Shown here one piece after another: positions 1-51,506 of a DNA stretch of 51,506 nt. The translations under genes and the position numbers were made by a program. Origin of the DNA: Flavobacteriales bacterium. GTDB taxonomy: Bacteria; Bacteroidota; Bacteroidia; NS11-12g; UBA955. The notes beneath the pieces are model-generated. The model saw nothing but the letters and a program-made list of their open reading frames with translations, was not told the DNA's origin and made no database searches. Where the stretch lies: NCBI GenBank assembly GCA_947463095.1, contig CANHRE010000009.1, positions 1 through 51,506 on the forward strand. Reading direction: 5' to 3'. Positions within the stretch are counted from its first letter, which is position 1, and each line of letters opens with the position of its first letter.

Positions 1-587
1 GAAAGCCGCATCATGGTGGTGGTTTTCGGAGTATAATGCTCGGAGATGTCTTCCTTTATCAGAATCAGGCCTCGCTCATAAAGGCTTTTGATGAACTTCA
101 GCGGGTTTTTAATATCGGCCAGCTCGGATAGTTTATCCAGCACCACATAGGGCTGCTTAAGCAACAACTCGATGATGAGGTGTTCTTCTGCTGCCAGATC
201 GGGGAGCTCATCGGAGCGCGTATCAGGGTGCAGCACCAGGATGCTCTCGCTTTGCAGTCGCAGTGCGGCGGGCAAGGCTAGCGACATGATGTCGCCGGGG
301 TTGCCCATATAATAGTTAGAGAGCCATTCCCAAAAGCGCAGGTCATCATCACCCAAAAGCGGCTTATCGTCCAGGATGTGCAGGATGTAGCGCGCTTCGT
401 AACCTGCAGGTGGCCTTTCACCCAGCCTCAGGATGATGCCCGCATAGATTTTCTTCTTTCCAAACTGCACCACCACCCGCTTGCCGGGAACGGCTTCTTC
501 CTTCAGCTCCTCGGGAATACGGTAGGTATAAGTTTTTTCCAGGGACAGCGGCAGCAGGATGTCGGCAAAGAGCGTGGCGCGTTCCAT
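1..587 (-). CDS. priA: Primosomal protein N' (PriA), N-terminal part
   Basis: This frame is open from the ATG at 585-587 to the left edge, so about 195 residues are visible and the helicase part lies outside the window. PriA is the replication-restart helicase that reloads the replisome at stalled forks. The visible part matches the PriA N-terminal 3'-DNA-binding domain: near residues 8-25 it reads ADILLPLSLEKTYTYRIP, then a PGKRVVVQFGKKKIYAG segment typical of the family, followed by the start of the circularised winged-helix region. It lies downstream of dnaN in the same direction but is separated from it by an intrinsic terminator, so it probably has its own promoter. The identification rests on the N-terminal pattern only. 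Confidence 0.85.
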   Translation of the reverse strand, partial: MERATLFADILLPLSLEKTYTYRIPEELKEEAVPGKRVVVQFGKKKIYAGIILRLGERPPAGYEARYILHILDDKPLLGDDDLRFWEWLSNYYMGNPGDIMSLALPAALRLQSESILVLHPDTRSDELPDLAAEEHLIIELLLKQPYVVLDKLSELADIKNPLKFIKSLYERGLILIKEDISEHYTPKTTTMMRL

Positions 588-605
588 GGTTGTGTTCTTG
601 CGGAA

Positions 606-637
606 CAAAAAAACCGGAAGCGAAGCCACCGGTTTTC
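606..637 (-). terminator. Intrinsic terminator after dnaN
   Basis: On the minus strand AAAACCGG and CCGGTTTT (636-629 and 617-610) form an 8-bp stem around an 11-nt loop that can partly pair inside, followed by a run of T. It sits 20 nt past the dnaN stop and before the priA start, so it should end dnaN transcripts. Confidence 0.75.
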
Positions 638-657
638 CTATTCATCTTGATTGAATG

Positions 658-1779
658 TTAATAGTTGTTGAGCATCATGGGCATGATAAGCATCAGCATG
701 TCCTCATCTTTCTCAGGTTCACCGGGCATCACCAGTCCGGCTTTGCTTGGGGCTGCCAGACGCAGTTCAACGTTATCGCTGTCAATGTTGCCGAGCATGT
801 CGATGAGGAAGCGACCATTGAAGCCGATTTCCAAATCTTCTCCGTCGTAATCGCAGGCAAGCCGTTCCTGGGCTTCGTTAGCCATTTCGATGTCTTCGGC
901 ACCTACCTGCAAATCGCTGCCGGCAATTTTCAAACGCACCTGATGGGTGGTTTTGCTGGCGAAAATGCCGATACGGCGCAGGGTGCTCACCAAATCCATG
1001 CGGCGCACGGAAAGAATTTTATCGTTCCCGGTGGGAATTACTGCTTTGTAATCGGGATAGCGTTCGTCAATAAGGCGGCAAATCAGACGGGTCTTATCAT
1101 AGGTGAAGAACACGTTCGATTTGTTCCACTCGATGGTTACTGGTGTATCATCGTTGTTAATAGATGAACGCAGTAGGTTTAGGGCTTTTTTTGGAATGAT
1201 GAAGTGGTTTTCGGCACCAGGTTTTACATCATTGCGGGTAAAACGCACCAGCTTGTTGGCATCGGTGGCCACGAAGGTGATGCTGTCGTTGCCCAATTCC
1301 ACATAAACACCGGTAAGGGCAATACGCAATTCATCGCTGCCGGTGGCAAAAAGGGTTTTGGAAATGGCGCGCAGCAGCAGGTTGCAGGGCATATTGAACG
1401 AGGAATCACCTTCCACAGCAGGGGTTTGAGGGAAGTCAATTCCGCTCTGGCCAGGCATTTTATAGCGGCCAACGCCTGTGGTTACCTCGATGGTGAAATG
1501 TTCCTCATCAACCGTAAAAGTTACGGGCTGTTCGGGAAGATTTCTAAGATAATCAATGATGATTTTGCTGGGCACAGCCACCTGAATATCTTCTTTACTG
1601 TCCACCGACATGCTGGTGGTCATGGAGGTTTCGAGGTCGGTGGAGGTAATGGTCAATACGCCGCCTTTGATATCGAAGAGAAAATTTTCAAGAATGGGCA
1701 GAACCGGCTTGGAAACGATGGCTCCGTTTACCTTGAGCAGGTGCTGCAGCAACTCGGACGATTGTACGATGAACTTCAT
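658..1779 (-). CDS. dnaN: DNA polymerase III beta subunit (sliding clamp)
   Basis: The protein has 373 residues, normal for a bacterial beta clamp, and aligns by eye over its full length. It starts MKFIVQSSELLQHLLKVNGA and ends in the family pattern LMLIMPMMLNNY, where the final residues resemble the conserved P-M-R/M-L clamp C-terminus. The dimeric ring tethers DNA polymerase III and other partners to DNA. Three repeated clamp folds of about 120 residues are expected from the length. The ATG at 1777-1779 gives the usual start. The gene lies 94 nt downstream of a DivIC-like gene, a spacer holding two degenerate DnaA-box-like 9-mers, and it is followed by a terminator. Confidence 0.96.
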   Translation of the reverse strand: MKFIVQSSELLQHLLKVNGAIVSKPVLPILENFLFDIKGGVLTITSTDLETSMTTSMSVDSKEDIQVAVPSKIIIDYLRNLPEQPVTFTVDEEHFTIEVTTGVGRYKMPGQSGIDFPQTPAVEGDSSFNMPCNLLLRAISKTLFATGSDELRIALTGVYVELGNDSITFVATDANKLVRFTRNDVKPGAENHFIIPKKALNLLRSSINNDDTPVTIEWNKSNVFFTYDKTRLICRLIDERYPDYKAVIPTGNDKILSVRRMDLVSTLRRIGIFASKTTHQVRLKIAGSDLQVGAEDIEMANEAQERLACDYDGEDLEIGFNGRFLIDMLGNIDSDNVELRLAAPSKAGLVMPGEPEKDEDMLMLIMPMMLNNY

Positions 1780-1873
1780 AGGTTGCAGGTAATAACAAGC
1801 GCAAGGATAGGAATTTTCAGGGTGAAGCTATGCACAAAATCCCCCAGTTATGAACAAGTGAACGCGAGGTTGT

Positions 1874-2170
1874 TTACCGGGCTTCTGGTTCCGGTTCGGC
1901 AATGATGTACAGGTCCTCATCATCTTTTTTCATCAGGTATTTTTCCCTGCCGAAGCGCTCCAGATTGCGCATGTTTCCAAAAAGATCCTGACGTTCCCTG
2001 CGGGACTTTTCAATGGCTTTCTGGTAGTATGCCTGTTGTGCTTCCAAATCTTGTATTTCCTGTCGCACCTGAAAACGGTAAATCAGGTTGTTGCCGTCAA
2101 AAACCAACATCCATATGGCATAAAAGCCCAATAAAATCCAGTATCGGTTGCGAAAAATGCGCTCGCTCAT
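1874..2170 (-). CDS. Septum formation initiator, DivIC/FtsB family
   Basis: This 98-residue protein has a short cytoplasmic N-terminus, one membrane segment at about residues 10-27 (YWILLGFYAIWMLVF), and a charged coiled coil at about 33-70 rich in Q, E, K and R. That is the architecture of DivIC/FtsB, bitopic divisome proteins that bridge FtsL and FtsQ at the septum. The C-terminal segment contains LERFGREKYLMKKDDEDLY, similar to the conserved 'R-E-x-Y-x-x-x-x-x-G/D-E' end of the family. The C-terminus is proline and glutamate rich. It lies 68 nt downstream of the PTPS/QueD gene and 94 nt upstream of dnaN. The family call is firm, but the exact orthologue (DivIC or FtsB) is not. Confidence 0.85.
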   Translation of the reverse strand: MSERIFRNRYWILLGFYAIWMLVFDGNNLIYRFQVRQEIQDLEAQQAYYQKAIEKSRRERQDLFGNMRNLERFGREKYLMKKDDEDLYIIAEPEPEAR

Positions 2171-2238
2171 GCTCCTACAAAATTCAGCAGTAATTTCTTT
2201 CCTTTTTCCACCGGTGAATGCTTTATGTAAGCTTAACG

Positions 2239-2670
2239 CTACACTTCGAATTCGCCGTAAAATTCAACGAAGTTCTGTTCTGTTTCGTACAACAGTACTT
2301 TATGCAGCCTGCAATTGGCAGGCAACTTAGGCGCAATGCGCTGCCAGATAGCAGTAGCAATATGTTCAATGCTGGGCATGATGCCTTTCAGGAAGGGAAC
2401 ATCTTCGTTCAGGTTTCGGTGATCCAAATGGTCAACTACTTCTTCCTGAATGATGCGCTTCAACAGCTTCAAATCCATGATGAAGCCAGTATCAGGGTTG
2501 GGTGTTCCTTTTACTGTAACAAACAGATCAAAGTTGTGCCCATGCCAGTTTGCGTTGGCACATTTACCGAAGACGGCCTCATTTTCTTCGGGCGTCCACG
2601 CATCGTTGTACAGTTTATGGGCTGCGTTGAAATGTTCTTTTCTGGTGATGTACAGTAGGGGCTTACTCAC
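2239..2670 (-). CDS. 6-pyruvoyl-tetrahydropterin synthase / QueD family enzyme
   Basis: The 143-residue protein has the zinc-binding histidines of the PTPS/QueD fold: H18 in FNAAH and H43 and H45 in NWHGHN, with candidate catalytic C37 in GKCANAN. Family members convert dihydroneopterin triphosphate either to 6-pyruvoyl-tetrahydropterin or to 6-carboxy-tetrahydropterin, the second step of queuosine synthesis. The spacing C-A-N-A-N-W-H-G-H resembles the PTPS form, but without queC, queE or folE nearby the product cannot be decided. The only start that keeps the conserved N-terminus is a GTG at 2668-2670. It follows the cysteine desulfurase by 20 nt and is probably co-transcribed with it. Confidence 0.85.
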   Translation of the reverse strand: MSKPLLYITRKEHFNAAHKLYNDAWTPEENEAVFGKCANANWHGHNFDLFVTVKGTPNPDTGFIMDLKLLKRIIQEEVVDHLDHRNLNEDVPFLKGIMPSIEHIATAIWQRIAPKLPANCRLHKVLLYETEQNFVEFYGEFEV

Positions 2671-2690
2671 AATTTCTGCGCAGGATTATG

Positions 2691-3848
2691 TTAAAGTGAC
2701 TGCTTCAGGTTTTCCGCAGCTGGATACCACTGGGTCAGGGTCTGGACAGTTTTTAATATATCGTCGGCGGTATTGAATTTGCCGAAACTGAAGCGAATGG
2801 TGGTCCGTGTAGGGTCTGCACCAATGCCCTTCATCACATGAGACCCTCCTACAGCGCCGCTGCTGCATGCGCTGCCGCCGGACGCAGAAATTCCCGCCAG
2901 ATCCAGGTTGAACAGTAAAACTGCTCCCTGCGGATTGTTCGGGAACGATACACTCAATACAGTGTAAAGGCTACTTCCTTCTGCATCGCCATTGAATCGT
3001 GTATCAGCAATCTTATTTTTCAACTCGTTTATCATCAATTCCTTGAGGGAAAGGATGTGTTTTTTCTTCTTTTCCAGATCGCGGTAGCTGATTTCAAGCG
3101 CTTTGGCCAGTCCTACAATGCCATACACATTTTCAGTTCCGCCTCTAAGCTCGCGCTCTTGTGCACCTCCAGTGATGTAGGCGCGCACGCGATTCTTTTT
3201 GTTCATATAAATGAACCCTACACCCTTAGGTCCATTGAATTTATGAGCGCCACAAACCATAAAGTCAACGGGTAGTTCCGATAGTTTGAATTCGTAATGT
3301 CCCATGGTTTGTACAGTATCGGTATGGAAATAGGCCTGGTATGATCTGCACAGGGCACCGGCACGCTCCAGATCCAGCAGGTTCCCGATTTCATTATTGC
3401 CATGCATCAGGCTTACCAAGGCATTGGGGTATTGTTGCAATAGCGTTTCGAGGTGTTTAAAATCGACATGACCATGCGCATCCAATTGCACCAGGTGCAT
3501 CTGTATTTTTCCTTCGTGGTGCAGTTCTTCTACCGTATGCAATACGGCATGGTGTTCAATGGGGCTGGTGATGATGTGCTGGACACCCAGGCTGCTAACG
3601 GCGCCGCGCAGCGCCATGTTGTCTGCTTCTGTACCTCCGCTGGTGAACGTGATTTCGCCGGGTGAACAACCCAGCAAAGTAGCCACCTTGCTGCGGCTTT
3701 CCTCGATCAGGGCTTTTACCTTCCGGCCATGTGCATGAGCCGAGCTGGGGTTGCCGTAATAGTCTTTCAGGACAGTTATCATAGCTTCCAGAACCTCCGG
3801 GTCTATGGGGGTAGTGGCGGCATTGTCCAGGTAAATGCGTTCTTCCAT
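2691..3848 (-). CDS. Cysteine desulfurase, NifS/IscS family
   Basis: This 385-residue PLP enzyme takes sulfur from L-cysteine for Fe-S clusters and thiolated cofactors. It begins with IYLDNAATTPIDPEV, typical of the class-V aminotransferase fold. The PLP lysine is K203 in CGAHKFNGPKGVGF and the persulfide cysteine is C328 in SGGSACSSGA, the long-loop arrangement of IscS/NifS (class I) rather than SufS. No iscU, iscA or hscA gene is adjacent. Its ATG overlaps the agmatinase stop by one base (TAATG), which suggests translational coupling, and the PTPS/QueD gene follows by 20 nt. Confidence 0.93.
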   Translation of the reverse strand: MEERIYLDNAATTPIDPEVLEAMITVLKDYYGNPSSAHAHGRKVKALIEESRSKVATLLGCSPGEITFTSGGTEADNMALRGAVSSLGVQHIITSPIEHHAVLHTVEELHHEGKIQMHLVQLDAHGHVDFKHLETLLQQYPNALVSLMHGNNEIGNLLDLERAGALCRSYQAYFHTDTVQTMGHYEFKLSELPVDFMVCGAHKFNGPKGVGFIYMNKKNRVRAYITGGAQERELRGGTENVYGIVGLAKALEISYRDLEKKKKHILSLKELMINELKNKIADTRFNGDAEGSSLYTVLSVSFPNNPQGAVLLFNLDLAGISASGGSACSSGAVGGSHVMKGIGADPTRTTIRFSFGKFNTADDILKTVQTLTQWYPAAENLKQSL

Positions 3849-4741
3849 TAAATGCTTTTGTTCAGATGCAGGTATCCAAGAATGCGATACAGCAGTTTTG
3901 CCATGCTGAATTCGCTGATGATATCGGTGTCGCGCGGTGCGATTTCCACTATGTCAAATCCCACAATGTTGCGTTGTTCGGCAAGTTTCTGCAGGAATTT
4001 ACAACCCTGCCACCAGGTGAGTCCTCCAGGTTCTGCGGTGCCAACTGCAGGAACCACCGAAGGATCAAAGCCATCGGCATCAATGGTGAGGTATACATTA
4101 GGGCCAAGACTGGCGATGGCAGCATCCATCCATGCATCGCCATCCTGAATTTGATGGGCGTACCAGGTATGAATGCGGTCGGAGCTGCGTATCAATTCGG
4201 CTTCTTCGCGGCATTGGGCACGAATGCCAACCTGTACCAACGGTACACCCAGTTCATGCACACGGGCCATCACCGAAGCATGCGAAAAAGGGTTGTCGTG
4301 GTAGCTCATTCTTAAGTCGCTGTGCGCGTCTATCTGCACCACATGCACATCGGGATAACGCTCAAGAAAGGCTTCAACAAAACCGAGGGTAACAGTATGT
4401 TCTGCACCCAGCGACACTACATATTTGCCCGCCTGCAGAAGCTTGCGGGTTTCATCGCGGATAAGGTCTATGGCTGCTCGGTTGTTCAGGCCACCAAATT
4501 GTATTTCAGGAAGGGTGCAAATGCCGAAATCCTTGTAGCATTCGCTATGGAGCATCTCGTCGTAAAATTCTACAAAATGTGATGCGGAAACAACAGCAGC
4601 AGGTCCTTTCGCAGAACCTTCTAAGTAAGAACTGGTATGTTCGTAAGGCACTTGCTGGATGACCACCTTGCTGTCGGAGAAGCTATGCAACTCGGGTTCG
4701 GTGATGCCAAGGAAGTTATGTTCAGGTGAAAGAAACTCCAT
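3848..4741 (-). CDS. speB: Agmatinase (ureohydrolase family)
   Basis: The protein has 297 residues and the dimanganese site of the arginase/agmatinase fold: H115 in LGAEHTVT, D138-A-H140-S-D142, and D221-A-D223 in DADGFDP. The segment VGTAEPGGLTW is typical of agmatinase. The enzyme should hydrolyse agmatine to putrescine and urea in the cytoplasm. The usual GGEHS motif reads GAEHT here, a mild departure. It is the first gene of a leftward group with the cysteine desulfurase, whose start overlaps its stop. A -7 box (TAACTTTG) lies 17 nt before its ATG. Guanidinobutyrase or another ureohydrolase activity is possible. Confidence 0.88.
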   Translation of the reverse strand: MEFLSPEHNFLGITEPELHSFSDSKVVIQQVPYEHTSSYLEGSAKGPAAVVSASHFVEFYDEMLHSECYKDFGICTLPEIQFGGLNNRAAIDLIRDETRKLLQAGKYVVSLGAEHTVTLGFVEAFLERYPDVHVVQIDAHSDLRMSYHDNPFSHASVMARVHELGVPLVQVGIRAQCREEAELIRSSDRIHTWYAHQIQDGDAWMDAAIASLGPNVYLTIDADGFDPSVVPAVGTAEPGGLTWWQGCKFLQKLAEQRNIVGFDIVEIAPRDTDIISEFSMAKLLYRILGYLHLNKSI

Positions 4742-4758
4742 CTTCGAGGATGATGCTG

Positions 4759-4766
4759 CAAAGTTA
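4759..4766 (-). promoter_or_regulatory. Candidate -7 box for speB
   Basis: The minus strand reads TAACTTTG, an exact match to the Bacteroidota -7 consensus TAnnTTTG, ending 17 nt before the agmatinase ATG. No convincing -33 TTG was found. Confidence 0.5.
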
Positions 4767-4804
4767 CCTAATTCCGTGCAGCCTTAACGCATGGTAAGGG
4801 CATG

Positions 4805-4831
4805 AAAAAGGCGACCTTAGGTCGCCTTTTT
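4805..4831 (-). terminator. Intrinsic terminator after efp
   Basis: GGCGACC at 4810-4816 and GGTCGCC at 4820-4826 form a perfect 7-bp stem with a TTA loop, flanked by AAAAA and TTTTT. It lies 22 nt past the efp stop and can also work in the other direction. Confidence 0.9.
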
Positions 4832-4853
4832 ACGTGAATAATGATGTAAACGC

Positions 4854-5417
4854 TTATCCCTTCACCCGTTCCATGTAATCGCCGGTGCGGGTATCGATGC
4901 GTATTTTGTCGCCGGTGGCACAAAACAGAGGTACCATCACGGTAGCTCCGGTTTCAACGGTGGCAGGTTTTAATGTATTGGTTGCAGTATCGCCACGCAC
5001 ACCGGGTTCTGTGTAGGTAACTTCCAGTGTAACGTTTACCGGAGCCTGGGCACCAATAACCTGTTCTCCTTCAAAAGAGGCCATAATGGTATCGCCTTCT
5101 TTCATGAATTTGGCACCTTCTCCAAAAGCTATTTTGTTGATGGGTAACTGGTCGTAAGTATCGTTGTCCATGCAAACAAAGGAGTCACCTTCTTCATATA
5201 AGTATTGAAGTTCTTTTGTTTCTATGCGCACCAGCGTTACGTCTTCGTCGGCATTGTAACGGTATTCCGTTTGCTTGCCCGTCTTCACGTTTCGCATCTT
5301 AGCCTGGTAGAATGCGCGTAGGTTCCCGGGAGTACGATGCTGGATTTCCATGATCTGGCATAGCTCCCCGTTATGACGGATAAAGCTGCCTGATCCTAAA
5401 TCTTTTGGTTTAGCCAT
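4854..5417 (-). CDS. efp: Elongation factor P
   Basis: The 187-residue protein has the three OB/KOW-like domains of EF-P, ending in TGDKIRIDTRTGDYMERV, the family signature. EF-P enters the ribosomal E site and relieves stalling at polyproline stretches. The domain I loop that reaches the peptidyl transferase centre reads T-P-G-N32-L-R34-A-F, so the lysine of the E. coli PGKGQA loop is replaced by asparagine, with an arginine two residues later. The charged tip and its modification must therefore differ from the EpmA/EpmB lysylation and EarP rhamnosylation types. A -7 box (TATCTTTG) lies 17 nt before the ATG in the 31-nt gap behind the glycosyltransferase gene, so efp probably has its own promoter. 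Confidence 0.95.
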   Translation of the reverse strand: MAKPKDLGSGSFIRHNGELCQIMEIQHRTPGNLRAFYQAKMRNVKTGKQTEYRYNADEDVTLVRIETKELQYLYEEGDSFVCMDNDTYDQLPINKIAFGEGAKFMKEGDTIMASFEGEQVIGAQAPVNVTLEVTYTEPGVRGDTATNTLKPATVETGATVMVPLFCATGDKIRIDTRTGDYMERVKG

Positions 5418-5434
5418 AAGGAATGAATAGTGAG

Positions 5435-5442
5435 CAAAGATA
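5435..5442 (-). promoter_or_regulatory. Candidate -7 box for efp
   Basis: The minus strand reads TATCTTTG, an exact TAnnTTTG match, 17 nt before the efp ATG and just past the stop of the upstream glycosyltransferase gene. Confidence 0.5.
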
Positions 5443-5448
5443 AGTTAT

Positions 5449-6942
5449 TCAGTGCTGCCTGAACACCACGAGGGTAGTGTCGCCATAGGGCTGAAGTGAA
5501 TATACGATGGTACCAGGATATCCCTGACGCTTGGGCCCGCGCAGATTCTCAATCAGATACTCGGCACTGTCACGCGGTACGGGTAAAATTCTACGCCTTT
5601 GTTCCAGCTTCATGATTTGCATGTTATTCCAGATACCGCCATCCCAGGCATACACTTTTATGGAATCGCTGCGCCCAGCTGCCAATTTTTCCAAAGCAGT
5701 GCGGTACCCTAACCCCCAATAGTCCATTTCCCAGCGTTCATGCAGTTTTTTTTGCCCTGTAGGATAGACTTCGTTGAAGAAGCACATCTGATGCGGATGT
5801 CCGCGCAATACATGAAACAGTGCAACAGTGAGGGTCAGGAAGGCAGCAAGCAGTTGCAGTTGCTTTTGTCTGTCAAGGTAATGCAGGGCCGAGGCTCCCA
5901 GTATGGCGCACATAGGCCAGAGGAAATAGTAATGCCTCCAGCCGTCGTACATGGGTGCATGCATGGCTATGGCCAGCAGCACGGGTGCCGCCAGTAGTAT
6001 CCACAACATCCAGTGCCAGCGGCTGAATTGGAAAGGAATCAGCCCAATAAGCACGAATAGAACCATTAATATGGGCGTGGTGGCAAACATCCACACCGGT
6101 AAATACCACCACGGCGTTTGCTTGGACCATAGGTAAACCCCGTCGGTAAGTGTTCCCCAGGGCCAGGGAAAGCGGCTGGCGGTAAACAGCACTTCCTGAA
6201 GGTTTACCAGAGGATTGAGCCATAGATAGGGATAAAATGCCAGCAGAGTAATCAAGGTTAAGCCCAGTCCGATAGCAGCATGTTTAAGAAGGCTATTCCA
6301 GGATGGCTTATATAAAATGGCCCAGCTTAAACCCGCCAGCGCCGGCAGGTACAATCCCTGTATCCTTAGGGTGGACATGATTCCGGAAACCACGCAAAAC
6401 CAAAGGAAGGAGCTCATTCGGTTTTCCTTCAGCCAGCAATGCAGGTGCCACAGCGCCCATGCAAACAAAGCCATGAACAGGGCATCTTTGGAATTGTAGC
6501 AATTGTCGGCGAAAATCCTGGGATGCAGGGCATAAAAACCGGCGGCAAATAAGGCTATACGGGCAGAACTGTACATGCCGAATACCACCCGGTAAATGGC
6601 TATCAGAGAGGAACTGCAAAGCAGAAACAACAGTACATGACGCAAAAGCAGATAACCGCGTGCATCACTGATTCCAAAGAATTGCTCCAGCCAGAAGCTG
6701 CCTGTTTCAAACACAGGACCGTAATAGCGGTGCTCCAGAATACCCATGTCACCACGGCTGATGAACTGATTGTTTACAATACCAATGCCGCGCTGGGTCA
6801 TCTCGTCCAGTGGTACTCCGTAGTCGGGGAGCATCCACAATCCACCTGCGGTGAATAGCAAAAAAGCCAAACGTGCCAGGCCATGGGTTCCTTTGAACCC
6901 TTTAGTCAGGCGGTATGTCAATGCCGAAAGCGTATCTTTCAA
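5449..6942 (-). CDS. Multi-pass membrane glycosyltransferase, GT-C fold (PMT/GT39-like)
   Basis: This 497-residue protein has about ten hydrophobic segments. An acidic pair, D46-E47 in GVPLDEMTQ, lies in the first extracytoplasmic loop, where GT-C enzymes keep their catalytic acid. The region NEVYPTGQKKLHERWEMDYW followed by LGYRTALEKL resembles the C-terminal part of GT39-type proteins. It should transfer a sugar from a polyprenyl-phosphate donor on the periplasmic side, but the acceptor is unknown. The frame first opens at a TTG (6940-6942) shortly after an in-frame stop, and the next ATG would cut the first membrane segment. It lies 71 nt downstream of gcvP and 31 nt upstream of efp, neither of which hints at its substrate. 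Confidence 0.7.
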   Translation of the reverse strand: MKDTLSALTYRLTKGFKGTHGLARLAFLLFTAGGLWMLPDYGVPLDEMTQRGIGIVNNQFISRGDMGILEHRYYGPVFETGSFWLEQFFGISDARGYLLLRHVLLFLLCSSSLIAIYRVVFGMYSSARIALFAAGFYALHPRIFADNCYNSKDALFMALFAWALWHLHCWLKENRMSSFLWFCVVSGIMSTLRIQGLYLPALAGLSWAILYKPSWNSLLKHAAIGLGLTLITLLAFYPYLWLNPLVNLQEVLFTASRFPWPWGTLTDGVYLWSKQTPWWYLPVWMFATTPILMVLFVLIGLIPFQFSRWHWMLWILLAAPVLLAIAMHAPMYDGWRHYYFLWPMCAILGASALHYLDRQKQLQLLAAFLTLTVALFHVLRGHPHQMCFFNEVYPTGQKKLHERWEMDYWGLGYRTALEKLAAGRSDSIKVYAWDGGIWNNMQIMKLEQRRRILPVPRDSAEYLIENLRGPKRQGYPGTIVYSLQPYGDTTLVVFRQH

Positions 6943-6966
6943 GGAACCGCGGGATTAGGAATTTAA

Positions 6967-7006
6967 GCACATCCCCGGAGCCTGGAATAGGCCGCCGGGG
7001 TTGTGC
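6967..7006 (-). other. Long inverted repeat after gcvP without a T-tract
   Basis: GCAC, CCCCGG and CCT at 6967-6983 pair with AGG, CCGGGG and GTGC at 6989-7006, giving an interrupted GC-rich stem 8 nt past the gcvP stop. The following bases on the minus strand are TTAAATTCC rather than a T-run, so it may be a weak terminator or a 3'-end stabilising hairpin. Confidence 0.45.
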
Positions 7007-7013
7007 ATCAGGG

Positions 7014-9905
7014 TCAGGCTTGTGCAGCCTCCATGTAGGCTTCCATCGGCAGGCAGGAGCATACCAGGTTACGGTCGCCATAGGTGCTGTTCACTCTGGC
7101 AACGCTGGGCCAGAACTTCGCGCTCAGCACAAAGGGAGCGGGGTATGCAGCCTTATCCCGGCTGTAGCTGTGGGCCCATTGATCGGAGCAGATTTCTGCA
7201 GCGGTATGGGGGGCATTCTTGAGCACATTATCTTCTTTAGATGCTGTTCCTTCTTCCACTTCACGGATTTCGTTGCGGATGCCATACATGGTATCCACAA
7301 AACGGTCAAGCTCCTCTTTGCTCTCGCTTTCGGTTGGTTCGATCATCAGGGTGCCTGCAACCGGGAACGACAGGGTGGGAGCGTGGAAGCCGTAATCCAT
7401 CAGACGCTTGGCAATGTCTTCAGCTTCTACGCCGGCGCTGTGCTTGAATTTGCGTGTGTCAAGGATGAACTCGTGCGCGCAGAAACCTTGTTCATCCTTA
7501 TACAAGATGTCAAATTCCTGCTCCAAACGGGCCCTCATGTAGTTGGCATTCAGGATGGCATATTTCGTGGCATTGGTTAAACCATTGCTGCCCATCATTT
7601 TGATATAGGCATGTGAAATCAACAGGATGCTGGCGCTGCCCCAGGGTGCAGCCGATACGGCATGCATGGCCTTGGAACCGCCAGTCTTCACCACTACATG
7701 GCCTGGAAGGAATGGCGCAAGATGGGCAGCTACACCAATGGGACCCATGCCCGGACCACCGCCTCCGTGTGGAATGCAGAAGGTTTTGTGCAAGTTCAGG
7801 TGGCATACATCGGCACCAATGGCAGCAGGACTGGTAAGGCCTACCTGCGCGTTCATGTTGGCGCCGTCCATATATACCTGACCGCCGCAGGCATGGATGA
7901 TATCGGTCATCTCTTTGATTTGACGCTCGAATACACCATGTGTGGAGGGATAGGTAACCATCAATGCAGCCAATTGATCTTTGTACTGCTCGGCTTTAGC
8001 CTTCAGCTCGTCTATATCGATGTTTCCTTTTTCGTCACATTTGGTAACCACCACCTGCATGCCGGCCATAACCGCACTAGCCGGGTTGGTACCATGCGCC
8101 GATTCAGGAATCAGGGCAATGTTGCGGTGTTGTTCGCCTCTGCTCTTGAAATACTCCCGGATAACAAGTAATCCAGCATACTCTCCCTGCGAGCCGGCGT
8201 TAGGCTGCAGGCTCATGGCTGCAAAGCCTGTAATGTTGCAGAGATCGGCTTCCAAATCGCGGATTATTTCATGATAGCCTTTGGTTTGTGATTCAGGTGC
8301 GAAGGGATGCAAACTGTTGAACTCAGGCCAGGTTACCGGTATCATTTCCGCGGTAGCATTGAGTTTCATGGTGCAGCTACCCAGTGAAATCATGCTGTGG
8401 CATAAGCTCAAATCCTTGGATTCAAGTCGCTTGATGTAACGCAACATCTCATGCTCACTCTGATAGGTGTTGAACACTGGGTGTAACATGAAGTTGCTTA
8501 TGCGCATCAGGTTTTCAGGAATGCGCACCCCGGAAGGTTCTTCACCTTTCAGCAGCTTGCCATCGGAAGCTTGGGTAAACAGGGAAAGCAGTGTGTCAAC
8601 ATCTTCAATGCTGGTGGTTTCATCCAACGCAATTCCTACGTGAAATTCATCTACCAGGCGAAGGTTGATACCGGCTGTTTCTGCCAAGGAAGTTAAGGTT
8701 GAAGCGCTGGGTACTTTGACAAGAAGGGTGTCGAAGAAATGAGCATGAACTACCTTGAACAAACCTGGTGCAACAGCTTCAATACCTTCAGCCAAGCTCA
8801 CGGACAGGCTGTGCACGCGTCCGGCAATACGCTTCAATCCATCGGGGCCGTGATACACACCAAACATGGAGGCCATGATGGACAGCAGCACCTGTGCCGT
8901 GCAAATATTACTGGTGGCACTTTGTCTGCGGATATGTTGCTCACGTGTTTGCAGAGCCATACGCAGGGCGCGGTTGCCGTGTCGGTCTATGGAAACGCCG
9001 ATGATGCGTCCGGGAATGCTGCGTTTAAATTCGTCTTTAGTTGCGAAGAAGGCGGCGTGCGGACCTCCAAAGCCCAGGGGAACCCCAAAACGCTGGGTAT
9101 TACCTACCACGCAATCTGCGCCCCATTCGCCTGGAGGCTTCAACAGGGTAAGCGAAAGCAGGTCGGCAGCCACACATACCTTCACACCGGCAGCAGCGCA
9201 GCTGGCGGTAAAAGCGGTGTAATCTTCCACGCTGCCCAGATTGTTAGGATACTGCACCAGAGCGCCAAAGAAGGTGCCGTCGGGTGTGAAGGTTCTGTAA
9301 TCGCCAAACACCAATTCCACACCAATGGGCTCAGCGCGGGTAATCAGGATGTCTTTTGTTTGGGGAAAAACCTGCTCGTCTATGAAAAAGCGCAGTGCTT
9401 CCTTGCGTTTTTCCAGACCCAGGAACATGTGCATAGCCTCGGCGGCGGCAGTGCCTTCATCCAGCAGCGATGCATTAGCAATTTCCATACCCGTGAGGTC
9501 AATCACCATAGTTTGGAAGTTGAGCAATGCTTCCAGGCGGCCTTGCGCAATCTCTGCCTGATAGGGAGTGTACTGCGTGTACCAACCCGGATTTTCCATG
9601 ATGTTGCGCAGGATGACATGCGGTGTGTAGGTGTTGTAATAGCCCATACCGATGTAGTTGCGGCATATTTTGTTACCGGAAGCCTGTTGCTTCAGGTTGC
9701 TCAGGTAAGCCTGTTCTGACATTGGCTCGCCGACGTTCAGCGGTTCTTGGAGCCGGATATTACCGGGAACCACTTTGTCTATCAATTCATCGAGGCTGGA
9801 AACCCCGATTACACGAAGCATCTGGTCCACATCTGCCGGTCTGGGACCCAAATGACGGTCTTCAAATTGCTCTTGAAAGGTTCTGGAAAACAATTGCCTG
9901 TTCAT
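7014..9905 (-). CDS. gcvP: Glycine dehydrogenase (P protein of the glycine cleavage system)
   Basis: This is a full-length, single-chain P protein of 963 residues starting [20 protein letters not shown] at the ATG at 9903-9905. An upstream in-frame ATG at 9989 would add 28 residues unlike the family. P protein decarboxylates glycine with PLP and passes the aminomethyl group to the lipoyl H protein. The PLP lysine lies in [16 protein letters not shown], followed by GMGPIGV, and the segment [11 protein letters not shown] is conserved in the C-terminal half. No gcvT or gcvH is adjacent, so the system is split in this genome. A -7 box (TATATTTG) ends only 7 nt before the ATG. No riboswitch-like structure was seen in the short leader. 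Confidence 0.96.
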
Positions 9906-9912
9906 TTCGCCG

Positions 9913-9920
9913 CAAATATA
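9913..9920 (-). promoter_or_regulatory. Candidate -7 box for gcvP
   Basis: The minus strand reads TATATTTG, an exact TAnnTTTG match, with only 7 nt (9912-9906) before the start codon. The transcript would be leaderless or nearly so. The rest of the 285-nt gap up to glmM shows no gene or RNA that I recognise. Confidence 0.5.
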
Positions 9921-10169
9921 GCAAACGCATGAAGCTGTACGCGCGAGTTTGGTCGGGTTGATAAGCTGTGAAGAACATTTGGCATTCATTCATTCCGCCC
10001 TCGGCCTTCTGGGTCAAACTATGTTACAGATTGATTGCCTCAAGTTCAGACATCGTTTCAGTGAAGCTGTGTTGTTTTGGAGACAGAATCAACTTAGATA
10101 TCCACAATGCAGCCACGTCCTGGGGCGGTCTATTTCACTAGAAACCATGCCAATGAGCATTGAATCCTG

Positions 10170-10177
10170 TACCTTTG
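10170..10177 (+). promoter_or_regulatory. Candidate -7 box for glmM
   Basis: TACCTTTG matches TAnnTTTG exactly, 13 nt before the glmM ATG at 10191. No clear -33 TTG was seen. Confidence 0.5.
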
Positions 10178-10190
10178 CATCCCATTTTTT

Positions 10191-11573
10191 ATGTCGTTAA
10201 TTACTTCTATTTCCGGAATCCGCGGGACAATCGGCGGTGCAGCAGGAATCAACCTCACGCCACCCGATATTGTTCGTTTCAGTGCAGCCTTTGGCACCTT
10301 CATTCTCCAGCAGGAGCGTGGTCGCCGCATGGTGGTGGGCAGAGATGCCCGCATCAGCGGCAGTATGGTAAATGCCTTGGTGGTGAATACCCTGGTTGCA
10401 CTGGGTATGGAGGTGATTGACCTAGGCCTTAGTACCACGCCAACCGTTGAAATAGCTGTGGAGGCTGAACAGGCTGCCGGCGGCATCATCATCACTGCAA
10501 GTCATAATCCCAAACAATGGAATGCACTGAAGCTGTTGAATCATAAAGGTGAATTTATCTCTGGCAAAGAAGGTGAACAGGTATTGCAGTTGGCAGAAAA
10601 CGGAGCATTTTCCTTTGCCGCGGTAGATGCCTTAGGTACGGTGGAAGTCCGTCAGGATTACCTCAGCAAACACATCGATATGATTCTGGCTCTGCCTCTG
10701 GTGAATGTGGACGCCATTAAGGCGCGGAATTATAAAGTGGTGGTAGATGCCATTAACTCTTCCGGCGGTACCGCCGTACCCGCATTGCTTCATGCCCTTG
10801 GTGTGAAAGAGGTGGTCGAGTTGAACTGCAAGCCGGACGGACATTTTGCACATAATCCGGAACCACTTCCGGAACACCTCACCGAATTATCGGCTATGGT
10901 GAAAAGCGAAAAGGCCCACCTCGGTATTGTAGTAGATCCCGACGTAGATCGCCTTGCCTTGGTATGCGAAGATGCCGAGATGTTTGGCGAGGAATATACC
11001 CTGGTGGCTGTGTCCGACTATGTGTTGCGCCATACACCTGGAAATACTGTGTCAAACCTAAGCAGCACCCGCGCGCTGCGCGACATCACCGAGAAAGCAG
11101 GACTGAAATATTTTGCCAGCGCAGTAGGTGAAGTGAACGTGGTTGAAAAGATGAAAGAAAACAACGCCATCATCGGTGGTGAAGGCAACGGAGGAATAAT
11201 CTATCCCGAATTGCATTACGGCCGCGATGCACTGGTTGGCATTGCCCTGTTTATGAGCCATCTTGCCACCTCTGGAATGAGCGCTTCTGCATTGCGCAGA
11301 ACGTATCCCAACTATGTAATTTCGAAAAACAAGGTAGAGTTGACTCCGGATATTAACGTTGATGAAATTTTGATGAAATTGCGCGACAAATACAAGAAGC
11401 AGCCCATCAACACCATTGACGGAGTGCGTATCGAGTTTGACGGCGATTGGGTTCACCTCAGGAAAAGCAATACGGAACCCATCATCCGCATCTATGCGGA
11501 AAGCGCTACCGATGTAACCTCCGGGAATCTTGCTAAGAAAATCATCAAAGATATTGGAGACTTTATCGGTTGA
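10191..11573 (+). CDS. glmM: Phosphoglucosamine mutase (alpha-D-phosphohexomutase family)
   Basis: The protein has 460 residues and the four motifs of the phosphohexomutase family: the phospho-serine S104 in ITASHNPKQWNALK, the metal loop D249-P-D251-V-D253-R, the sugar loop GEGNGGIIYPEL and the phosphate loop RKSNTEPIIRIYAE. It should interconvert glucosamine-6-phosphate and glucosamine-1-phosphate on the way to UDP-GlcNAc, which feeds peptidoglycan and the lipid A genes downstream. The E-G-N-G-G sugar loop fits GlmM or an archaeal-type phosphomannomutase/GlmM rather than a phosphoglucomutase. It is divergent from gcvP and lies 33 nt upstream of ychF. A second family member is at 28730-30130. 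Confidence 0.82.
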   Translation: MSLITSISGIRGTIGGAAGINLTPPDIVRFSAAFGTFILQQERGRRMVVGRDARISGSMVNALVVNTLVALGMEVIDLGLSTTPTVEIAVEAEQAAGGIIITASHNPKQWNALKLLNHKGEFISGKEGEQVLQLAENGAFSFAAVDALGTVEVRQDYLSKHIDMILALPLVNVDAIKARNYKVVVDAINSSGGTAVPALLHALGVKEVVELNCKPDGHFAHNPEPLPEHLTELSAMVKSEKAHLGIVVDPDVDRLALVCEDAEMFGEEYTLVAVSDYVLRHTPGNTVSNLSSTRALRDITEKAGLKYFASAVGEVNVVEKMKENNAIIGGEGNGGIIYPELHYGRDALVGIALFMSHLATSGMSASALRRTYPNYVISKNKVELTPDINVDEILMKLRDKYKKQPINTIDGVRIEFDGDWVHLRKSNTEPIIRIYAESATDVTSGNLAKKIIKDIGDFIG

Positions 11574-11584
11574 TTATCAGCTTG

Positions 11585-11603
11585 TTGTTTCTTTGAACCC
11601 TGT
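11585..11603 (+). promoter_or_regulatory. 19-nt promoter-like segment upstream of ychF
   Basis: TTGTTTCTTTGAACCCTGT recurs at 38349-38367 upstream of mltG with one mismatch. It contains TTTCTTTG, one base from TAnnTTTG, 11 nt before the ychF ATG, so it is probably a -7 region. Confidence 0.35.
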
Positions 11604-11606
11604 ACC

Positions 11607-12707
11607 ATGAGCCTTCAATGTGGAATAGTAGGATTGCCTAACGTGGGCAAATCCACCCTCTTTAATGCCGTTTCTTCCGCAAGAGCGCAGGCGGCTAATT
11701 TCCCCTTCTGCACCATCGAGCCCAATGTGGGAACCATCACTGTTCCCGATACCCGCCTGAACCAACTGGCAGATCTGGTAAAACCTCAGAATCTGGTTCC
11801 CACAACTATAGAAATTGTGGATATCGCCGGATTGGTGAAGGGCGCATCTAAGGGCGAAGGTCTGGGAAATCAATTTCTGGGAAACATCCGAAATACGCAC
11901 GCCATCCTGCATGTGCTGCGCTGTTTCGATGATCCTAACGTGATTCATGTGGATGGCAGTGTTGATCCTGTTCGCGACAAGGAAATTATTGATACTGAAC
12001 TGCAATTGAAAGACCTGGAAACCTTGGAAGGTCGGATCAATAAAATCCGTAAACAGGCTCAAACCGGCACGGATAAGGAAGTGGTAAAGGCATTTGAGGT
12101 GATGGAGCAGTTTCGCAAGCACCTGGAGCAGGGTAAATCGGCCCGCAGTTTGCCCATGGGACCTGAAGACCGTCGCTTTGTGAAAGATTTAAATCTGCTT
12201 ACCGACAAGCCTGTATTGTATGTGTGTAATGTGGATGAGGCCAGCGTACAGAATGGAAATGCGCATGTTGAACGCGTGCTGCAGGCTACGGCTGACGAAG
12301 CGTCTGAAATCATTATTATCAGTGCTGCTATTGAAGCCGATATCGCTGAACTGGAGCAGTATGAAGACCGTAAAGCCTTCCTCAAAGAACTAGGTCTGGA
12401 GGAAAGCGGCGTAGAAAAACTGATTCGCGGTGCTTACAAGTTGCTGAATTATATTACTTATTTTACCGCTGGGGAAAAGGAGGTGAGGGCCTGGACCATC
12501 ACCACGGGAACTAAGGCACCCGGTGCTGCCGGTGTAATCCATTCCGATTTTGAAAAAGGATTCATCCGCGCAGAAGTTATTGCATTTAACGACTTCACCG
12601 GTTATAAATCTGAAGCGGCTTGCCGCGATGCCGGACGCTTGCGTGTAGAAGGTAAAGAATATACAGTGCAGGATGGTGATATCATGCATTTCCGCTTTAA
12701 TGTCTGA
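11607..12707 (+). CDS. ychF: Ribosome-associated ATPase YchF (OLA1 family)
   Basis: The 366-residue protein is the usual length for YchF. The P-loop is GLPNVGKST (residues 9-17). The segment NFPFCTIEPNVGTI is the family switch region, DIAGLVKGASKGEGLGN is the G3 segment, and YVCNVDE replaces the normal NKxD, which explains the ATP preference. A coiled-coil insert (about 130-160) and a C-terminal TGS domain (about 280-364, with the conserved RAEVIAFNDF) follow. YchF binds ribosomes and modulates translation and stress responses. It is 33 nt downstream of glmM with a candidate promoter between, and the HD protein follows by 32 nt. Confidence 0.95.
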   Translation: MSLQCGIVGLPNVGKSTLFNAVSSARAQAANFPFCTIEPNVGTITVPDTRLNQLADLVKPQNLVPTTIEIVDIAGLVKGASKGEGLGNQFLGNIRNTHAILHVLRCFDDPNVIHVDGSVDPVRDKEIIDTELQLKDLETLEGRINKIRKQAQTGTDKEVVKAFEVMEQFRKHLEQGKSARSLPMGPEDRRFVKDLNLLTDKPVLYVCNVDEASVQNGNAHVERVLQATADEASEIIIISAAIEADIAELEQYEDRKAFLKELGLEESGVEKLIRGAYKLLNYITYFTAGEKEVRAWTITTGTKAPGAAGVIHSDFEKGFIRAEVIAFNDFTGYKSEAACRDAGRLRVEGKEYTVQDGDIMHFRFNV

Positions 12708-12739
12708 TATTCGAACACGCGCTTTTCAGCTTTGTGTTC

Positions 12740-13957
12740 ATGTACAGACAGAAAATTATTAACGACCCGGTACATGGGTTCATCCATGTACAATCTCCGC
12801 TTATCTTTCAGTTGATTCGCCACCCATTTGTTCAGAGGTTGCGACGCATCAGGCAGCTGGGTCTGAGCGATCTGGTTTATCCTGGCGCGACCCATACACG
12901 CTTCCACCATGCCCTGGGTGCCATGCACCTGATGGGTAAATCGCTGGATATCCTGAGAAGTAAGGATATAGCCATCAGCAAGGAAGAATACGAAGCTGCA
13001 TGCGCAGCCATACTGCTTCACGATATTGGCCATGGACCTTTTTCTCATACCCTGGAGCGAAGCATCATCAACGGAATATCCCATGAACGGATTTCGCATT
13101 TGCTTATGGAACAATTGGATGAGGAATGCAACGGGCAATTGCACTTAGCACGGCAAATGTTTGAAGGTAGCTATCCACGAAAATTCTTTACCCAGTTGAT
13201 CAGCGGCCAGTTGGATATGGACAGATTGGATTATCTGCTCCGCGATAGTTTTTATACAGGTGTCAGCGAAGGCATTGTAGGCGCTGACCGCATAGTTCAT
13301 ATGTTGCATGTTCAGGACGATGAACTGGTGGTGGAAGAGAAGGCCATCTACAGCATTGAAAAATTCATCATCGCAAGGCGGTTGATGTATTGGCAGGTTT
13401 ATCTGCATAAAACGGTCATAGCAGCCGATATCCTGCTGTGGAAAATACTGCTGCGCGCTCGCTTGCTGGTAAATGAAGGAAAGCCGCTGGACATCAATGA
13501 ACCACTGGCTTATTTCTTCAGTGCTGAAGCAGCCGCAGCACCGGACTCCTGGAATACCCTGAGCCGCTTTGTGCAGTTGGATGACCACGATGTGCTGTTT
13601 GCCGTAAAACGCTGGCAGTTTGCCGCTGACCCGGTGCTGTCCACCTTATGCCGCAACCTCCTTGAACGCAGGCTGCCGCAAATTGAATTATCCAATAAAC
13701 CCATACCCCGTGCACTGGTAGAAGATAAAATACGCAGCACGGCAGAAGCCATGAACATCAGCCGTGAAGATGCCTTGTTCTTTGTCCATCAGGGAGAATT
13801 GGAAAACGATGCCTATCGCTCTGAGGGCGGCGGTATTCGCATGTTGATGAAAAATGGCAGCCTTGAAGATGTTACCAGAATATCCGATAACTACAGCCTG
13901 GAACCCCTGAAAACAACCGTGGTAAAACACTACCTCTCTTATCCCAGGGCGGTTTAA
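12740..13957 (+). CDS. HD-domain phosphohydrolase (dNTPase/SAMHD1-like)
   Basis: The 405-residue protein has a full HD site: H57 within TRFHHALG, H94-D95 in LLHDIGHGPFSH, and a later aspartate in LDMDRLDYLLRDS. The opening INDPVHGFI and the following QRLRRIRQLG are shared by the SAMHD1-like group, which hydrolyses dNTPs or other nucleotides. The true substrate is unknown. I chose the ATG at 12740 over the in-frame GTG at 12734 because MYRQKIINDPVHG matches the family start. It lies between ychF and lpxD, with 40 nt before lpxD, and could be co-transcribed with either. Confidence 0.82.
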   Translation: MYRQKIINDPVHGFIHVQSPLIFQLIRHPFVQRLRRIRQLGLSDLVYPGATHTRFHHALGAMHLMGKSLDILRSKDIAISKEEYEAACAAILLHDIGHGPFSHTLERSIINGISHERISHLLMEQLDEECNGQLHLARQMFEGSYPRKFFTQLISGQLDMDRLDYLLRDSFYTGVSEGIVGADRIVHMLHVQDDELVVEEKAIYSIEKFIIARRLMYWQVYLHKTVIAADILLWKILLRARLLVNEGKPLDINEPLAYFFSAEAAAAPDSWNTLSRFVQLDDHDVLFAVKRWQFAADPVLSTLCRNLLERRLPQIELSNKPIPRALVEDKIRSTAEAMNISREDALFFVHQGELENDAYRSEGGGIRMLMKNGSLEDVTRISDNYSLEPLKTTVVKHYLSYPRAV

Positions 13958-13997
13958 TGGTCTGAATTAGCGTAATTCGCTGCTATAATTTAAAAGC

Positions 13998-15035
13998 ATG
14001 CAGGTAAGCGCAGCGGAAATAGCAGCCCTCACAGGAGGAACGGTTGTGGGTCATGCCGATGTACAAATCAGCCGCGTTGATAAACTCGAAGAAGCTGGCT
14101 CCCAAAGCCTTTCGTTCTTCTCCAATCCTAAATATCAGGATCGCTTTTTTCAAACCAGTGCAGCCCTTGTATTGATTCCAGCCGACTTTCAAGCAGAACA
14201 GGATTTCCCCTGCACTGTAATTAAAACCCCGAATCCTTATTACGCTTTTTGTCAGGTTCTGGAGCGTTACTTCAACCCCAACCAACATAAAACAGGTAGG
14301 GAAGAAGCTTCCTACACTGCATCTTCAGCAGTTATTGATGATGATGTTTATGTAGGCTACGGCGCCTATGTGGATGAAGGAGCTGTGATAGCCCAAGGCG
14401 TTAAAATTTATCCGCAGGTTTATGTGGGCAGGAATGCCCACGTAGGACCCAATACCATCCTTTATCCGGGTGTGAAGGTCTATGCGGATTGCCACATCGG
14501 CGCACATTGCATCATCCATTCCGGAACAGTAGTTGGAAGCGATGGGTTTGGTTTTGCACCCATCGGCGACGGCAGTTATGCGAAAATCCCTCAGATCGGC
14601 AATGTGGTTATTGAAGATCATGTGGAAATCGGATCCAACTGCACCATTGACCGGGCAACCATGGGCAGCACCATCATTCGAAAGGGCGTGAAACTGGATA
14701 ACCTAATTCAGGTTGCCCACAATGCCGAAATAGGTGAACATACCGTTATTGCCGCCCAAACCGGTGTTTCCGGCAGTACCCGCATCGGGAAGCGCTGCAT
14801 GGTGGGCGGTCAGGTGGGCTTCGTAGGTCATATTTTGGTGGCAGATGGATCGCAAATTGGCGCTCAGAGCGGTATCCAGAAGGAAATTACCGAACCCGGA
14901 CAACAGTGGATTGGCAGTCCGGCAATGCCCCTTAAAGAAGCCTTCCGCACTCAGGTGGTCATGCGGAAACTGCCAGAACTGCAGCAGCGAATTATTCAAT
15001 TAGAGAAGCGCATAGAGGAATTGACGAAATCCTAA
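13998..15035 (+). CDS. lpxD: UDP-3-O-(3-hydroxyacyl)glucosamine N-acyltransferase
   Basis: The 345-residue protein has the LpxD layout: an N-terminal uridine-binding domain (about 1-100, with LSFFSNPKY), a left-handed beta-helix of hexapeptide repeats (about 105-290), and a C-terminal helical tail with a coiled coil (RKLPELQQRIIQLEKRIEEL). The catalytic histidine is H241 in IQVAHNAEIGEH. It adds the N-linked 3-hydroxyacyl chain in the third step of lipid A synthesis. It starts a tight operon: lpxC/fabZ follows after 7 nt, lpxA after another 10, and an ABC ATPase after 3. Confidence 0.95.
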   Translation: MQVSAAEIAALTGGTVVGHADVQISRVDKLEEAGSQSLSFFSNPKYQDRFFQTSAALVLIPADFQAEQDFPCTVIKTPNPYYAFCQVLERYFNPNQHKTGREEASYTASSAVIDDDVYVGYGAYVDEGAVIAQGVKIYPQVYVGRNAHVGPNTILYPGVKVYADCHIGAHCIIHSGTVVGSDGFGFAPIGDGSYAKIPQIGNVVIEDHVEIGSNCTIDRATMGSTIIRKGVKLDNLIQVAHNAEIGEHTVIAAQTGVSGSTRIGKRCMVGGQVGFVGHILVADGSQIGAQSGIQKEITEPGQQWIGSPAMPLKEAFRTQVVMRKLPELQQRIIQLEKRIEELTKS

Positions 15036-15042
15036 TCATTTC

Positions 15043-16473
15043 ATGTCCCAAATTATTCAGAAACAAACTACCATCAAAAAATCAGTATCCTGCTCGGGTA
15101 CCGGATTGCATACCGGCGAACAGGTTACCTTAACCTTTCAACCCGCACCGGAACATCACGGATATAAATTCCAACGCACCGACCTGCCCGGAATGCCGGT
15201 TATTGAAGCCGATTGCGACCTGGTAACCGATACTTCCAGGGGTACAACCTTGGAGAAAAATGGCGCCAAAGTTGCAACTGTAGAACATGTGCTCGCCGCG
15301 TTGGTAGGCTTGCAGATTGATAATGTACTGATACAGGCAAGCGCTGCGGAAATGCCCATTATGGACGGAAGCAGCAGGCCTTTTGTGGATGTATTAATGG
15401 AGGCAGGAACCGTAGAACAGGACGCCGACAGAGAGTATTTTGATATTCCTTACAACATTCATTACACAGACGAGAGCAATAGGGTGGAAATGGTAGCCAT
15501 GCCACTACACGACTATAGGCTTACCGTGATGGTGGATTATAATTCGCCGGTGTTGGGTAGCCAGCATGCTTCGGTAACCAGTTTACAGGAGTTTCCTGAA
15601 CAGATTGCCAGTTGCCGTACCTTCTGCTTTTTACACGAGTTGGAAATGATGCTGCAGCACAACCTGATTAAGGGCGGCGACCTGAACAATGCCATCGTTA
15701 TTGTGGACAGGGTTGTTGAAGACAATGAAATGGACCGTCTTGCCAAACTGTTCAATAAAGAAAAGGTGGAGGTGCGTAAGGAAGGCATTCTGAACAATGT
15801 GGAGTTGCGCTTCCAAAACGAGCCTGCCCGCCACAAGCTGCTCGATATGATTGGCGACCTTGCACTGGTAGGCGTTCCCATCCGCGCCCAAATCATGGCT
15901 GCCCGTCCGGGTCATGCCAGCAACGTGGCCTTCGCCAAAAAAATAAAAGCAGCGTTGAAAAAAGAAAAGCGGAGGCAGAAGGAAGGTATTCCCGATTATC
16001 ATCCTAATGCCAAACCCGTCTTTTCTGCAGCTGATATTCTAAAGATGCTTCCCCATAAACATCCCTTTATGCTGGTTGACAAAATCCTGGAAATGGGAGA
16101 GAAGCATGTTGTGGCTGTGAAAAACGTAACCTTCGACGAGTGGTTCTTTAATGGACATTTCCCCGGCGACCCCATCATGCCGGGGGTTTTGCAGCTGGAA
16201 GCCATGGCGCAGGCCGGTGGTATGCTCATCTTGTCGCAGGTACCCGACCCTCAAAACTACGGTACTTATTTTCTGAAAATAGAAAATGCCCGTTTCAAAG
16301 AGAAAGTGGTTCCCGGTGATACCATGCTGTTTAAGCTGGAACTTACAGAACCTGTGCGCAGGGGGCTTTGTGTGATGCGCGGTCGCGCCTGGGTGGGAGA
16401 TAACCTAGTATGCGAAGCAGAAATGATGGCGCAAATCGTCAAAATCAACAATAACGATTCCACCTCAGCATAA
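15043..16473 (+). CDS. lpxC/fabZ: Bifunctional LpxC deacetylase / FabZ dehydratase fusion
   Basis: This 476-residue protein fuses two enzymes, a known arrangement in Bacteroidota. Residues 1-305 are LpxC, the zinc deacetylase and committed step of lipid A synthesis: H82 in VEHVLAAL, H264 and D268 in RHKLLDMIGD, and H291 in GHASN. A basic linker (305-325, KKEKRRQKEG) leads to FabZ (about 325-470), a hotdog-fold 3-hydroxyacyl-ACP dehydratase with H340 in LPHKHPFML and E386 in GVLQLEAMAQAGG. The fusion couples two enzymes that compete for 3-hydroxyacyl-ACP, the branch point between phospholipid and lipid A. It lies between lpxD and lpxA. Confidence 0.96.
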   Translation: MSQIIQKQTTIKKSVSCSGTGLHTGEQVTLTFQPAPEHHGYKFQRTDLPGMPVIEADCDLVTDTSRGTTLEKNGAKVATVEHVLAALVGLQIDNVLIQASAAEMPIMDGSSRPFVDVLMEAGTVEQDADREYFDIPYNIHYTDESNRVEMVAMPLHDYRLTVMVDYNSPVLGSQHASVTSLQEFPEQIASCRTFCFLHELEMMLQHNLIKGGDLNNAIVIVDRVVEDNEMDRLAKLFNKEKVEVRKEGILNNVELRFQNEPARHKLLDMIGDLALVGVPIRAQIMAARPGHASNVAFAKKIKAALKKEKRRQKEGIPDYHPNAKPVFSAADILKMLPHKHPFMLVDKILEMGEKHVVAVKNVTFDEWFFNGHFPGDPIMPGVLQLEAMAQAGGMLILSQVPDPQNYGTYFLKIENARFKEKVVPGDTMLFKLELTEPVRRGLCVMRGRAWVGDNLVCEAEMMAQIVKINNNDSTSA

Positions 16474-16483
16474 GAATTCAACC

Positions 16484-17266
16484 ATGATACAACCTTTGGC
16501 GTACGTGCACCCTTCGGCTAAAATTGCTGAAAATGTGGTGATAGATCCCTTCGTAACCATTCATAAGAATGTGGAAATAGGCGAGGGAACATGGATAGGT
16601 CCGAATGTGACCATTTTTGAAGGAGTGCGCATTGGTAAAAACTGTCGCATTTTTCCCGGAGCATCTTTGGGCGCCATTCCGCAAGATCTCAAGTTTGAAG
16701 GGGAAGAAACCCTTACCCTGATCGGTGATCATGTTACCATCCGCGAATATGTTACCATTAACAAGGGTACTAAGGCTTTAGGCCATACCAAGGTGGGTAA
16801 CCATGTGCTGTTGATGGCTTATGTGCATCTGGCGCATGATTGCGTAGTGGAAGACCACTGCATTCTGGCCAACAGCGTTCAATTGGCAGGCCACGTGAGC
16901 ATTGGTGAAGCTGCCATCCTTGGTGGCGCCGCCCTGGTACACCAGTTTGTGAAAATTGGCAAGCATTCCATGATTTCCGGAGGCAGCCTGGTGCGCAAGG
17001 ATGTTCCTCCTTACACTAAAGCCGCCCGCGAGCCCTTGTCATACGAAGGTGTAAATTCTATTGGCTTGAGAAGAAGAGGCTTCAGCAATGATCAGATTAA
17101 CGCCATTCAGGATATCTACCGCATCCTGTTTGTAAAAGGATACAATACGGCCACCGCCATCAAGCTTATTGAAACGGAAATTGCCGCTTCCCGGGAACGC
17201 GATGAAATATTGCAGTTCGTGCGCGAAAGCGACCGCGGCATCATGAAGGGCTACCTCACTAAATAA
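16484..17266 (+). CDS. lpxA: UDP-N-acetylglucosamine O-acyltransferase
   Basis: The 260-residue protein is a left-handed beta-helix acyltransferase with hexapeptide repeats over about residues 5-180, followed by a C-terminal helical domain beginning near GLRRRGFSNDQINAI. The catalytic histidine is H118 in VHLAHDC, the region matching E. coli H125. It attaches the first 3-hydroxyacyl chain to UDP-GlcNAc. It is the third gene of the lpxD - lpxC/fabZ - lpxA cluster, and the ABC ATPase begins 3 nt after its stop. Confidence 0.96.
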   Translation: MIQPLAYVHPSAKIAENVVIDPFVTIHKNVEIGEGTWIGPNVTIFEGVRIGKNCRIFPGASLGAIPQDLKFEGEETLTLIGDHVTIREYVTINKGTKALGHTKVGNHVLLMAYVHLAHDCVVEDHCILANSVQLAGHVSIGEAAILGGAALVHQFVKIGKHSMISGGSLVRKDVPPYTKAAREPLSYEGVNSIGLRRRGFSNDQINAIQDIYRILFVKGYNTATAIKLIETEIAASRERDEILQFVRESDRGIMKGYLTK

Positions 17267-17269
17267 AGC

Positions 17270-17884
17270 GTGAGCTTCAGCGTAGTACTGGAGGCCTGTG
17301 GCAAATCCTTTCTGGATCATTGGGTGCTTCGAAACCGTTCCCTGGATCTTCATTCCGGAGAAAGGGCAGCATTGCTGGGTCCAAACGGATCGGGCAAGTC
17401 AACTTTTATGCTCCTTATTTGCGGTTACCTACAACCTACGGAAGGTAAAGTTCAGTATTTCAGCAACGGTAAGGCCATACCGTCTGAACGCATCGGCGCT
17501 CATATCAGCATGTGCCTGCCCAATATGGAAACCTACCAAGAGTTTACACTTGAGCAGCTTCTTGAGTTCCATACTTCCCTGCGCAGCATGCGTTGTTCGT
17601 CAAAAACCGATGACCTTGTAGCCCTGTTGCAGTTCTCCTCTAAAGAGGCCAAACGCCAAATTCGTTTTTTTTCCAACGGCATGCGTCAAAGGTTGAAACT
17701 TGGCTTGGCCATCCTTACGGAATCTTCAGCGGTTTTACTCGATGAACCGCTTACAAATATGGATGTTCAAGGTACTGATCTGTACTATTCCTGGCTGGAT
17801 CAATACCTTGGAGACCGATTATTACTGGTTGCCTCCAACCGAGCAGATGAATATCAGGGCTGTACACGCCTGATTCAGGTATAG
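17270..17884 (+). CDS. Stand-alone ABC ATPase with altered Q- and H-loops
   Basis: The 204-residue protein is a single ABC nucleotide-binding domain starting at a GTG. Walker A is LLGPNGSGKST (residues 36-45), the signature region reads RFFSNGMRQRLKLGL (132-145) in place of LSGGQ, and Walker B is SAVLLDEPLTNMD (153-165). The Q-loop region reads MCLPNMETYQEFT, lacking the usual glutamine, and the H-loop histidine is replaced by N190 in VASNRADEY. I recall a related Bacteroidota family with such changes, but no characterised member. No permease gene is adjacent. Its position 3 nt after lpxA suggests a link with envelope biogenesis, which is inference. It converges with the FG-GAP gene, 7 bp away. 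Confidence 0.85.
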   Translation: MSFSVVLEACGKSFLDHWVLRNRSLDLHSGERAALLGPNGSGKSTFMLLICGYLQPTEGKVQYFSNGKAIPSERIGAHISMCLPNMETYQEFTLEQLLEFHTSLRSMRCSSKTDDLVALLQFSSKEAKRQIRFFSNGMRQRLKLGLAILTESSAVLLDEPLTNMDVQGTDLYYSWLDQYLGDRLLLVASNRADEYQGCTRLIQV

Positions 17885-17891
17885 TTATTCT

Positions 17892-20156
17892 TTAACGAAG
17901 TACGCTGAATGCTGCTGCACTGAGGCTGTTTTCTGCTTCTAATATCAATTGATACATTCCCGGAACCAGCCTTGTAACGTTCACTTCAAGGGCGCCTTCT
18001 TTTTTTCCCGGAGTATAGGTCTGAACCAAACGGCCAGATATATCGTAAATATACATTATAGCATTTTGAGGCATATTGGTTTCAATGCGAATCAGGTCAT
18101 TGGCCGGGTTCGGATAAACCTTTGTATGGAACGTCGGTTCCACAAGTTGAAATGCGTTTCTTTGGCTGTTTTGCACAAACAGGTTCAAACCACCCCTCCG
18201 ATTGCCGCAAACCAATTCCTGCCAGCCGTCACCGTTCAGGTCAGACGCTGCTGCCGCCGCAAAGGAACCCATGTTTACGTCCGGACCATCCTGGTTGCCG
18301 GGATACATCAGGAAATTGGGCCAATATCCTATGCTATCGGGCATAGACTTAAGGTCCAGGGAATAAACCTGAACGGCGCCGTAAGCGCATCCCAGTAAAA
18401 GCTCCTGCTTTTTATCACCATTCAAGTCGCATACATAGGGAACCGCGTAACCATCAGGGGCATAGTCAGGCGGGTTGTAACTATACCTGAACTCATTAGA
18501 ACGTATTTTACCGAAATAATCATCCACCAGGGTGAACGAAGGGGCTGTGGCAGTTCCGGTATGTTCCCATAGCTCCAGTTTTCCGTTGTAGGCACCTACC
18601 AGCAGATCGGGTTTCCCGTCCTTGTTGTAATCCCAGAGGGCCGGAGCAGCGTAGTATCTGCCGCGTTCGGTTTGGATGATGTCCAAAAGGTTGGTATCGG
18701 CCAACACAAAAGCTAATGAGCTGCCAATGGTGTTGTTTACGTAATAGCGAATATATCCGCGGAAATTACCCGCCAGTAGATCAGGCTTTCCATCATTGTT
18801 CAGATCGCCGATGCTGATTTTTAAAAAGGAAATACTCTGGCTGGAGAACTTCAGGAAATCTTCATCTTCAAGAACAAAAGACGGGGTATTGCGTGTACCT
18901 GCATTGCGGAACAATGCGATGCGGTCTTTTTGGTTGCCATAGCGTTCGTAATCGCCATTGTGCACCACCAGCAGATCCTGGTCGCCGTCGCTGTCTACAT
19001 CCCAGAAATGCGGACTGGTATGCCCGCCCAGGTCAATCATGCCGTCCTGCAGCAGATTGTCTTGTTTGAATTGTAAAACGGGCTTGCGGGTCTGTCCGGT
19101 ATTCTGGTAATACCAAACCTGGTTGCGTTCTCGCGATCCTAGATTATCGGCAGGAGCCGTAACCAGATCGGGAATTCCGTCCATATCAACATCGCATTTA
19201 AATCCGGAAGGGAAGTTATAACTGGCGGCGCGCAAGGTATTTCTTGGGAACAAGGTATCCTGGGCAATCATGGTATCCCAGAAGCCATTGAAGTCACTTT
19301 TCCCGTTTTTCAGGTAGAGCAGGTTCGGAAATCCAATATTCCCGATAATCATATCCTGGTCGCCATCATCATCGGTATCCCAAAGCAGGCAACTGCTGCC
19401 CCCTGCATGCCTCCATTTGAAAGATTCTGTGCAGGTGCCCAGGAACACTTCATTGGCAAACGGTGATTCACTAAAATAACCATGGCAGAAATCCACCAGC
19501 CGGTAGCGAAAACTATCCGCCGGAAGACCGAATTCAACCTGCTCATTGCGGCACATGGCATAACCGCCGTACGTACTTTGATAAAAAACAGCGTCCAGGT
19601 CACCATCGCGGTCAATGTCTGTAAAAGATGGAATATCTCCCGGATCCAGTAAAAAGGGCTGCATGTTGAACGGTGGATTGGCTATCACCTCGCGGAGCAT
19701 ATCACCAAGGTCTTCAAATTCAGGAGTGATGCCCTTGCTGATGTTTTTATAGATTTTCAGCCTGCGTGTATCATCCCGGGTGAAGATGTCCATGCGTCCG
19801 TCTTTATTGTAATCTGCAGTCAGGTATACTGCTATTCCCTTGGGAAGATAGGTTTCATAGTCGGCGCGGAACACGAAATTCGGATTACCCGGCGTTCCGG
19901 TGTTCAGGAAAGGCATCACTTTGTTGCCAGTTCTGTCAAATACCAACAGGTCATTCAGCCCATCGCTGTTGAGGTCAAGGTTGTTGAACTGTACATTGTT
20001 CATCCCACCGGCCCATGCGTTCTTCAGCGATTTACCACCAGCAGTAACTGGAATATTCCCACTCATGGCATATGTATAAGATGCCCTTTGTGCAAAAACT
20101 TGTGCACCAAAAAGGGTATGCATAAATAAAATGAAGCCTATACGTATCCGATACAT
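17892..20156 (-). CDS. Secreted FG-GAP/VCBS repeat protein with T9SS sorting domain
   Basis: The 754-residue protein has a signal peptide (about 1-22, cleavage near VFA/QR) and about ten repeats with calcium-binding D-x-N/D-x-D-G-x-x-D cores. The first is DLNSDGLNDLLVF at residue 61, and others are DYNKDGRMDI, DIDRDGDLDAV, DTDDDGDQDMI, DVDSDGDQDLL, DLNNDGKPDLL and DLNGDGWQELV. Such repeats build a beta-propeller like that of integrin alpha chains. The last 80 or so residues are a T9SS type A sorting domain beginning VYPNPANDLIRIE, with DISGRLV and LVPGMYQLIL. It should be exported by the type IX system and attached to or released from the surface. Its ligand is unknown. A variant -7 box (TATTTTCG) ends 5 nt before the ATG. 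Confidence 0.88.
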   Translation of the reverse strand: MYRIRIGFILFMHTLFGAQVFAQRASYTYAMSGNIPVTAGGKSLKNAWAGGMNNVQFNNLDLNSDGLNDLLVFDRTGNKVMPFLNTGTPGNPNFVFRADYETYLPKGIAVYLTADYNKDGRMDIFTRDDTRRLKIYKNISKGITPEFEDLGDMLREVIANPPFNMQPFLLDPGDIPSFTDIDRDGDLDAVFYQSTYGGYAMCRNEQVEFGLPADSFRYRLVDFCHGYFSESPFANEVFLGTCTESFKWRHAGGSSCLLWDTDDDGDQDMIIGNIGFPNLLYLKNGKSDFNGFWDTMIAQDTLFPRNTLRAASYNFPSGFKCDVDMDGIPDLVTAPADNLGSRERNQVWYYQNTGQTRKPVLQFKQDNLLQDGMIDLGGHTSPHFWDVDSDGDQDLLVVHNGDYERYGNQKDRIALFRNAGTRNTPSFVLEDEDFLKFSSQSISFLKISIGDLNNDGKPDLLAGNFRGYIRYYVNNTIGSSLAFVLADTNLLDIIQTERGRYYAAPALWDYNKDGKPDLLVGAYNGKLELWEHTGTATAPSFTLVDDYFGKIRSNEFRYSYNPPDYAPDGYAVPYVCDLNGDKKQELLLGCAYGAVQVYSLDLKSMPDSIGYWPNFLMYPGNQDGPDVNMGSFAAAAASDLNGDGWQELVCGNRRGGLNLFVQNSQRNAFQLVEPTFHTKVYPNPANDLIRIETNMPQNAIMYIYDISGRLVQTYTPGKKEGALEVNVTRLVPGMYQLILEAENSLSAAAFSVLR

Positions 20157-20161
20157 TGTTT

Positions 20162-20175
20162 CGAAAATAACTTTG
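20162..20175. promoter_or_regulatory. Overlapping divergent -7 boxes between the FG-GAP gene and murF
   Basis: The sequence CGAAAATAACTTTG contains TAACTTTG on the plus strand (20168-20175, exact TAnnTTTG match, 59 nt before murF). It also contains TATTTTCG on the minus strand (20169-20162, one mismatch, 5 nt before the FG-GAP gene). The two boxes share two bases. Confidence 0.4.
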
Positions 20176-20234
20176 GAACGCGGTTTCTTGTTTTAGGATT
20201 TAAAAAAAGACGGGGAACGAGGCCATAACGCTGC

Positions 20235-21536
20235 ATGACTACAGAAGAAATTTACCATTTATTCAGGGAATCTGACTACCAGGTAGCTACGGATACCAGA
20301 AAGCTGACACCGGGTTCCCTGTTTATTTGTCTTCAGGGATCCAATTTTGATGCGAACAGTTTTGCCAAAGCCGCTATAGACGGCGGATGCGCCTATGCCC
20401 TGGCTTCTGATTTGGGTGTGTGTGACGGTTTGCGCATCCACTATGTGCCCGATACGCTGCTGGCGCTGCAAGATTTAGCAAGGCATCATCGAAAGCAGAT
20501 GCAGGCTAAGGTCATCGGAATAGGTGGCAGCAATGGAAAAACAACGACCAAGGAACTCACCGCTGCGGTTGCGGCGAAAAAGTTCAATACCATTGCCACA
20601 CAGGCCAACCTCAACAACCATATAGGAGTTCCACTCACTTTACTCCGCATCCGCCCGGAAACGGAAATAGCAGTGGTGGAACTGGGAACCAATCACCCGG
20701 GTGAAATTGCCGTTTTGTGCCAAATAGCACTTCCCGATTCTGGCATCATCACCAACATAGGTAAAGAGCATTTGGAAGGTTTTGGCAGCCTGGAAGGAGT
20801 AGCACGAGAAGAAAGTGAATTATATCGTTTTTTACAGTTGAACGAAGGTATAGCTTTTGTAAATGCCGATGATGAATGGCTGATGCGCATGTCATCCCGT
20901 TTAAAACATGTAGTTCCTTATGGTTTAAATCATAGCGGAAATCATCCTCGTGTTTCGGTAGATCGCTGGTTTCCCTCCCTCGAATTAAACCTTGCCCTTG
21001 AACATGGCAACATCCGGCTGCATTCTTCGCTGGCAGGGGCCCATAACCTGAGCAATATACTGGCGGCGCTGACCATTGGTCTTTTTTACGGTGTTGATAC
21101 CGCAGCGGCCATCGAGGCCATACAAGATTATCAACCTGCCAACAACCGCTCGCAATGGCTGCAAACCGCCCGGAACCTGCTGTGGCTGGATGCGTATAAT
21201 GCCAATCCAAGCAGCATGGAAGCGGCGCTGCGCAGTTTCGCTGTATGGAATCATCCGCATAAGGTGCTGATGCTGGGCGACATGTATGAGCTTGGTGATG
21301 CTGCACACCAGGAGCATGCTGCGATTGTGCAGCTTGCCCATACCCTGGGGTATGAAGAAATTTATCTTGTAGGTGAGCATTTCCACAGGCTGATAGAGGA
21401 AACAGCAGGTGACAAGGTGTTTTTAAACGTGGTCCAGTTGCGGAACTATCTAGAGGCTCATCCTTTGGATGGAGCGGCGGTGTTGGTGAAAGGCAGCAGG
21501 GGAGTGGCCATGGAAAGTGTTGCCGATGTATTGTAA
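20235..21536 (+). CDS. murF: UDP-N-acetylmuramoyl-tripeptide--D-alanyl-D-alanine ligase
   Basis: The 433-residue protein has the MurF three-domain layout: an N-terminal UDP-binding domain (about 1-85, with ATDTRKLTPGSLF), a central ATPase domain with the P-loop GIGGSNGKTTTK (95-106) and the substrate region QANLNNHIGVPLTLL, and a C-terminal domain with LDAYNANPSSMEAAL and LMLGDMYELG. It adds D-Ala-D-Ala to the UDP-MurNAc-tripeptide in peptidoglycan synthesis. The usual GITGSNGKT reads GIGGSNGKT. It stands apart from any mur/dcw cluster, divergent from the FG-GAP gene and 27 nt upstream of a small lipoprotein. Confidence 0.95.
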   Translation: MTTEEIYHLFRESDYQVATDTRKLTPGSLFICLQGSNFDANSFAKAAIDGGCAYALASDLGVCDGLRIHYVPDTLLALQDLARHHRKQMQAKVIGIGGSNGKTTTKELTAAVAAKKFNTIATQANLNNHIGVPLTLLRIRPETEIAVVELGTNHPGEIAVLCQIALPDSGIITNIGKEHLEGFGSLEGVAREESELYRFLQLNEGIAFVNADDEWLMRMSSRLKHVVPYGLNHSGNHPRVSVDRWFPSLELNLALEHGNIRLHSSLAGAHNLSNILAALTIGLFYGVDTAAAIEAIQDYQPANNRSQWLQTARNLLWLDAYNANPSSMEAALRSFAVWNHPHKVLMLGDMYELGDAAHQEHAAIVQLAHTLGYEEIYLVGEHFHRLIEETAGDKVFLNVVQLRNYLEAHPLDGAAVLVKGSRGVAMESVADVL

Positions 21537-21551
21537 TTGCCGGGTGTGTTT

Positions 21552-21559
21552 TAAATTTG
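21552..21559 (+). promoter_or_regulatory. Candidate -7 box for the haem-motif lipoprotein
   Basis: TAAATTTG matches TAnnTTTG exactly and ends 4 nt before the ATG at 21564. A start site at the normal distance would fall at or next to the start codon. Confidence 0.45.
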
Positions 21560-21563
21560 ACTG

Positions 21564-21929
21564 ATGACGAAGACTTTATGGATAAGTTTTGCAGCTGCAT
21601 CAATGCTGATGCTGGCCTGCAAAGCAGCGAAGCCGGTGGTAACGCCCAACACAGCTGTGGTTGCTACAAATAACTCAAATCATGATATTAAGCCGGAATG
21701 GCTGGACATAGCCAAAGATATGGATGGCAGCGCCACCATGGAACACTTGGCCACCGGGAAAACCATTTATTATGAAACCTGCACCAAATGCCATGGCTGG
21801 AAAGACGCCAGGAAATACGATCCGGTAGCCTGGGAGCGGGTATTGCAGGCCATGATACCCAGAGCCAAACTAACGCCTGATGAAGCGCATCATCTGAGGC
21901 TATACACCCTCGTATTTCAGAAGAGTTGA
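21564..21929 (+). CDS. Small lipoprotein with one haem c motif
   Basis: This 121-residue protein has a lipoprotein signal ending at C19 (lipobox LMLAC), a spacer rich in T, V and N, and one CXXCH haem c motif, C73-T-K-C76-H77. A possible axial methionine is M97 in LQAMIPRAKLT. That is the shape of a small class I-like monohaem cytochrome c anchored to a membrane by lipid. It could carry electrons in the periplasm. The partner is unknown, and murF upstream gives no functional clue. It ends just before a strong bidirectional terminator. Haem attachment is inferred from the motif and export signal only. Confidence 0.75.
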   Translation: MTKTLWISFAAASMLMLACKAAKPVVTPNTAVVATNNSNHDIKPEWLDIAKDMDGSATMEHLATGKTIYYETCTKCHGWKDARKYDPVAWERVLQAMIPRAKLTPDEAHHLRLYTLVFQKS

Positions 21930-21943
21930 AATCTTATTTTAAC

Positions 21944-21975
21944 AAAAAAAACCCGCTGATTAAGCGGGTTTTTTT
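21944..21975. terminator. Bidirectional terminator between the lipoprotein and rplT
   Basis: CCCGCT at 21952-21957 pairs with AGCGGG at 21963-21968 around GATTA, flanked by A8 and T7 runs that extend the stem. It serves both converging transcripts, the rightward lipoprotein and the leftward rplT. Confidence 0.92.
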
Positions 21976-22004
21976 GTTGTTTTCGTCAGTAATCGATTTT
22001 CTTC

Positions 22005-22352
22005 TTAGCCTTTTACCTGCTGAACAATGGCTTTAAAAGCCTCAGGATTGTTCATTGCAAGGTCTGCAAGTACCTTGCGGTTCAGTTCAATGCCTTTGGT
22101 GGTTACCAAGTGCATAAATTGGCTGTAAGAAAGACCTTCTTCGCGTGCAGCGGCATTAATACGCTGAATCCACAGTGCGCGAAACTCGCGTTTCTTCACG
22201 CGGCGATCGCGATAAGCGTAGGTTAAACCTTTTTCTACCGCATTTTTGGCTACGGTCCATACATTCTTGCGGCGTCCGAAGTAGCCTTTGGCTAACCTCA
22301 TCACCTTCTTCCGGCGTGCGCGGGAAGCTACGTTGTTGACTGATCTTGGCAT
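22005..22352 (-). CDS. rplT: 50S ribosomal protein L20
   Basis: The 115-residue protein is standard L20, with [20 protein letters not shown] at the start, the basic N-terminal extension, then [20 protein letters not shown] and a globular C-terminus. L20 binds 23S rRNA early in assembly and in several bacteria also represses its own operon by binding its mRNA. It is the last gene of thrS - infC - rpmI - rplT. The 73-nt gap before it is longer than the others in the operon and holds inverted repeats that could form an L20 operator. Confidence 0.97.
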
Positions 22353-22367
22353 ATTTGTTTAGTTTAC

Positions 22368-22422
22368 TGACCTAAGCGTTCTGCTTTGCAGCGGAAACTT
22401 AAAAGCTACGGTCAAAAGTTTC
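22368..22422 (-). promoter_or_regulatory. Possible pseudoknot in the rpmI-rplT spacer
   Basis: On the minus strand GAAACTT (22422-22416) pairs with AAGTTTC (22400-22394). The loop contains TGACC (22414-22410), which can pair with GGTCA (22372-22368) just upstream of rplT. A small hairpin CTGC-AAA-GCAG (22391-22381) lies between. The pairing was found by eye and has not been folded by computation. Confidence 0.35.
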
Positions 22423-22425
22423 AGT

Positions 22426-22626
22426 TTATTTTCCCAGACGAAGCATGAATTTCACATTCCGCTCGTCGGCAGGGCTGATTACGGTATCATGACCAAGAGC
22501 ACGTTTCTGTTTGGTGGTTTTCTTGGTGAGGATATGATTCTTGAACGCCTTATTGCGTACGATCTTCCCGGAGCCTGTTACCTTAAAGCGCTTCTTGGCA
22601 CTTGAATTGGTCTTCTGTTTGGGCAT
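22426..22626 (-). CDS. rpmI: 50S ribosomal protein L35
   Basis: The 66-residue protein is standard L35, beginning [20 protein letters not shown] and containing the conserved [16 protein letters not shown] segment. It is a small, highly basic protein of the large subunit. It sits 21 nt downstream of infC and 73 nt upstream of rplT in the classical infC-rpmI-rplT order. Confidence 0.96.
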
Positions 22627-22647
22627 ATTGATTGTTCGTTTTAGTTC

Positions 22648-23193
22648 TTATCCTTTTTTTCCTTTGGGCGCCAGGAGGATGGCCATTTTTTTCCCTTCTA
22701 CTTTCGGAGTCATCTCCATTTTTGCCACGCCTTCGTCTTGTAGTGTATTGGCAAACCTCATCAGCAACTCCTCGCCGCGCTCTTTGTACATAATCGTTCT
22801 GCCACGGAAAAACACATAGCAGCGAACCTTATTGCCTTCCTGAAGGAAGTGGCGGGCATGGTTCAATTTAAAGGCCACATCATGGTCGTCCGTATTAGGG
22901 CCGAACCTGATTTCCTTGATCACTTGCTTTACGGTATTGGCCTTAATTTCCTTTTGTTTCTTCTTTTGCTCGTAAAGAAATTTTTTATAGTCAACAATTT
23001 TGCAAACTGGTGGATCAGCATTTGGGGAAATTTCCACCAAATCCAAACCTACCTTGAAAGCCAGTTCAATAGCCTTTGCTAAAGGATAAACACCCTGATC
23101 AATGTCTTCTCCGACCACGCGAACCTGCTCGGCGGTGATGGCATTGTTGATTTTGTGCAGGGGCTCTTTTTCCCTTCTGATGAATTTTTGCAA
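22648..23193 (-). CDS. infC: Translation initiation factor IF-3, TTG start
   Basis: The 181-residue protein has both IF-3 domains: the N-terminal domain with INNAITAEQVRVVGEDIDQG, a lysine-rich linker helix (KKFLYEQKKKQKEIKAN), and the C-terminal domain with IRFGPNTDDHDVAFKLNHAR. IF-3 proofreads start codon choice on the 30S subunit. The frame opens just after a TAG, and the only plausible start is TTG at 23193-23191, preceded by AAAAGGA about 7 nt upstream. A rare start codon on infC recalls the AUU of E. coli infC, through which IF-3 limits its own synthesis. thrS ends 12 nt before it. Confidence 0.95.
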   Translation of the reverse strand: MQKFIRREKEPLHKINNAITAEQVRVVGEDIDQGVYPLAKAIELAFKVGLDLVEISPNADPPVCKIVDYKKFLYEQKKKQKEIKANTVKQVIKEIRFGPNTDDHDVAFKLNHARHFLQEGNKVRCYVFFRGRTIMYKERGEELLMRFANTLQDEGVAKMEMTPKVEGKKMAILLAPKGKKG

Positions 23194-23205
23194 GTTCTAT
23201 TCCTT

Positions 23206-25134
23206 TTAAAAGGTCGTTTCTTCTTTAATTAGTTCGGCAAAAGCCATAAGGCTCATTGACCCCAAATCTGCTCCTCCATGCTTACGAACACTTAATGTTT
23301 GTGATTCGGCTTCTTTTTCGCCTACCACCAACATATAAGGTATTTTACTCATTTCGGCATCGCGGATTTTCTTGCCCGCTTTTTCGGATCTTTCGTCAAT
23401 AAGACCGCGAATATCGTGTTTTTTGAGGAAATTCAAAACGCTTTGCGCATAATCCATATGCTTTTCGCTAATGGGCAAGATGGCTACCTGGTCGGGTACC
23501 AACCATAGAGGAAGATTGCCGCCGGTATGTTCCAACAACACGGCAATGAATCGCTCCATACTTCCAAAGGGCGCGCGGTGAATCATGACGGGTCGGTGCT
23601 TCTGGCCATCAGAGCCGGTGTAATTCAACTGAAAGCGTTCGGGGAGATTGTAGTCTACCTGAATGGTGCCCAGCTGCCACTCACGGCCCAGAGCATCCTG
23701 AACCATGAAGTCCAGCTTGGGTCCATAAAAAGCAGCTTCTCCATAAGCTACCGTTGTGTTCAGACCCATCTCCTGGGTTGCTTCTATGATGGCTGTTTCT
23801 GCACGGTTCCAGTTCTCTTCTGTACCAATGTATTTTTCCGGATTGCCTGGATCACGCAGACTCACCTGTGCCGTATATTGCCTGAAGTCTAAAACCTTCA
23901 GCACATACAATACCAGTTCAATAACTATTTTAAATTCTTCTTTTACCTGATCCTGCTGGCAGAAAATATGCGCATCATCCTGCGTAAAACCGCGCACACG
24001 CGTTAACCCATGTAGCTCTCCACTTTGTTCGTAGCGATAAACAGTGCCGAACTCGGCAAAACGCAAGGGCAGATCTTTATAACTCCGCGGCTCACTGTTG
24101 TAAATTTCACAATGGTGCGGGCAGTTCATGGGTTTCAGCAGGAATTCCTCGTTTTCATCCGGTGTATGGATGGGCTGAAAACTGTCTTTGCCATATTTGG
24201 CAAAATGTCCGCTGGTTACATACAGTTCTTTGGAGGCAATATGGGGCGTTATTACCTGTTGATATCCCAGTTCGCGCTGCCGTTGTCTCAGAAATTGCTC
24301 TAACCTGTCGCGCATCGCCGCGCCCTTGGGCAACCACAAAGGAAGCCCCTGACCCACGCGCTGGCTAAATGCGAACAAACCCATTTCCTTTCCCAGCTTG
24401 CGATGGTCGCGTTTCTTTGCCTCCTCAAGTAAAACCAGATATTGATCTAGCTCTGATTTCTTGGGAAAGGTGATGGCATAAATACGGGTAAGCTGTTTAT
24501 TCTTTTCATTGCCACGCCAATAAGCACCGGCGGTATTCAACAGTTTTACGGCCTTGATATGACCTGTGTTGGGGATATGTGGCCCGCGGCATAAATCTAC
24601 AAAGTTGCCCTGTTGGTAAAAGCTGATGCTGCCATCTTCAAGCCCTTCAATAAGTTCCAACTTATAGGGGTCATTCTTTTCGGTAAAATAGGCAACGGCT
24701 TCGGCTTTTGGCACCTCGCTGCGGAGGTAAGGATTCGCTTGTCGCGCCAGTTCCAGCATTTTATTTTCGATCTGATCGAATTCTTCAGAGCTGAAACGCT
24801 TGTCGCCAAAATCAATATCATAATAAAACCCGCGCTCAATGGGCGGGCCTATGCCAAATTTAATGCCGGGAAAGGCAGCTTCCAGTGCTTCTGCCATGAG
24901 GTGGGCGCTGCTGTGCCAAAACGCTGCTTTCCCTTCGGAGTCATTCCAGGTGAGCAGCTCGAGCGCGGCGTCGGCATCAATGGTTCTTGTGGCATCCACC
25001 ACCAGCCCATTGACCTTAGCAGCCAGTACATTGCGTGCCAGGCCTTCGCTGATGCTCTTAGCAATATCCATGGCAGTGCTGCCCTTGGGATATTCCCTTA
25101 CGGCTCCATCCGGAAATGTAATCTTGATGTTCAT
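23206..25134 (-). CDS. thrS: Threonyl-tRNA synthetase
   Basis: The 642-residue protein has the full ThrRS layout: TGS domain (1-60), editing domain (about 65-240, with [11 protein letters not shown]), class II catalytic core with motif 2 ([18 protein letters not shown] in related form) and zinc ligands near [10 protein letters not shown], and an anticodon-binding domain (about 540-642). It charges tRNA-Thr and clears Ser-tRNA-Thr. It begins the thrS - infC - rpmI - rplT operon. A candidate -7 box (TATTTTTG) lies 28 nt before the ATG. No T-box was seen in the 119-nt gap behind hppA, as expected outside Firmicutes. Confidence 0.97.
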
Positions 25135-25162
25135 GCTTCGCTGCGCGATTTCCTAAAGTTGG

Positions 25163-25170
25163 CAAAAATA
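25163..25170 (-). promoter_or_regulatory. Candidate -7 box for thrS
   Basis: The minus strand reads TATTTTTG, an exact TAnnTTTG match, 28 nt before the thrS ATG. Confidence 0.45.
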
Positions 25171-25215
25171 AGCAGGGAGTAGGCTGAAATAAATGTGCTA
25201 TCTGTATAGTTGAAC

Positions 25216-25250
25216 AAAAAAGGCTGCCGTTTTGAACAGCAGCCTTTTTT
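25216..25250 (-). terminator. Intrinsic terminator after hppA
   Basis: GGCTGC (25222-25227) pairs with GCAGCC (25239-25244), with inner pairing of GTT and AAC and outer A6/T6 runs. It begins 3 nt past the hppA stop and separates it from thrS. Confidence 0.9.
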
Positions 25251-25253
25251 GCT

Positions 25254-25574
25254 TTAGTGTTTTTCGCCTTCCGAGCAACAAGGCTTTTTACCTGGTGAAT
25301 CGTGCCCGCTGCATTCTTTTTGTGCACCTTTGGCTTCTGCACCATCCTTACAACAAGCTTTCTTGATAGCGCAACAAGGACCGCCACAGGGCTTGAACTT
25401 TCCATCAGCGCCATAATGGCTCATGCAATGGGCCTTAGATGCAGAGTCGCAGTTCATGCTGTCGCAATGACGGGCACAGGCTTCCTTGCTCATGGTAGCG
25501 CATACCTTCATGTCGCAGCCTGATGCCTGTGATGCCATTTTAGTGCAACATTCCTTTTTGGACGCAGCGTACTG
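25254..25574 (-). other. Cysteine-rich C-terminal extension of the pyrophosphatase
   Basis: These 106 codons (residues 717-822) follow the last membrane helix ([12 protein letters not shown]). Cysteines lie at about 725, 726, 736, 741, 749, 753, 758, 766, 779, 783, 784, 790, 791, 804, 815 and 816. The composition resembles a metal-binding domain of metallothionein type, although no named motif is recognised. In known structures of this enzyme family the C-terminus faces away from the cytoplasm, so the tail should be periplasmic. Confidence 0.85.
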
Positions 25575-27722
25575 ACCACCTGCAGTATTCGTCGGAGGCA
25601 CTGCGATGTATGGCGCAATAATCAGTGATACAATACTGGTAAGCTTAATCAGGATGTTCATACTCGGTCCGCTGGTATCTTTAAATGGATCACCAACGGT
25701 ATCACCTGTAACCGATGCTTTGTGAGGTTCAGATTTTTTATAATGGGTTACACCATCAATGACCACACCTTTTTCAAATGATTTCTTGGCATTGTCCCAT
25801 GCTCCTCCTGCATTGTTCTGGAATATACCCATTAACACGCCGCTAACAGTAATTCCGGCAAGCAGGCCGCCCAATACTTCGGGGCCAAACAGGAATCCTA
25901 CAATCACAGGAGAAAGCAGAGCGATTGCACCTGGAGCCATCATTTGACGAATGGATGCCTTAGTGCTGATTTCCACACATTTTTCATATTCAGGCTCTGC
26001 CTTGTATTCCATAATGCCTGGAATTTCGCGGAACTGACGGCGCACTTCCTTCACCATATCCATGGCAGCATTGCCTACAGCGGCGATGGCCAGAGCCGAG
26101 AAAATAAACGGAATCATACCGCCCACAAACAGAGCAGCTAATACCGGTGCTTTGTATATATCAATTCCACTGATGCCAGCTACGCCTACAAAGGCAGCAA
26201 ACAACGCCAATGAGGTAAGCGCTGCTGAAGCAATGGCAAATCCTTTACCGGTGGCAGCAGTGGTATTGCCTACTGCATCCAGAATATCTGTACGTCCGCG
26301 AACTTCCTCAGGTAAATCGCTCATTTCCGCAATACCGCCAGCGTTATCGGCAATAGGACCGAAGGCGTCAATAGCAAGCTGCATGGCCGTTGTTGCCATC
26401 ATGCCGGCTGCCGCAATGGCTACACCATATAAACCGGCAAAGGCGTAAGATATATAAATTCCTGCTGCCAGGGTGATGATGGGAATAACGGTAGATTCCA
26501 TACCCACAGCCAAACCGCCAATGATGTTGGTGGCATGACCTGTACCAGACTTCTGCACAATAGAATTCACCGGGCGCTTGCCCATAGCGGTATAGAATTC
26601 AGTAATCCAGCTCATAATGGCTCCTACAATCAGGCCGGTGATGATGGCATAATACACATCCAGGCTGGTAAACTTCACCGAACGGATTTCCATTTCGGCA
26701 GGCAGCAGCATGGTTACTGCGAAATAGCTGGCTGCAATGGTAAGCAGAATGCTGGACCAGTTGCCCAGATTCAAGGCCCTTTGTACGTTGCCCTGATCGT
26801 TTTTAATGCGAACAAAATAGGTGCCGATGATAGAGAAAATGAGCCCCATACCCGCAATCACCATAGGAAGAAGGATGGGAGAGAGGCCTCCGTAATTATC
26901 ACCACTGGCGTTGATTTCCTGGCCCAAAACCATGGTAGCCAAAATGGTTGCCACATAGCTACCGAAGAGGTCAGCACCCATACCGGCAACGTCGCCAACA
27001 TTATCGCCAACGTTATCGGCAATGGTAGCAGGATTGCGGGGATCATCTTCGGGAATACCGGCTTCTACTTTACCCACCAGGTCGGCTCCTACGTCGGCAG
27101 CCTTGGTATAAATACCGCCACCCACACGGGCGAACAGCGCAATAGATTCAGCACCCAGGGAAAAGCCTGTCAAAACTTCGATAACGGTTTTCATGGCATC
27201 ACCCTGCAATGACGCATCGGTGCCCACATAAAACATATTGTAGAAGGCAATAAACAAGCCACCCAATCCAAGTACCGCGAGTCCGGCTACACCAAGTCCC
27301 ATCACAGTACCTCCGTTGAAGGAAACCTGAAGGGCTTTTGAAAGGCTGGTTTTTGCAGCCTGAGTGGTGCGTACATTCGCCTTGGTTGCGATGCGCATGC
27401 CGAAATAGCCTGCAAGCGCTGAAAGAAATGCGCCTATGAGAAAGGCAATGGAAATAATCCAATGCGAATGAATTTTGATTCCGTTTACTTCTTTGACTGT
27501 GCCGCTGTAGGCCAGAAGCGCAGCAGCAAATACAGCAAAAAAGCCGAGAACTTTCCATTCAGCCCGGAGGAAGGCCATGGCCCCGCGAGCAATTTTTTCC
27601 GCGAGGTTTTGCATTTTTTCATCACCCGCATCCTGACGGCTAACCCAGGAACTTTTTAACGCCATGACAATAAGGCCAATGACGCCAAAAGCGGGTACGA
27701 GGTAGAGTATGGTATCTTTCAT
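25254..27722 (-). CDS. hppA: Membrane pyrophosphatase with cysteine-rich C-terminal tail
   Basis: Residues 1-716 are a complete ion-pumping membrane pyrophosphatase, which couples PPi hydrolysis to Na+ or H+ export. The pyrophosphate site is D-V-G-A-D-L-V-G-K218-V-E with [20 protein letters not shown] around 210-245. The segment [10 protein letters not shown] has alanine and glycine at the two positions that carry lysine and threonine in K+-independent enzymes, so this one should be K+-dependent. Na+ versus H+ specificity was not resolved. Residues 717-822 form an extra hydrophilic tail with 16 cysteines, including five CC pairs, and many K, H and M. The gene is transcribed alone. A variant -7 box (TAATTTCG, 27758-27751) lies 28 nt before the ATG. 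Confidence 0.95.
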
Positions 27723-27733
27723 GTTATGAAGTT

Positions 27734-27745
27734 CTGTTTAAACAG
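27734..27745. repeat. Perfect 12-bp palindrome in the hppA leader
   Basis: CTGTTTAAACAG is a perfect palindrome 11 nt before the hppA ATG and downstream of the candidate -7 box. It could be an operator site or a short leader hairpin. Confidence 0.4.
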
Positions 27746-27830
27746 GGCCGCGAAATTAAGATTTTCCAATGAATCGAAGGCATTTATGGGACTTCAGTTC
27801 ATATGTCGGCATCGTCAATGCGCTGAAAGC

Positions 27831-28733
27831 CTAGAAAAACAAGGGTTTGATGCGCAGTTTACCACTTTGCAGCATCAGCACCGGAGTGGGGAATTTCACC
27901 ACATCCAACACACCGAACAATTGCCTCAACCATATTTTTTTCACGGGAATACGGCTCAACCGAATGTCAGGTGCCAGGTACCACTGACTGCTTCTTTGGA
28001 TATCGCTGCGGTTTATTTGTTGTCCGTTTTTATCCAGCCATTGATTGGAATACCCGCCTAGCATGCCATCTGCGCCATAACCAACTGCCAGATTAAGCCA
28101 GGCCGGGATTTTTGATTTACAACCCAAAGCATCGGCCAATCCGACAGAGAGCCAGTACGTTTGCCCATTATAATCCTTCATCAGCCGTTCGACTGCATTG
28201 GAACCAAGAGTGCCTGGCCTCATAGGGGCATATGGGGTGGGGCTGTAACTCAACCGCAGCAGTACCTTGGTTTCACCCCAGCTGTAAAGCTGCGCGGCAG
28301 AGAGCAAAGCCCCTGTGGCATTGGCGGCTAGATCGGCTTTGCTGGCGCCCCAGCCGCTGCTGAAACCATCAAGGATTTCCAGCGGATTCTGAAAATACAG
28401 CGCACTGATGGCACTGAATCCGGCGCTTTTTCGTCTGGAATAACCACTCCACCGAAACCACTGGTAGGTCTGATTGGATAGTTGAAATGCCGAAAAGGCA
28501 TGACCAAACTTATCTATTCCTCGCCATTCACGACTGTCGTTGATCCATTGAAATTGCTGCATGGGGTAGGAGGAATACCAAAGTGAATAAAGCCCGGTAT
28601 AAACCACTCCAGTGCCGCCAAATACTGCTGTTTGCACCATGCACTGCCGCTTTTGGAATAGGCTGCTGCTGTCAGAAGCGCGAAGCGGCATCAGGCAGTA
28701 TGCCATCAGCAACAGCAGCAGGCCTGGTTTCAT
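27831..28733 (-). CDS. DUF2279 family exported protein
   Basis: The 300-residue protein begins with a signal peptide (MKPGLLLLLMAYCLMPLRA) and contains GIDKFGHAFSAFQLSNQTYQ near residues 72-91. It resembles the conserved D-K-x-G-H segment that I associate with DUF2279 (YfiM-like) proteins. The middle contains NPLEILDGFSSGWGASKADL, a small-residue-rich region with conserved polar groups, and the C-terminal third is rich in aromatic residues. The function is unknown; an outer-membrane or periplasmic location is likely. Its ATG overlaps the stop of the phosphohexomutase gene by 4 nt (ATGA), and it ends a four-gene leftward operon. The family name is from memory of the motif. Confidence 0.65.
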   Translation of the reverse strand: MKPGLLLLLMAYCLMPLRASDSSSLFQKRQCMVQTAVFGGTGVVYTGLYSLWYSSYPMQQFQWINDSREWRGIDKFGHAFSAFQLSNQTYQWFRWSGYSRRKSAGFSAISALYFQNPLEILDGFSSGWGASKADLAANATGALLSAAQLYSWGETKVLLRLSYSPTPYAPMRPGTLGSNAVERLMKDYNGQTYWLSVGLADALGCKSKIPAWLNLAVGYGADGMLGGYSNQWLDKNGQQINRSDIQRSSQWYLAPDIRLSRIPVKKIWLRQLFGVLDVVKFPTPVLMLQSGKLRIKPLFF

Positions 28734-30130
28734 TGCATGATGTGTTCACGGGTAGCATCCAGAATACGGAATGCCTCGGTACTGTCCGGTGCTTCCGCAT
28801 AAACCCGCAATACAGGTTCGGTTCCTGAAGGTCGAATCATCACCCACGAGCCACCTTCCAAACGGAATTTGTACCCATCAAGATCCTCTACAGAAATGAC
28901 TTTATACGCACCGAAATGGCTGTAGGCACGCTGCTTACAAGACGCTACTATAATTTCCTTCTGCTCGTTGTTCAGGTGCAAATCGTAACGCTCTACCGCA
29001 AAACTTCCGGTTTCGGCATAAACTTCATCAATAAGCTGGCGAATGCTTTTTCCGGTTAGGGCCATGTATTCCATCAAAACCAAGCCTATCCAGACACCGT
29101 CGCGCTCGGGTATATGGCCTTTAACAGCAATACCACCGCTTTCCTCGGCGCCAATCAGCACATCACCCTGAACCATGTATTCACAGATATACTTGAACCC
29201 AATTTTCGTTGTAATGCTTTCAAGTCCTTTTTTGCTGCACAGAACATCCACCTTGTCGCTTACGCTGAAACTCTTCACCACTGAACCTGACAATCCCTTG
29301 TATTCAGTAAGGTATTTGATCAACAGCAATATGATGTGATGGCTATCCACAAAACGGCCCGTTTCATCAAAGAACCCTATCCTGTCTGCATCGCCATCGG
29401 TGGCAAGTCCGCAGGATAAGTGGTCGGTTTTGGCCAGTATTTCTGATAATTCCGGAAGATTTTTCAGGATGGGCTCAGGTGCACGTCCCAGAAAACCAGG
29501 ATTGGCGTCGCAATGCAACAGCGTGGCATCGGGCATCAATTGCCTGATTACATTCTGTCCGGCGCCAAACATGGCATCATAAGCTAGTTTTGGTCCGAAG
29601 GATGACAATAGGCCCATGTTGAATGAAGAGCGTACGTGATCCAGGTACATACCTTCCATATCCAGATGGCTGATTATTCCGGCATTGATGTAAGTTTCCA
29701 AAGCATCAGGGGCCGTTGGCATGAAGTCGGGTATCAGTGATTCCACCTTTGAAACCTCATCGGGCACAGCAGGCCCCCCATAAGAAGCCTTTATTTTATA
29801 GCCATTATACGATGGAGGATTATGACTGGCTGTAATGATGATACCTGCATGGGCAGAAAGCATGCTGGTAGCCAGGCTGACCATAGGGGTGGATACAAAA
29901 GAATCCGACAAATAAGTTTTGATTCCATGAGCTGCAAATACCCGGGCAGTGAGGGCTGCAAACATTTGACCTCCAAAACGGCAATCATAACCCACCACGC
30001 AAACAGGCTGCTTGTTTATGCTTTTGAGGTGAAGGGCTGTGCCTTCAGCCACGCGCATCACGTTGGCTGTGGTAAAAGTGTCGGCAATAATGTCGCGCCA
30101 ACCATCTGTTCCGAATTTTATTGGGTACAT
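28730..30130 (-). CDS. Phosphoglucomutase/phosphomannomutase family protein
   Basis: The 466-residue protein is a second alpha-D-phosphohexomutase: it opens with IKFGTDGWRDIIADTFT, has the phospho-serine S102 in ITASHNPPSYNGYK, a metal loop LATDGDADRIGF, the sugar loop GAEESGGIAVKG and the phosphate loop MIRPSGTEPVLRVYAE. The E-E-S-G-G loop and the opening match PMM/PGM-type enzymes acting on glucose or mannose phosphates, unlike the GlmM-like gene at 10191. It should supply hexose-1-phosphate for nucleotide sugars or storage. It begins 11 nt after the unknown exported gene and overlaps the DUF2279 gene by 4 nt. Confidence 0.88.
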   Translation of the reverse strand: MYPIKFGTDGWRDIIADTFTTANVMRVAEGTALHLKSINKQPVCVVGYDCRFGGQMFAALTARVFAAHGIKTYLSDSFVSTPMVSLATSMLSAHAGIIITASHNPPSYNGYKIKASYGGPAVPDEVSKVESLIPDFMPTAPDALETYINAGIISHLDMEGMYLDHVRSSFNMGLLSSFGPKLAYDAMFGAGQNVIRQLMPDATLLHCDANPGFLGRAPEPILKNLPELSEILAKTDHLSCGLATDGDADRIGFFDETGRFVDSHHIILLLIKYLTEYKGLSGSVVKSFSVSDKVDVLCSKKGLESITTKIGFKYICEYMVQGDVLIGAEESGGIAVKGHIPERDGVWIGLVLMEYMALTGKSIRQLIDEVYAETGSFAVERYDLHLNNEQKEIIVASCKQRAYSHFGAYKVISVEDLDGYKFRLEGGSWVMIRPSGTEPVLRVYAEAPDSTEAFRILDATREHIMQ

Positions 30131-30141
30131 GTTTTATGTTG

Positions 30142-31242
30142 TCAATTAAAGAACTTCACATAGTTGCTTACCTGCGACCAGCTGTATTTGGCTAATGCCT
30201 TGAGGTATTTTTCAGAATCTGTTTCAGAAATAAGGGTATTGTTCATTCGGTTGAGTACATAGTTAAACTTTTTATCTTTCAGCACATCTTCGGCCGTTTT
30301 GTACTGGTAAAGAATGCCGAAGCCCATCAATAAATCGAGGCTGATGGGCTCCAGTTTCTTGTTGTTTACAAAAATGGTGATGCCGTTGATTTCATAGGAG
30401 ACAAAGCCGTACGGAGTTTTTGTCCAGGTTTCCTGAACTTCAATGCGGGTAACCACAAATTCACTTCGGTAGCGATAATCGTAATACCTGGATCCTCCGA
30501 TGTTAAAGAGAATTTCGCGGTTGTTGTTCAGGAAGGCCTGGATTTGTTGGAAAAAAACATGGCCAATTTCCAACGAATCATTGGGGTCCGGGTCAATGAT
30601 GTATAGTATGTTCTTGTTGTTTGGAATCTGGTACTGTCCGATAATTTCTTTTTTGCTGTTAAACGCGCGGTCGCGAATTTGAAATGACTTTTCGGAATCA
30701 GAGATGAAGTTCTTTTTTCCGAACTGCACCAGGTTGTAATTGTATCTTCTGCTGGTTATTGCCTGCCAGTAATTGAGTTTGGCCGGCCCGTTTACATTCA
30801 CTTCAATCAGTGATTTCACCAGAAAAGGGAAGGCTTCTTGAGCATCCACATAGCCATAGGATACTTTTCCTCCTTTCCCTTCATTTACAAAGCCAAAACC
30901 CAGCACCACAAAATTGGTTCTGTTTCGGGTGGAGGACCATAATTCATACAGGAACAGATGATGGGTTCTGGACATTTCGGTACCTGATCCTTTTTCAATG
31001 GCAACAAGCGATTCTTTGGATATTTTAACCTTTTTCTTGGGAGAATCCCAAAGCGTCAGTTGCTCCTGTTCAATAAGGTTATAAAAGAATCCCGGCAGTT
31101 TTGCAGTCAGGTTAAAACCGAACGTGTCTTGCTGCCTGCTGATATCCAGATGCAACAAAACAGGCACTTCTGTATAGGCGCTTAAGCGCAATCCTGAAAG
31201 GATCAACACCAAACAAAGAAGGCTACGGCGCCGCTTGATCAT
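30142..31242 (-). CDS. Exported protein of unknown function in the ACAD operon
   Basis: I do not recognise this 366-residue protein. It has a signal peptide (MIKRRRSLLCLVLILSGLRLSA, cleavage near LSA/YT) and no further membrane helix. Its body is rich in aromatic, asparagine and lysine residues and looks globular. Segments that stand out are RTHHLFLYELWSSTRNRTNF, ALAKYSWSQVSNYVKFF at the C-terminus, and ISLDLLMGFGILYQYKTAED, which vaguely recalls the end of GldN-type proteins but not enough to name it. Its ATG overlaps the acyl-CoA dehydrogenase stop by 4 nt, and the phosphohexomutase follows after 11 nt. A periplasmic location is likely. Confidence 0.7.
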   Translation of the reverse strand: MIKRRRSLLCLVLILSGLRLSAYTEVPVLLHLDISRQQDTFGFNLTAKLPGFFYNLIEQEQLTLWDSPKKKVKISKESLVAIEKGSGTEMSRTHHLFLYELWSSTRNRTNFVVLGFGFVNEGKGGKVSYGYVDAQEAFPFLVKSLIEVNVNGPAKLNYWQAITSRRYNYNLVQFGKKNFISDSEKSFQIRDRAFNSKKEIIGQYQIPNNKNILYIIDPDPNDSLEIGHVFFQQIQAFLNNNREILFNIGGSRYYDYRYRSEFVVTRIEVQETWTKTPYGFVSYEINGITIFVNNKKLEPISLDLLMGFGILYQYKTAEDVLKDKKFNYVLNRMNNTLISETDSEKYLKALAKYSWSQVSNYVKFFN

Positions 31243-32459
31243 ACGAAGGCGTTCAGGCCTGTGATTTCCATGCCCAGGATGAGCAGATGTATGTCATGGG
31301 TGCCTTCATAGGTAATGACACTTTCCAGGTTCATCATGTGTCGCATGATGGGATATTCTCCGGTGATGCCCATTCCGCCGAGCATTTGCCGCGCTTCTCT
31401 GGCTATTTCCAGGGCCATGTTTACATTGTTTCTTTTGGCCAGACTGATTTGCGCGGGTGTTGCCCTTCCCTGATCCATCAATTGACCCAGCCGCCAGTTC
31501 AAAATCTGAGCCTTGGTAATCTCAGTGAGCATTTCAGCCAGTTTCTTCTGCTGCAACTGGAAGCCACCAATGGGCCTGCCGAATTGTTCCCTTTGCAAAC
31601 TATACCTACGGGCAGTATCATAGCAGTCCAAAGCGGCACCAATGGCACCCCAGGAAATTCCGTAACGGGCAGAGTTCAGGCAGGTAAGTGGTCCTTTTAA
31701 TCCTTCAACGCCAGGCAGGATGTTGGCTTTTGGAACCCGCACATCGTTAAAAACCAACTCTCCAGTGGCACTGGCCCGCAAACTCCATTTGTTATGCGTT
31801 TCGGGGGTGCTGAAGCCTTCCATGCCGCGCTCCACAATAATTCCCTTGATTTTACCCTGTTCGTTTTTAGCCCAAACAACGGCAACGTCGGCGAACGGAG
31901 CATTGGAAATCCACATCTTAGCTCCATTGAGGATGACATCCTCGCCGGCATCTGTATAATTGGTTACCATGCCACCGGGATTGCTGCCATGGTCTGGTTC
32001 TGTTAAGCCAAAACAACCCATCAGGGCTCCGCTGGCCAATCCAGGAAGATATTTCCTTCTTTGCTCTTCGCTGCCGAACTTATAAATAGGATACATTACC
32101 AACGATCCTTGCACACTGGCCGTGCTGCGCACACCACTGTCACAGCGTTCAAGCTCCTGCATAATCAGGCCGTAGGTGGTATAATCCAAGCCGCCGCAAC
32201 CGTATTCGGAAGGTAATTGCGGGCCAAAAGCACCGGCATCTGCCAGGCCCTTGATGATGCTGGAAGGGAATTCCGAACGCTGGGCGTAATATTCGATAAT
32301 CGGCGACAGATCGCGCTTCACCCACTCCCGAACACTATCGCGAATAAGCTTTTGCTCGTCGGTTAACAGCTCATCAATGCCGTAGAAATCGGTCGGCTCA
32401 TACCGATCCTTGCCCCTGTTGGAAGCATAAAGATCCTCAAGTGATTGTTCGTGCATCAT
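31239..32459 (-). CDS. Acyl-CoA dehydrogenase, glutaryl-CoA dehydrogenase-like
   Basis: The 406-residue flavoprotein has the acyl-CoA dehydrogenase fold: an N-terminal helical domain, GCFGLTEPDHGSNPGGM in the FAD/substrate region, WISNAPFADVAVVWAK, and RQMLGGMGITGEYPIMRH near the C-terminus. The ending ESVITYEGTHDIHLLILGM carries the catalytic glutamate in YEGTHDIH, the pattern of glutaryl-CoA dehydrogenases. It would oxidise glutaryl-CoA to crotonyl-CoA with electrons passing to ETF. No lysine or tryptophan degradation gene is nearby, so the substrate is uncertain. I chose the ATG at 32457-32459; the upstream in-frame start would run into the folB promoter. Confidence 0.85.
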   Translation of the reverse strand: MMHEQSLEDLYASNRGKDRYEPTDFYGIDELLTDEQKLIRDSVREWVKRDLSPIIEYYAQRSEFPSSIIKGLADAGAFGPQLPSEYGCGGLDYTTYGLIMQELERCDSGVRSTASVQGSLVMYPIYKFGSEEQRRKYLPGLASGALMGCFGLTEPDHGSNPGGMVTNYTDAGEDVILNGAKMWISNAPFADVAVVWAKNEQGKIKGIIVERGMEGFSTPETHNKWSLRASATGELVFNDVRVPKANILPGVEGLKGPLTCLNSARYGISWGAIGAALDCYDTARRYSLQREQFGRPIGGFQLQQKKLAEMLTEITKAQILNWRLGQLMDQGRATPAQISLAKRNNVNMALEIAREARQMLGGMGITGEYPIMRHMMNLESVITYEGTHDIHLLILGMEITGLNAFV

Positions 32460-32466
32460 GCGTGTG

Positions 32467-32482
32467 CAAAAGTATAATTTTG
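32467..32482. promoter_or_regulatory. Abutting divergent -7 boxes between the ACAD gene and folB
   Basis: CAAAAGTATAATTTTG is a near-palindrome. On the minus strand it gives TACTTTTG (32474-32467), 7 nt before the ACAD ATG. On the plus strand it gives TAATTTTG (32475-32482), 11 nt before folB. Both match TAnnTTTG exactly. Confidence 0.5.
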
Positions 32483-32493
32483 ACGGCACTCCC

Positions 32494-32859
32494 ATGAATC
32501 AGTTAACCACCGTCTTTTTAGAAAAAGTAAGGTTTCACCTTCCACTGGGCCTATACCCCGGGGAAAAATTGTGCGGCAATGAAATTTTCATTTCGCTTTC
32601 AGTGAGTATTTCTGCACCAAACACGAAGTACGATGCATCCTTTTTGAATTATGAGTGGCTGCTCACCATCATTCGCAGTAATGCTGAAAAAAGCTGTGAA
32701 CTGCTGGAGCAACTGGCGCAGAATATTCTGGCGGATGTTCACCAATCACTGAACAATGTTCAACCTGAAAAGATCGAAGTGGCTGTTGAAAAACCGCATT
32801 TGCCTGTTGCGGGCTTTCAGGCGGCCTCAGCCGGCATTAAACTGTTGTGGACCCGATGA
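32494..32859 (+). CDS. folB: Dihydroneopterin aldolase
   Basis: The 121-residue protein fits the FolB tunnelling fold: it starts LTTVFLEKVRFHLPLGLYPGEK, where most relatives read I-x-L-x-x-x-x-x-x-x-G-x-x-x-x-E, and contains NYEWLLTIIRSNAEKSCELLEQLAQNI and PEKIEVAVEKPHLP, whose K-x-x-x-P element is typical. The enzyme makes 6-hydroxymethyl-dihydropterin for folate. The ATG at 32494 is preferred to the in-frame one at 32458, which would put the -7 box inside the gene. The TonB-dependent receptor gene follows, with its promoter box 39 nt past the folB stop. Confidence 0.85.
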   Translation: MNQLTTVFLEKVRFHLPLGLYPGEKLCGNEIFISLSVSISAPNTKYDASFLNYEWLLTIIRSNAEKSCELLEQLAQNILADVHQSLNNVQPEKIEVAVEKPHLPVAGFQAASAGIKLLWTR

Positions 32860-32898
32860 TTTTATCAAAGTGCATTTCATCAGCATTGAGCAGTTCTT

Positions 32899-32906
32899 TA
32901 CTTTTG
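32899..32906 (+). promoter_or_regulatory. Candidate -7 box for the TonB-dependent receptor
   Basis: TACTTTTG matches TAnnTTTG exactly and ends 6 nt before the ATG at 32913. Confidence 0.5.
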
Positions 32907-32912
32907 AAACTG

Positions 32913-35252
32913 ATGAATCTTCAACGTCTTTTAATGTTGATGGCCCTTTATGGTGTAAGTTACCTAAACGCACAACTGGTCATCCAGGGTAGAATTACGG
33001 CATCCGACAACGGCGAAGTGCTGATTGGCGCCGGCGTTGTTGATACTTTAAGCGGTATAAATACCGGTACCAATAATTATGGATTGTATTCCCTTTCGCT
33101 GCCTCCAGGGCGCAAGGTACTGTTGTTCAGCTTTCCTGGTTATGGTGAGCTATTGCTGGATACTGCCCTCACTTCATCCATCACGTTGAACCTGCAATTA
33201 AAGCCTATCGCCCAACTTGATGAACTGGTGATCAAATCTAAACCGCGCAATACCAGCGGTAACAGCACTCAAATGAGCATGCTCGATGTGCCGGTGCAGC
33301 AGATCAAGAAAATGCCGGCCCTGCTTGGTGAAGTAGATGTGGTAAAAGCCCTGCAGTTGCTTCCTGGGGTTAAAGGCGGAAATGAAGGTTCCTCTGGACT
33401 GTATGTGCGCGGCGGAGGTCCGGATCAAAATCTGATTTTACTGGATGGTGTTCCACTGTATAATATCCAACATATGTTTGGCTTCTTTTCAGTTTTTAAT
33501 GCCGATGCCATCAACAACATTCAATTGTATAAAGGCGGTTTCCCTGCGCGCTTTGGCGGACGTCTTAGTTCGGTGCTCGATATTTCCATGAAGGAAGGGA
33601 ATACCCAAAAGCATCAGGGAGAAGGAAGTATTTCACCCATTGCCGCCAAATTATCACTGAACGGTCCCCTGGGAGCCAGTGGAAAAACTACTTATGCCAT
33701 TTCCTACCGGCGCTCTCTGTTCGATCTGTTGCTGCGCAGTGCAGGTGCAGGCGGAAACGTGCTGATCTATAACTTCTATGATCTGAACATGAAACTCTGC
33801 CACCGCCTGAACGAACGCAATCGCTTTTATGCTTCGTTTTACAGTGGTAGGGATAAACTTTATTCTGCTTTGGTAAATGAAACCAGCAACGGAATGAGTA
33901 TTTCTAAAGAAAAGGTTGAAAACAGCCTCATTTGGGGAAATACCCTTGGAGCGCTGCGCTGGAATCGTATTATCGGACCGCGCAGCTTTGTGAACCATAC
34001 CCTGAGTTATACTGCATATCGCTATAAAAACGGTTTGAAGTACCAGGGTGAGTTCAGAACCGATACAAGCTACCAATCGTTCAACCTCAACTTTGCCTAT
34101 GGTGCCGGAATCCGCGACCTGGCCTGGAGAAGTGATGTGCAGTACAATGCATCCAATGCCGCGGTATATCGCTATGGACTCGAGGTAATCCAACATCGCT
34201 TCAAGCCAGGCGTCTTTACCCTGAGCCTGAATGGTACCGGCATACAATCACTGGATACGGTAATCAGCCCTGCCGGTAACTACAATTCGCTGGAAATGGC
34301 TGTATATGGCGAAACAGAACGAAATCTGGGACGCGGCTTGAATATGAATGCAGGCGTCAGGCTTGCAAACTACCTGGCAAGTTCCAAATACCGTTTTATG
34401 CCGGAGCCTCGTATCTCTTTTCGACAGATGATGACCAATAAACTGGCGCTTAAATTATCGTATGCCTTGATGAATCAGCCCATTCACCTGTTAACCAACA
34501 GCACCGGTGGACTTCCCTGGGATTTGTGGTTTCCTGCAACAGCCAAAATCAGGCCGCAAAGGGCCCAACAGGTGGCGCTAAGCATCAGTCAGCCCTGGAA
34601 ATACGGCATGGAGTTCAGCGTGGAGTCCTATTATAAATGGATGAATCACATTGTGGATTATGCCGAAGGAACAGATCTTTTTGATGTGCAGGTGAACTGG
34701 GAAGACAAAGTCCGCGCCGGGAAGGGCTGGATGTACGGCACCGAAATGATGATTCAGAAAAGGACCGGTCGTTTGAACGGCTGGCTTGCTTATACCCTAA
34801 GCTGGTCTGAACGCAAAATTCCTGAAGTAAATTTCGGTCAGAAATATTTCTTCAAATGGGACAGACGGCATCATGCCACTGCCGTGTGTATTTATAAAGT
34901 GAATAAGGCCTGGGAAATTTCTTCCACCTTCGTGCTTCAAAGTGGCAATGCCATTACCCTGCCGCAGGGCAGGTACCTGGCAGCCGATGGCACCCTGGTA
35001 AATGACTATATTGGTAAGAATGCCCAGCGTATGCCATTATATCACCGGCTTGACGTGGGTGTGAACAAACTCATTAAGCCCGAAAATCGCTTCAGCAAAA
35101 CAAAGCAGTACTGGAACCTAAGCGTGTATAATGTGTACAACCGGTTCAATCCGTTTTTTGTGGACATAGACAATACCACGCAACCGCCAAAAGTAATTGG
35201 TGTTGCCTTTTTTCGTTTACTGCCCGTATTAACCTATTCCTATAAATTCTGA
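32913..35252 (+). CDS. TonB-dependent outer membrane receptor with carboxypeptidase-like N-domain
   Basis: The 779-residue protein has a signal peptide (MNLQRLLMLMALYGVSYLNA), an N-terminal carboxypeptidase regulatory-like domain (about 22-105), a plug domain (about 115-240, with LPGVKGGNEGSSGLYVRGG and DQNLILLDGVPLYN), and a beta-barrel ending in an aromatic residue (LPVLTYSYKF). It should import a ligand too large for porins, using TonB energy. No SusD partner is present; instead a DUF4249 lipoprotein gene follows after 1 nt, a pairing common in Bacteroidota. I prefer the ATG at 32913 to the earlier in-frame start at 32847 because it opens directly with the signal peptide and has a -7 box just before it. 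The ligand is unknown. Confidence 0.9.
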   Translation: MNLQRLLMLMALYGVSYLNAQLVIQGRITASDNGEVLIGAGVVDTLSGINTGTNNYGLYSLSLPPGRKVLLFSFPGYGELLLDTALTSSITLNLQLKPIAQLDELVIKSKPRNTSGNSTQMSMLDVPVQQIKKMPALLGEVDVVKALQLLPGVKGGNEGSSGLYVRGGGPDQNLILLDGVPLYNIQHMFGFFSVFNADAINNIQLYKGGFPARFGGRLSSVLDISMKEGNTQKHQGEGSISPIAAKLSLNGPLGASGKTTYAISYRRSLFDLLLRSAGAGGNVLIYNFYDLNMKLCHRLNERNRFYASFYSGRDKLYSALVNETSNGMSISKEKVENSLIWGNTLGALRWNRIIGPRSFVNHTLSYTAYRYKNGLKYQGEFRTDTSYQSFNLNFAYGAGIRDLAWRSDVQYNASNAAVYRYGLEVIQHRFKPGVFTLSLNGTGIQSLDTVISPAGNYNSLEMAVYGETERNLGRGLNMNAGVRLANYLASSKYRFMPEPRISFRQMMTNKLALKLSYALMNQPIHLLTNSTGGLPWDLWFPATAKIRPQRAQQVALSISQPWKYGMEFSVESYYKWMNHIVDYAEGTDLFDVQVNWEDKVRAGKGWMYGTEMMIQKRTGRLNGWLAYTLSWSERKIPEVNFGQKYFFKWDRRHHATAVCIYKVNKAWEISSTFVLQSGNAITLPQGRYLAADGTLVNDYIGKNAQRMPLYHRLDVGVNKLIKPENRFSKTKQYWNLSVYNVYNRFNPFFVDIDNTTQPPKVIGVAFFRLLPVLTYSYKF

Positions 35253-35253
35253 C

Positions 35254-36105
35254 ATGAAACGTTACCTCATAGGCTTGCTGTGCGCCGCAGCATTGAGCTC
35301 CTGCGAACGCGAACTGAACTTCAAATTCAAATCCTACAATCCTAAACTTGTGGTGAATGCCTTGCTGAACAACCGCGAAGTATTGACCGTTTCTGTAAGT
35401 TCAAGTGTGCCCTTTTCCATACCAGGAAATCCGAAAGTAGTTGAAAACGCAATTGTTACATTGTTTATTGACGGAGTAAAACAGCCCCGACTAACCTACA
35501 ATGGCTTTAATAAGGTTTACAGCGCACCTGTTATTCCGCAGCCCGGCAGGGAGTACCGAATCCTGGTAGAGGCACCTGGTTTTATATCTGTAACTTCTGA
35601 AGCCATGTTGCCCGGCAGCGGCAACTTCGCTCCGGCATCATTTAAGGATTCCGTTTATGTGGATTCATCTGGCTTTCCCCTGGGGCAAATTACCGTGCGC
35701 ATAGACGATGATGCAGCGCAGGAAAACTATTACAGGCTGAAGCTCTTTTACTACGAACGTACTTTCGGCGAGTTTATGGAACTACCTGTAGACGCTGAAG
35801 ACCCTCTGGTCAATCAGTTTGCCAGCAGGCTGGATGGAGGCGTGGTATTCAGCGATGCGACCTTCAATGGCCAGAAAAGGGTAATTTACTTCAAAACACC
35901 GTTCGGCTATGGCCAGGGCACACCTAAGTTCCTTGTGCTAAAGGAACACCTTTCCAAAGACTACTATTTGTACGTTACCAGCCTAAATCGATATCAGAAT
36001 GCCGGTTCCAATTTGTTTCAGGAGCCGGTGTTCGTTTATTCCAATGTGAGGGAAGGCCTGGGAATTTTCTCAGGATATCAGGAACAAAGGGATACTTTGC
36101 GCTGA
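35254..36105 (+). CDS. DUF4249 lipoprotein, receptor partner
   Basis: The 283-residue protein has a lipoprotein signal ending at C17 (LSSC) and a beta-rich body beginning KLVVNALLNNREVLTVSVSS, the typical opening of DUF4249 proteins, with VENAIVTLFIDG and PGREYRILVEAPGF. These lipoproteins are encoded beside TonB-dependent receptors and probably sit on the outer membrane as an accessory. It follows the receptor by 1 nt and meets lepB tail to tail with no base between: the two stop codons form TGATCA. Confidence 0.8.
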   Translation: MKRYLIGLLCAAALSSCERELNFKFKSYNPKLVVNALLNNREVLTVSVSSSVPFSIPGNPKVVENAIVTLFIDGVKQPRLTYNGFNKVYSAPVIPQPGREYRILVEAPGFISVTSEAMLPGSGNFAPASFKDSVYVDSSGFPLGQITVRIDDDAAQENYYRLKLFYYERTFGEFMELPVDAEDPLVNQFASRLDGGVVFSDATFNGQKRVIYFKTPFGYGQGTPKFLVLKEHLSKDYYLYVTSLNRYQNAGSNLFQEPVFVYSNVREGLGIFSGYQEQRDTLR

Positions 36106-37590
36106 TCAACGGATGGGCATAAACAGGCGGTTCCAGCGAATACCTCCGAAGCCGTTTTTCTGTTCGTCAACAAAACCGGACATGGGGTCCAACATGCGGC
36201 GTTCGCGGATGCTGAAAAATACGAACAGGGGAGGACCCACCACATTGGTTTCCGGAACAAAACCCCAATAGCGGCTGTCCAGCGAATTGTGCCGGTTGTC
36301 TCCCATCATCCAGTAATAATCCTGTTGGAAGGTGTAAGAAGTAGCTGTTTCAGTTCCATTTACAAGAACCTTGGTACCATCTGGACTTAATTCATATTCC
36401 GGATGACCTTCATAAAGGCGTATCACCCGCTCGTACAGGTAGAAGTTGCGCGCAGTGAGGGTAATGACAGCACCTTTTCTGGGAATGTAGATCGGGCCAT
36501 AATTATCCAGTGTCCAGTTGAACAATTCCGGCTTCTGAGGGAATAAATCTGCCGAACCTACCTTGGGTTGCATGTAACACGTATCTACAACAGGTTCCGC
36601 TTTCATGCGCTGGTACTGAGCATCGCTGAGATGCAAAATGTACTCGTAACCTTTAGGCATATCGGTGTTAGGATAGATGTCATACAGCGCGTAAGCATCC
36701 ACCAACTGCTGGCTGAGCGGCTCCTTTAATCGGAAATAATAACTGTATTGTTGATTGCCAATGGCCGGTAAAGGCTTTCCATTGATATACACCTTGCGCT
36801 GGATGATCTGCAGGCTGTCGCCGGGGATTCCTATGCAGCGTTTGATGTAGTTCTGCTGTTTGTCTATTGGATGCTCTTCATCCATGGGGTAATTGAATAC
36901 CACCGGGTCGTTGTTTTTTACAGTTCTCCAGCCGGGCAGCCTCATGTAAGGCAATTCCAGCAAGGTGCTGTAGGCCTTCATTCCCAATAAATCCTGATGC
37001 GCCAGTGGAATGGCAATAGGCGTCATGGGGATACGCACCCCATAGTCCATCCTGCTTACAAATAAATAATCGCCAACCATCAGGTTGCCTTCCATACTGG
37101 GTGTCGGAATCTTATATGCTTCCACATAGAGCCCGCGAATCATTCCGGCCACGTAAACGGCAAAAAACAAGGCATCAGCCCATTCGCGTACCACACCATT
37201 TTTGGTGGGCATATACTTCTTTTTGAATTCCTCGCTATGGCTGGCCCCGAGGTATGCTACATCCTTGCGGGTTCCTATATATGGCCAATAGATGAAAGGT
37301 AAAAGAACCCCCAGGCATTGCTGCCAGAATCGGAACTGCCCGAAGCTGCGCAGCAAATCGATGGTAATGGTGAATCCTGCAATAACATTCACCGCCGGAA
37401 TCAATAAATAAATCAGGTAATACCATGGGCGCTGAACCAGCTTCAGCCAATGCCACCAGCTTAATACCGGTACAAAAGCCAGCCAGCCTTGAATGCCGGC
37501 TTTCCGGAACATGAAGAAAAGTCCGGTTCTGCTTAATCCGTAAAGGCTCAGGGCCAAAATAACAAACAGGTTGAGGTTATGTACTTCCAT
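36106..37590 (-). CDS. lepB: Signal peptidase I, large Bacteroidota form
   Basis: The 494-residue protein is much longer than E. coli LepB (324). The N-terminal 110 residues contain about three membrane segments. A further segment at about 137-153 precedes the catalytic region: S165 in IPTPSMEGNLMVGDY and K250 in YIKRCIGIPGD, followed by GDNRHNSLDSRYWGFVP near the C-terminus. A large insert of about 150 residues separates the lysine from the GDN motif. It cleaves signal peptides of secreted proteins, such as those encoded in this window. It follows dapB by 6 nt. Confidence 0.92.
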   Translation of the reverse strand: MEVHNLNLFVILALSLYGLSRTGLFFMFRKAGIQGWLAFVPVLSWWHWLKLVQRPWYYLIYLLIPAVNVIAGFTITIDLLRSFGQFRFWQQCLGVLLPFIYWPYIGTRKDVAYLGASHSEEFKKKYMPTKNGVVREWADALFFAVYVAGMIRGLYVEAYKIPTPSMEGNLMVGDYLFVSRMDYGVRIPMTPIAIPLAHQDLLGMKAYSTLLELPYMRLPGWRTVKNNDPVVFNYPMDEEHPIDKQQNYIKRCIGIPGDSLQIIQRKVYINGKPLPAIGNQQYSYYFRLKEPLSQQLVDAYALYDIYPNTDMPKGYEYILHLSDAQYQRMKAEPVVDTCYMQPKVGSADLFPQKPELFNWTLDNYGPIYIPRKGAVITLTARNFYLYERVIRLYEGHPEYELSPDGTKVLVNGTETATSYTFQQDYYWMMGDNRHNSLDSRYWGFVPETNVVGPPLFVFFSIRERRMLDPMSGFVDEQKNGFGGIRWNRLFMPIR

Positions 37591-37596
37591 GCAGCT

Positions 37597-38313
37597 TCAA
37601 AATTGCAGTAAATCTTTCATACCATAAACGCCGCGTCGATCCTTGATAAACTCAGCGGCCAGCAAAGCCCCAAGGGCAAATCCATTGCGGTTGTGCGCCA
37701 CATGCCTGATGCTGATGTCATCAATGGCCGATTGATATAGCACCTCATGGGTTCCAGGAACTTCATCCATGCGTAGGCTGGTAATGGGTAAACTATCCTC
37801 TCCCGGGGCACCCTGACCGGTCAGATTCCATCGCTGGTAATGAGGATTTTGCTTCATGATTCCTTCGGCAAGGGTTATGGCCGTGCCGCTCGGAGCGTCT
37901 TTTTTATGCACATGATGCGTTTCGCTGATGCTTGCACGATATTCCTGATGCTGCTGCATGAAACGAGCCAGATATTCATTGAGCATGAAAAACATATTCA
38001 CGCCCAAACTGAAGTTTGTGGCCGTAAACATCGATGTGCCCATGGAATCGGCCAGCAAACGCAATTCCTCATAACGGTCGTACCAGCCTGTGGTGCCTAC
38101 CACCACCGGTACACCCGATTTCAGGCAGGCGCTGATGTGCTCCGGAGCCTGCTGCGGTGTGCTGAATTCAATGGCTACATCCGATTCCTGCAGCATTTTC
38201 ATGGATACAGGATCTGTGCTGCTGAATCGGTGCACAATGTGATGCCCTCGCGTTTTGGCAAGCGCTTCAATGGTTTTTCCCATCTTGCCGTAGCCCAATA
38301 ATGCCAGCTTCAT
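37597..38313 (-). CDS. dapB: 4-hydroxy-tetrahydrodipicolinate reductase
   Basis: The 238-residue protein begins MKLALLGYGKMGKTIEA with the NAD(P)-binding loop, has VVVGTTGWYD, ATNFSLGVNMFF and the catalytic ETHHVHKKDAPSGTA segment. It reduces the cyclic dihydrodipicolinate precursor on the way to diaminopimelate and lysine. The protein is a little shorter than E. coli DapB (273), as is common in Bacteroidota. A -7 box (TAGTTTTG) ends only 4 nt before the ATG, and lepB follows 6 nt after its stop. Confidence 0.95.
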   Translation of the reverse strand: MKLALLGYGKMGKTIEALAKTRGHHIVHRFSSTDPVSMKMLQESDVAIEFSTPQQAPEHISACLKSGVPVVVGTTGWYDRYEELRLLADSMGTSMFTATNFSLGVNMFFMLNEYLARFMQQHQEYRASISETHHVHKKDAPSGTAITLAEGIMKQNPHYQRWNLTGQGAPGEDSLPITSLRMDEVPGTHEVLYQSAIDDISIRHVAHNRNGFALGALLAAEFIKDRRGVYGMKDLLQF

Positions 38314-38317
38314 CGGA

Positions 38318-38325
38318 CAAAACTA
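38318..38325 (-). promoter_or_regulatory. Candidate -7 box for dapB
   Basis: The minus strand reads TAGTTTTG, an exact TAnnTTTG match, with only 4 nt before the start codon. Confidence 0.5.
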
Positions 38326-38348
38326 AGCATCATCGGCTGCTGAATTAT

Positions 38349-38367
38349 TTGTTTCTTTGAAGCCTGT
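38349..38367 (+). promoter_or_regulatory. 19-nt promoter-like segment upstream of mltG
   Basis: TTGTTTCTTTGAAGCCTGT differs at one position from the segment upstream of ychF (11585-11603). Its TTTCTTTG part (38352-38359) is 6 nt before the GTG chosen as the mltG start. Confidence 0.35.
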
Positions 38368-39349
38368 GAAAGCTTCGTTGAAGTTGGTTAAGGGCTTGCT
38401 GCTGCTCCTGTTTCTGGTGTTCCTTATCGCGGCCTACATTCTTTTTATTCCTTCCACAAATCAGGGTGGTACACTGCGCATTGGCAGAAATACCCGCATT
38501 GAACAGCTGTGCGATACGCTGGATGTGAAATTCGGACTGAACCACAGCATTGTGTTCAATGCCGCTGCCAGGTTCATGGGTTATTCATCACCAAAACCCT
38601 GCAAAGTGAACATTCAACAAGGGATGAGCATGTATGAAGTGCTGCGCTTGCTGAAAAACAACAGCCGGCAAACGGTGGATATCGTTATTCGATCCGGTTG
38701 GACCCGCGAACAATTGGTTCATTATCTGGCTTCGCGATTGGAACCTGATAGTGCTCTTCTTTTTGCCGCCTTGAACAACAAATCACTGTTGCAAAGTTTG
38801 AGCATCGATGCTTCCATATTGCCGGCCCTGATAATTCCAGATACCTATAACTTCTATTATGCCACATCTGCGGAAGAGATCCTGTTGCGCATGGCTCGTG
38901 CCGGCATGTCGTTCTGGCAAAAAAAGAACATCACTGCCGATTCAGCATTGAAGGTTTATTCCTTGGCATCCATCGTTGAAAAAGAATCGCAAAGAACCGA
39001 TGAAAGACCATTAATAGCTGGTGTATATTTGAACAGAATAAAACAAGGGATGAAGCTTCAGGCCGATCCCACCGTAAATTTCGCCCTTGGCCAATGGCGG
39101 GCCTTGCTGTTCAAAGACCTGGAAGTCGAATCTCCCTACAATACCTATAAGTATTATGGCTTGCCGCCCGGACCCATCTGTATTCCTTCGGTACAGGCAA
39201 TTCAAAGTGTGCTGAGCCCTGCAGTGCACAACTACCTGTTTTTTGTTGCGAAGGGTGACGGAAGTGGCTATCACCGCTTTTCAGCAAGCGATACCGAACA
39301 TTACCGCAACATTGCACTCCGTAAAAAGGAGCTGCTAACTCCCCGCTAG
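38366..39349 (+). CDS. mltG: Endolytic murein transglycosylase
   Basis: The 327-residue protein has a short cytoplasmic N-terminus, one membrane anchor (LLLLLFLVFLIAAYILF) and a periplasmic YceG/MltG domain, with PDTYNFYYATSAEEIL, the catalytic region SLASIVEKESQ, ERPLIAGVYLNRIKQGMKLQ and ADPTVNFALGQ. It cuts nascent glycan strands and is thought to end glycan elongation. Two starts are possible: TTG at 38357 and GTG at 38366. I prefer the GTG because a -7-like box covers the TTG. Its last 15 nt overlap the end of the convergent amidase gene. Confidence 0.92.
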   Translation: MKASLKLVKGLLLLLFLVFLIAAYILFIPSTNQGGTLRIGRNTRIEQLCDTLDVKFGLNHSIVFNAAARFMGYSSPKPCKVNIQQGMSMYEVLRLLKNNSRQTVDIVIRSGWTREQLVHYLASRLEPDSALLFAALNNKSLLQSLSIDASILPALIIPDTYNFYYATSAEEILLRMARAGMSFWQKKNITADSALKVYSLASIVEKESQRTDERPLIAGVYLNRIKQGMKLQADPTVNFALGQWRALLFKDLEVESPYNTYKYYGLPPGPICIPSVQAIQSVLSPAVHNYLFFVAKGDGSGYHRFSASDTEHYRNIALRKKELLTPR

Positions 39350-40135
39350 TTTTAAATAGCGATTGCTTACCCAGTGCTGCTCAGAAGGATGGATTCGGCA
39401 CCAGTCGGTTTTATCCTCATAAACGAACACCCTGATCCCTAGATTGAGTTGCTTTACCGCTGCGGCGGAAGCGGTTGGTGCATTCCGCACGTTCAGCGTT
39501 GCAGTTGTAACTTCACATTCCCTAAGATATGCTGCCGGCTTCTTGGCCTGGTCTTTAAGCAAGGATTCAACGGCGGGGATGAAGTTCTTTAATGCGGCTT
39601 CAACGGTATTGCCACCAAAAAAGTTTGTACCCGGGCATGACTTGGTGGAACCACTGCCGTTGGTGCGCAATCCGCTGTTTAAATCCCACCAGTGATGGTA
39701 CACCACCGTATCGGTATTAGCAGGCAGCGAAAACTTTTTCAACAGCAACGCATTCAGACGAAGAATACAATCTCGGTGCTCGGGCCGCATAGCATCGCCG
39801 CCCGTATCGAAATTGCCGATGTGTTCGATGCAAATTCCCGCCTGATTGGCGCCTTTAATGCCTGCCGGTATTTTGTCTAAACTTCTGCAGATAGCCAGTT
39901 TCCCATCCGGGAAGGTGGTAATGTTTTGTGCAATTTCCGTAAAACCTCTTTGCAGGTGCCCATATTCCATACCCTGAAGCATGGCAAAATGGTTGTTGCC
40001 CTTAAAGTGACTGTAACCGGGGATGTAGGTGTGGTGATTCTGAATTAATTTGATGCTGCGTGCAATTCTGGCTTGGTTCAGCCATTCTGCAAATTCATCA
40101 ATAGTGCATAAAGTAAATCGTCCTTTTTGTTCCAT
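39335..40135 (-). CDS. N-acetylmuramoyl-L-alanine amidase with C-terminal SH3b domain
   Basis: The 266-residue protein combines an amidase_2/PGRP-like zinc domain (about 20-190) with an SH3b domain (about 206-264, from TATLNVRNAPTASA to VSNRYLKLAG). Likely zinc ligands are H34 or H35, H147 or H148 and C167 in SCPG. IEHIGNFD is the other conserved strand. It should cleave the bond between MurNAc and the stem peptide. No signal peptide is visible, an arrangement more like a phage endolysin or a cytoplasmic recycling enzyme than a secreted autolysin. Its 3' end overlaps mltG by 15 nt. Confidence 0.85.
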   Translation of the reverse strand: MEQKGRFTLCTIDEFAEWLNQARIARSIKLIQNHHTYIPGYSHFKGNNHFAMLQGMEYGHLQRGFTEIAQNITTFPDGKLAICRSLDKIPAGIKGANQAGICIEHIGNFDTGGDAMRPEHRDCILRLNALLLKKFSLPANTDTVVYHHWWDLNSGLRTNGSGSTKSCPGTNFFGGNTVEAALKNFIPAVESLLKDQAKKPAAYLRECEVTTATLNVRNAPTASAAAVKQLNLGIRVFVYEDKTDWCRIHPSEQHWVSNRYLKLAGS

Positions 40136-40167
40136 ATAGTCAAAGTAAAATAAAAGTTCATAAATAA

Positions 40168-40196
40168 GAAAGCCCGTCTCTCAGCGACGGGCTTTC
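40168..40196 (-). terminator. Hairpin terminator after the T9SS haem-motif protein
   Basis: GAAAGCCCGTC (40168-40178) and GACGGGCTTTC (40186-40196) form a perfect 11-bp stem around TCTCAGC, followed on the minus strand by TTATTTATG. It lies 19 nt past the stop of the upstream leftward gene. Confidence 0.8.
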
Positions 40197-40215
40197 AGAT
40201 CTGGAAACTGAATTT

Positions 40216-41010
40216 TCAGTTCCTGATAAATCTCAGGCTATGTTCTTTGCCCCGCCCGTCCACAGCGCGGAGCAGGTAAATTCCTGCAGGCAATTTGCTC
40301 AGGCTGACGCTGTTATGTTGACCTTCAACATGCACCATTTCCAGGCCCTGCATATTGTACACGCGAATGTTAGAGCAGGGGTTGCCGTAAAAGTGCAACA
40401 CGTCGTGCACGGGGTTAGGCCCGAAGCGCAGACTTTCTGTCTGATGCGCTTCTACATCTGTGCCGGCGGCTTCACTGACGGTCAGGATATAGGAATTAGC
40501 CTTATCACCATTATCCCCGACGGGATTGGCAGCGCCAAGGCCGGCTGTATAGAAACTCACCGAACCGGTACCGGCCGCTGGTGCTTTCCAGTTCAGATCA
40601 AAAATACCTGTAGCACTCGGGCTGGTATGTTCGCCGTAAATTCTACTGTTCAGGGTAACGGCCCTGGTGCCTGAGCTGCCTGCGGTAATGGTGCCGGCAT
40701 TTACGTTCCCTGAGCTCAGGGCCACCGTTTGGAAACCATACCTGAGATAGCCAAGGCCTATAACGGAAATGCGCAAGGTGTAACTTTTTCCGGGTGTGTA
40801 GCTGCTTACGGGCAATAAGCCGTCAAACAATGCAACGGTTACCGTGGGAGTAACAACCCCTCCGGAATGGCATCCGTTGCAATCTCCATTGGATACAGGG
40901 CTGCCGGTGCGGTCGGCATTTTGTGATGCTCCGGCACCATTGGAACTGTTGAGCAAAAGGAACCCCAGGGCGGTAAGGAAAGTTCCTGTAAGTAGTTTTT
41001 GTATCATCAT
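40216..41010 (-). CDS. Secreted protein with choice-of-anchor-V-like domain, CXXCH motif and T9SS sorting domain
   Basis: The 264-residue protein has a signal peptide (MMIQKLLTGTFLTALGFLLL), a CXXCH motif C44-N-G-C47-H48 in the mature N-terminus, an immunoglobulin-like beta domain (about 55-180, with YTPGKSYTLRISV) and a T9SS type A sorting domain (about 190-264, FGPNPVHDVLHFYG to LPAGIYLLRAV). I associate the N-terminal pattern D-C-x-x-C-H-S-G-G plus the beta domain with the 'choice-of-anchor V' family, whose role is unknown. It may carry one haem c. The earlier in-frame ATG at 41040 would place ten extra residues before the signal peptide. It is divergent from the nuo operon. Confidence 0.78.
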   Translation of the reverse strand: MMIQKLLTGTFLTALGFLLLNSSNGAGASQNADRTGSPVSNGDCNGCHSGGVVTPTVTVALFDGLLPVSSYTPGKSYTLRISVIGLGYLRYGFQTVALSSGNVNAGTITAGSSGTRAVTLNSRIYGEHTSPSATGIFDLNWKAPAAGTGSVSFYTAGLGAANPVGDNGDKANSYILTVSEAAGTDVEAHQTESLRFGPNPVHDVLHFYGNPCSNIRVYNMQGLEMVHVEGQHNSVSLSKLPAGIYLLRAVDGRGKEHSLRFIRN

Positions 41011-41057
41011 ATGCTGTTTACAGACTTCAATAATACGCATATGATAATATTGTTTTT

Positions 41058-41071
41058 TTGACGTATGTCAT
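41058..41071. promoter_or_regulatory. Crp/Fnr-like dyad upstream of the nuo operon
   Basis: TTGACGTATGTCAT is a 14-bp dyad of the form TTGAC-N4-GTCAT, similar to Crp/Fnr-type sites (TTGAT-N4-ATCAA). It lies in the divergent spacer, about 73 bp upstream of the candidate nuo -7 box. Confidence 0.3.
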
Positions 41072-41124
41072 GCCCAAAAAAAAACTGTCAAAAAGGGTGA
41101 AGAAATATTCTTTGAGAAAACCAT

Positions 41125-41151
41125 TTGTGCCCCATACGTGTATTAATTTCG
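41125..41151 (+). promoter_or_regulatory. Candidate promoter of the nuo operon
   Basis: TTG at 41125-41127 is followed after 16 nt by TAATTTCG (41144-41151), one mismatch from TAnnTTTG, ending 9 nt before the nuoA ATG. It is the only candidate here with a plausible -33 element. Confidence 0.5.
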
Positions 41152-41160
41152 CCGCGATTC

Positions 41161-41523
41161 ATGAATCCGTCCAGCTACCTGCCCATCGTATTGCAAACTG
41201 CCGCAGCATTAGGTTTTGTGGTAATGGTACTTGTGTTGACCCACCTGATTGGGCCATCAAGGAAAACCGCCGCGAAACAGGAGAATTTCGAATGTGGAAT
41301 CGAATCCACGGGCAATGCCCGATTCCCGGTTTCGGTAAAATATTTCCTGACGGCAATCCTCTTTGTTCTTTTTGACGTAGAGGTCATCTTCTTCTATCCC
41401 TACGCGGTGAATATGAAGGACATGGGCTGGGAAGGATTTTGGGCAGTGCTGATGTTCGTCGCCTTCTTTATGGTAGGGTTCTTCTACGTGAAGAAGCGCG
41501 GAGCCCTGGAATGGGAGCGATAA
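41161..41523 (+). CDS. nuoA: NADH-quinone oxidoreductase subunit A
   Basis: The 120-residue protein has three membrane segments and the conserved loop [19 protein letters not shown], then [13 protein letters not shown]. NuoA is a small membrane subunit next to the quinone-binding region of complex I. The ATG at 41161 opens [19 protein letters not shown]; an in-frame start at 41125 would overlap the promoter. It starts the operon, and nuoB follows after 13 nt. Confidence 0.95.
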
Positions 41524-41536
41524 TTCAAAGGCCTGC

Positions 41537-42094
41537 ATGAATGAACATACATCGTTTATGGTAAAAATCGGAGAAAAACCTGAAGGAGTGGAAGGCCAAG
41601 GCTTTTTTGCCACCAGCCTTGACAAAGTAATCGGACTTGCACGTGCCAATTCACTCTGGCCACTGCCTTTTGCCACCTCCTGCTGCGGCATTGAGTTTAT
41701 GGCAACCATGGGATCTAACTATGACCTGGCGCGCTTCGGCAGTGAACGCCTTAGCTTTTCCCCCAGGCAGGCCGACCTGTTGATGGTTATGGGCACCATA
41801 GCCAAAAAAATGGGGCCGGTGCTCAAACAGGTTTATGACCAGATGGCCGAACCTAAATGGGTGCTTTCAGTGGGTGCCTGTGCCTCCAGCGGCGGAATCT
41901 TTGATACCTACAGCGTATTGCAGGGCATTGACAGAATTATCCCAGTGGATGTGTACGTGCCTGGCTGCCCTCCTAGACCCGAGCAAATTATTGAAGGAGT
42001 GATGAAAATTCAGGAGCTTGTGAAAAATGAAAGCCTGAGGCGCCGCCATTCCGAAGAATACAAACGCATGCTGGAAAGCTATAACCTAACCTAA
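41537..42094 (+). CDS. nuoB: NADH-quinone oxidoreductase subunit B
   Basis: The 185-residue protein holds the ligands of terminal cluster N2: C49 and C50 in [10 protein letters not shown]114 in VGACASSGG and C143 in [10 protein letters not shown]2 passes electrons to quinone at the junction with the membrane arm. NuoB is a peripheral-arm subunit with no membrane helix. nuoC begins 2 nt after its stop. Confidence 0.97.
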
Positions 42095-42096
42095 GC

Positions 42097-42603
42097 ATGA
42101 CCAACAACCAACATCAACAGGTTCTTGATGCTTTGCAGCAACGATTCGGCGCTGATTTAGGCTCCGTTTCCGAACCCTATGGATTGCTTACCGTAGAAAT
42201 TCCGGCAACACGCATCCTCGATGTGCTTGACTTCCTGAAAAATCACGAGCAACTGCGCCTGGACTTTCTCACAGATCTTTGCGCAGTGCATTATCCCGAA
42301 GATCCGGGTCGCGAAATTGCGGTTGTGTATCACCTGCACAGCATGGTCCACAACATCAGGCTCAGGTTGAAAGCCTTTCTTCCCATCAGCAATCCTGAAA
42401 TTGCCTCTGCTACAAAACTGTACAGTGCTGCAAACTGGATGGAAAGAGAAACTTATGACTTCTACGGGGTTTTATTTACAAACCACCCTGATTTGCGCCG
42501 AATCCTGAATATGGATAGCATGGACTATTTCCCGCTCAGGAAAGAATATGCGCTTGAAGATGAAACAAGAAACGATAAGGACGATCGCTTTTTCGGACGA
42601 TGA
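42097..42603 (+). CDS. nuoC: NADH-quinone oxidoreductase subunit C
   Basis: The 168-residue protein is a stand-alone 30-kDa subunit, not fused to NuoD as in E. coli. It has FLTDLCAVHYPED, VYHLHSMVHNIRLRLKAFLP and the conserved ANWMERETYDFYGVLFTNHP, ending in FPLRKEYALEDE. It is structural, sits by NuoB and NuoD, and carries no cluster. Its last 4 nt overlap nuoD (ATGA). Confidence 0.96.
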   Translation: MTNNQHQQVLDALQQRFGADLGSVSEPYGLLTVEIPATRILDVLDFLKNHEQLRLDFLTDLCAVHYPEDPGREIAVVYHLHSMVHNIRLRLKAFLPISNPEIASATKLYSAANWMERETYDFYGVLFTNHPDLRRILNMDSMDYFPLRKEYALEDETRNDKDDRFFGR

Positions 42604-43820
42604 GTGAACTGAACATACGCAACGGAGCTCAACTGGTTAGCTCAGAAACCATTGACGGCGAAATTGCCGTTCTGAACCTGGGCCCCACGCATCCCGCTAC
42701 ACATGGGGTGTTTCAAAATATATTGAAGGTTGACGGGGAGCGCATCCTCGAAGCTGAGCCTACCATCGGTTACATCCATCGCGCCTTTGAAAAGCTCGCA
42801 GAAAGACGCCCCTACAACCAGATTACACCCATCACCGACCGACTGAACTATTGCTCATCGCCCATCAACAACATGGGATGGCATATGACGGTCGAAAAAT
42901 TAGCCGGTATTGAAGTGTCAAAACGCGTGGACTACATGCGCGTAATAATCATGGAACTTGCGCGCATCGCTGACCATCTGGTATGCAATAGCGTAGTTGG
43001 GGTTGATACCGGTGCATTGACCGGGTTTACATATATGTTTCAGGAGCGGGAACGCATCTATGAAATGTTTGAAGCCGTTTGCGGGGCCCGCCTTACCACC
43101 AATATTGGCCGCATCGGAGGCTTTGAACGGGATTTCCCAGAAGAATTTAAACGTAAACTGGATGATTTCCTGAAGACATTCCCTAAAAATTTCGATGAAT
43201 TTGACAGCCTTGTTACCCGCAACAGGATTTTTATGGATCGGGTTATTAAAGCAGGACCCATTGCCGCCGAACGAGCCCTTAACTACGGATTCACTGGTCC
43301 TAACCTCAGGGCAGCAGGTGTGGATTATGATGTTCGGGTAATGAACCCCTACAGCAGCTACCAGGATTTCGAATTCATCATCCCGGTGGGAAAAGATGGT
43401 GATACCTACGACCGCTTTATGGTTCGCCAGCATGAAATCCGCGAAAGCCTGAACATCATACGCCAGGCGCTGGATAATATGCCGGCTGGGAAGCATTATA
43501 CGGAAGTTCCCGATTACTACCTGCCTCCCAAAGACGAGGTATATAAAAGTATGGAAGCGTTAATCTATCACTTCAAAATTGTGATGGGCGAAACACCCAT
43601 ACCTGCAGGAGAAGTGTACCACGCCGTTGAAGGAGCAAATGGAGAACTTGGTTACTACCTCATCAGCGATGGCGGTAGAACACCCTATCGTCTGCACTTC
43701 CGCAGGCCTTGCTTCATTTACTATCAGGCCTATCCTGAAATGATTCAGGGAAGCCTGCTGAGCGATGCCGTATTGACCATGAGCAGCATGAACGTAATTG
43801 CAGGAGAACTCGATGCCTGA
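42600..43820 (+). CDS. nuoD: NADH-quinone oxidoreductase subunit D
   Basis: The 406-residue protein is the 49-kDa subunit, related to [NiFe] hydrogenase large subunits but without their metal cysteines. It has LGPTHPATHGVFQ, the family start, GYIHRAFEKLAE and the C-terminal SLLSDAVLTMSSMNVIAGELD. It forms the quinone pocket with NuoB. It overlaps nuoC by 4 nt and nuoE by 8 nt, so the three should be translationally coupled. Confidence 0.97.
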   Translation: MSELNIRNGAQLVSSETIDGEIAVLNLGPTHPATHGVFQNILKVDGERILEAEPTIGYIHRAFEKLAERRPYNQITPITDRLNYCSSPINNMGWHMTVEKLAGIEVSKRVDYMRVIIMELARIADHLVCNSVVGVDTGALTGFTYMFQERERIYEMFEAVCGARLTTNIGRIGGFERDFPEEFKRKLDDFLKTFPKNFDEFDSLVTRNRIFMDRVIKAGPIAAERALNYGFTGPNLRAAGVDYDVRVMNPYSSYQDFEFIIPVGKDGDTYDRFMVRQHEIRESLNIIRQALDNMPAGKHYTEVPDYYLPPKDEVYKSMEALIYHFKIVMGETPIPAGEVYHAVEGANGELGYYLISDGGRTPYRLHFRRPCFIYYQAYPEMIQGSLLSDAVLTMSSMNVIAGELDA

Positions 43821-44319
43821 TCAACACAACCACCCGGAATCTCAGCTGCAATTCAGCGATGAAACCCTCAAGCTGATTGCAACCCTGACTGCACAATATC
43901 CCGATGGGAAGCAAAAAAGCGCCTTGCTGCGTGTATTGCATCTGGCCCAACTGGAATTTGGCTGGCTCTCAGCGCCCGTCATGGACTATGTAGCTAGATT
44001 GCTGCATATTCAGCCTGTAGAAGTGTATGAAGTGGCAACGTTCTACTCCATGTACGATACCAAACCCGTGGGCAAGGTGAAACTGGAAGTATGCCGCACT
44101 GGCCCCTGTATGATTGAAGGGGCTGAGAAAATTGTAAGCTACATCGAACAAAAGCTGGGTATCAAGGATGGTGAAACTACCGCCGATGGCCGCTTTACCC
44201 TGAAAACAGTGGAATGCCTGGGTGCCTGTGGCTACGCCCCAATGATGCAGGTTGGTGAACACTACCATGAACATCTTACTGAAGAAAAAATAGACCGGTT
44301 TATCGCTGACAACGCATGA
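43813..44319 (+). CDS. nuoE: NADH-quinone oxidoreductase subunit E
   Basis: The 168-residue protein is the 24-kDa subunit with a thioredoxin-like fold and cluster N1a, ligated by C94, C99, C135 and C139 (CRTGPC and CLGAC). The ATG at 43813 is chosen because AGGAG lies 6 nt before it; an in-frame ATG at 43798 would add five residues and overlap nuoD further. N1a lies beside the FMN in NuoF. The next gene is not nuoF but an exported protein whose start overlaps the nuoE stop by 4 nt. Confidence 0.95.
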   Translation: MPDQHNHPESQLQFSDETLKLIATLTAQYPDGKQKSALLRVLHLAQLEFGWLSAPVMDYVARLLHIQPVEVYEVATFYSMYDTKPVGKVKLEVCRTGPCMIEGAEKIVSYIEQKLGIKDGETTADGRFTLKTVECLGACGYAPMMQVGEHYHEHLTEEKIDRFIADNA

Positions 44320-44828
44320 TGAGAACCTTATTCTATACTGCATGTGCATGCATGGCTGTGGCATATGCCCCTGCTGCCAAGGCACAACTGGCAATCGAAG
44401 TAGATCCCTCAGCCAAAACCTGGTCTCTGAACGGAACCACCTTTACCAGTAAAACCAAATCTACCGACGTATTGAATGCCCTCGGTGGCGCTAACCGCAC
44501 CATTGAAGCAGCCAACCGCACCCAATATATTTTCGACAGCCTGGGTGTGGTGGTGGAAGTAAGCGAAGGAAATATAGCTGTGCGTGTGTTTCTTGGTCAG
44601 TCCATCCGCGCAACAGAACCGTTAAAAAAATACACCGGAAGTATGAAAATTGCCGGTGCAAGCATTACCGCCGCACTGAACCTGGGTGAGGTAAAAGCCA
44701 GAACTCCCGGTATTGCCTGGACTGATCTGATGGGCAAAGGACTCATGTATTCAGGCAAAGGACTGATGCTGATGGTTGATACACGATCCGGGAAAGTGAA
44801 CGACGTTGGATTCGGATTTACCAAATAA
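44316..44828 (+). CDS. Small exported protein of unknown function inside the nuo operon
   Basis: The 170-residue protein is not a complex I subunit. It has a clear signal peptide (MMRTLFYTACACMAVAYAPA, cleavage near AKA/QL) and a soluble body with TWSLNGTTFTSKTKSTDVL, LNALGGANRTIEAANRTQY and IFDSLGVVVEVSEGNIAVRV. A pattern of this sort (short strand, L-x-x-L-G-x-x-x-R, then Y-x-x-D-x-L-G) recalls the DUF7738-type small proteins, from memory and not checked. The mature protein has no cysteine or metal motif. Its ATG overlaps the nuoE stop (ATGA), and nuoF begins 17 nt after its stop, so it must be made with complex I. It should be periplasmic, where it could meet only the periplasmic face of the membrane arm. 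Confidence 0.72.
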   Translation: MMRTLFYTACACMAVAYAPAAKAQLAIEVDPSAKTWSLNGTTFTSKTKSTDVLNALGGANRTIEAANRTQYIFDSLGVVVEVSEGNIAVRVFLGQSIRATEPLKKYTGSMKIAGASITAALNLGEVKARTPGIAWTDLMGKGLMYSGKGLMLMVDTRSGKVNDVGFGFTK

Positions 44829-44845
44829 ACATTACGCTGACCGCA

Positions 44846-46198
44846 ATGAAACGCAAGTTGTTGATTGATAAAGCCGGAGTTCCGGGCATTGCTTCCTACG
44901 AAGTGTACCGCAGGGAAGGTGGCTACCGATCGGTGGAAAAAGCACTGAAGTCCATGTCGCCCGATGATGTGGTGGAAGAAGTTAAAAAGTCAGGTCTGCG
45001 CGGTCGCGGCGGTGCCGGATTTCCTACGGGCATGAAATGGAGCTTTCTGGCAAAACCGGAAGGCGTTCCGCGTTACCTTCTGTGCAATGCCGATGAAAGT
45101 GAACCAGGTACCTTCAAGGATCGATACCTGATGGAACATATCCCTCATCTGCTCATCGAAGGCATGATTGTTTCCAGTTACGCCCTGGGTGCTAATACAT
45201 CGTATATTTACATTAGAGGTGAATACATGTGGATCCTCCACATTCTGGAGCGTGCCATCGCCGAAGCATATCAAGCAGGTTGGCTCGGTAAAAACATAAT
45301 GGGGTCCGGATATAATCTGGATCTGCACGTGACCCCCGGAGCCGGTGCTTATATCTGTGGTGAAGAAACAGCCCTGATTGAAAGCCTCGAAGGTAAAAGA
45401 GGTAATCCCCGGATTAAGCCGCCCTTTCCCGCTGTTAAAGGATTGTGGGGCTGTCCCACCGTGGTGAATAATGTAGAAACGATAGCGGCCGTGGTCCCCA
45501 TTGTAAATGATGGTGGCGATGAATATGCTAAAATCGGTATTGGACGATCAACAGGCACTAAATTAATATCCGCCTGCGGAAATATCCAAAAACCGGGTGT
45601 ATATGAAATTGAATTGGGACTTTCAGTGGAAGAGTTTCTATACAGCGATGAGTATTGTGGTGGAATGAAAAACGGTAAGCAGCTGAAAGCTTGTGTACCC
45701 GGTGGATCTTCTGTTCCCATTTTGCCTCATTTCCTGGTTACAAAAACCGCTCAGGGTGAATCTCGCCTGATGAGTTACGAAAGTTTGGCCGATGGAGGGT
45801 TTCAAACCGGTTCTATGCTCGGTTCAGGTGGATTTATCGTGTACGACGAAGATCAGTGCATTGTAAGAAATACCTGGAACTTTACTCGATTCTACCATCA
45901 CGAAAGCTGCGGCCAGTGCAGTCCCTGCCGGGAAGGTACCGGTTGGATGGAAAAAGTGCTTCATCGCCTCGAATATGGACATGGAAAACAGGAGGATATT
46001 GACCTGCTGTGGGATATACAGGCAAAAATTGAAGGCAATACCATTTGTCCGCTAGGTGACGCTGCAGCATGGCCAGTGGCCAGCGCCATACGCCACTTCA
46101 GAGAAGAATTTGAATGGCATGTGAATGAATCCAAATTGTCGCAACAGCGCAACTACGGACGTGTTTCCGAGAAAACTTTTGTGAACGCAACTGCTTGA
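44846..46198 (+). CDS. nuoF: NADH-quinone oxidoreductase subunit F
   Basis: The 450-residue protein is the NADH-oxidising 51-kDa subunit: LRGRGGAGFPTGMKWSF binds FMN, LLCNADESEPGTFKDR and GAGAYICGEETALIESLEG are the NADH/FMN segments, and ESCGQCSPCREGTGWMEK plus a later cysteine in NTICPLGDAAAW hold cluster N3. It passes electrons from NADH to NuoE and NuoG. It begins 17 nt after the exported gene and 21 nt before nuoG. Confidence 0.97.
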   Translation: MKRKLLIDKAGVPGIASYEVYRREGGYRSVEKALKSMSPDDVVEEVKKSGLRGRGGAGFPTGMKWSFLAKPEGVPRYLLCNADESEPGTFKDRYLMEHIPHLLIEGMIVSSYALGANTSYIYIRGEYMWILHILERAIAEAYQAGWLGKNIMGSGYNLDLHVTPGAGAYICGEETALIESLEGKRGNPRIKPPFPAVKGLWGCPTVVNNVETIAAVVPIVNDGGDEYAKIGIGRSTGTKLISACGNIQKPGVYEIELGLSVEEFLYSDEYCGGMKNGKQLKACVPGGSSVPILPHFLVTKTAQGESRLMSYESLADGGFQTGSMLGSGGFIVYDEDQCIVRNTWNFTRFYHHESCGQCSPCREGTGWMEKVLHRLEYGHGKQEDIDLLWDIQAKIEGNTICPLGDAAAWPVASAIRHFREEFEWHVNESKLSQQRNYGRVSEKTFVNATA

Positions 46199-46219
46199 TA
46201 AATAAAAGATTAAAGGCTA

Positions 46220-47170
46220 ATGGCTAAAGTAACCATAGATGGGCATACCATTGAAGTTCCAGACGGTACAACCATCCTGAATGCAGCCCGCATGATTGGC
46301 GGAAACATTGTTCCTCCTGCAATGTGCTATTACAGTCCACTGAAAGGCAGTGGAGGCAAATGCCGCACCTGTTTGGTGGAAGTAAGCAAAGGGAGTGAAA
46401 AAGATCCGCGACCCATGCCAAAACTGGTAGCCAGCTGTTCTACGCCGGTGATGGATGGAATGGAGGTGAAAAACACCAGCTCTCCAAGAACCCTTGAAGC
46501 CAGAAAAGGGGTGGTTGAATTTTTGTTGATCAATCACCCTTTGGATTGCCCAGTTTGCGACCAGGCCGGTGAGTGCCACCTGCAGGATTTGGCGTTTGAA
46601 CATGGCGCAGCCAAAACTCGTTACGAATTTGATCGCAGAACCTTCGACAAAATCGACATAGGTCCTTACATCAAATTGCACATGACTCGTTGCATTTTAT
46701 GCTACCGCTGTGTGTATACCGCAGATCAAATTACAGGATCCCGCATGCATGGAGTGATGAAAAGGGGAGATGCTTCAGAAATCAGTACCTACATAGAAAA
46801 AGCCATTGATAATGATTTCAGTGGAAACGTGATTGACGTATGCCCTGTTGGGGCCCTAACCGATAAAACCTTCCGCTTTAAAAGCAGGGTATGGTATACC
46901 AAACCGCTGGATGCCCACCGCGAATGCGATAAATGTTGTGGTAAAGCGGTTTTATGGAATGTTGGCGATGAAATATACCGCGTAACGGCCCGTAAAGATC
47001 AGTATGGTGAAGCGGAAGAATTTATTTGCAATACCTGCCGCTTTGAAAAAAAGAGCATGTCCGACTGGATTGTTGAAGGCCCAAGGAAAATTGACCGCCA
47101 CAGCGTGATTTCTGCCAATAAGTATTTTGAACCCGTTCCCGAGCATACACCGCTACTGAATAAAGCCTGA
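46220..47170 (+). CDS. nuoG: NADH-quinone oxidoreductase subunit G, short form
   Basis: At 316 residues this NuoG lacks the whole molybdopterin-oxidoreductase-like domain of the usual 700-900-residue subunit. The electron path remains: 2Fe-2S cluster N1b (C36, C48, C51, C73), the His-Cys3 4Fe-4S site (H106, C110, C113, C119), and a second 4Fe-4S cluster (C158, C161, C164, C208). A further cysteine set, C236, C239, C240, C270 and C273, may bind an N7-like cluster. The frame is intact and ends cleanly 1 nt before nuoH, so it is not a truncated pseudogene. I believe short NuoG is usual in Bacteroidota, from memory. Confidence 0.88.
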   Translation: MAKVTIDGHTIEVPDGTTILNAARMIGGNIVPPAMCYYSPLKGSGGKCRTCLVEVSKGSEKDPRPMPKLVASCSTPVMDGMEVKNTSSPRTLEARKGVVEFLLINHPLDCPVCDQAGECHLQDLAFEHGAAKTRYEFDRRTFDKIDIGPYIKLHMTRCILCYRCVYTADQITGSRMHGVMKRGDASEISTYIEKAIDNDFSGNVIDVCPVGALTDKTFRFKSRVWYTKPLDAHRECDKCCGKAVLWNVGDEIYRVTARKDQYGEAEEFICNTCRFEKKSMSDWIVEGPRKIDRHSVISANKYFEPVPEHTPLLNKA

Positions 47171-47171
47171 T

Positions 47172-48203
47172 ATGGATTCAGCATTGTTAATAGAAAAAAT
47201 CGTTCTGGTATTGGTGATTCTAGGGATTACCCTCCTGATTGCCACCTACAGTACCTATGCCGAGCGGAAAATAGCGGCCTTCCTTCAGGATCGTCAGGGC
47301 CCTAATAGAGCAGGTATTTTTGGCATTTTACAGCCTATAGCTGATGCTGGTAAAATGTTCTTTAAGGAAGACTTGATCCCCGCTGCTTCAGAAAAGTGGT
47401 TGTTCATTATGGGACCGGGTATTGCCATGTTTACGGCCTGTATGACCGGAGCTGCTATACCCTGGGGCACAGAGTTGCATGTTTTCGGTTATACCCTGCA
47501 CATGCAAATCGCTGATATTGATATCGGTATCCTGTACATCATCGGTTTTGTGAGCATGGGGGTTTACGGAATTATGATAGGAGGCTGGGCTTCCAACAAT
47601 AAATATTCACTTTACGGCGCCATCAGGGCCAGCAGCCAGATGATTTCCTACGAACTGGCTATGGGCCTCAGCATTATTGCCGTTGTGATGATGACAGGTA
47701 CCTTGAGCCTCAAGGAAATTGCAGCACAACAGCATGGAATAAACTGGAACATCTGGTACCAACCATTGGGTTTCATCATCTTCTTTACCTGCGCTCTGGC
47801 CGAATGTAATCGGGCTCCTTTTGACCTTCCTGAATGTGATAGTGAACTTATTGGCGGTTACCATACTGAATACTCCAGCATGAAGCTTGGATTTTACCTG
47901 TTTGCAGAATACATCAATATGTTCATTTCTTCGGCTGTAATTGCTACCCTCTATTTCGGTGGTTATAACTTCCCTGGTATGGACTTTATTGAAAGCAGCA
48001 CCTTGCTTGGCTGGCTTCAGTTTGCTACTCTTTTTGCCAAAATATTCTTCTTCATTTTTGTGTTCATGTGGATACGCTGGACGCTTCCGCGCTTCCGCTA
48101 CGATCAGTTGATGCACCTGGGCTGGAAATCCTTAATTCCTTTAGCCATCGTGAATATGCTTATCACCGCCGCGGTGGTATTGCTTAAAAGTAATTCGTTT
48201 TAA
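47172..48203 (+). CDS. nuoH: NADH-quinone oxidoreductase subunit H
   Basis: The 343-residue protein has eight or so membrane helices and the family segments AERKIAAFLQDRQGPNRAG, FFKEDLIPAASEKW, CALAECNRAPFDLPECDSEL and GYHTEYSSMKLGFY. It forms the quinone entry channel and links the peripheral to the membrane arm. It follows nuoG by 1 nt and precedes nuoI by 12 nt. Confidence 0.97.
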   Translation: MDSALLIEKIVLVLVILGITLLIATYSTYAERKIAAFLQDRQGPNRAGIFGILQPIADAGKMFFKEDLIPAASEKWLFIMGPGIAMFTACMTGAAIPWGTELHVFGYTLHMQIADIDIGILYIIGFVSMGVYGIMIGGWASNNKYSLYGAIRASSQMISYELAMGLSIIAVVMMTGTLSLKEIAAQQHGINWNIWYQPLGFIIFFTCALAECNRAPFDLPECDSELIGGYHTEYSSMKLGFYLFAEYINMFISSAVIATLYFGGYNFPGMDFIESSTLLGWLQFATLFAKIFFFIFVFMWIRWTLPRFRYDQLMHLGWKSLIPLAIVNMLITAAVVLLKSNSF

Positions 48204-48215
48204 TGCTCGTGCTTC

Positions 48216-48761
48216 ATGCAACCATTAACCAATAGATCTAAACTGGTAGTCCAAAAGGAAATGACGTTCATGGAACGTATTTACCTGCCGGCAATCCTCA
48301 AAGGAATGGCCATTACGCTGAGCCACTTCTTTAAGAAGAAAAATACCGTACAGTACCCGGAAGTGCAGCGTCCCATTGCGCCGGTTTATCGAGGAAAACA
48401 CGTGTTGAAACGCGATGAACAGGGAAGAGAGCGCTGCACAGCCTGTGGATTATGCGCTGTTGCTTGTCCTGCAGAAGCCATCACCATGGTGGCTGCAGAA
48501 AGAACCAAAGGAGAAGAAAATCTTTATCGGGAAGAGAAATACGCTGCCGTTTATGAAATAAATCAGCTGCGCTGCATCTTTTGCGGATTATGCGAGGAAG
48601 CTTGCCCCAAAGAAGCCATCTTCCTTACCGATGTAATCACACCTGTTGAAACCACCAGGAAGGAATTTGTGTATGGAAAGGATAAGCTGGTTGAACCCTT
48701 GAATCAACGTATAGACGTATCAAAACGGCAATCATGGAGGATGCCGGAACAACAGTCATGA
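48216..48761 (+). CDS. nuoI: NADH-quinone oxidoreductase subunit I
   Basis: The 181-residue protein has two 4Fe-4S motifs, C74-T-A-C77-G-L-C80-x3-C84 and C120-I-F-C123-G-L-C126-x3-C130, holding N6a and N6b. It also has the N-terminal LPAILKGMAITLSHFF segment that attaches it to the membrane arm. A later in-frame ATG (residue 16) could also serve as start. Its last 4 nt overlap nuoJ (ATGA). Confidence 0.96.
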   Translation: MQPLTNRSKLVVQKEMTFMERIYLPAILKGMAITLSHFFKKKNTVQYPEVQRPIAPVYRGKHVLKRDEQGRERCTACGLCAVACPAEAITMVAAERTKGEENLYREEKYAAVYEINQLRCIFCGLCEEACPKEAIFLTDVITPVETTRKEFVYGKDKLVEPLNQRIDVSKRQSWRMPEQQS

Positions 48762-49279
48762 TGAACCAACTTCCGTTTATCATATTCTCTTTCATCGCTA
48801 TTCTGATGGCGCTGGGAACCATTACCGCACGCAATCCAGTGTATAGCGTACTTTGTCTGATCCTTACATTTTTTGCGCTCAGCGGTCATTATGTGCTGCT
48901 GAATGCACAATTTATCGCGGTGGTGAACCTGATTGTTTATGCCGGTGCCATCATGGTATTGTTCCTTTTTGTGCTGATGCTGCTGAACCTGAACAAGGAA
49001 ACCGAACCGGTGAAATCATACCTCTGGCAAATCAGCGGCGCCATAGCAGCAGGACTGGTTCTGGTTACCCTGGCCGGTGCACTGAAGGGTGCTTCGGCAT
49101 ATATGGTAAAAGGGGGCCCTGAAGCAGAAGGCATCGGACTGGTGAAAAACCTGGGTAAGATTCTGTTTTCTGACTTTGTGCTTCCTTTTGAAATTTCAAG
49201 TATCCTGTTCCTCGCTGCTATGGTAGGTGCAGTTTTTATAGGTAAAAGAGAAAAACAGGAGGGAGGCGCCAACTCATGA
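48758..49279 (+). CDS. nuoJ: NADH-quinone oxidoreductase subunit J
   Basis: The 173-residue protein has about five membrane helices with [20 protein letters not shown] and [20 protein letters not shown], the two conserved segments of NuoJ, whose third helix includes the pi-bulge involved in coupling. The ATG at 48758 gives a 4-nt overlap with nuoI; the in-frame ATG at 48734 would overlap nuoI much further. It overlaps nuoK by 4 nt. Confidence 0.95.
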
Positions 49280-49593
49280 ATGCTGAATCACTGACACCCG
49301 TTGATCAATATATCTACCTCAGCAGCCTGCTGTTCTGCATTGGAATGGCGGGCGTATTGCTGCGCAGAAATGCCATCGTTGTCCTGATGTGCATCGAATT
49401 AATGCTCAACGCAGTAAACCTGCTCTTCGTTAGCCTGAGTACATACATGGGCGATGCGTCTGGTCAGATTTTCGTTTTCTTTATCATGGTCGTTGCTGCA
49501 GCAGAAGCATCGGTGGGTCTTGCCATCCTGGTGATGGTTTATCGAAATACCCGTTCTACCAACATCAGCTTCCTGGACAAAATCAAAAATTAA
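49276..49593 (+). CDS. nuoK: NADH-quinone oxidoreductase subunit K
   Basis: The 105-residue protein has three membrane helices and the conserved glutamates in [14 protein letters not shown] and [14 protein letters not shown], which form part of the proton path. It starts within the last codons of nuoJ and ends 4 nt before nuoL. Confidence 0.96.
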
Positions 49594-49597
49594 CGCC

Positions 49598-51490
49598 ATG
49601 AACCAAAGTGCTTTATTTCTCATCATACTTTTGGCTCCCCTGGCCGGATTCGTGCTGAATGGGTTGTTCGGTAAAAAACTACATGCACTGGCTGGCTGGA
49701 TTGGTTCCGGTGCTGTGTTGATGTCTTTTATCTGTTCTCTATTTCTGTTCCAGAGGATTGCTGCTGACAGCACACCCTTGCTGTTCAAGTTGTTTCAATG
49801 GCTCAATGTAGGAAACTTCCAGATAGACCTGAGCTTCCAGGCCGATCGTTTAAGCAGCGTGATGCTGTTGGTGGTTACTGGTGTGGGTTTTCTGATTCAC
49901 GTGTATTCTATCGCCTACATGCATCATGATGAAGGTTTCTATAAGTTCTTTGCTTACCTTAATCTCTTCATTTTCAGTATGTTACTGCTTGTTCTGGGCA
50001 GCAACTTCGTGGTTATGTTCTTTGGTTGGGAAGGTGTTGGACTATGCAGCTACCTGCTTATCGGCTTCTGGTTTAACAACGAAGCATATGGCAAAGCCGC
50101 TCGTAAAGCATTTGTGATGAACAGGATAGGCGACCTGGGCTTGCTCATTGGTCTGTTCCTCATCTATTTCCAATTCGGCACTTTTGAGTACAGCCAGGTG
50201 TTCGAAAAAGTGGAAACCGGTGCCTACCGACCGGAAATCCTCACAGCAATCTGCTTATCCCTGTTTATCGGTGCTACTGGTAAAAGTGCTCAAATCCCTC
50301 TGTTCACCTGGCTTCCCGATGCCATGGCCGGACCTACACCCGTTTCTGCGCTTATTCACGCAGCAACCATGGTTACTGCCGGTATTTATATGGTGGTTCG
50401 CTGTAATGTGCTGTTCAATTACAGCCCCATAACCAGAGATGTCATCTTATATACCGGATTGCTAACCTCAGTGGTAGCAGCACTCATTGGCCTGAAACAA
50501 AACGATATTAAAAAAGTGTTGGCTTACTCGACCGTATCTCAGCTGGGACTTATGTTCGTTGCGTTGGGATGCGGAGCCTACTCAGCCGCATTATTTCACG
50601 TGGTAACGCATGCGTTCTTCAAAGCGCTGCTGTTCCTGGGTTCGGGCAGTGTAATCCATGCATTGCACGGTGAACAGGATATCCGCAACATGGGCGGACT
50701 GAAAAAACAACTTCCCATTACCTATTGGACCTTCCTGATTGGCACATTAGCCATTACCGGATTTCCTTTGTTTTCCGGTTTCTTCTCAAAAGACGAAATT
50801 CTGCTGTCGCTCTATGACCGCAGCCATTGGCTTTATCCCATTGGCCTGGGCAGTGCCTTTATTACCGCATTCTACATGTTCCGTTTGCTGTTCGTAACCT
50901 TCCATGGCAAGTTCCGCGGTGCGGAAGAACAACAGGCACACATGCATGAATCACCTGCTTTGATGTCAGTACCACTGATCATCCTGGCCGTTCTATCCAT
51001 TCTGGGCGGTCTGATTAATTTGCCTCATTACACAGGGAACATCGCGCAGGGATTACACCATTGGCTAAGTCCGGTTTTGGCCGACCAGCCCGAACACCAT
51101 CATGGTTTTTCTACGGAAATGATGTTTGCCGCACTGGCTGTTGCAGGTATGTTGCTGGCCCTGTTCTTAACCAGAAAAAAATACCTTTCAGATGCAGTAG
51201 TGCCCGAAGCTGATGCGGAAATGACCGGTATGGGTAAACTGATCGGTCAGAAATTCCTGATTGATGAAGCCTATGACGCAGGCTTTGTGCAAACCACAGA
51301 ACATCTGTCCGATGGACTTCACACTTGGTCTGATAAAAAAATCATTGATGGACTGGTACAACAAAGTGGCAAACTCACCGGATTGATGGGCGGCTTGGTA
51401 AGCAAAGTTCAATCCGGAAATATTGAATGGTATCTGCTGCTGATGGTTCTGGCCATGGCAGCGATCCTCGGCGTTAACCTATTTATCTGA
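49598..51490 (+). CDS. nuoL: NADH-quinone oxidoreductase subunit L
   Basis: The 630-residue protein is a complete antiporter-like subunit, with FGWEGVGLCSYLLIGFW, the glutamate in that segment and the TGKSAQIPLFTWLPDAMAGP motif followed by TPVSALIHAATMVTAGIY, both diagnostic of NuoL. Further lysine-bearing helices include LIGLKQNDIKKVLAYSTVSQ. The C-terminal part carries the lateral helix region and a last hydrophobic segment ending LGVNLFI. It is the distal proton pump. The window ends 16 nt after its stop, and nuoM and nuoN presumably follow. Confidence 0.97.
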   Translation: MNQSALFLIILLAPLAGFVLNGLFGKKLHALAGWIGSGAVLMSFICSLFLFQRIAADSTPLLFKLFQWLNVGNFQIDLSFQADRLSSVMLLVVTGVGFLIHVYSIAYMHHDEGFYKFFAYLNLFIFSMLLLVLGSNFVVMFFGWEGVGLCSYLLIGFWFNNEAYGKAARKAFVMNRIGDLGLLIGLFLIYFQFGTFEYSQVFEKVETGAYRPEILTAICLSLFIGATGKSAQIPLFTWLPDAMAGPTPVSALIHAATMVTAGIYMVVRCNVLFNYSPITRDVILYTGLLTSVVAALIGLKQNDIKKVLAYSTVSQLGLMFVALGCGAYSAALFHVVTHAFFKALLFLGSGSVIHALHGEQDIRNMGGLKKQLPITYWTFLIGTLAITGFPLFSGFFSKDEILLSLYDRSHWLYPIGLGSAFITAFYMFRLLFVTFHGKFRGAEEQQAHMHESPALMSVPLIILAVLSILGGLINLPHYTGNIAQGLHHWLSPVLADQPEHHHGFSTEMMFAALAVAGMLLALFLTRKKYLSDAVVPEADAEMTGMGKLIGQKFLIDEAYDAGFVQTTEHLSDGLHTWSDKKIIDGLVQQSGKLTGLMGGLVSKVQSGNIEWYLLLMVLAMAAILGVNLFI

Positions 51491-51506
51491 ACCATTGGAA
51501 CTAATC

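Follow-up and report, generated by a model that had tools for sequence, protein, structure and literature searches.

A lipid A operon-linked ABC ATPase of Bacteroidia is probably a Bacteroidota form of CcmA with an asparagine switch

The ABC ATPase (P0001) encoded directly downstream of lpxA in a 51,506-nucleotide stretch of DNA from a Flavobacteriales bacterium (NCBI GenBank assembly GCA_947463095.1, contig CANHRE010000009.1; the window) is most probably the Bacteroidota form of CcmA, which was displaced from the ccm cluster in Bacteroidia and carries asparagine at the switch histidine site. Its predicted function as CcmA is well supported, and we infer that it partners CcmB, hydrolyses ATP and acts in heme handling. 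The family to which it belongs is a candidate for the missing System I ATPase across Bacteroidota, where curated models fail to recognise it. System I and CcmA are already known; the elements that appear to be new are the asparagine fixed at the switch and the assignment of a gene next to lpxA to CcmA. No description of an lpxA-linked or Asn-switch CcmA was found in the open-licence PMC literature, judged by titles and the beginnings of abstracts, and none is given in the available part of PMC10470608.

The ATPase gene, its motifs and the lpx genes upstream of it have the following positions in the window:

13998..15035, + strand: lpxD (Pfam), in the same operon-like run as the ATPase gene
15043..16473, + strand: lpxC-fabZ fusion gene (Pfam), in the same operon-like run
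16484..17266, + strand: lpxA, immediately upstream of the ATPase gene
17270..17884, + strand: ATPase gene encoding P0001, an ABC ATPase of 204 amino acids, with a GTG start and a TAG stop
17378..17404, + strand: Walker A motif GPNGSGKST, residues 37-45, intact
17513..17548, + strand: Q-loop (lid loop) region, residues 82-93 CLPNMETYQEFT, without Gln at 84 or 85
17669..17683, + strand: signature F134-S-N-G-M138, for which the family consensus is FSSGM
17741..17764, + strand: Walker B D158-E159-P160 and D-loop N163-M-D165, both intact
17837..17839, + strand: N190 at the site of the switch (H-loop) histidine, invariant across the family

P0001 is a member of the ABC ATPase superfamily by its PF00005 match (83.5 bits, E 2.7e-23; cut-off 25) together with its Walker A, Walker B and signature motifs. 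A sequence-only reading of the window had described intact Walker A and Walker B motifs, a missing Q-loop glutamine, the signature FSNGM, an asparagine (N190) in place of the switch histidine, a start 3 nt after lpxA and the lack of a nearby permease gene, and all of these observations were upheld: the catalytic glutamate is E159, and a scan of seven genes around the ATPase gene (window 12734-21929) found no permease. The Q-loop position is P84 or N85 depending on the register, and neither residue is glutamine; the N85 register comes from a MAFFT alignment with E. coli CcmA, and P84 stands at what we take to be the Q-loop position of typical ABC proteins. The other ABC proteins fetched from the same genome retain the switch histidine wherever the tail of the alignment shows the switch. 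A single-sequence structure model of P0001 had a pLDDT of 37. The convergent neighbouring gene ends 7 nt downstream of the ATPase gene. An HD-domain hydrolase gene (12734-13957, + strand) lies directly upstream of lpxD. The window also contains a gene (21564-21929, + strand) for a 121-amino-acid protein with a lipoprotein-like N-terminus, a CTKCH (CxxCH) motif and no Pfam matches; judged by these features, the protein may be a c-type cytochrome with one heme and a substrate of the Ccm machinery.

At E <= 1e-18, relatives of P0001 were present in 52 of the 57 genomes examined from the order; in a sample of 296 genomes of the phylum, 178 contained a relative. A search of genome contigs returned three loci, among which only L031, a 75% identical partial copy in the Bacteroidetes MAG REEB481, was close, and a phage search with the ATPase returned distant ABC matches only. 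The members from Bacteroidia and from other classes matched each other unambiguously in a profile-profile comparison (E 6.2e-75), and the lpx-linked and non-Bacteroidia members formed one clade in the tree (support 99/96). When a profile built from 22 non-Bacteroidia members was used, P0001 scored best among the ABC proteins fetched from its own genome (160.8 bits, best domain; next protein 126.6).

The motifs were compared in an alignment of 119 rows, of which 80 were lpxA-linked and 39 were not; the window gene (L001) was included, and L031-L033 were excluded from the motif and neighbourhood counts. Position 190 is asparagine in 79/79 lpxA-linked and 39/39 other rows that reach it, L002 being cut by a contig end near residue 141, and the switch mostly reads ASN, CSN or ATN. 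Position 84 is proline in 114 rows and glutamine in none of the 119, whereas glutamine occurs at position 85 in 3 of the 80 linked rows (L042, L050, L085) and in 0/39 of the others. The lid loop of the family has the consensus PYLEL-x-EEFT. The supposed fixation throughout a family thus holds for N190 and the Q-loop, with the three glutamines at position 85 as exceptions in that register, but not for N136 of the signature, which is confined to this genus (2/80 linked rows; serine in 75/80). The Walker A lysine and the Walker B aspartate and glutamate are invariant in every row reaching them, as are the serine and glycine of the signature in the family alignments. A divergent subgroup (L114 and L115) has the signature LSTGQ and retains the switch asparagine. 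A degenerate copy heading for loss, the reading that the motif changes alone might invite, has virtually no probability, since the open frame is intact, the same asparagine recurs in 118/118 rows across many bacterial families and the invariance of Walker A, Walker B and the signature residues already contradicts it.

The protein may instead be a CcmA by descent and partner that has lost hydrolysis at a useful rate, so that ATP binding or a very slow cycle drives the release of holo-CcmE. The switch histidine is needed in most ABC proteins, and its uniform replacement by asparagine together with the absent Q-loop glutamine speaks for this possibility, which is nevertheless unlikely, as the Walker A lysine and the Walker B aspartate and glutamate are kept. 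ATP hydrolysis is expected because the catalytic glutamate is retained. Furthermore, the available part of a review (PMC7756269) states that MRP1/ABCC1 kept wild-type-like transport when the H-loop histidine of its hydrolysing site was changed to asparagine or glutamine; an active ATPase is therefore the simplest expectation, and the slow or regulatory ATPase suggested by the sequence-only reading is not required to account for the asparagine.

In class Bacteroidia, lpxA was located upstream on the same strand in 80 of 82 loci examined (exceptions L034 and L077). The ATPase start, taken at the expected first residue, lies within 60 nt of the lpxA stop in 71 of the 80 linked loci, with a median distance of 3 nt. 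In locus L058, a GNAT acetyltransferase gene (1022-1483) is present between lpxA and the ATPase gene, and a similar gap is found in L055 of the same genus. Outside the class, no lpxA was found near the family gene in any of 37 loci, with flanks of up to 4 kb on each side; conservation of the lpxA neighbourhood is accordingly a feature of Bacteroidia and not of the family as a whole. The tight and conserved place after lpxA is the argument for an envelope or lipid A ATPase, which would power an unlinked permease moving a lipid A precursor or regulate synthesis at the LpxA stage. Such a role in envelope biogenesis, as proposed earlier from the sequence, is very improbable. LpxA was detected in all 73 class genomes sampled, whereas the family occurs in 35 of them; 72 family-positive genomes outside the class had no LpxA match, and the link to lpxA is absent from the non-class loci. 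Reading the function from the lpxA linkage was rejected, as the presence of LpxA does not predict that of the family. The retention of the linkage across several Bacteroidia families may mean that co-expression is useful; the gene order would have been set in an ancestor, and constitutive expression is possibly the reason for keeping it.

The distribution of the family instead follows that of CcmB. The same 296 genomes of the phylum were scored for the family, CcmB and LpxA, and a genome was counted as family-positive at E <= 1e-45 (profile A3), a cut set after the two-humped distribution of best E-values had been viewed; moving it to 1e-48 or 1e-50 alters 2 or 3 genomes. Both proteins were found in 186 genomes, the family alone in 3, CcmB alone in 7 and neither in 100, which gives an agreement of 286/296, compared with 121/296 for the family and LpxA as a control. 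Within the class, the family and CcmB agree in 71/73 genomes. The 100 genomes that lack both are all within five families (f5, f6, f8, f13 and f19); the independent losses are therefore few, and Fisher's p-values overstate the association because of this relatedness. A more sensitive CcmB profile, built mostly from this order, recovered CcmB in one of the three family-only genomes (G218, 2.8e-31) and in 6 of 8 relatives of the order missed by Pfam, whereas 5/5 family-negative controls remained negative. Two genomes (G268 and G293) contain the family without CcmB even by this profile. Among the genomes with CcmB only, G078, G141, G252, G295 and G328 have a clear CcmB, and G151 and G112 have marginal matches (E about 5e-4). 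Distances between ATPases correlate with those between CcmB proteins beyond the LpxA distances (partial r 0.54, 25 genomes, by a permutation that ignores relatedness), which lends weak support to a CcmB partnership. The coupling-helix region of CcmB was also compared and was divergent, with an uncertain register.

The order of the genes was examined in 106 non-class genomes with listed positions of the best family match and the best CcmB match. The gene ccmB is located directly downstream of the family gene on the same strand in 38 of them, within 200 nt in 36. Adjacency to ccmB is one arrangement among several, because the family gene does not adjoin ccmB in the remaining 68/106 genomes. The order family gene-ccmB-ccmC-ccmE-ccmF recurs in non-Bacteroidia loci, ccmB being assigned by profile and ccmC, ccmE and ccmF by reading of the clusters. 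An ATPase common to several permeases, or one working for a different ABC-2-like permease whose co-occurrence with System I is incidental, would agree with the 68 genomes without adjacency and with the two genomes that have the family and no CcmB. This explanation is quite improbable in view of the 38 genomes in which the gene adjoins ccmB and of the overall agreement with CcmB, the one permease scored for co-occurrence. According to the available part of PMC11868835, ccmB invariably occupies the second place in a ccmABCD operon, and ccmB operons are diverse outside the alpha-, beta- and gamma-proteobacteria; the displaced ATPase gene qualifies the former statement.

The genome of the window encodes CcmB, CcmC, CcmD, CcmE and CcmF, the System I proteins with which a CcmA is expected to co-occur. 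A single CcmB (32.4 bits; cut-off 24.9) is encoded on contig 21, unlinked to the ATPase gene, which thus does not lie next to ccmB in this genome, and ccmC, ccmD (PF20077), ccmE and ccmF are present in a row on contig 47. No ABC gene was found beside ccmB or beside ccmC-ccmF in the stretches of these contigs that were read. The unlinked permease suggested earlier as the partner of the ATPase is probably CcmB. In the order, CcmE was detected in 54/57 genomes, cytochrome c assembly proteins of the CcmC/CcmF type in 55/57, and CcmB in 49/57 by Pfam and 55/57 after use of the sensitive profile. No gene in these 57 genomes passes the NCBI CcmA model TIGR01189. Since System I is present and matches to the CcmA model are absent, the lpxA-linked ATPase would fill an otherwise empty place. 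Two relatives in the order, G005 (L040, L186) and G024 (L187), encode a long CcsBA-like System II protein of about 1030-1040 amino acids. G005, which carries a family member and matches CcmB at the cut-off, has no CcmE match and only the long CcsBA-like protein.

Direct scoring does not name the protein. P0001 reaches 65.0 bits on TIGR01189, the CcmA equivalog model, against a cut-off of 131.6, and other ABC genes of its own genome outscore it. Two of ten family members scanned pass the cut-off, both from outside Bacteroidia (L095, 146.1; L113, 135.5). Naming by TIGR01189 score gave no discrimination across 57 relatives, and naming by best sequence match was also rejected, as searches of solved structures placed ABCA and ABC-F proteins first. 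The best NCBIfam model for P0001 is an ABC-F (83.5 bits; cut-off 380). An identity as LptB was discarded with 59.7 bits on TIGR04406 against a cut-off of 240. In the tree, proteobacterial CcmA stands alone on a long branch and is not grouped with the family; the AU test gives no preference for or against such a grouping (p 0.32). The switch histidine characteristic of canonical CcmA (9/9) is replaced by asparagine throughout the family (118/118).

The ATPase is proposed to be the motor of CcmABCD, freeing heme-loaded CcmE in cytochrome c maturation by System I. In a pair of subunits, ATP would be bound where the Walker A and B motifs of one meet the signature of its partner, and the asparagine would stand in for the usual switch histidine in contacting the gamma-phosphate. 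The ATPase would then drive CcmB through the lid loop PYLEL-x-EEFT, which replaces the Q-loop; heme in CcmC-CcmD would thereby be loosened, allowing holo-CcmE to depart. In Bacteroidia the gene would have left the ccm cluster to become the last of the lpxD-lpxC/fabZ-lpxA run, its partners being encoded elsewhere. A bolder proposal holds that Bacteroidota mature cytochrome c with a histidine-less CcmA that uses asparagine as the switch in each of the two sites of a homodimer, and that Bacteroidia translate this subunit from the end of the lipid A operon, tying respiratory heme release to outer-membrane synthesis; it is possible, though doubtful. A natural, family-wide change of the switch from histidine to asparagine, in a protein that is probably homodimeric and has an intact catalytic glutamate, provides a clear-cut example in which to study the role of the H-loop histidine.

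Three known systems may be compared with the family. LptB, the ATPase of LPS export, is also a short ABC ATPase, and the lpx neighbourhood suggests the comparison; it differs in that the presence of the ATPase family does not follow LpxA. The degenerate-site ABC exporters TAP, CFTR and Pdr5 resemble the family in deviating at the H-loop and at further motifs, with one of two sites degenerate and the Walker B glutamate often changed as well, according to the available part of PMC7756269. The family differs from them in that a single gene product, presumably a homodimer, would place asparagine in both sites and keep the glutamate. The third system is CcmA of Pseudomonadota, including that of E. 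coli, which is likewise a stand-alone ABC ATPase and short, at about 205 amino acids, and with which the family shares the partner CcmB (putatively so in the family) and a lid loop without a fixed glutamine. Structures of CcmABCD are described in PMC9616876 and PMC10457321, both available in part. The former proposes that ATP-driven movement loosens heme in CcmC and lets holo-CcmE leave; in the latter, the switch I region of E. coli CcmA ends in TTHQP, and the lid loop IGHQPGIKTRL is crucial for contact with CcmB. The differences lie in the switch (asparagine in the family, histidine in canonical CcmA), the lid loop (PYLEL-x-EEFT as against GHQPGIK), the signature (FSSGM as against LSAGQ or LSQGQ) and the place of the gene, which in Bacteroidia is in the lpx operon, unlike that of Pseudomonadota. 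The Q-loop glutamine is present in only 4 of 9 canonical CcmA proteins (GHQ in four; GHP, GHV and GHA in one each; GHR in two). Because canonical CcmA also has no fixed glutamine and keeps the histidine in all nine, the loss of the glutamine appears from these alignments to be a trait common to CcmA-type proteins, and the asparagine switch to be the true peculiarity of the Bacteroidota family.
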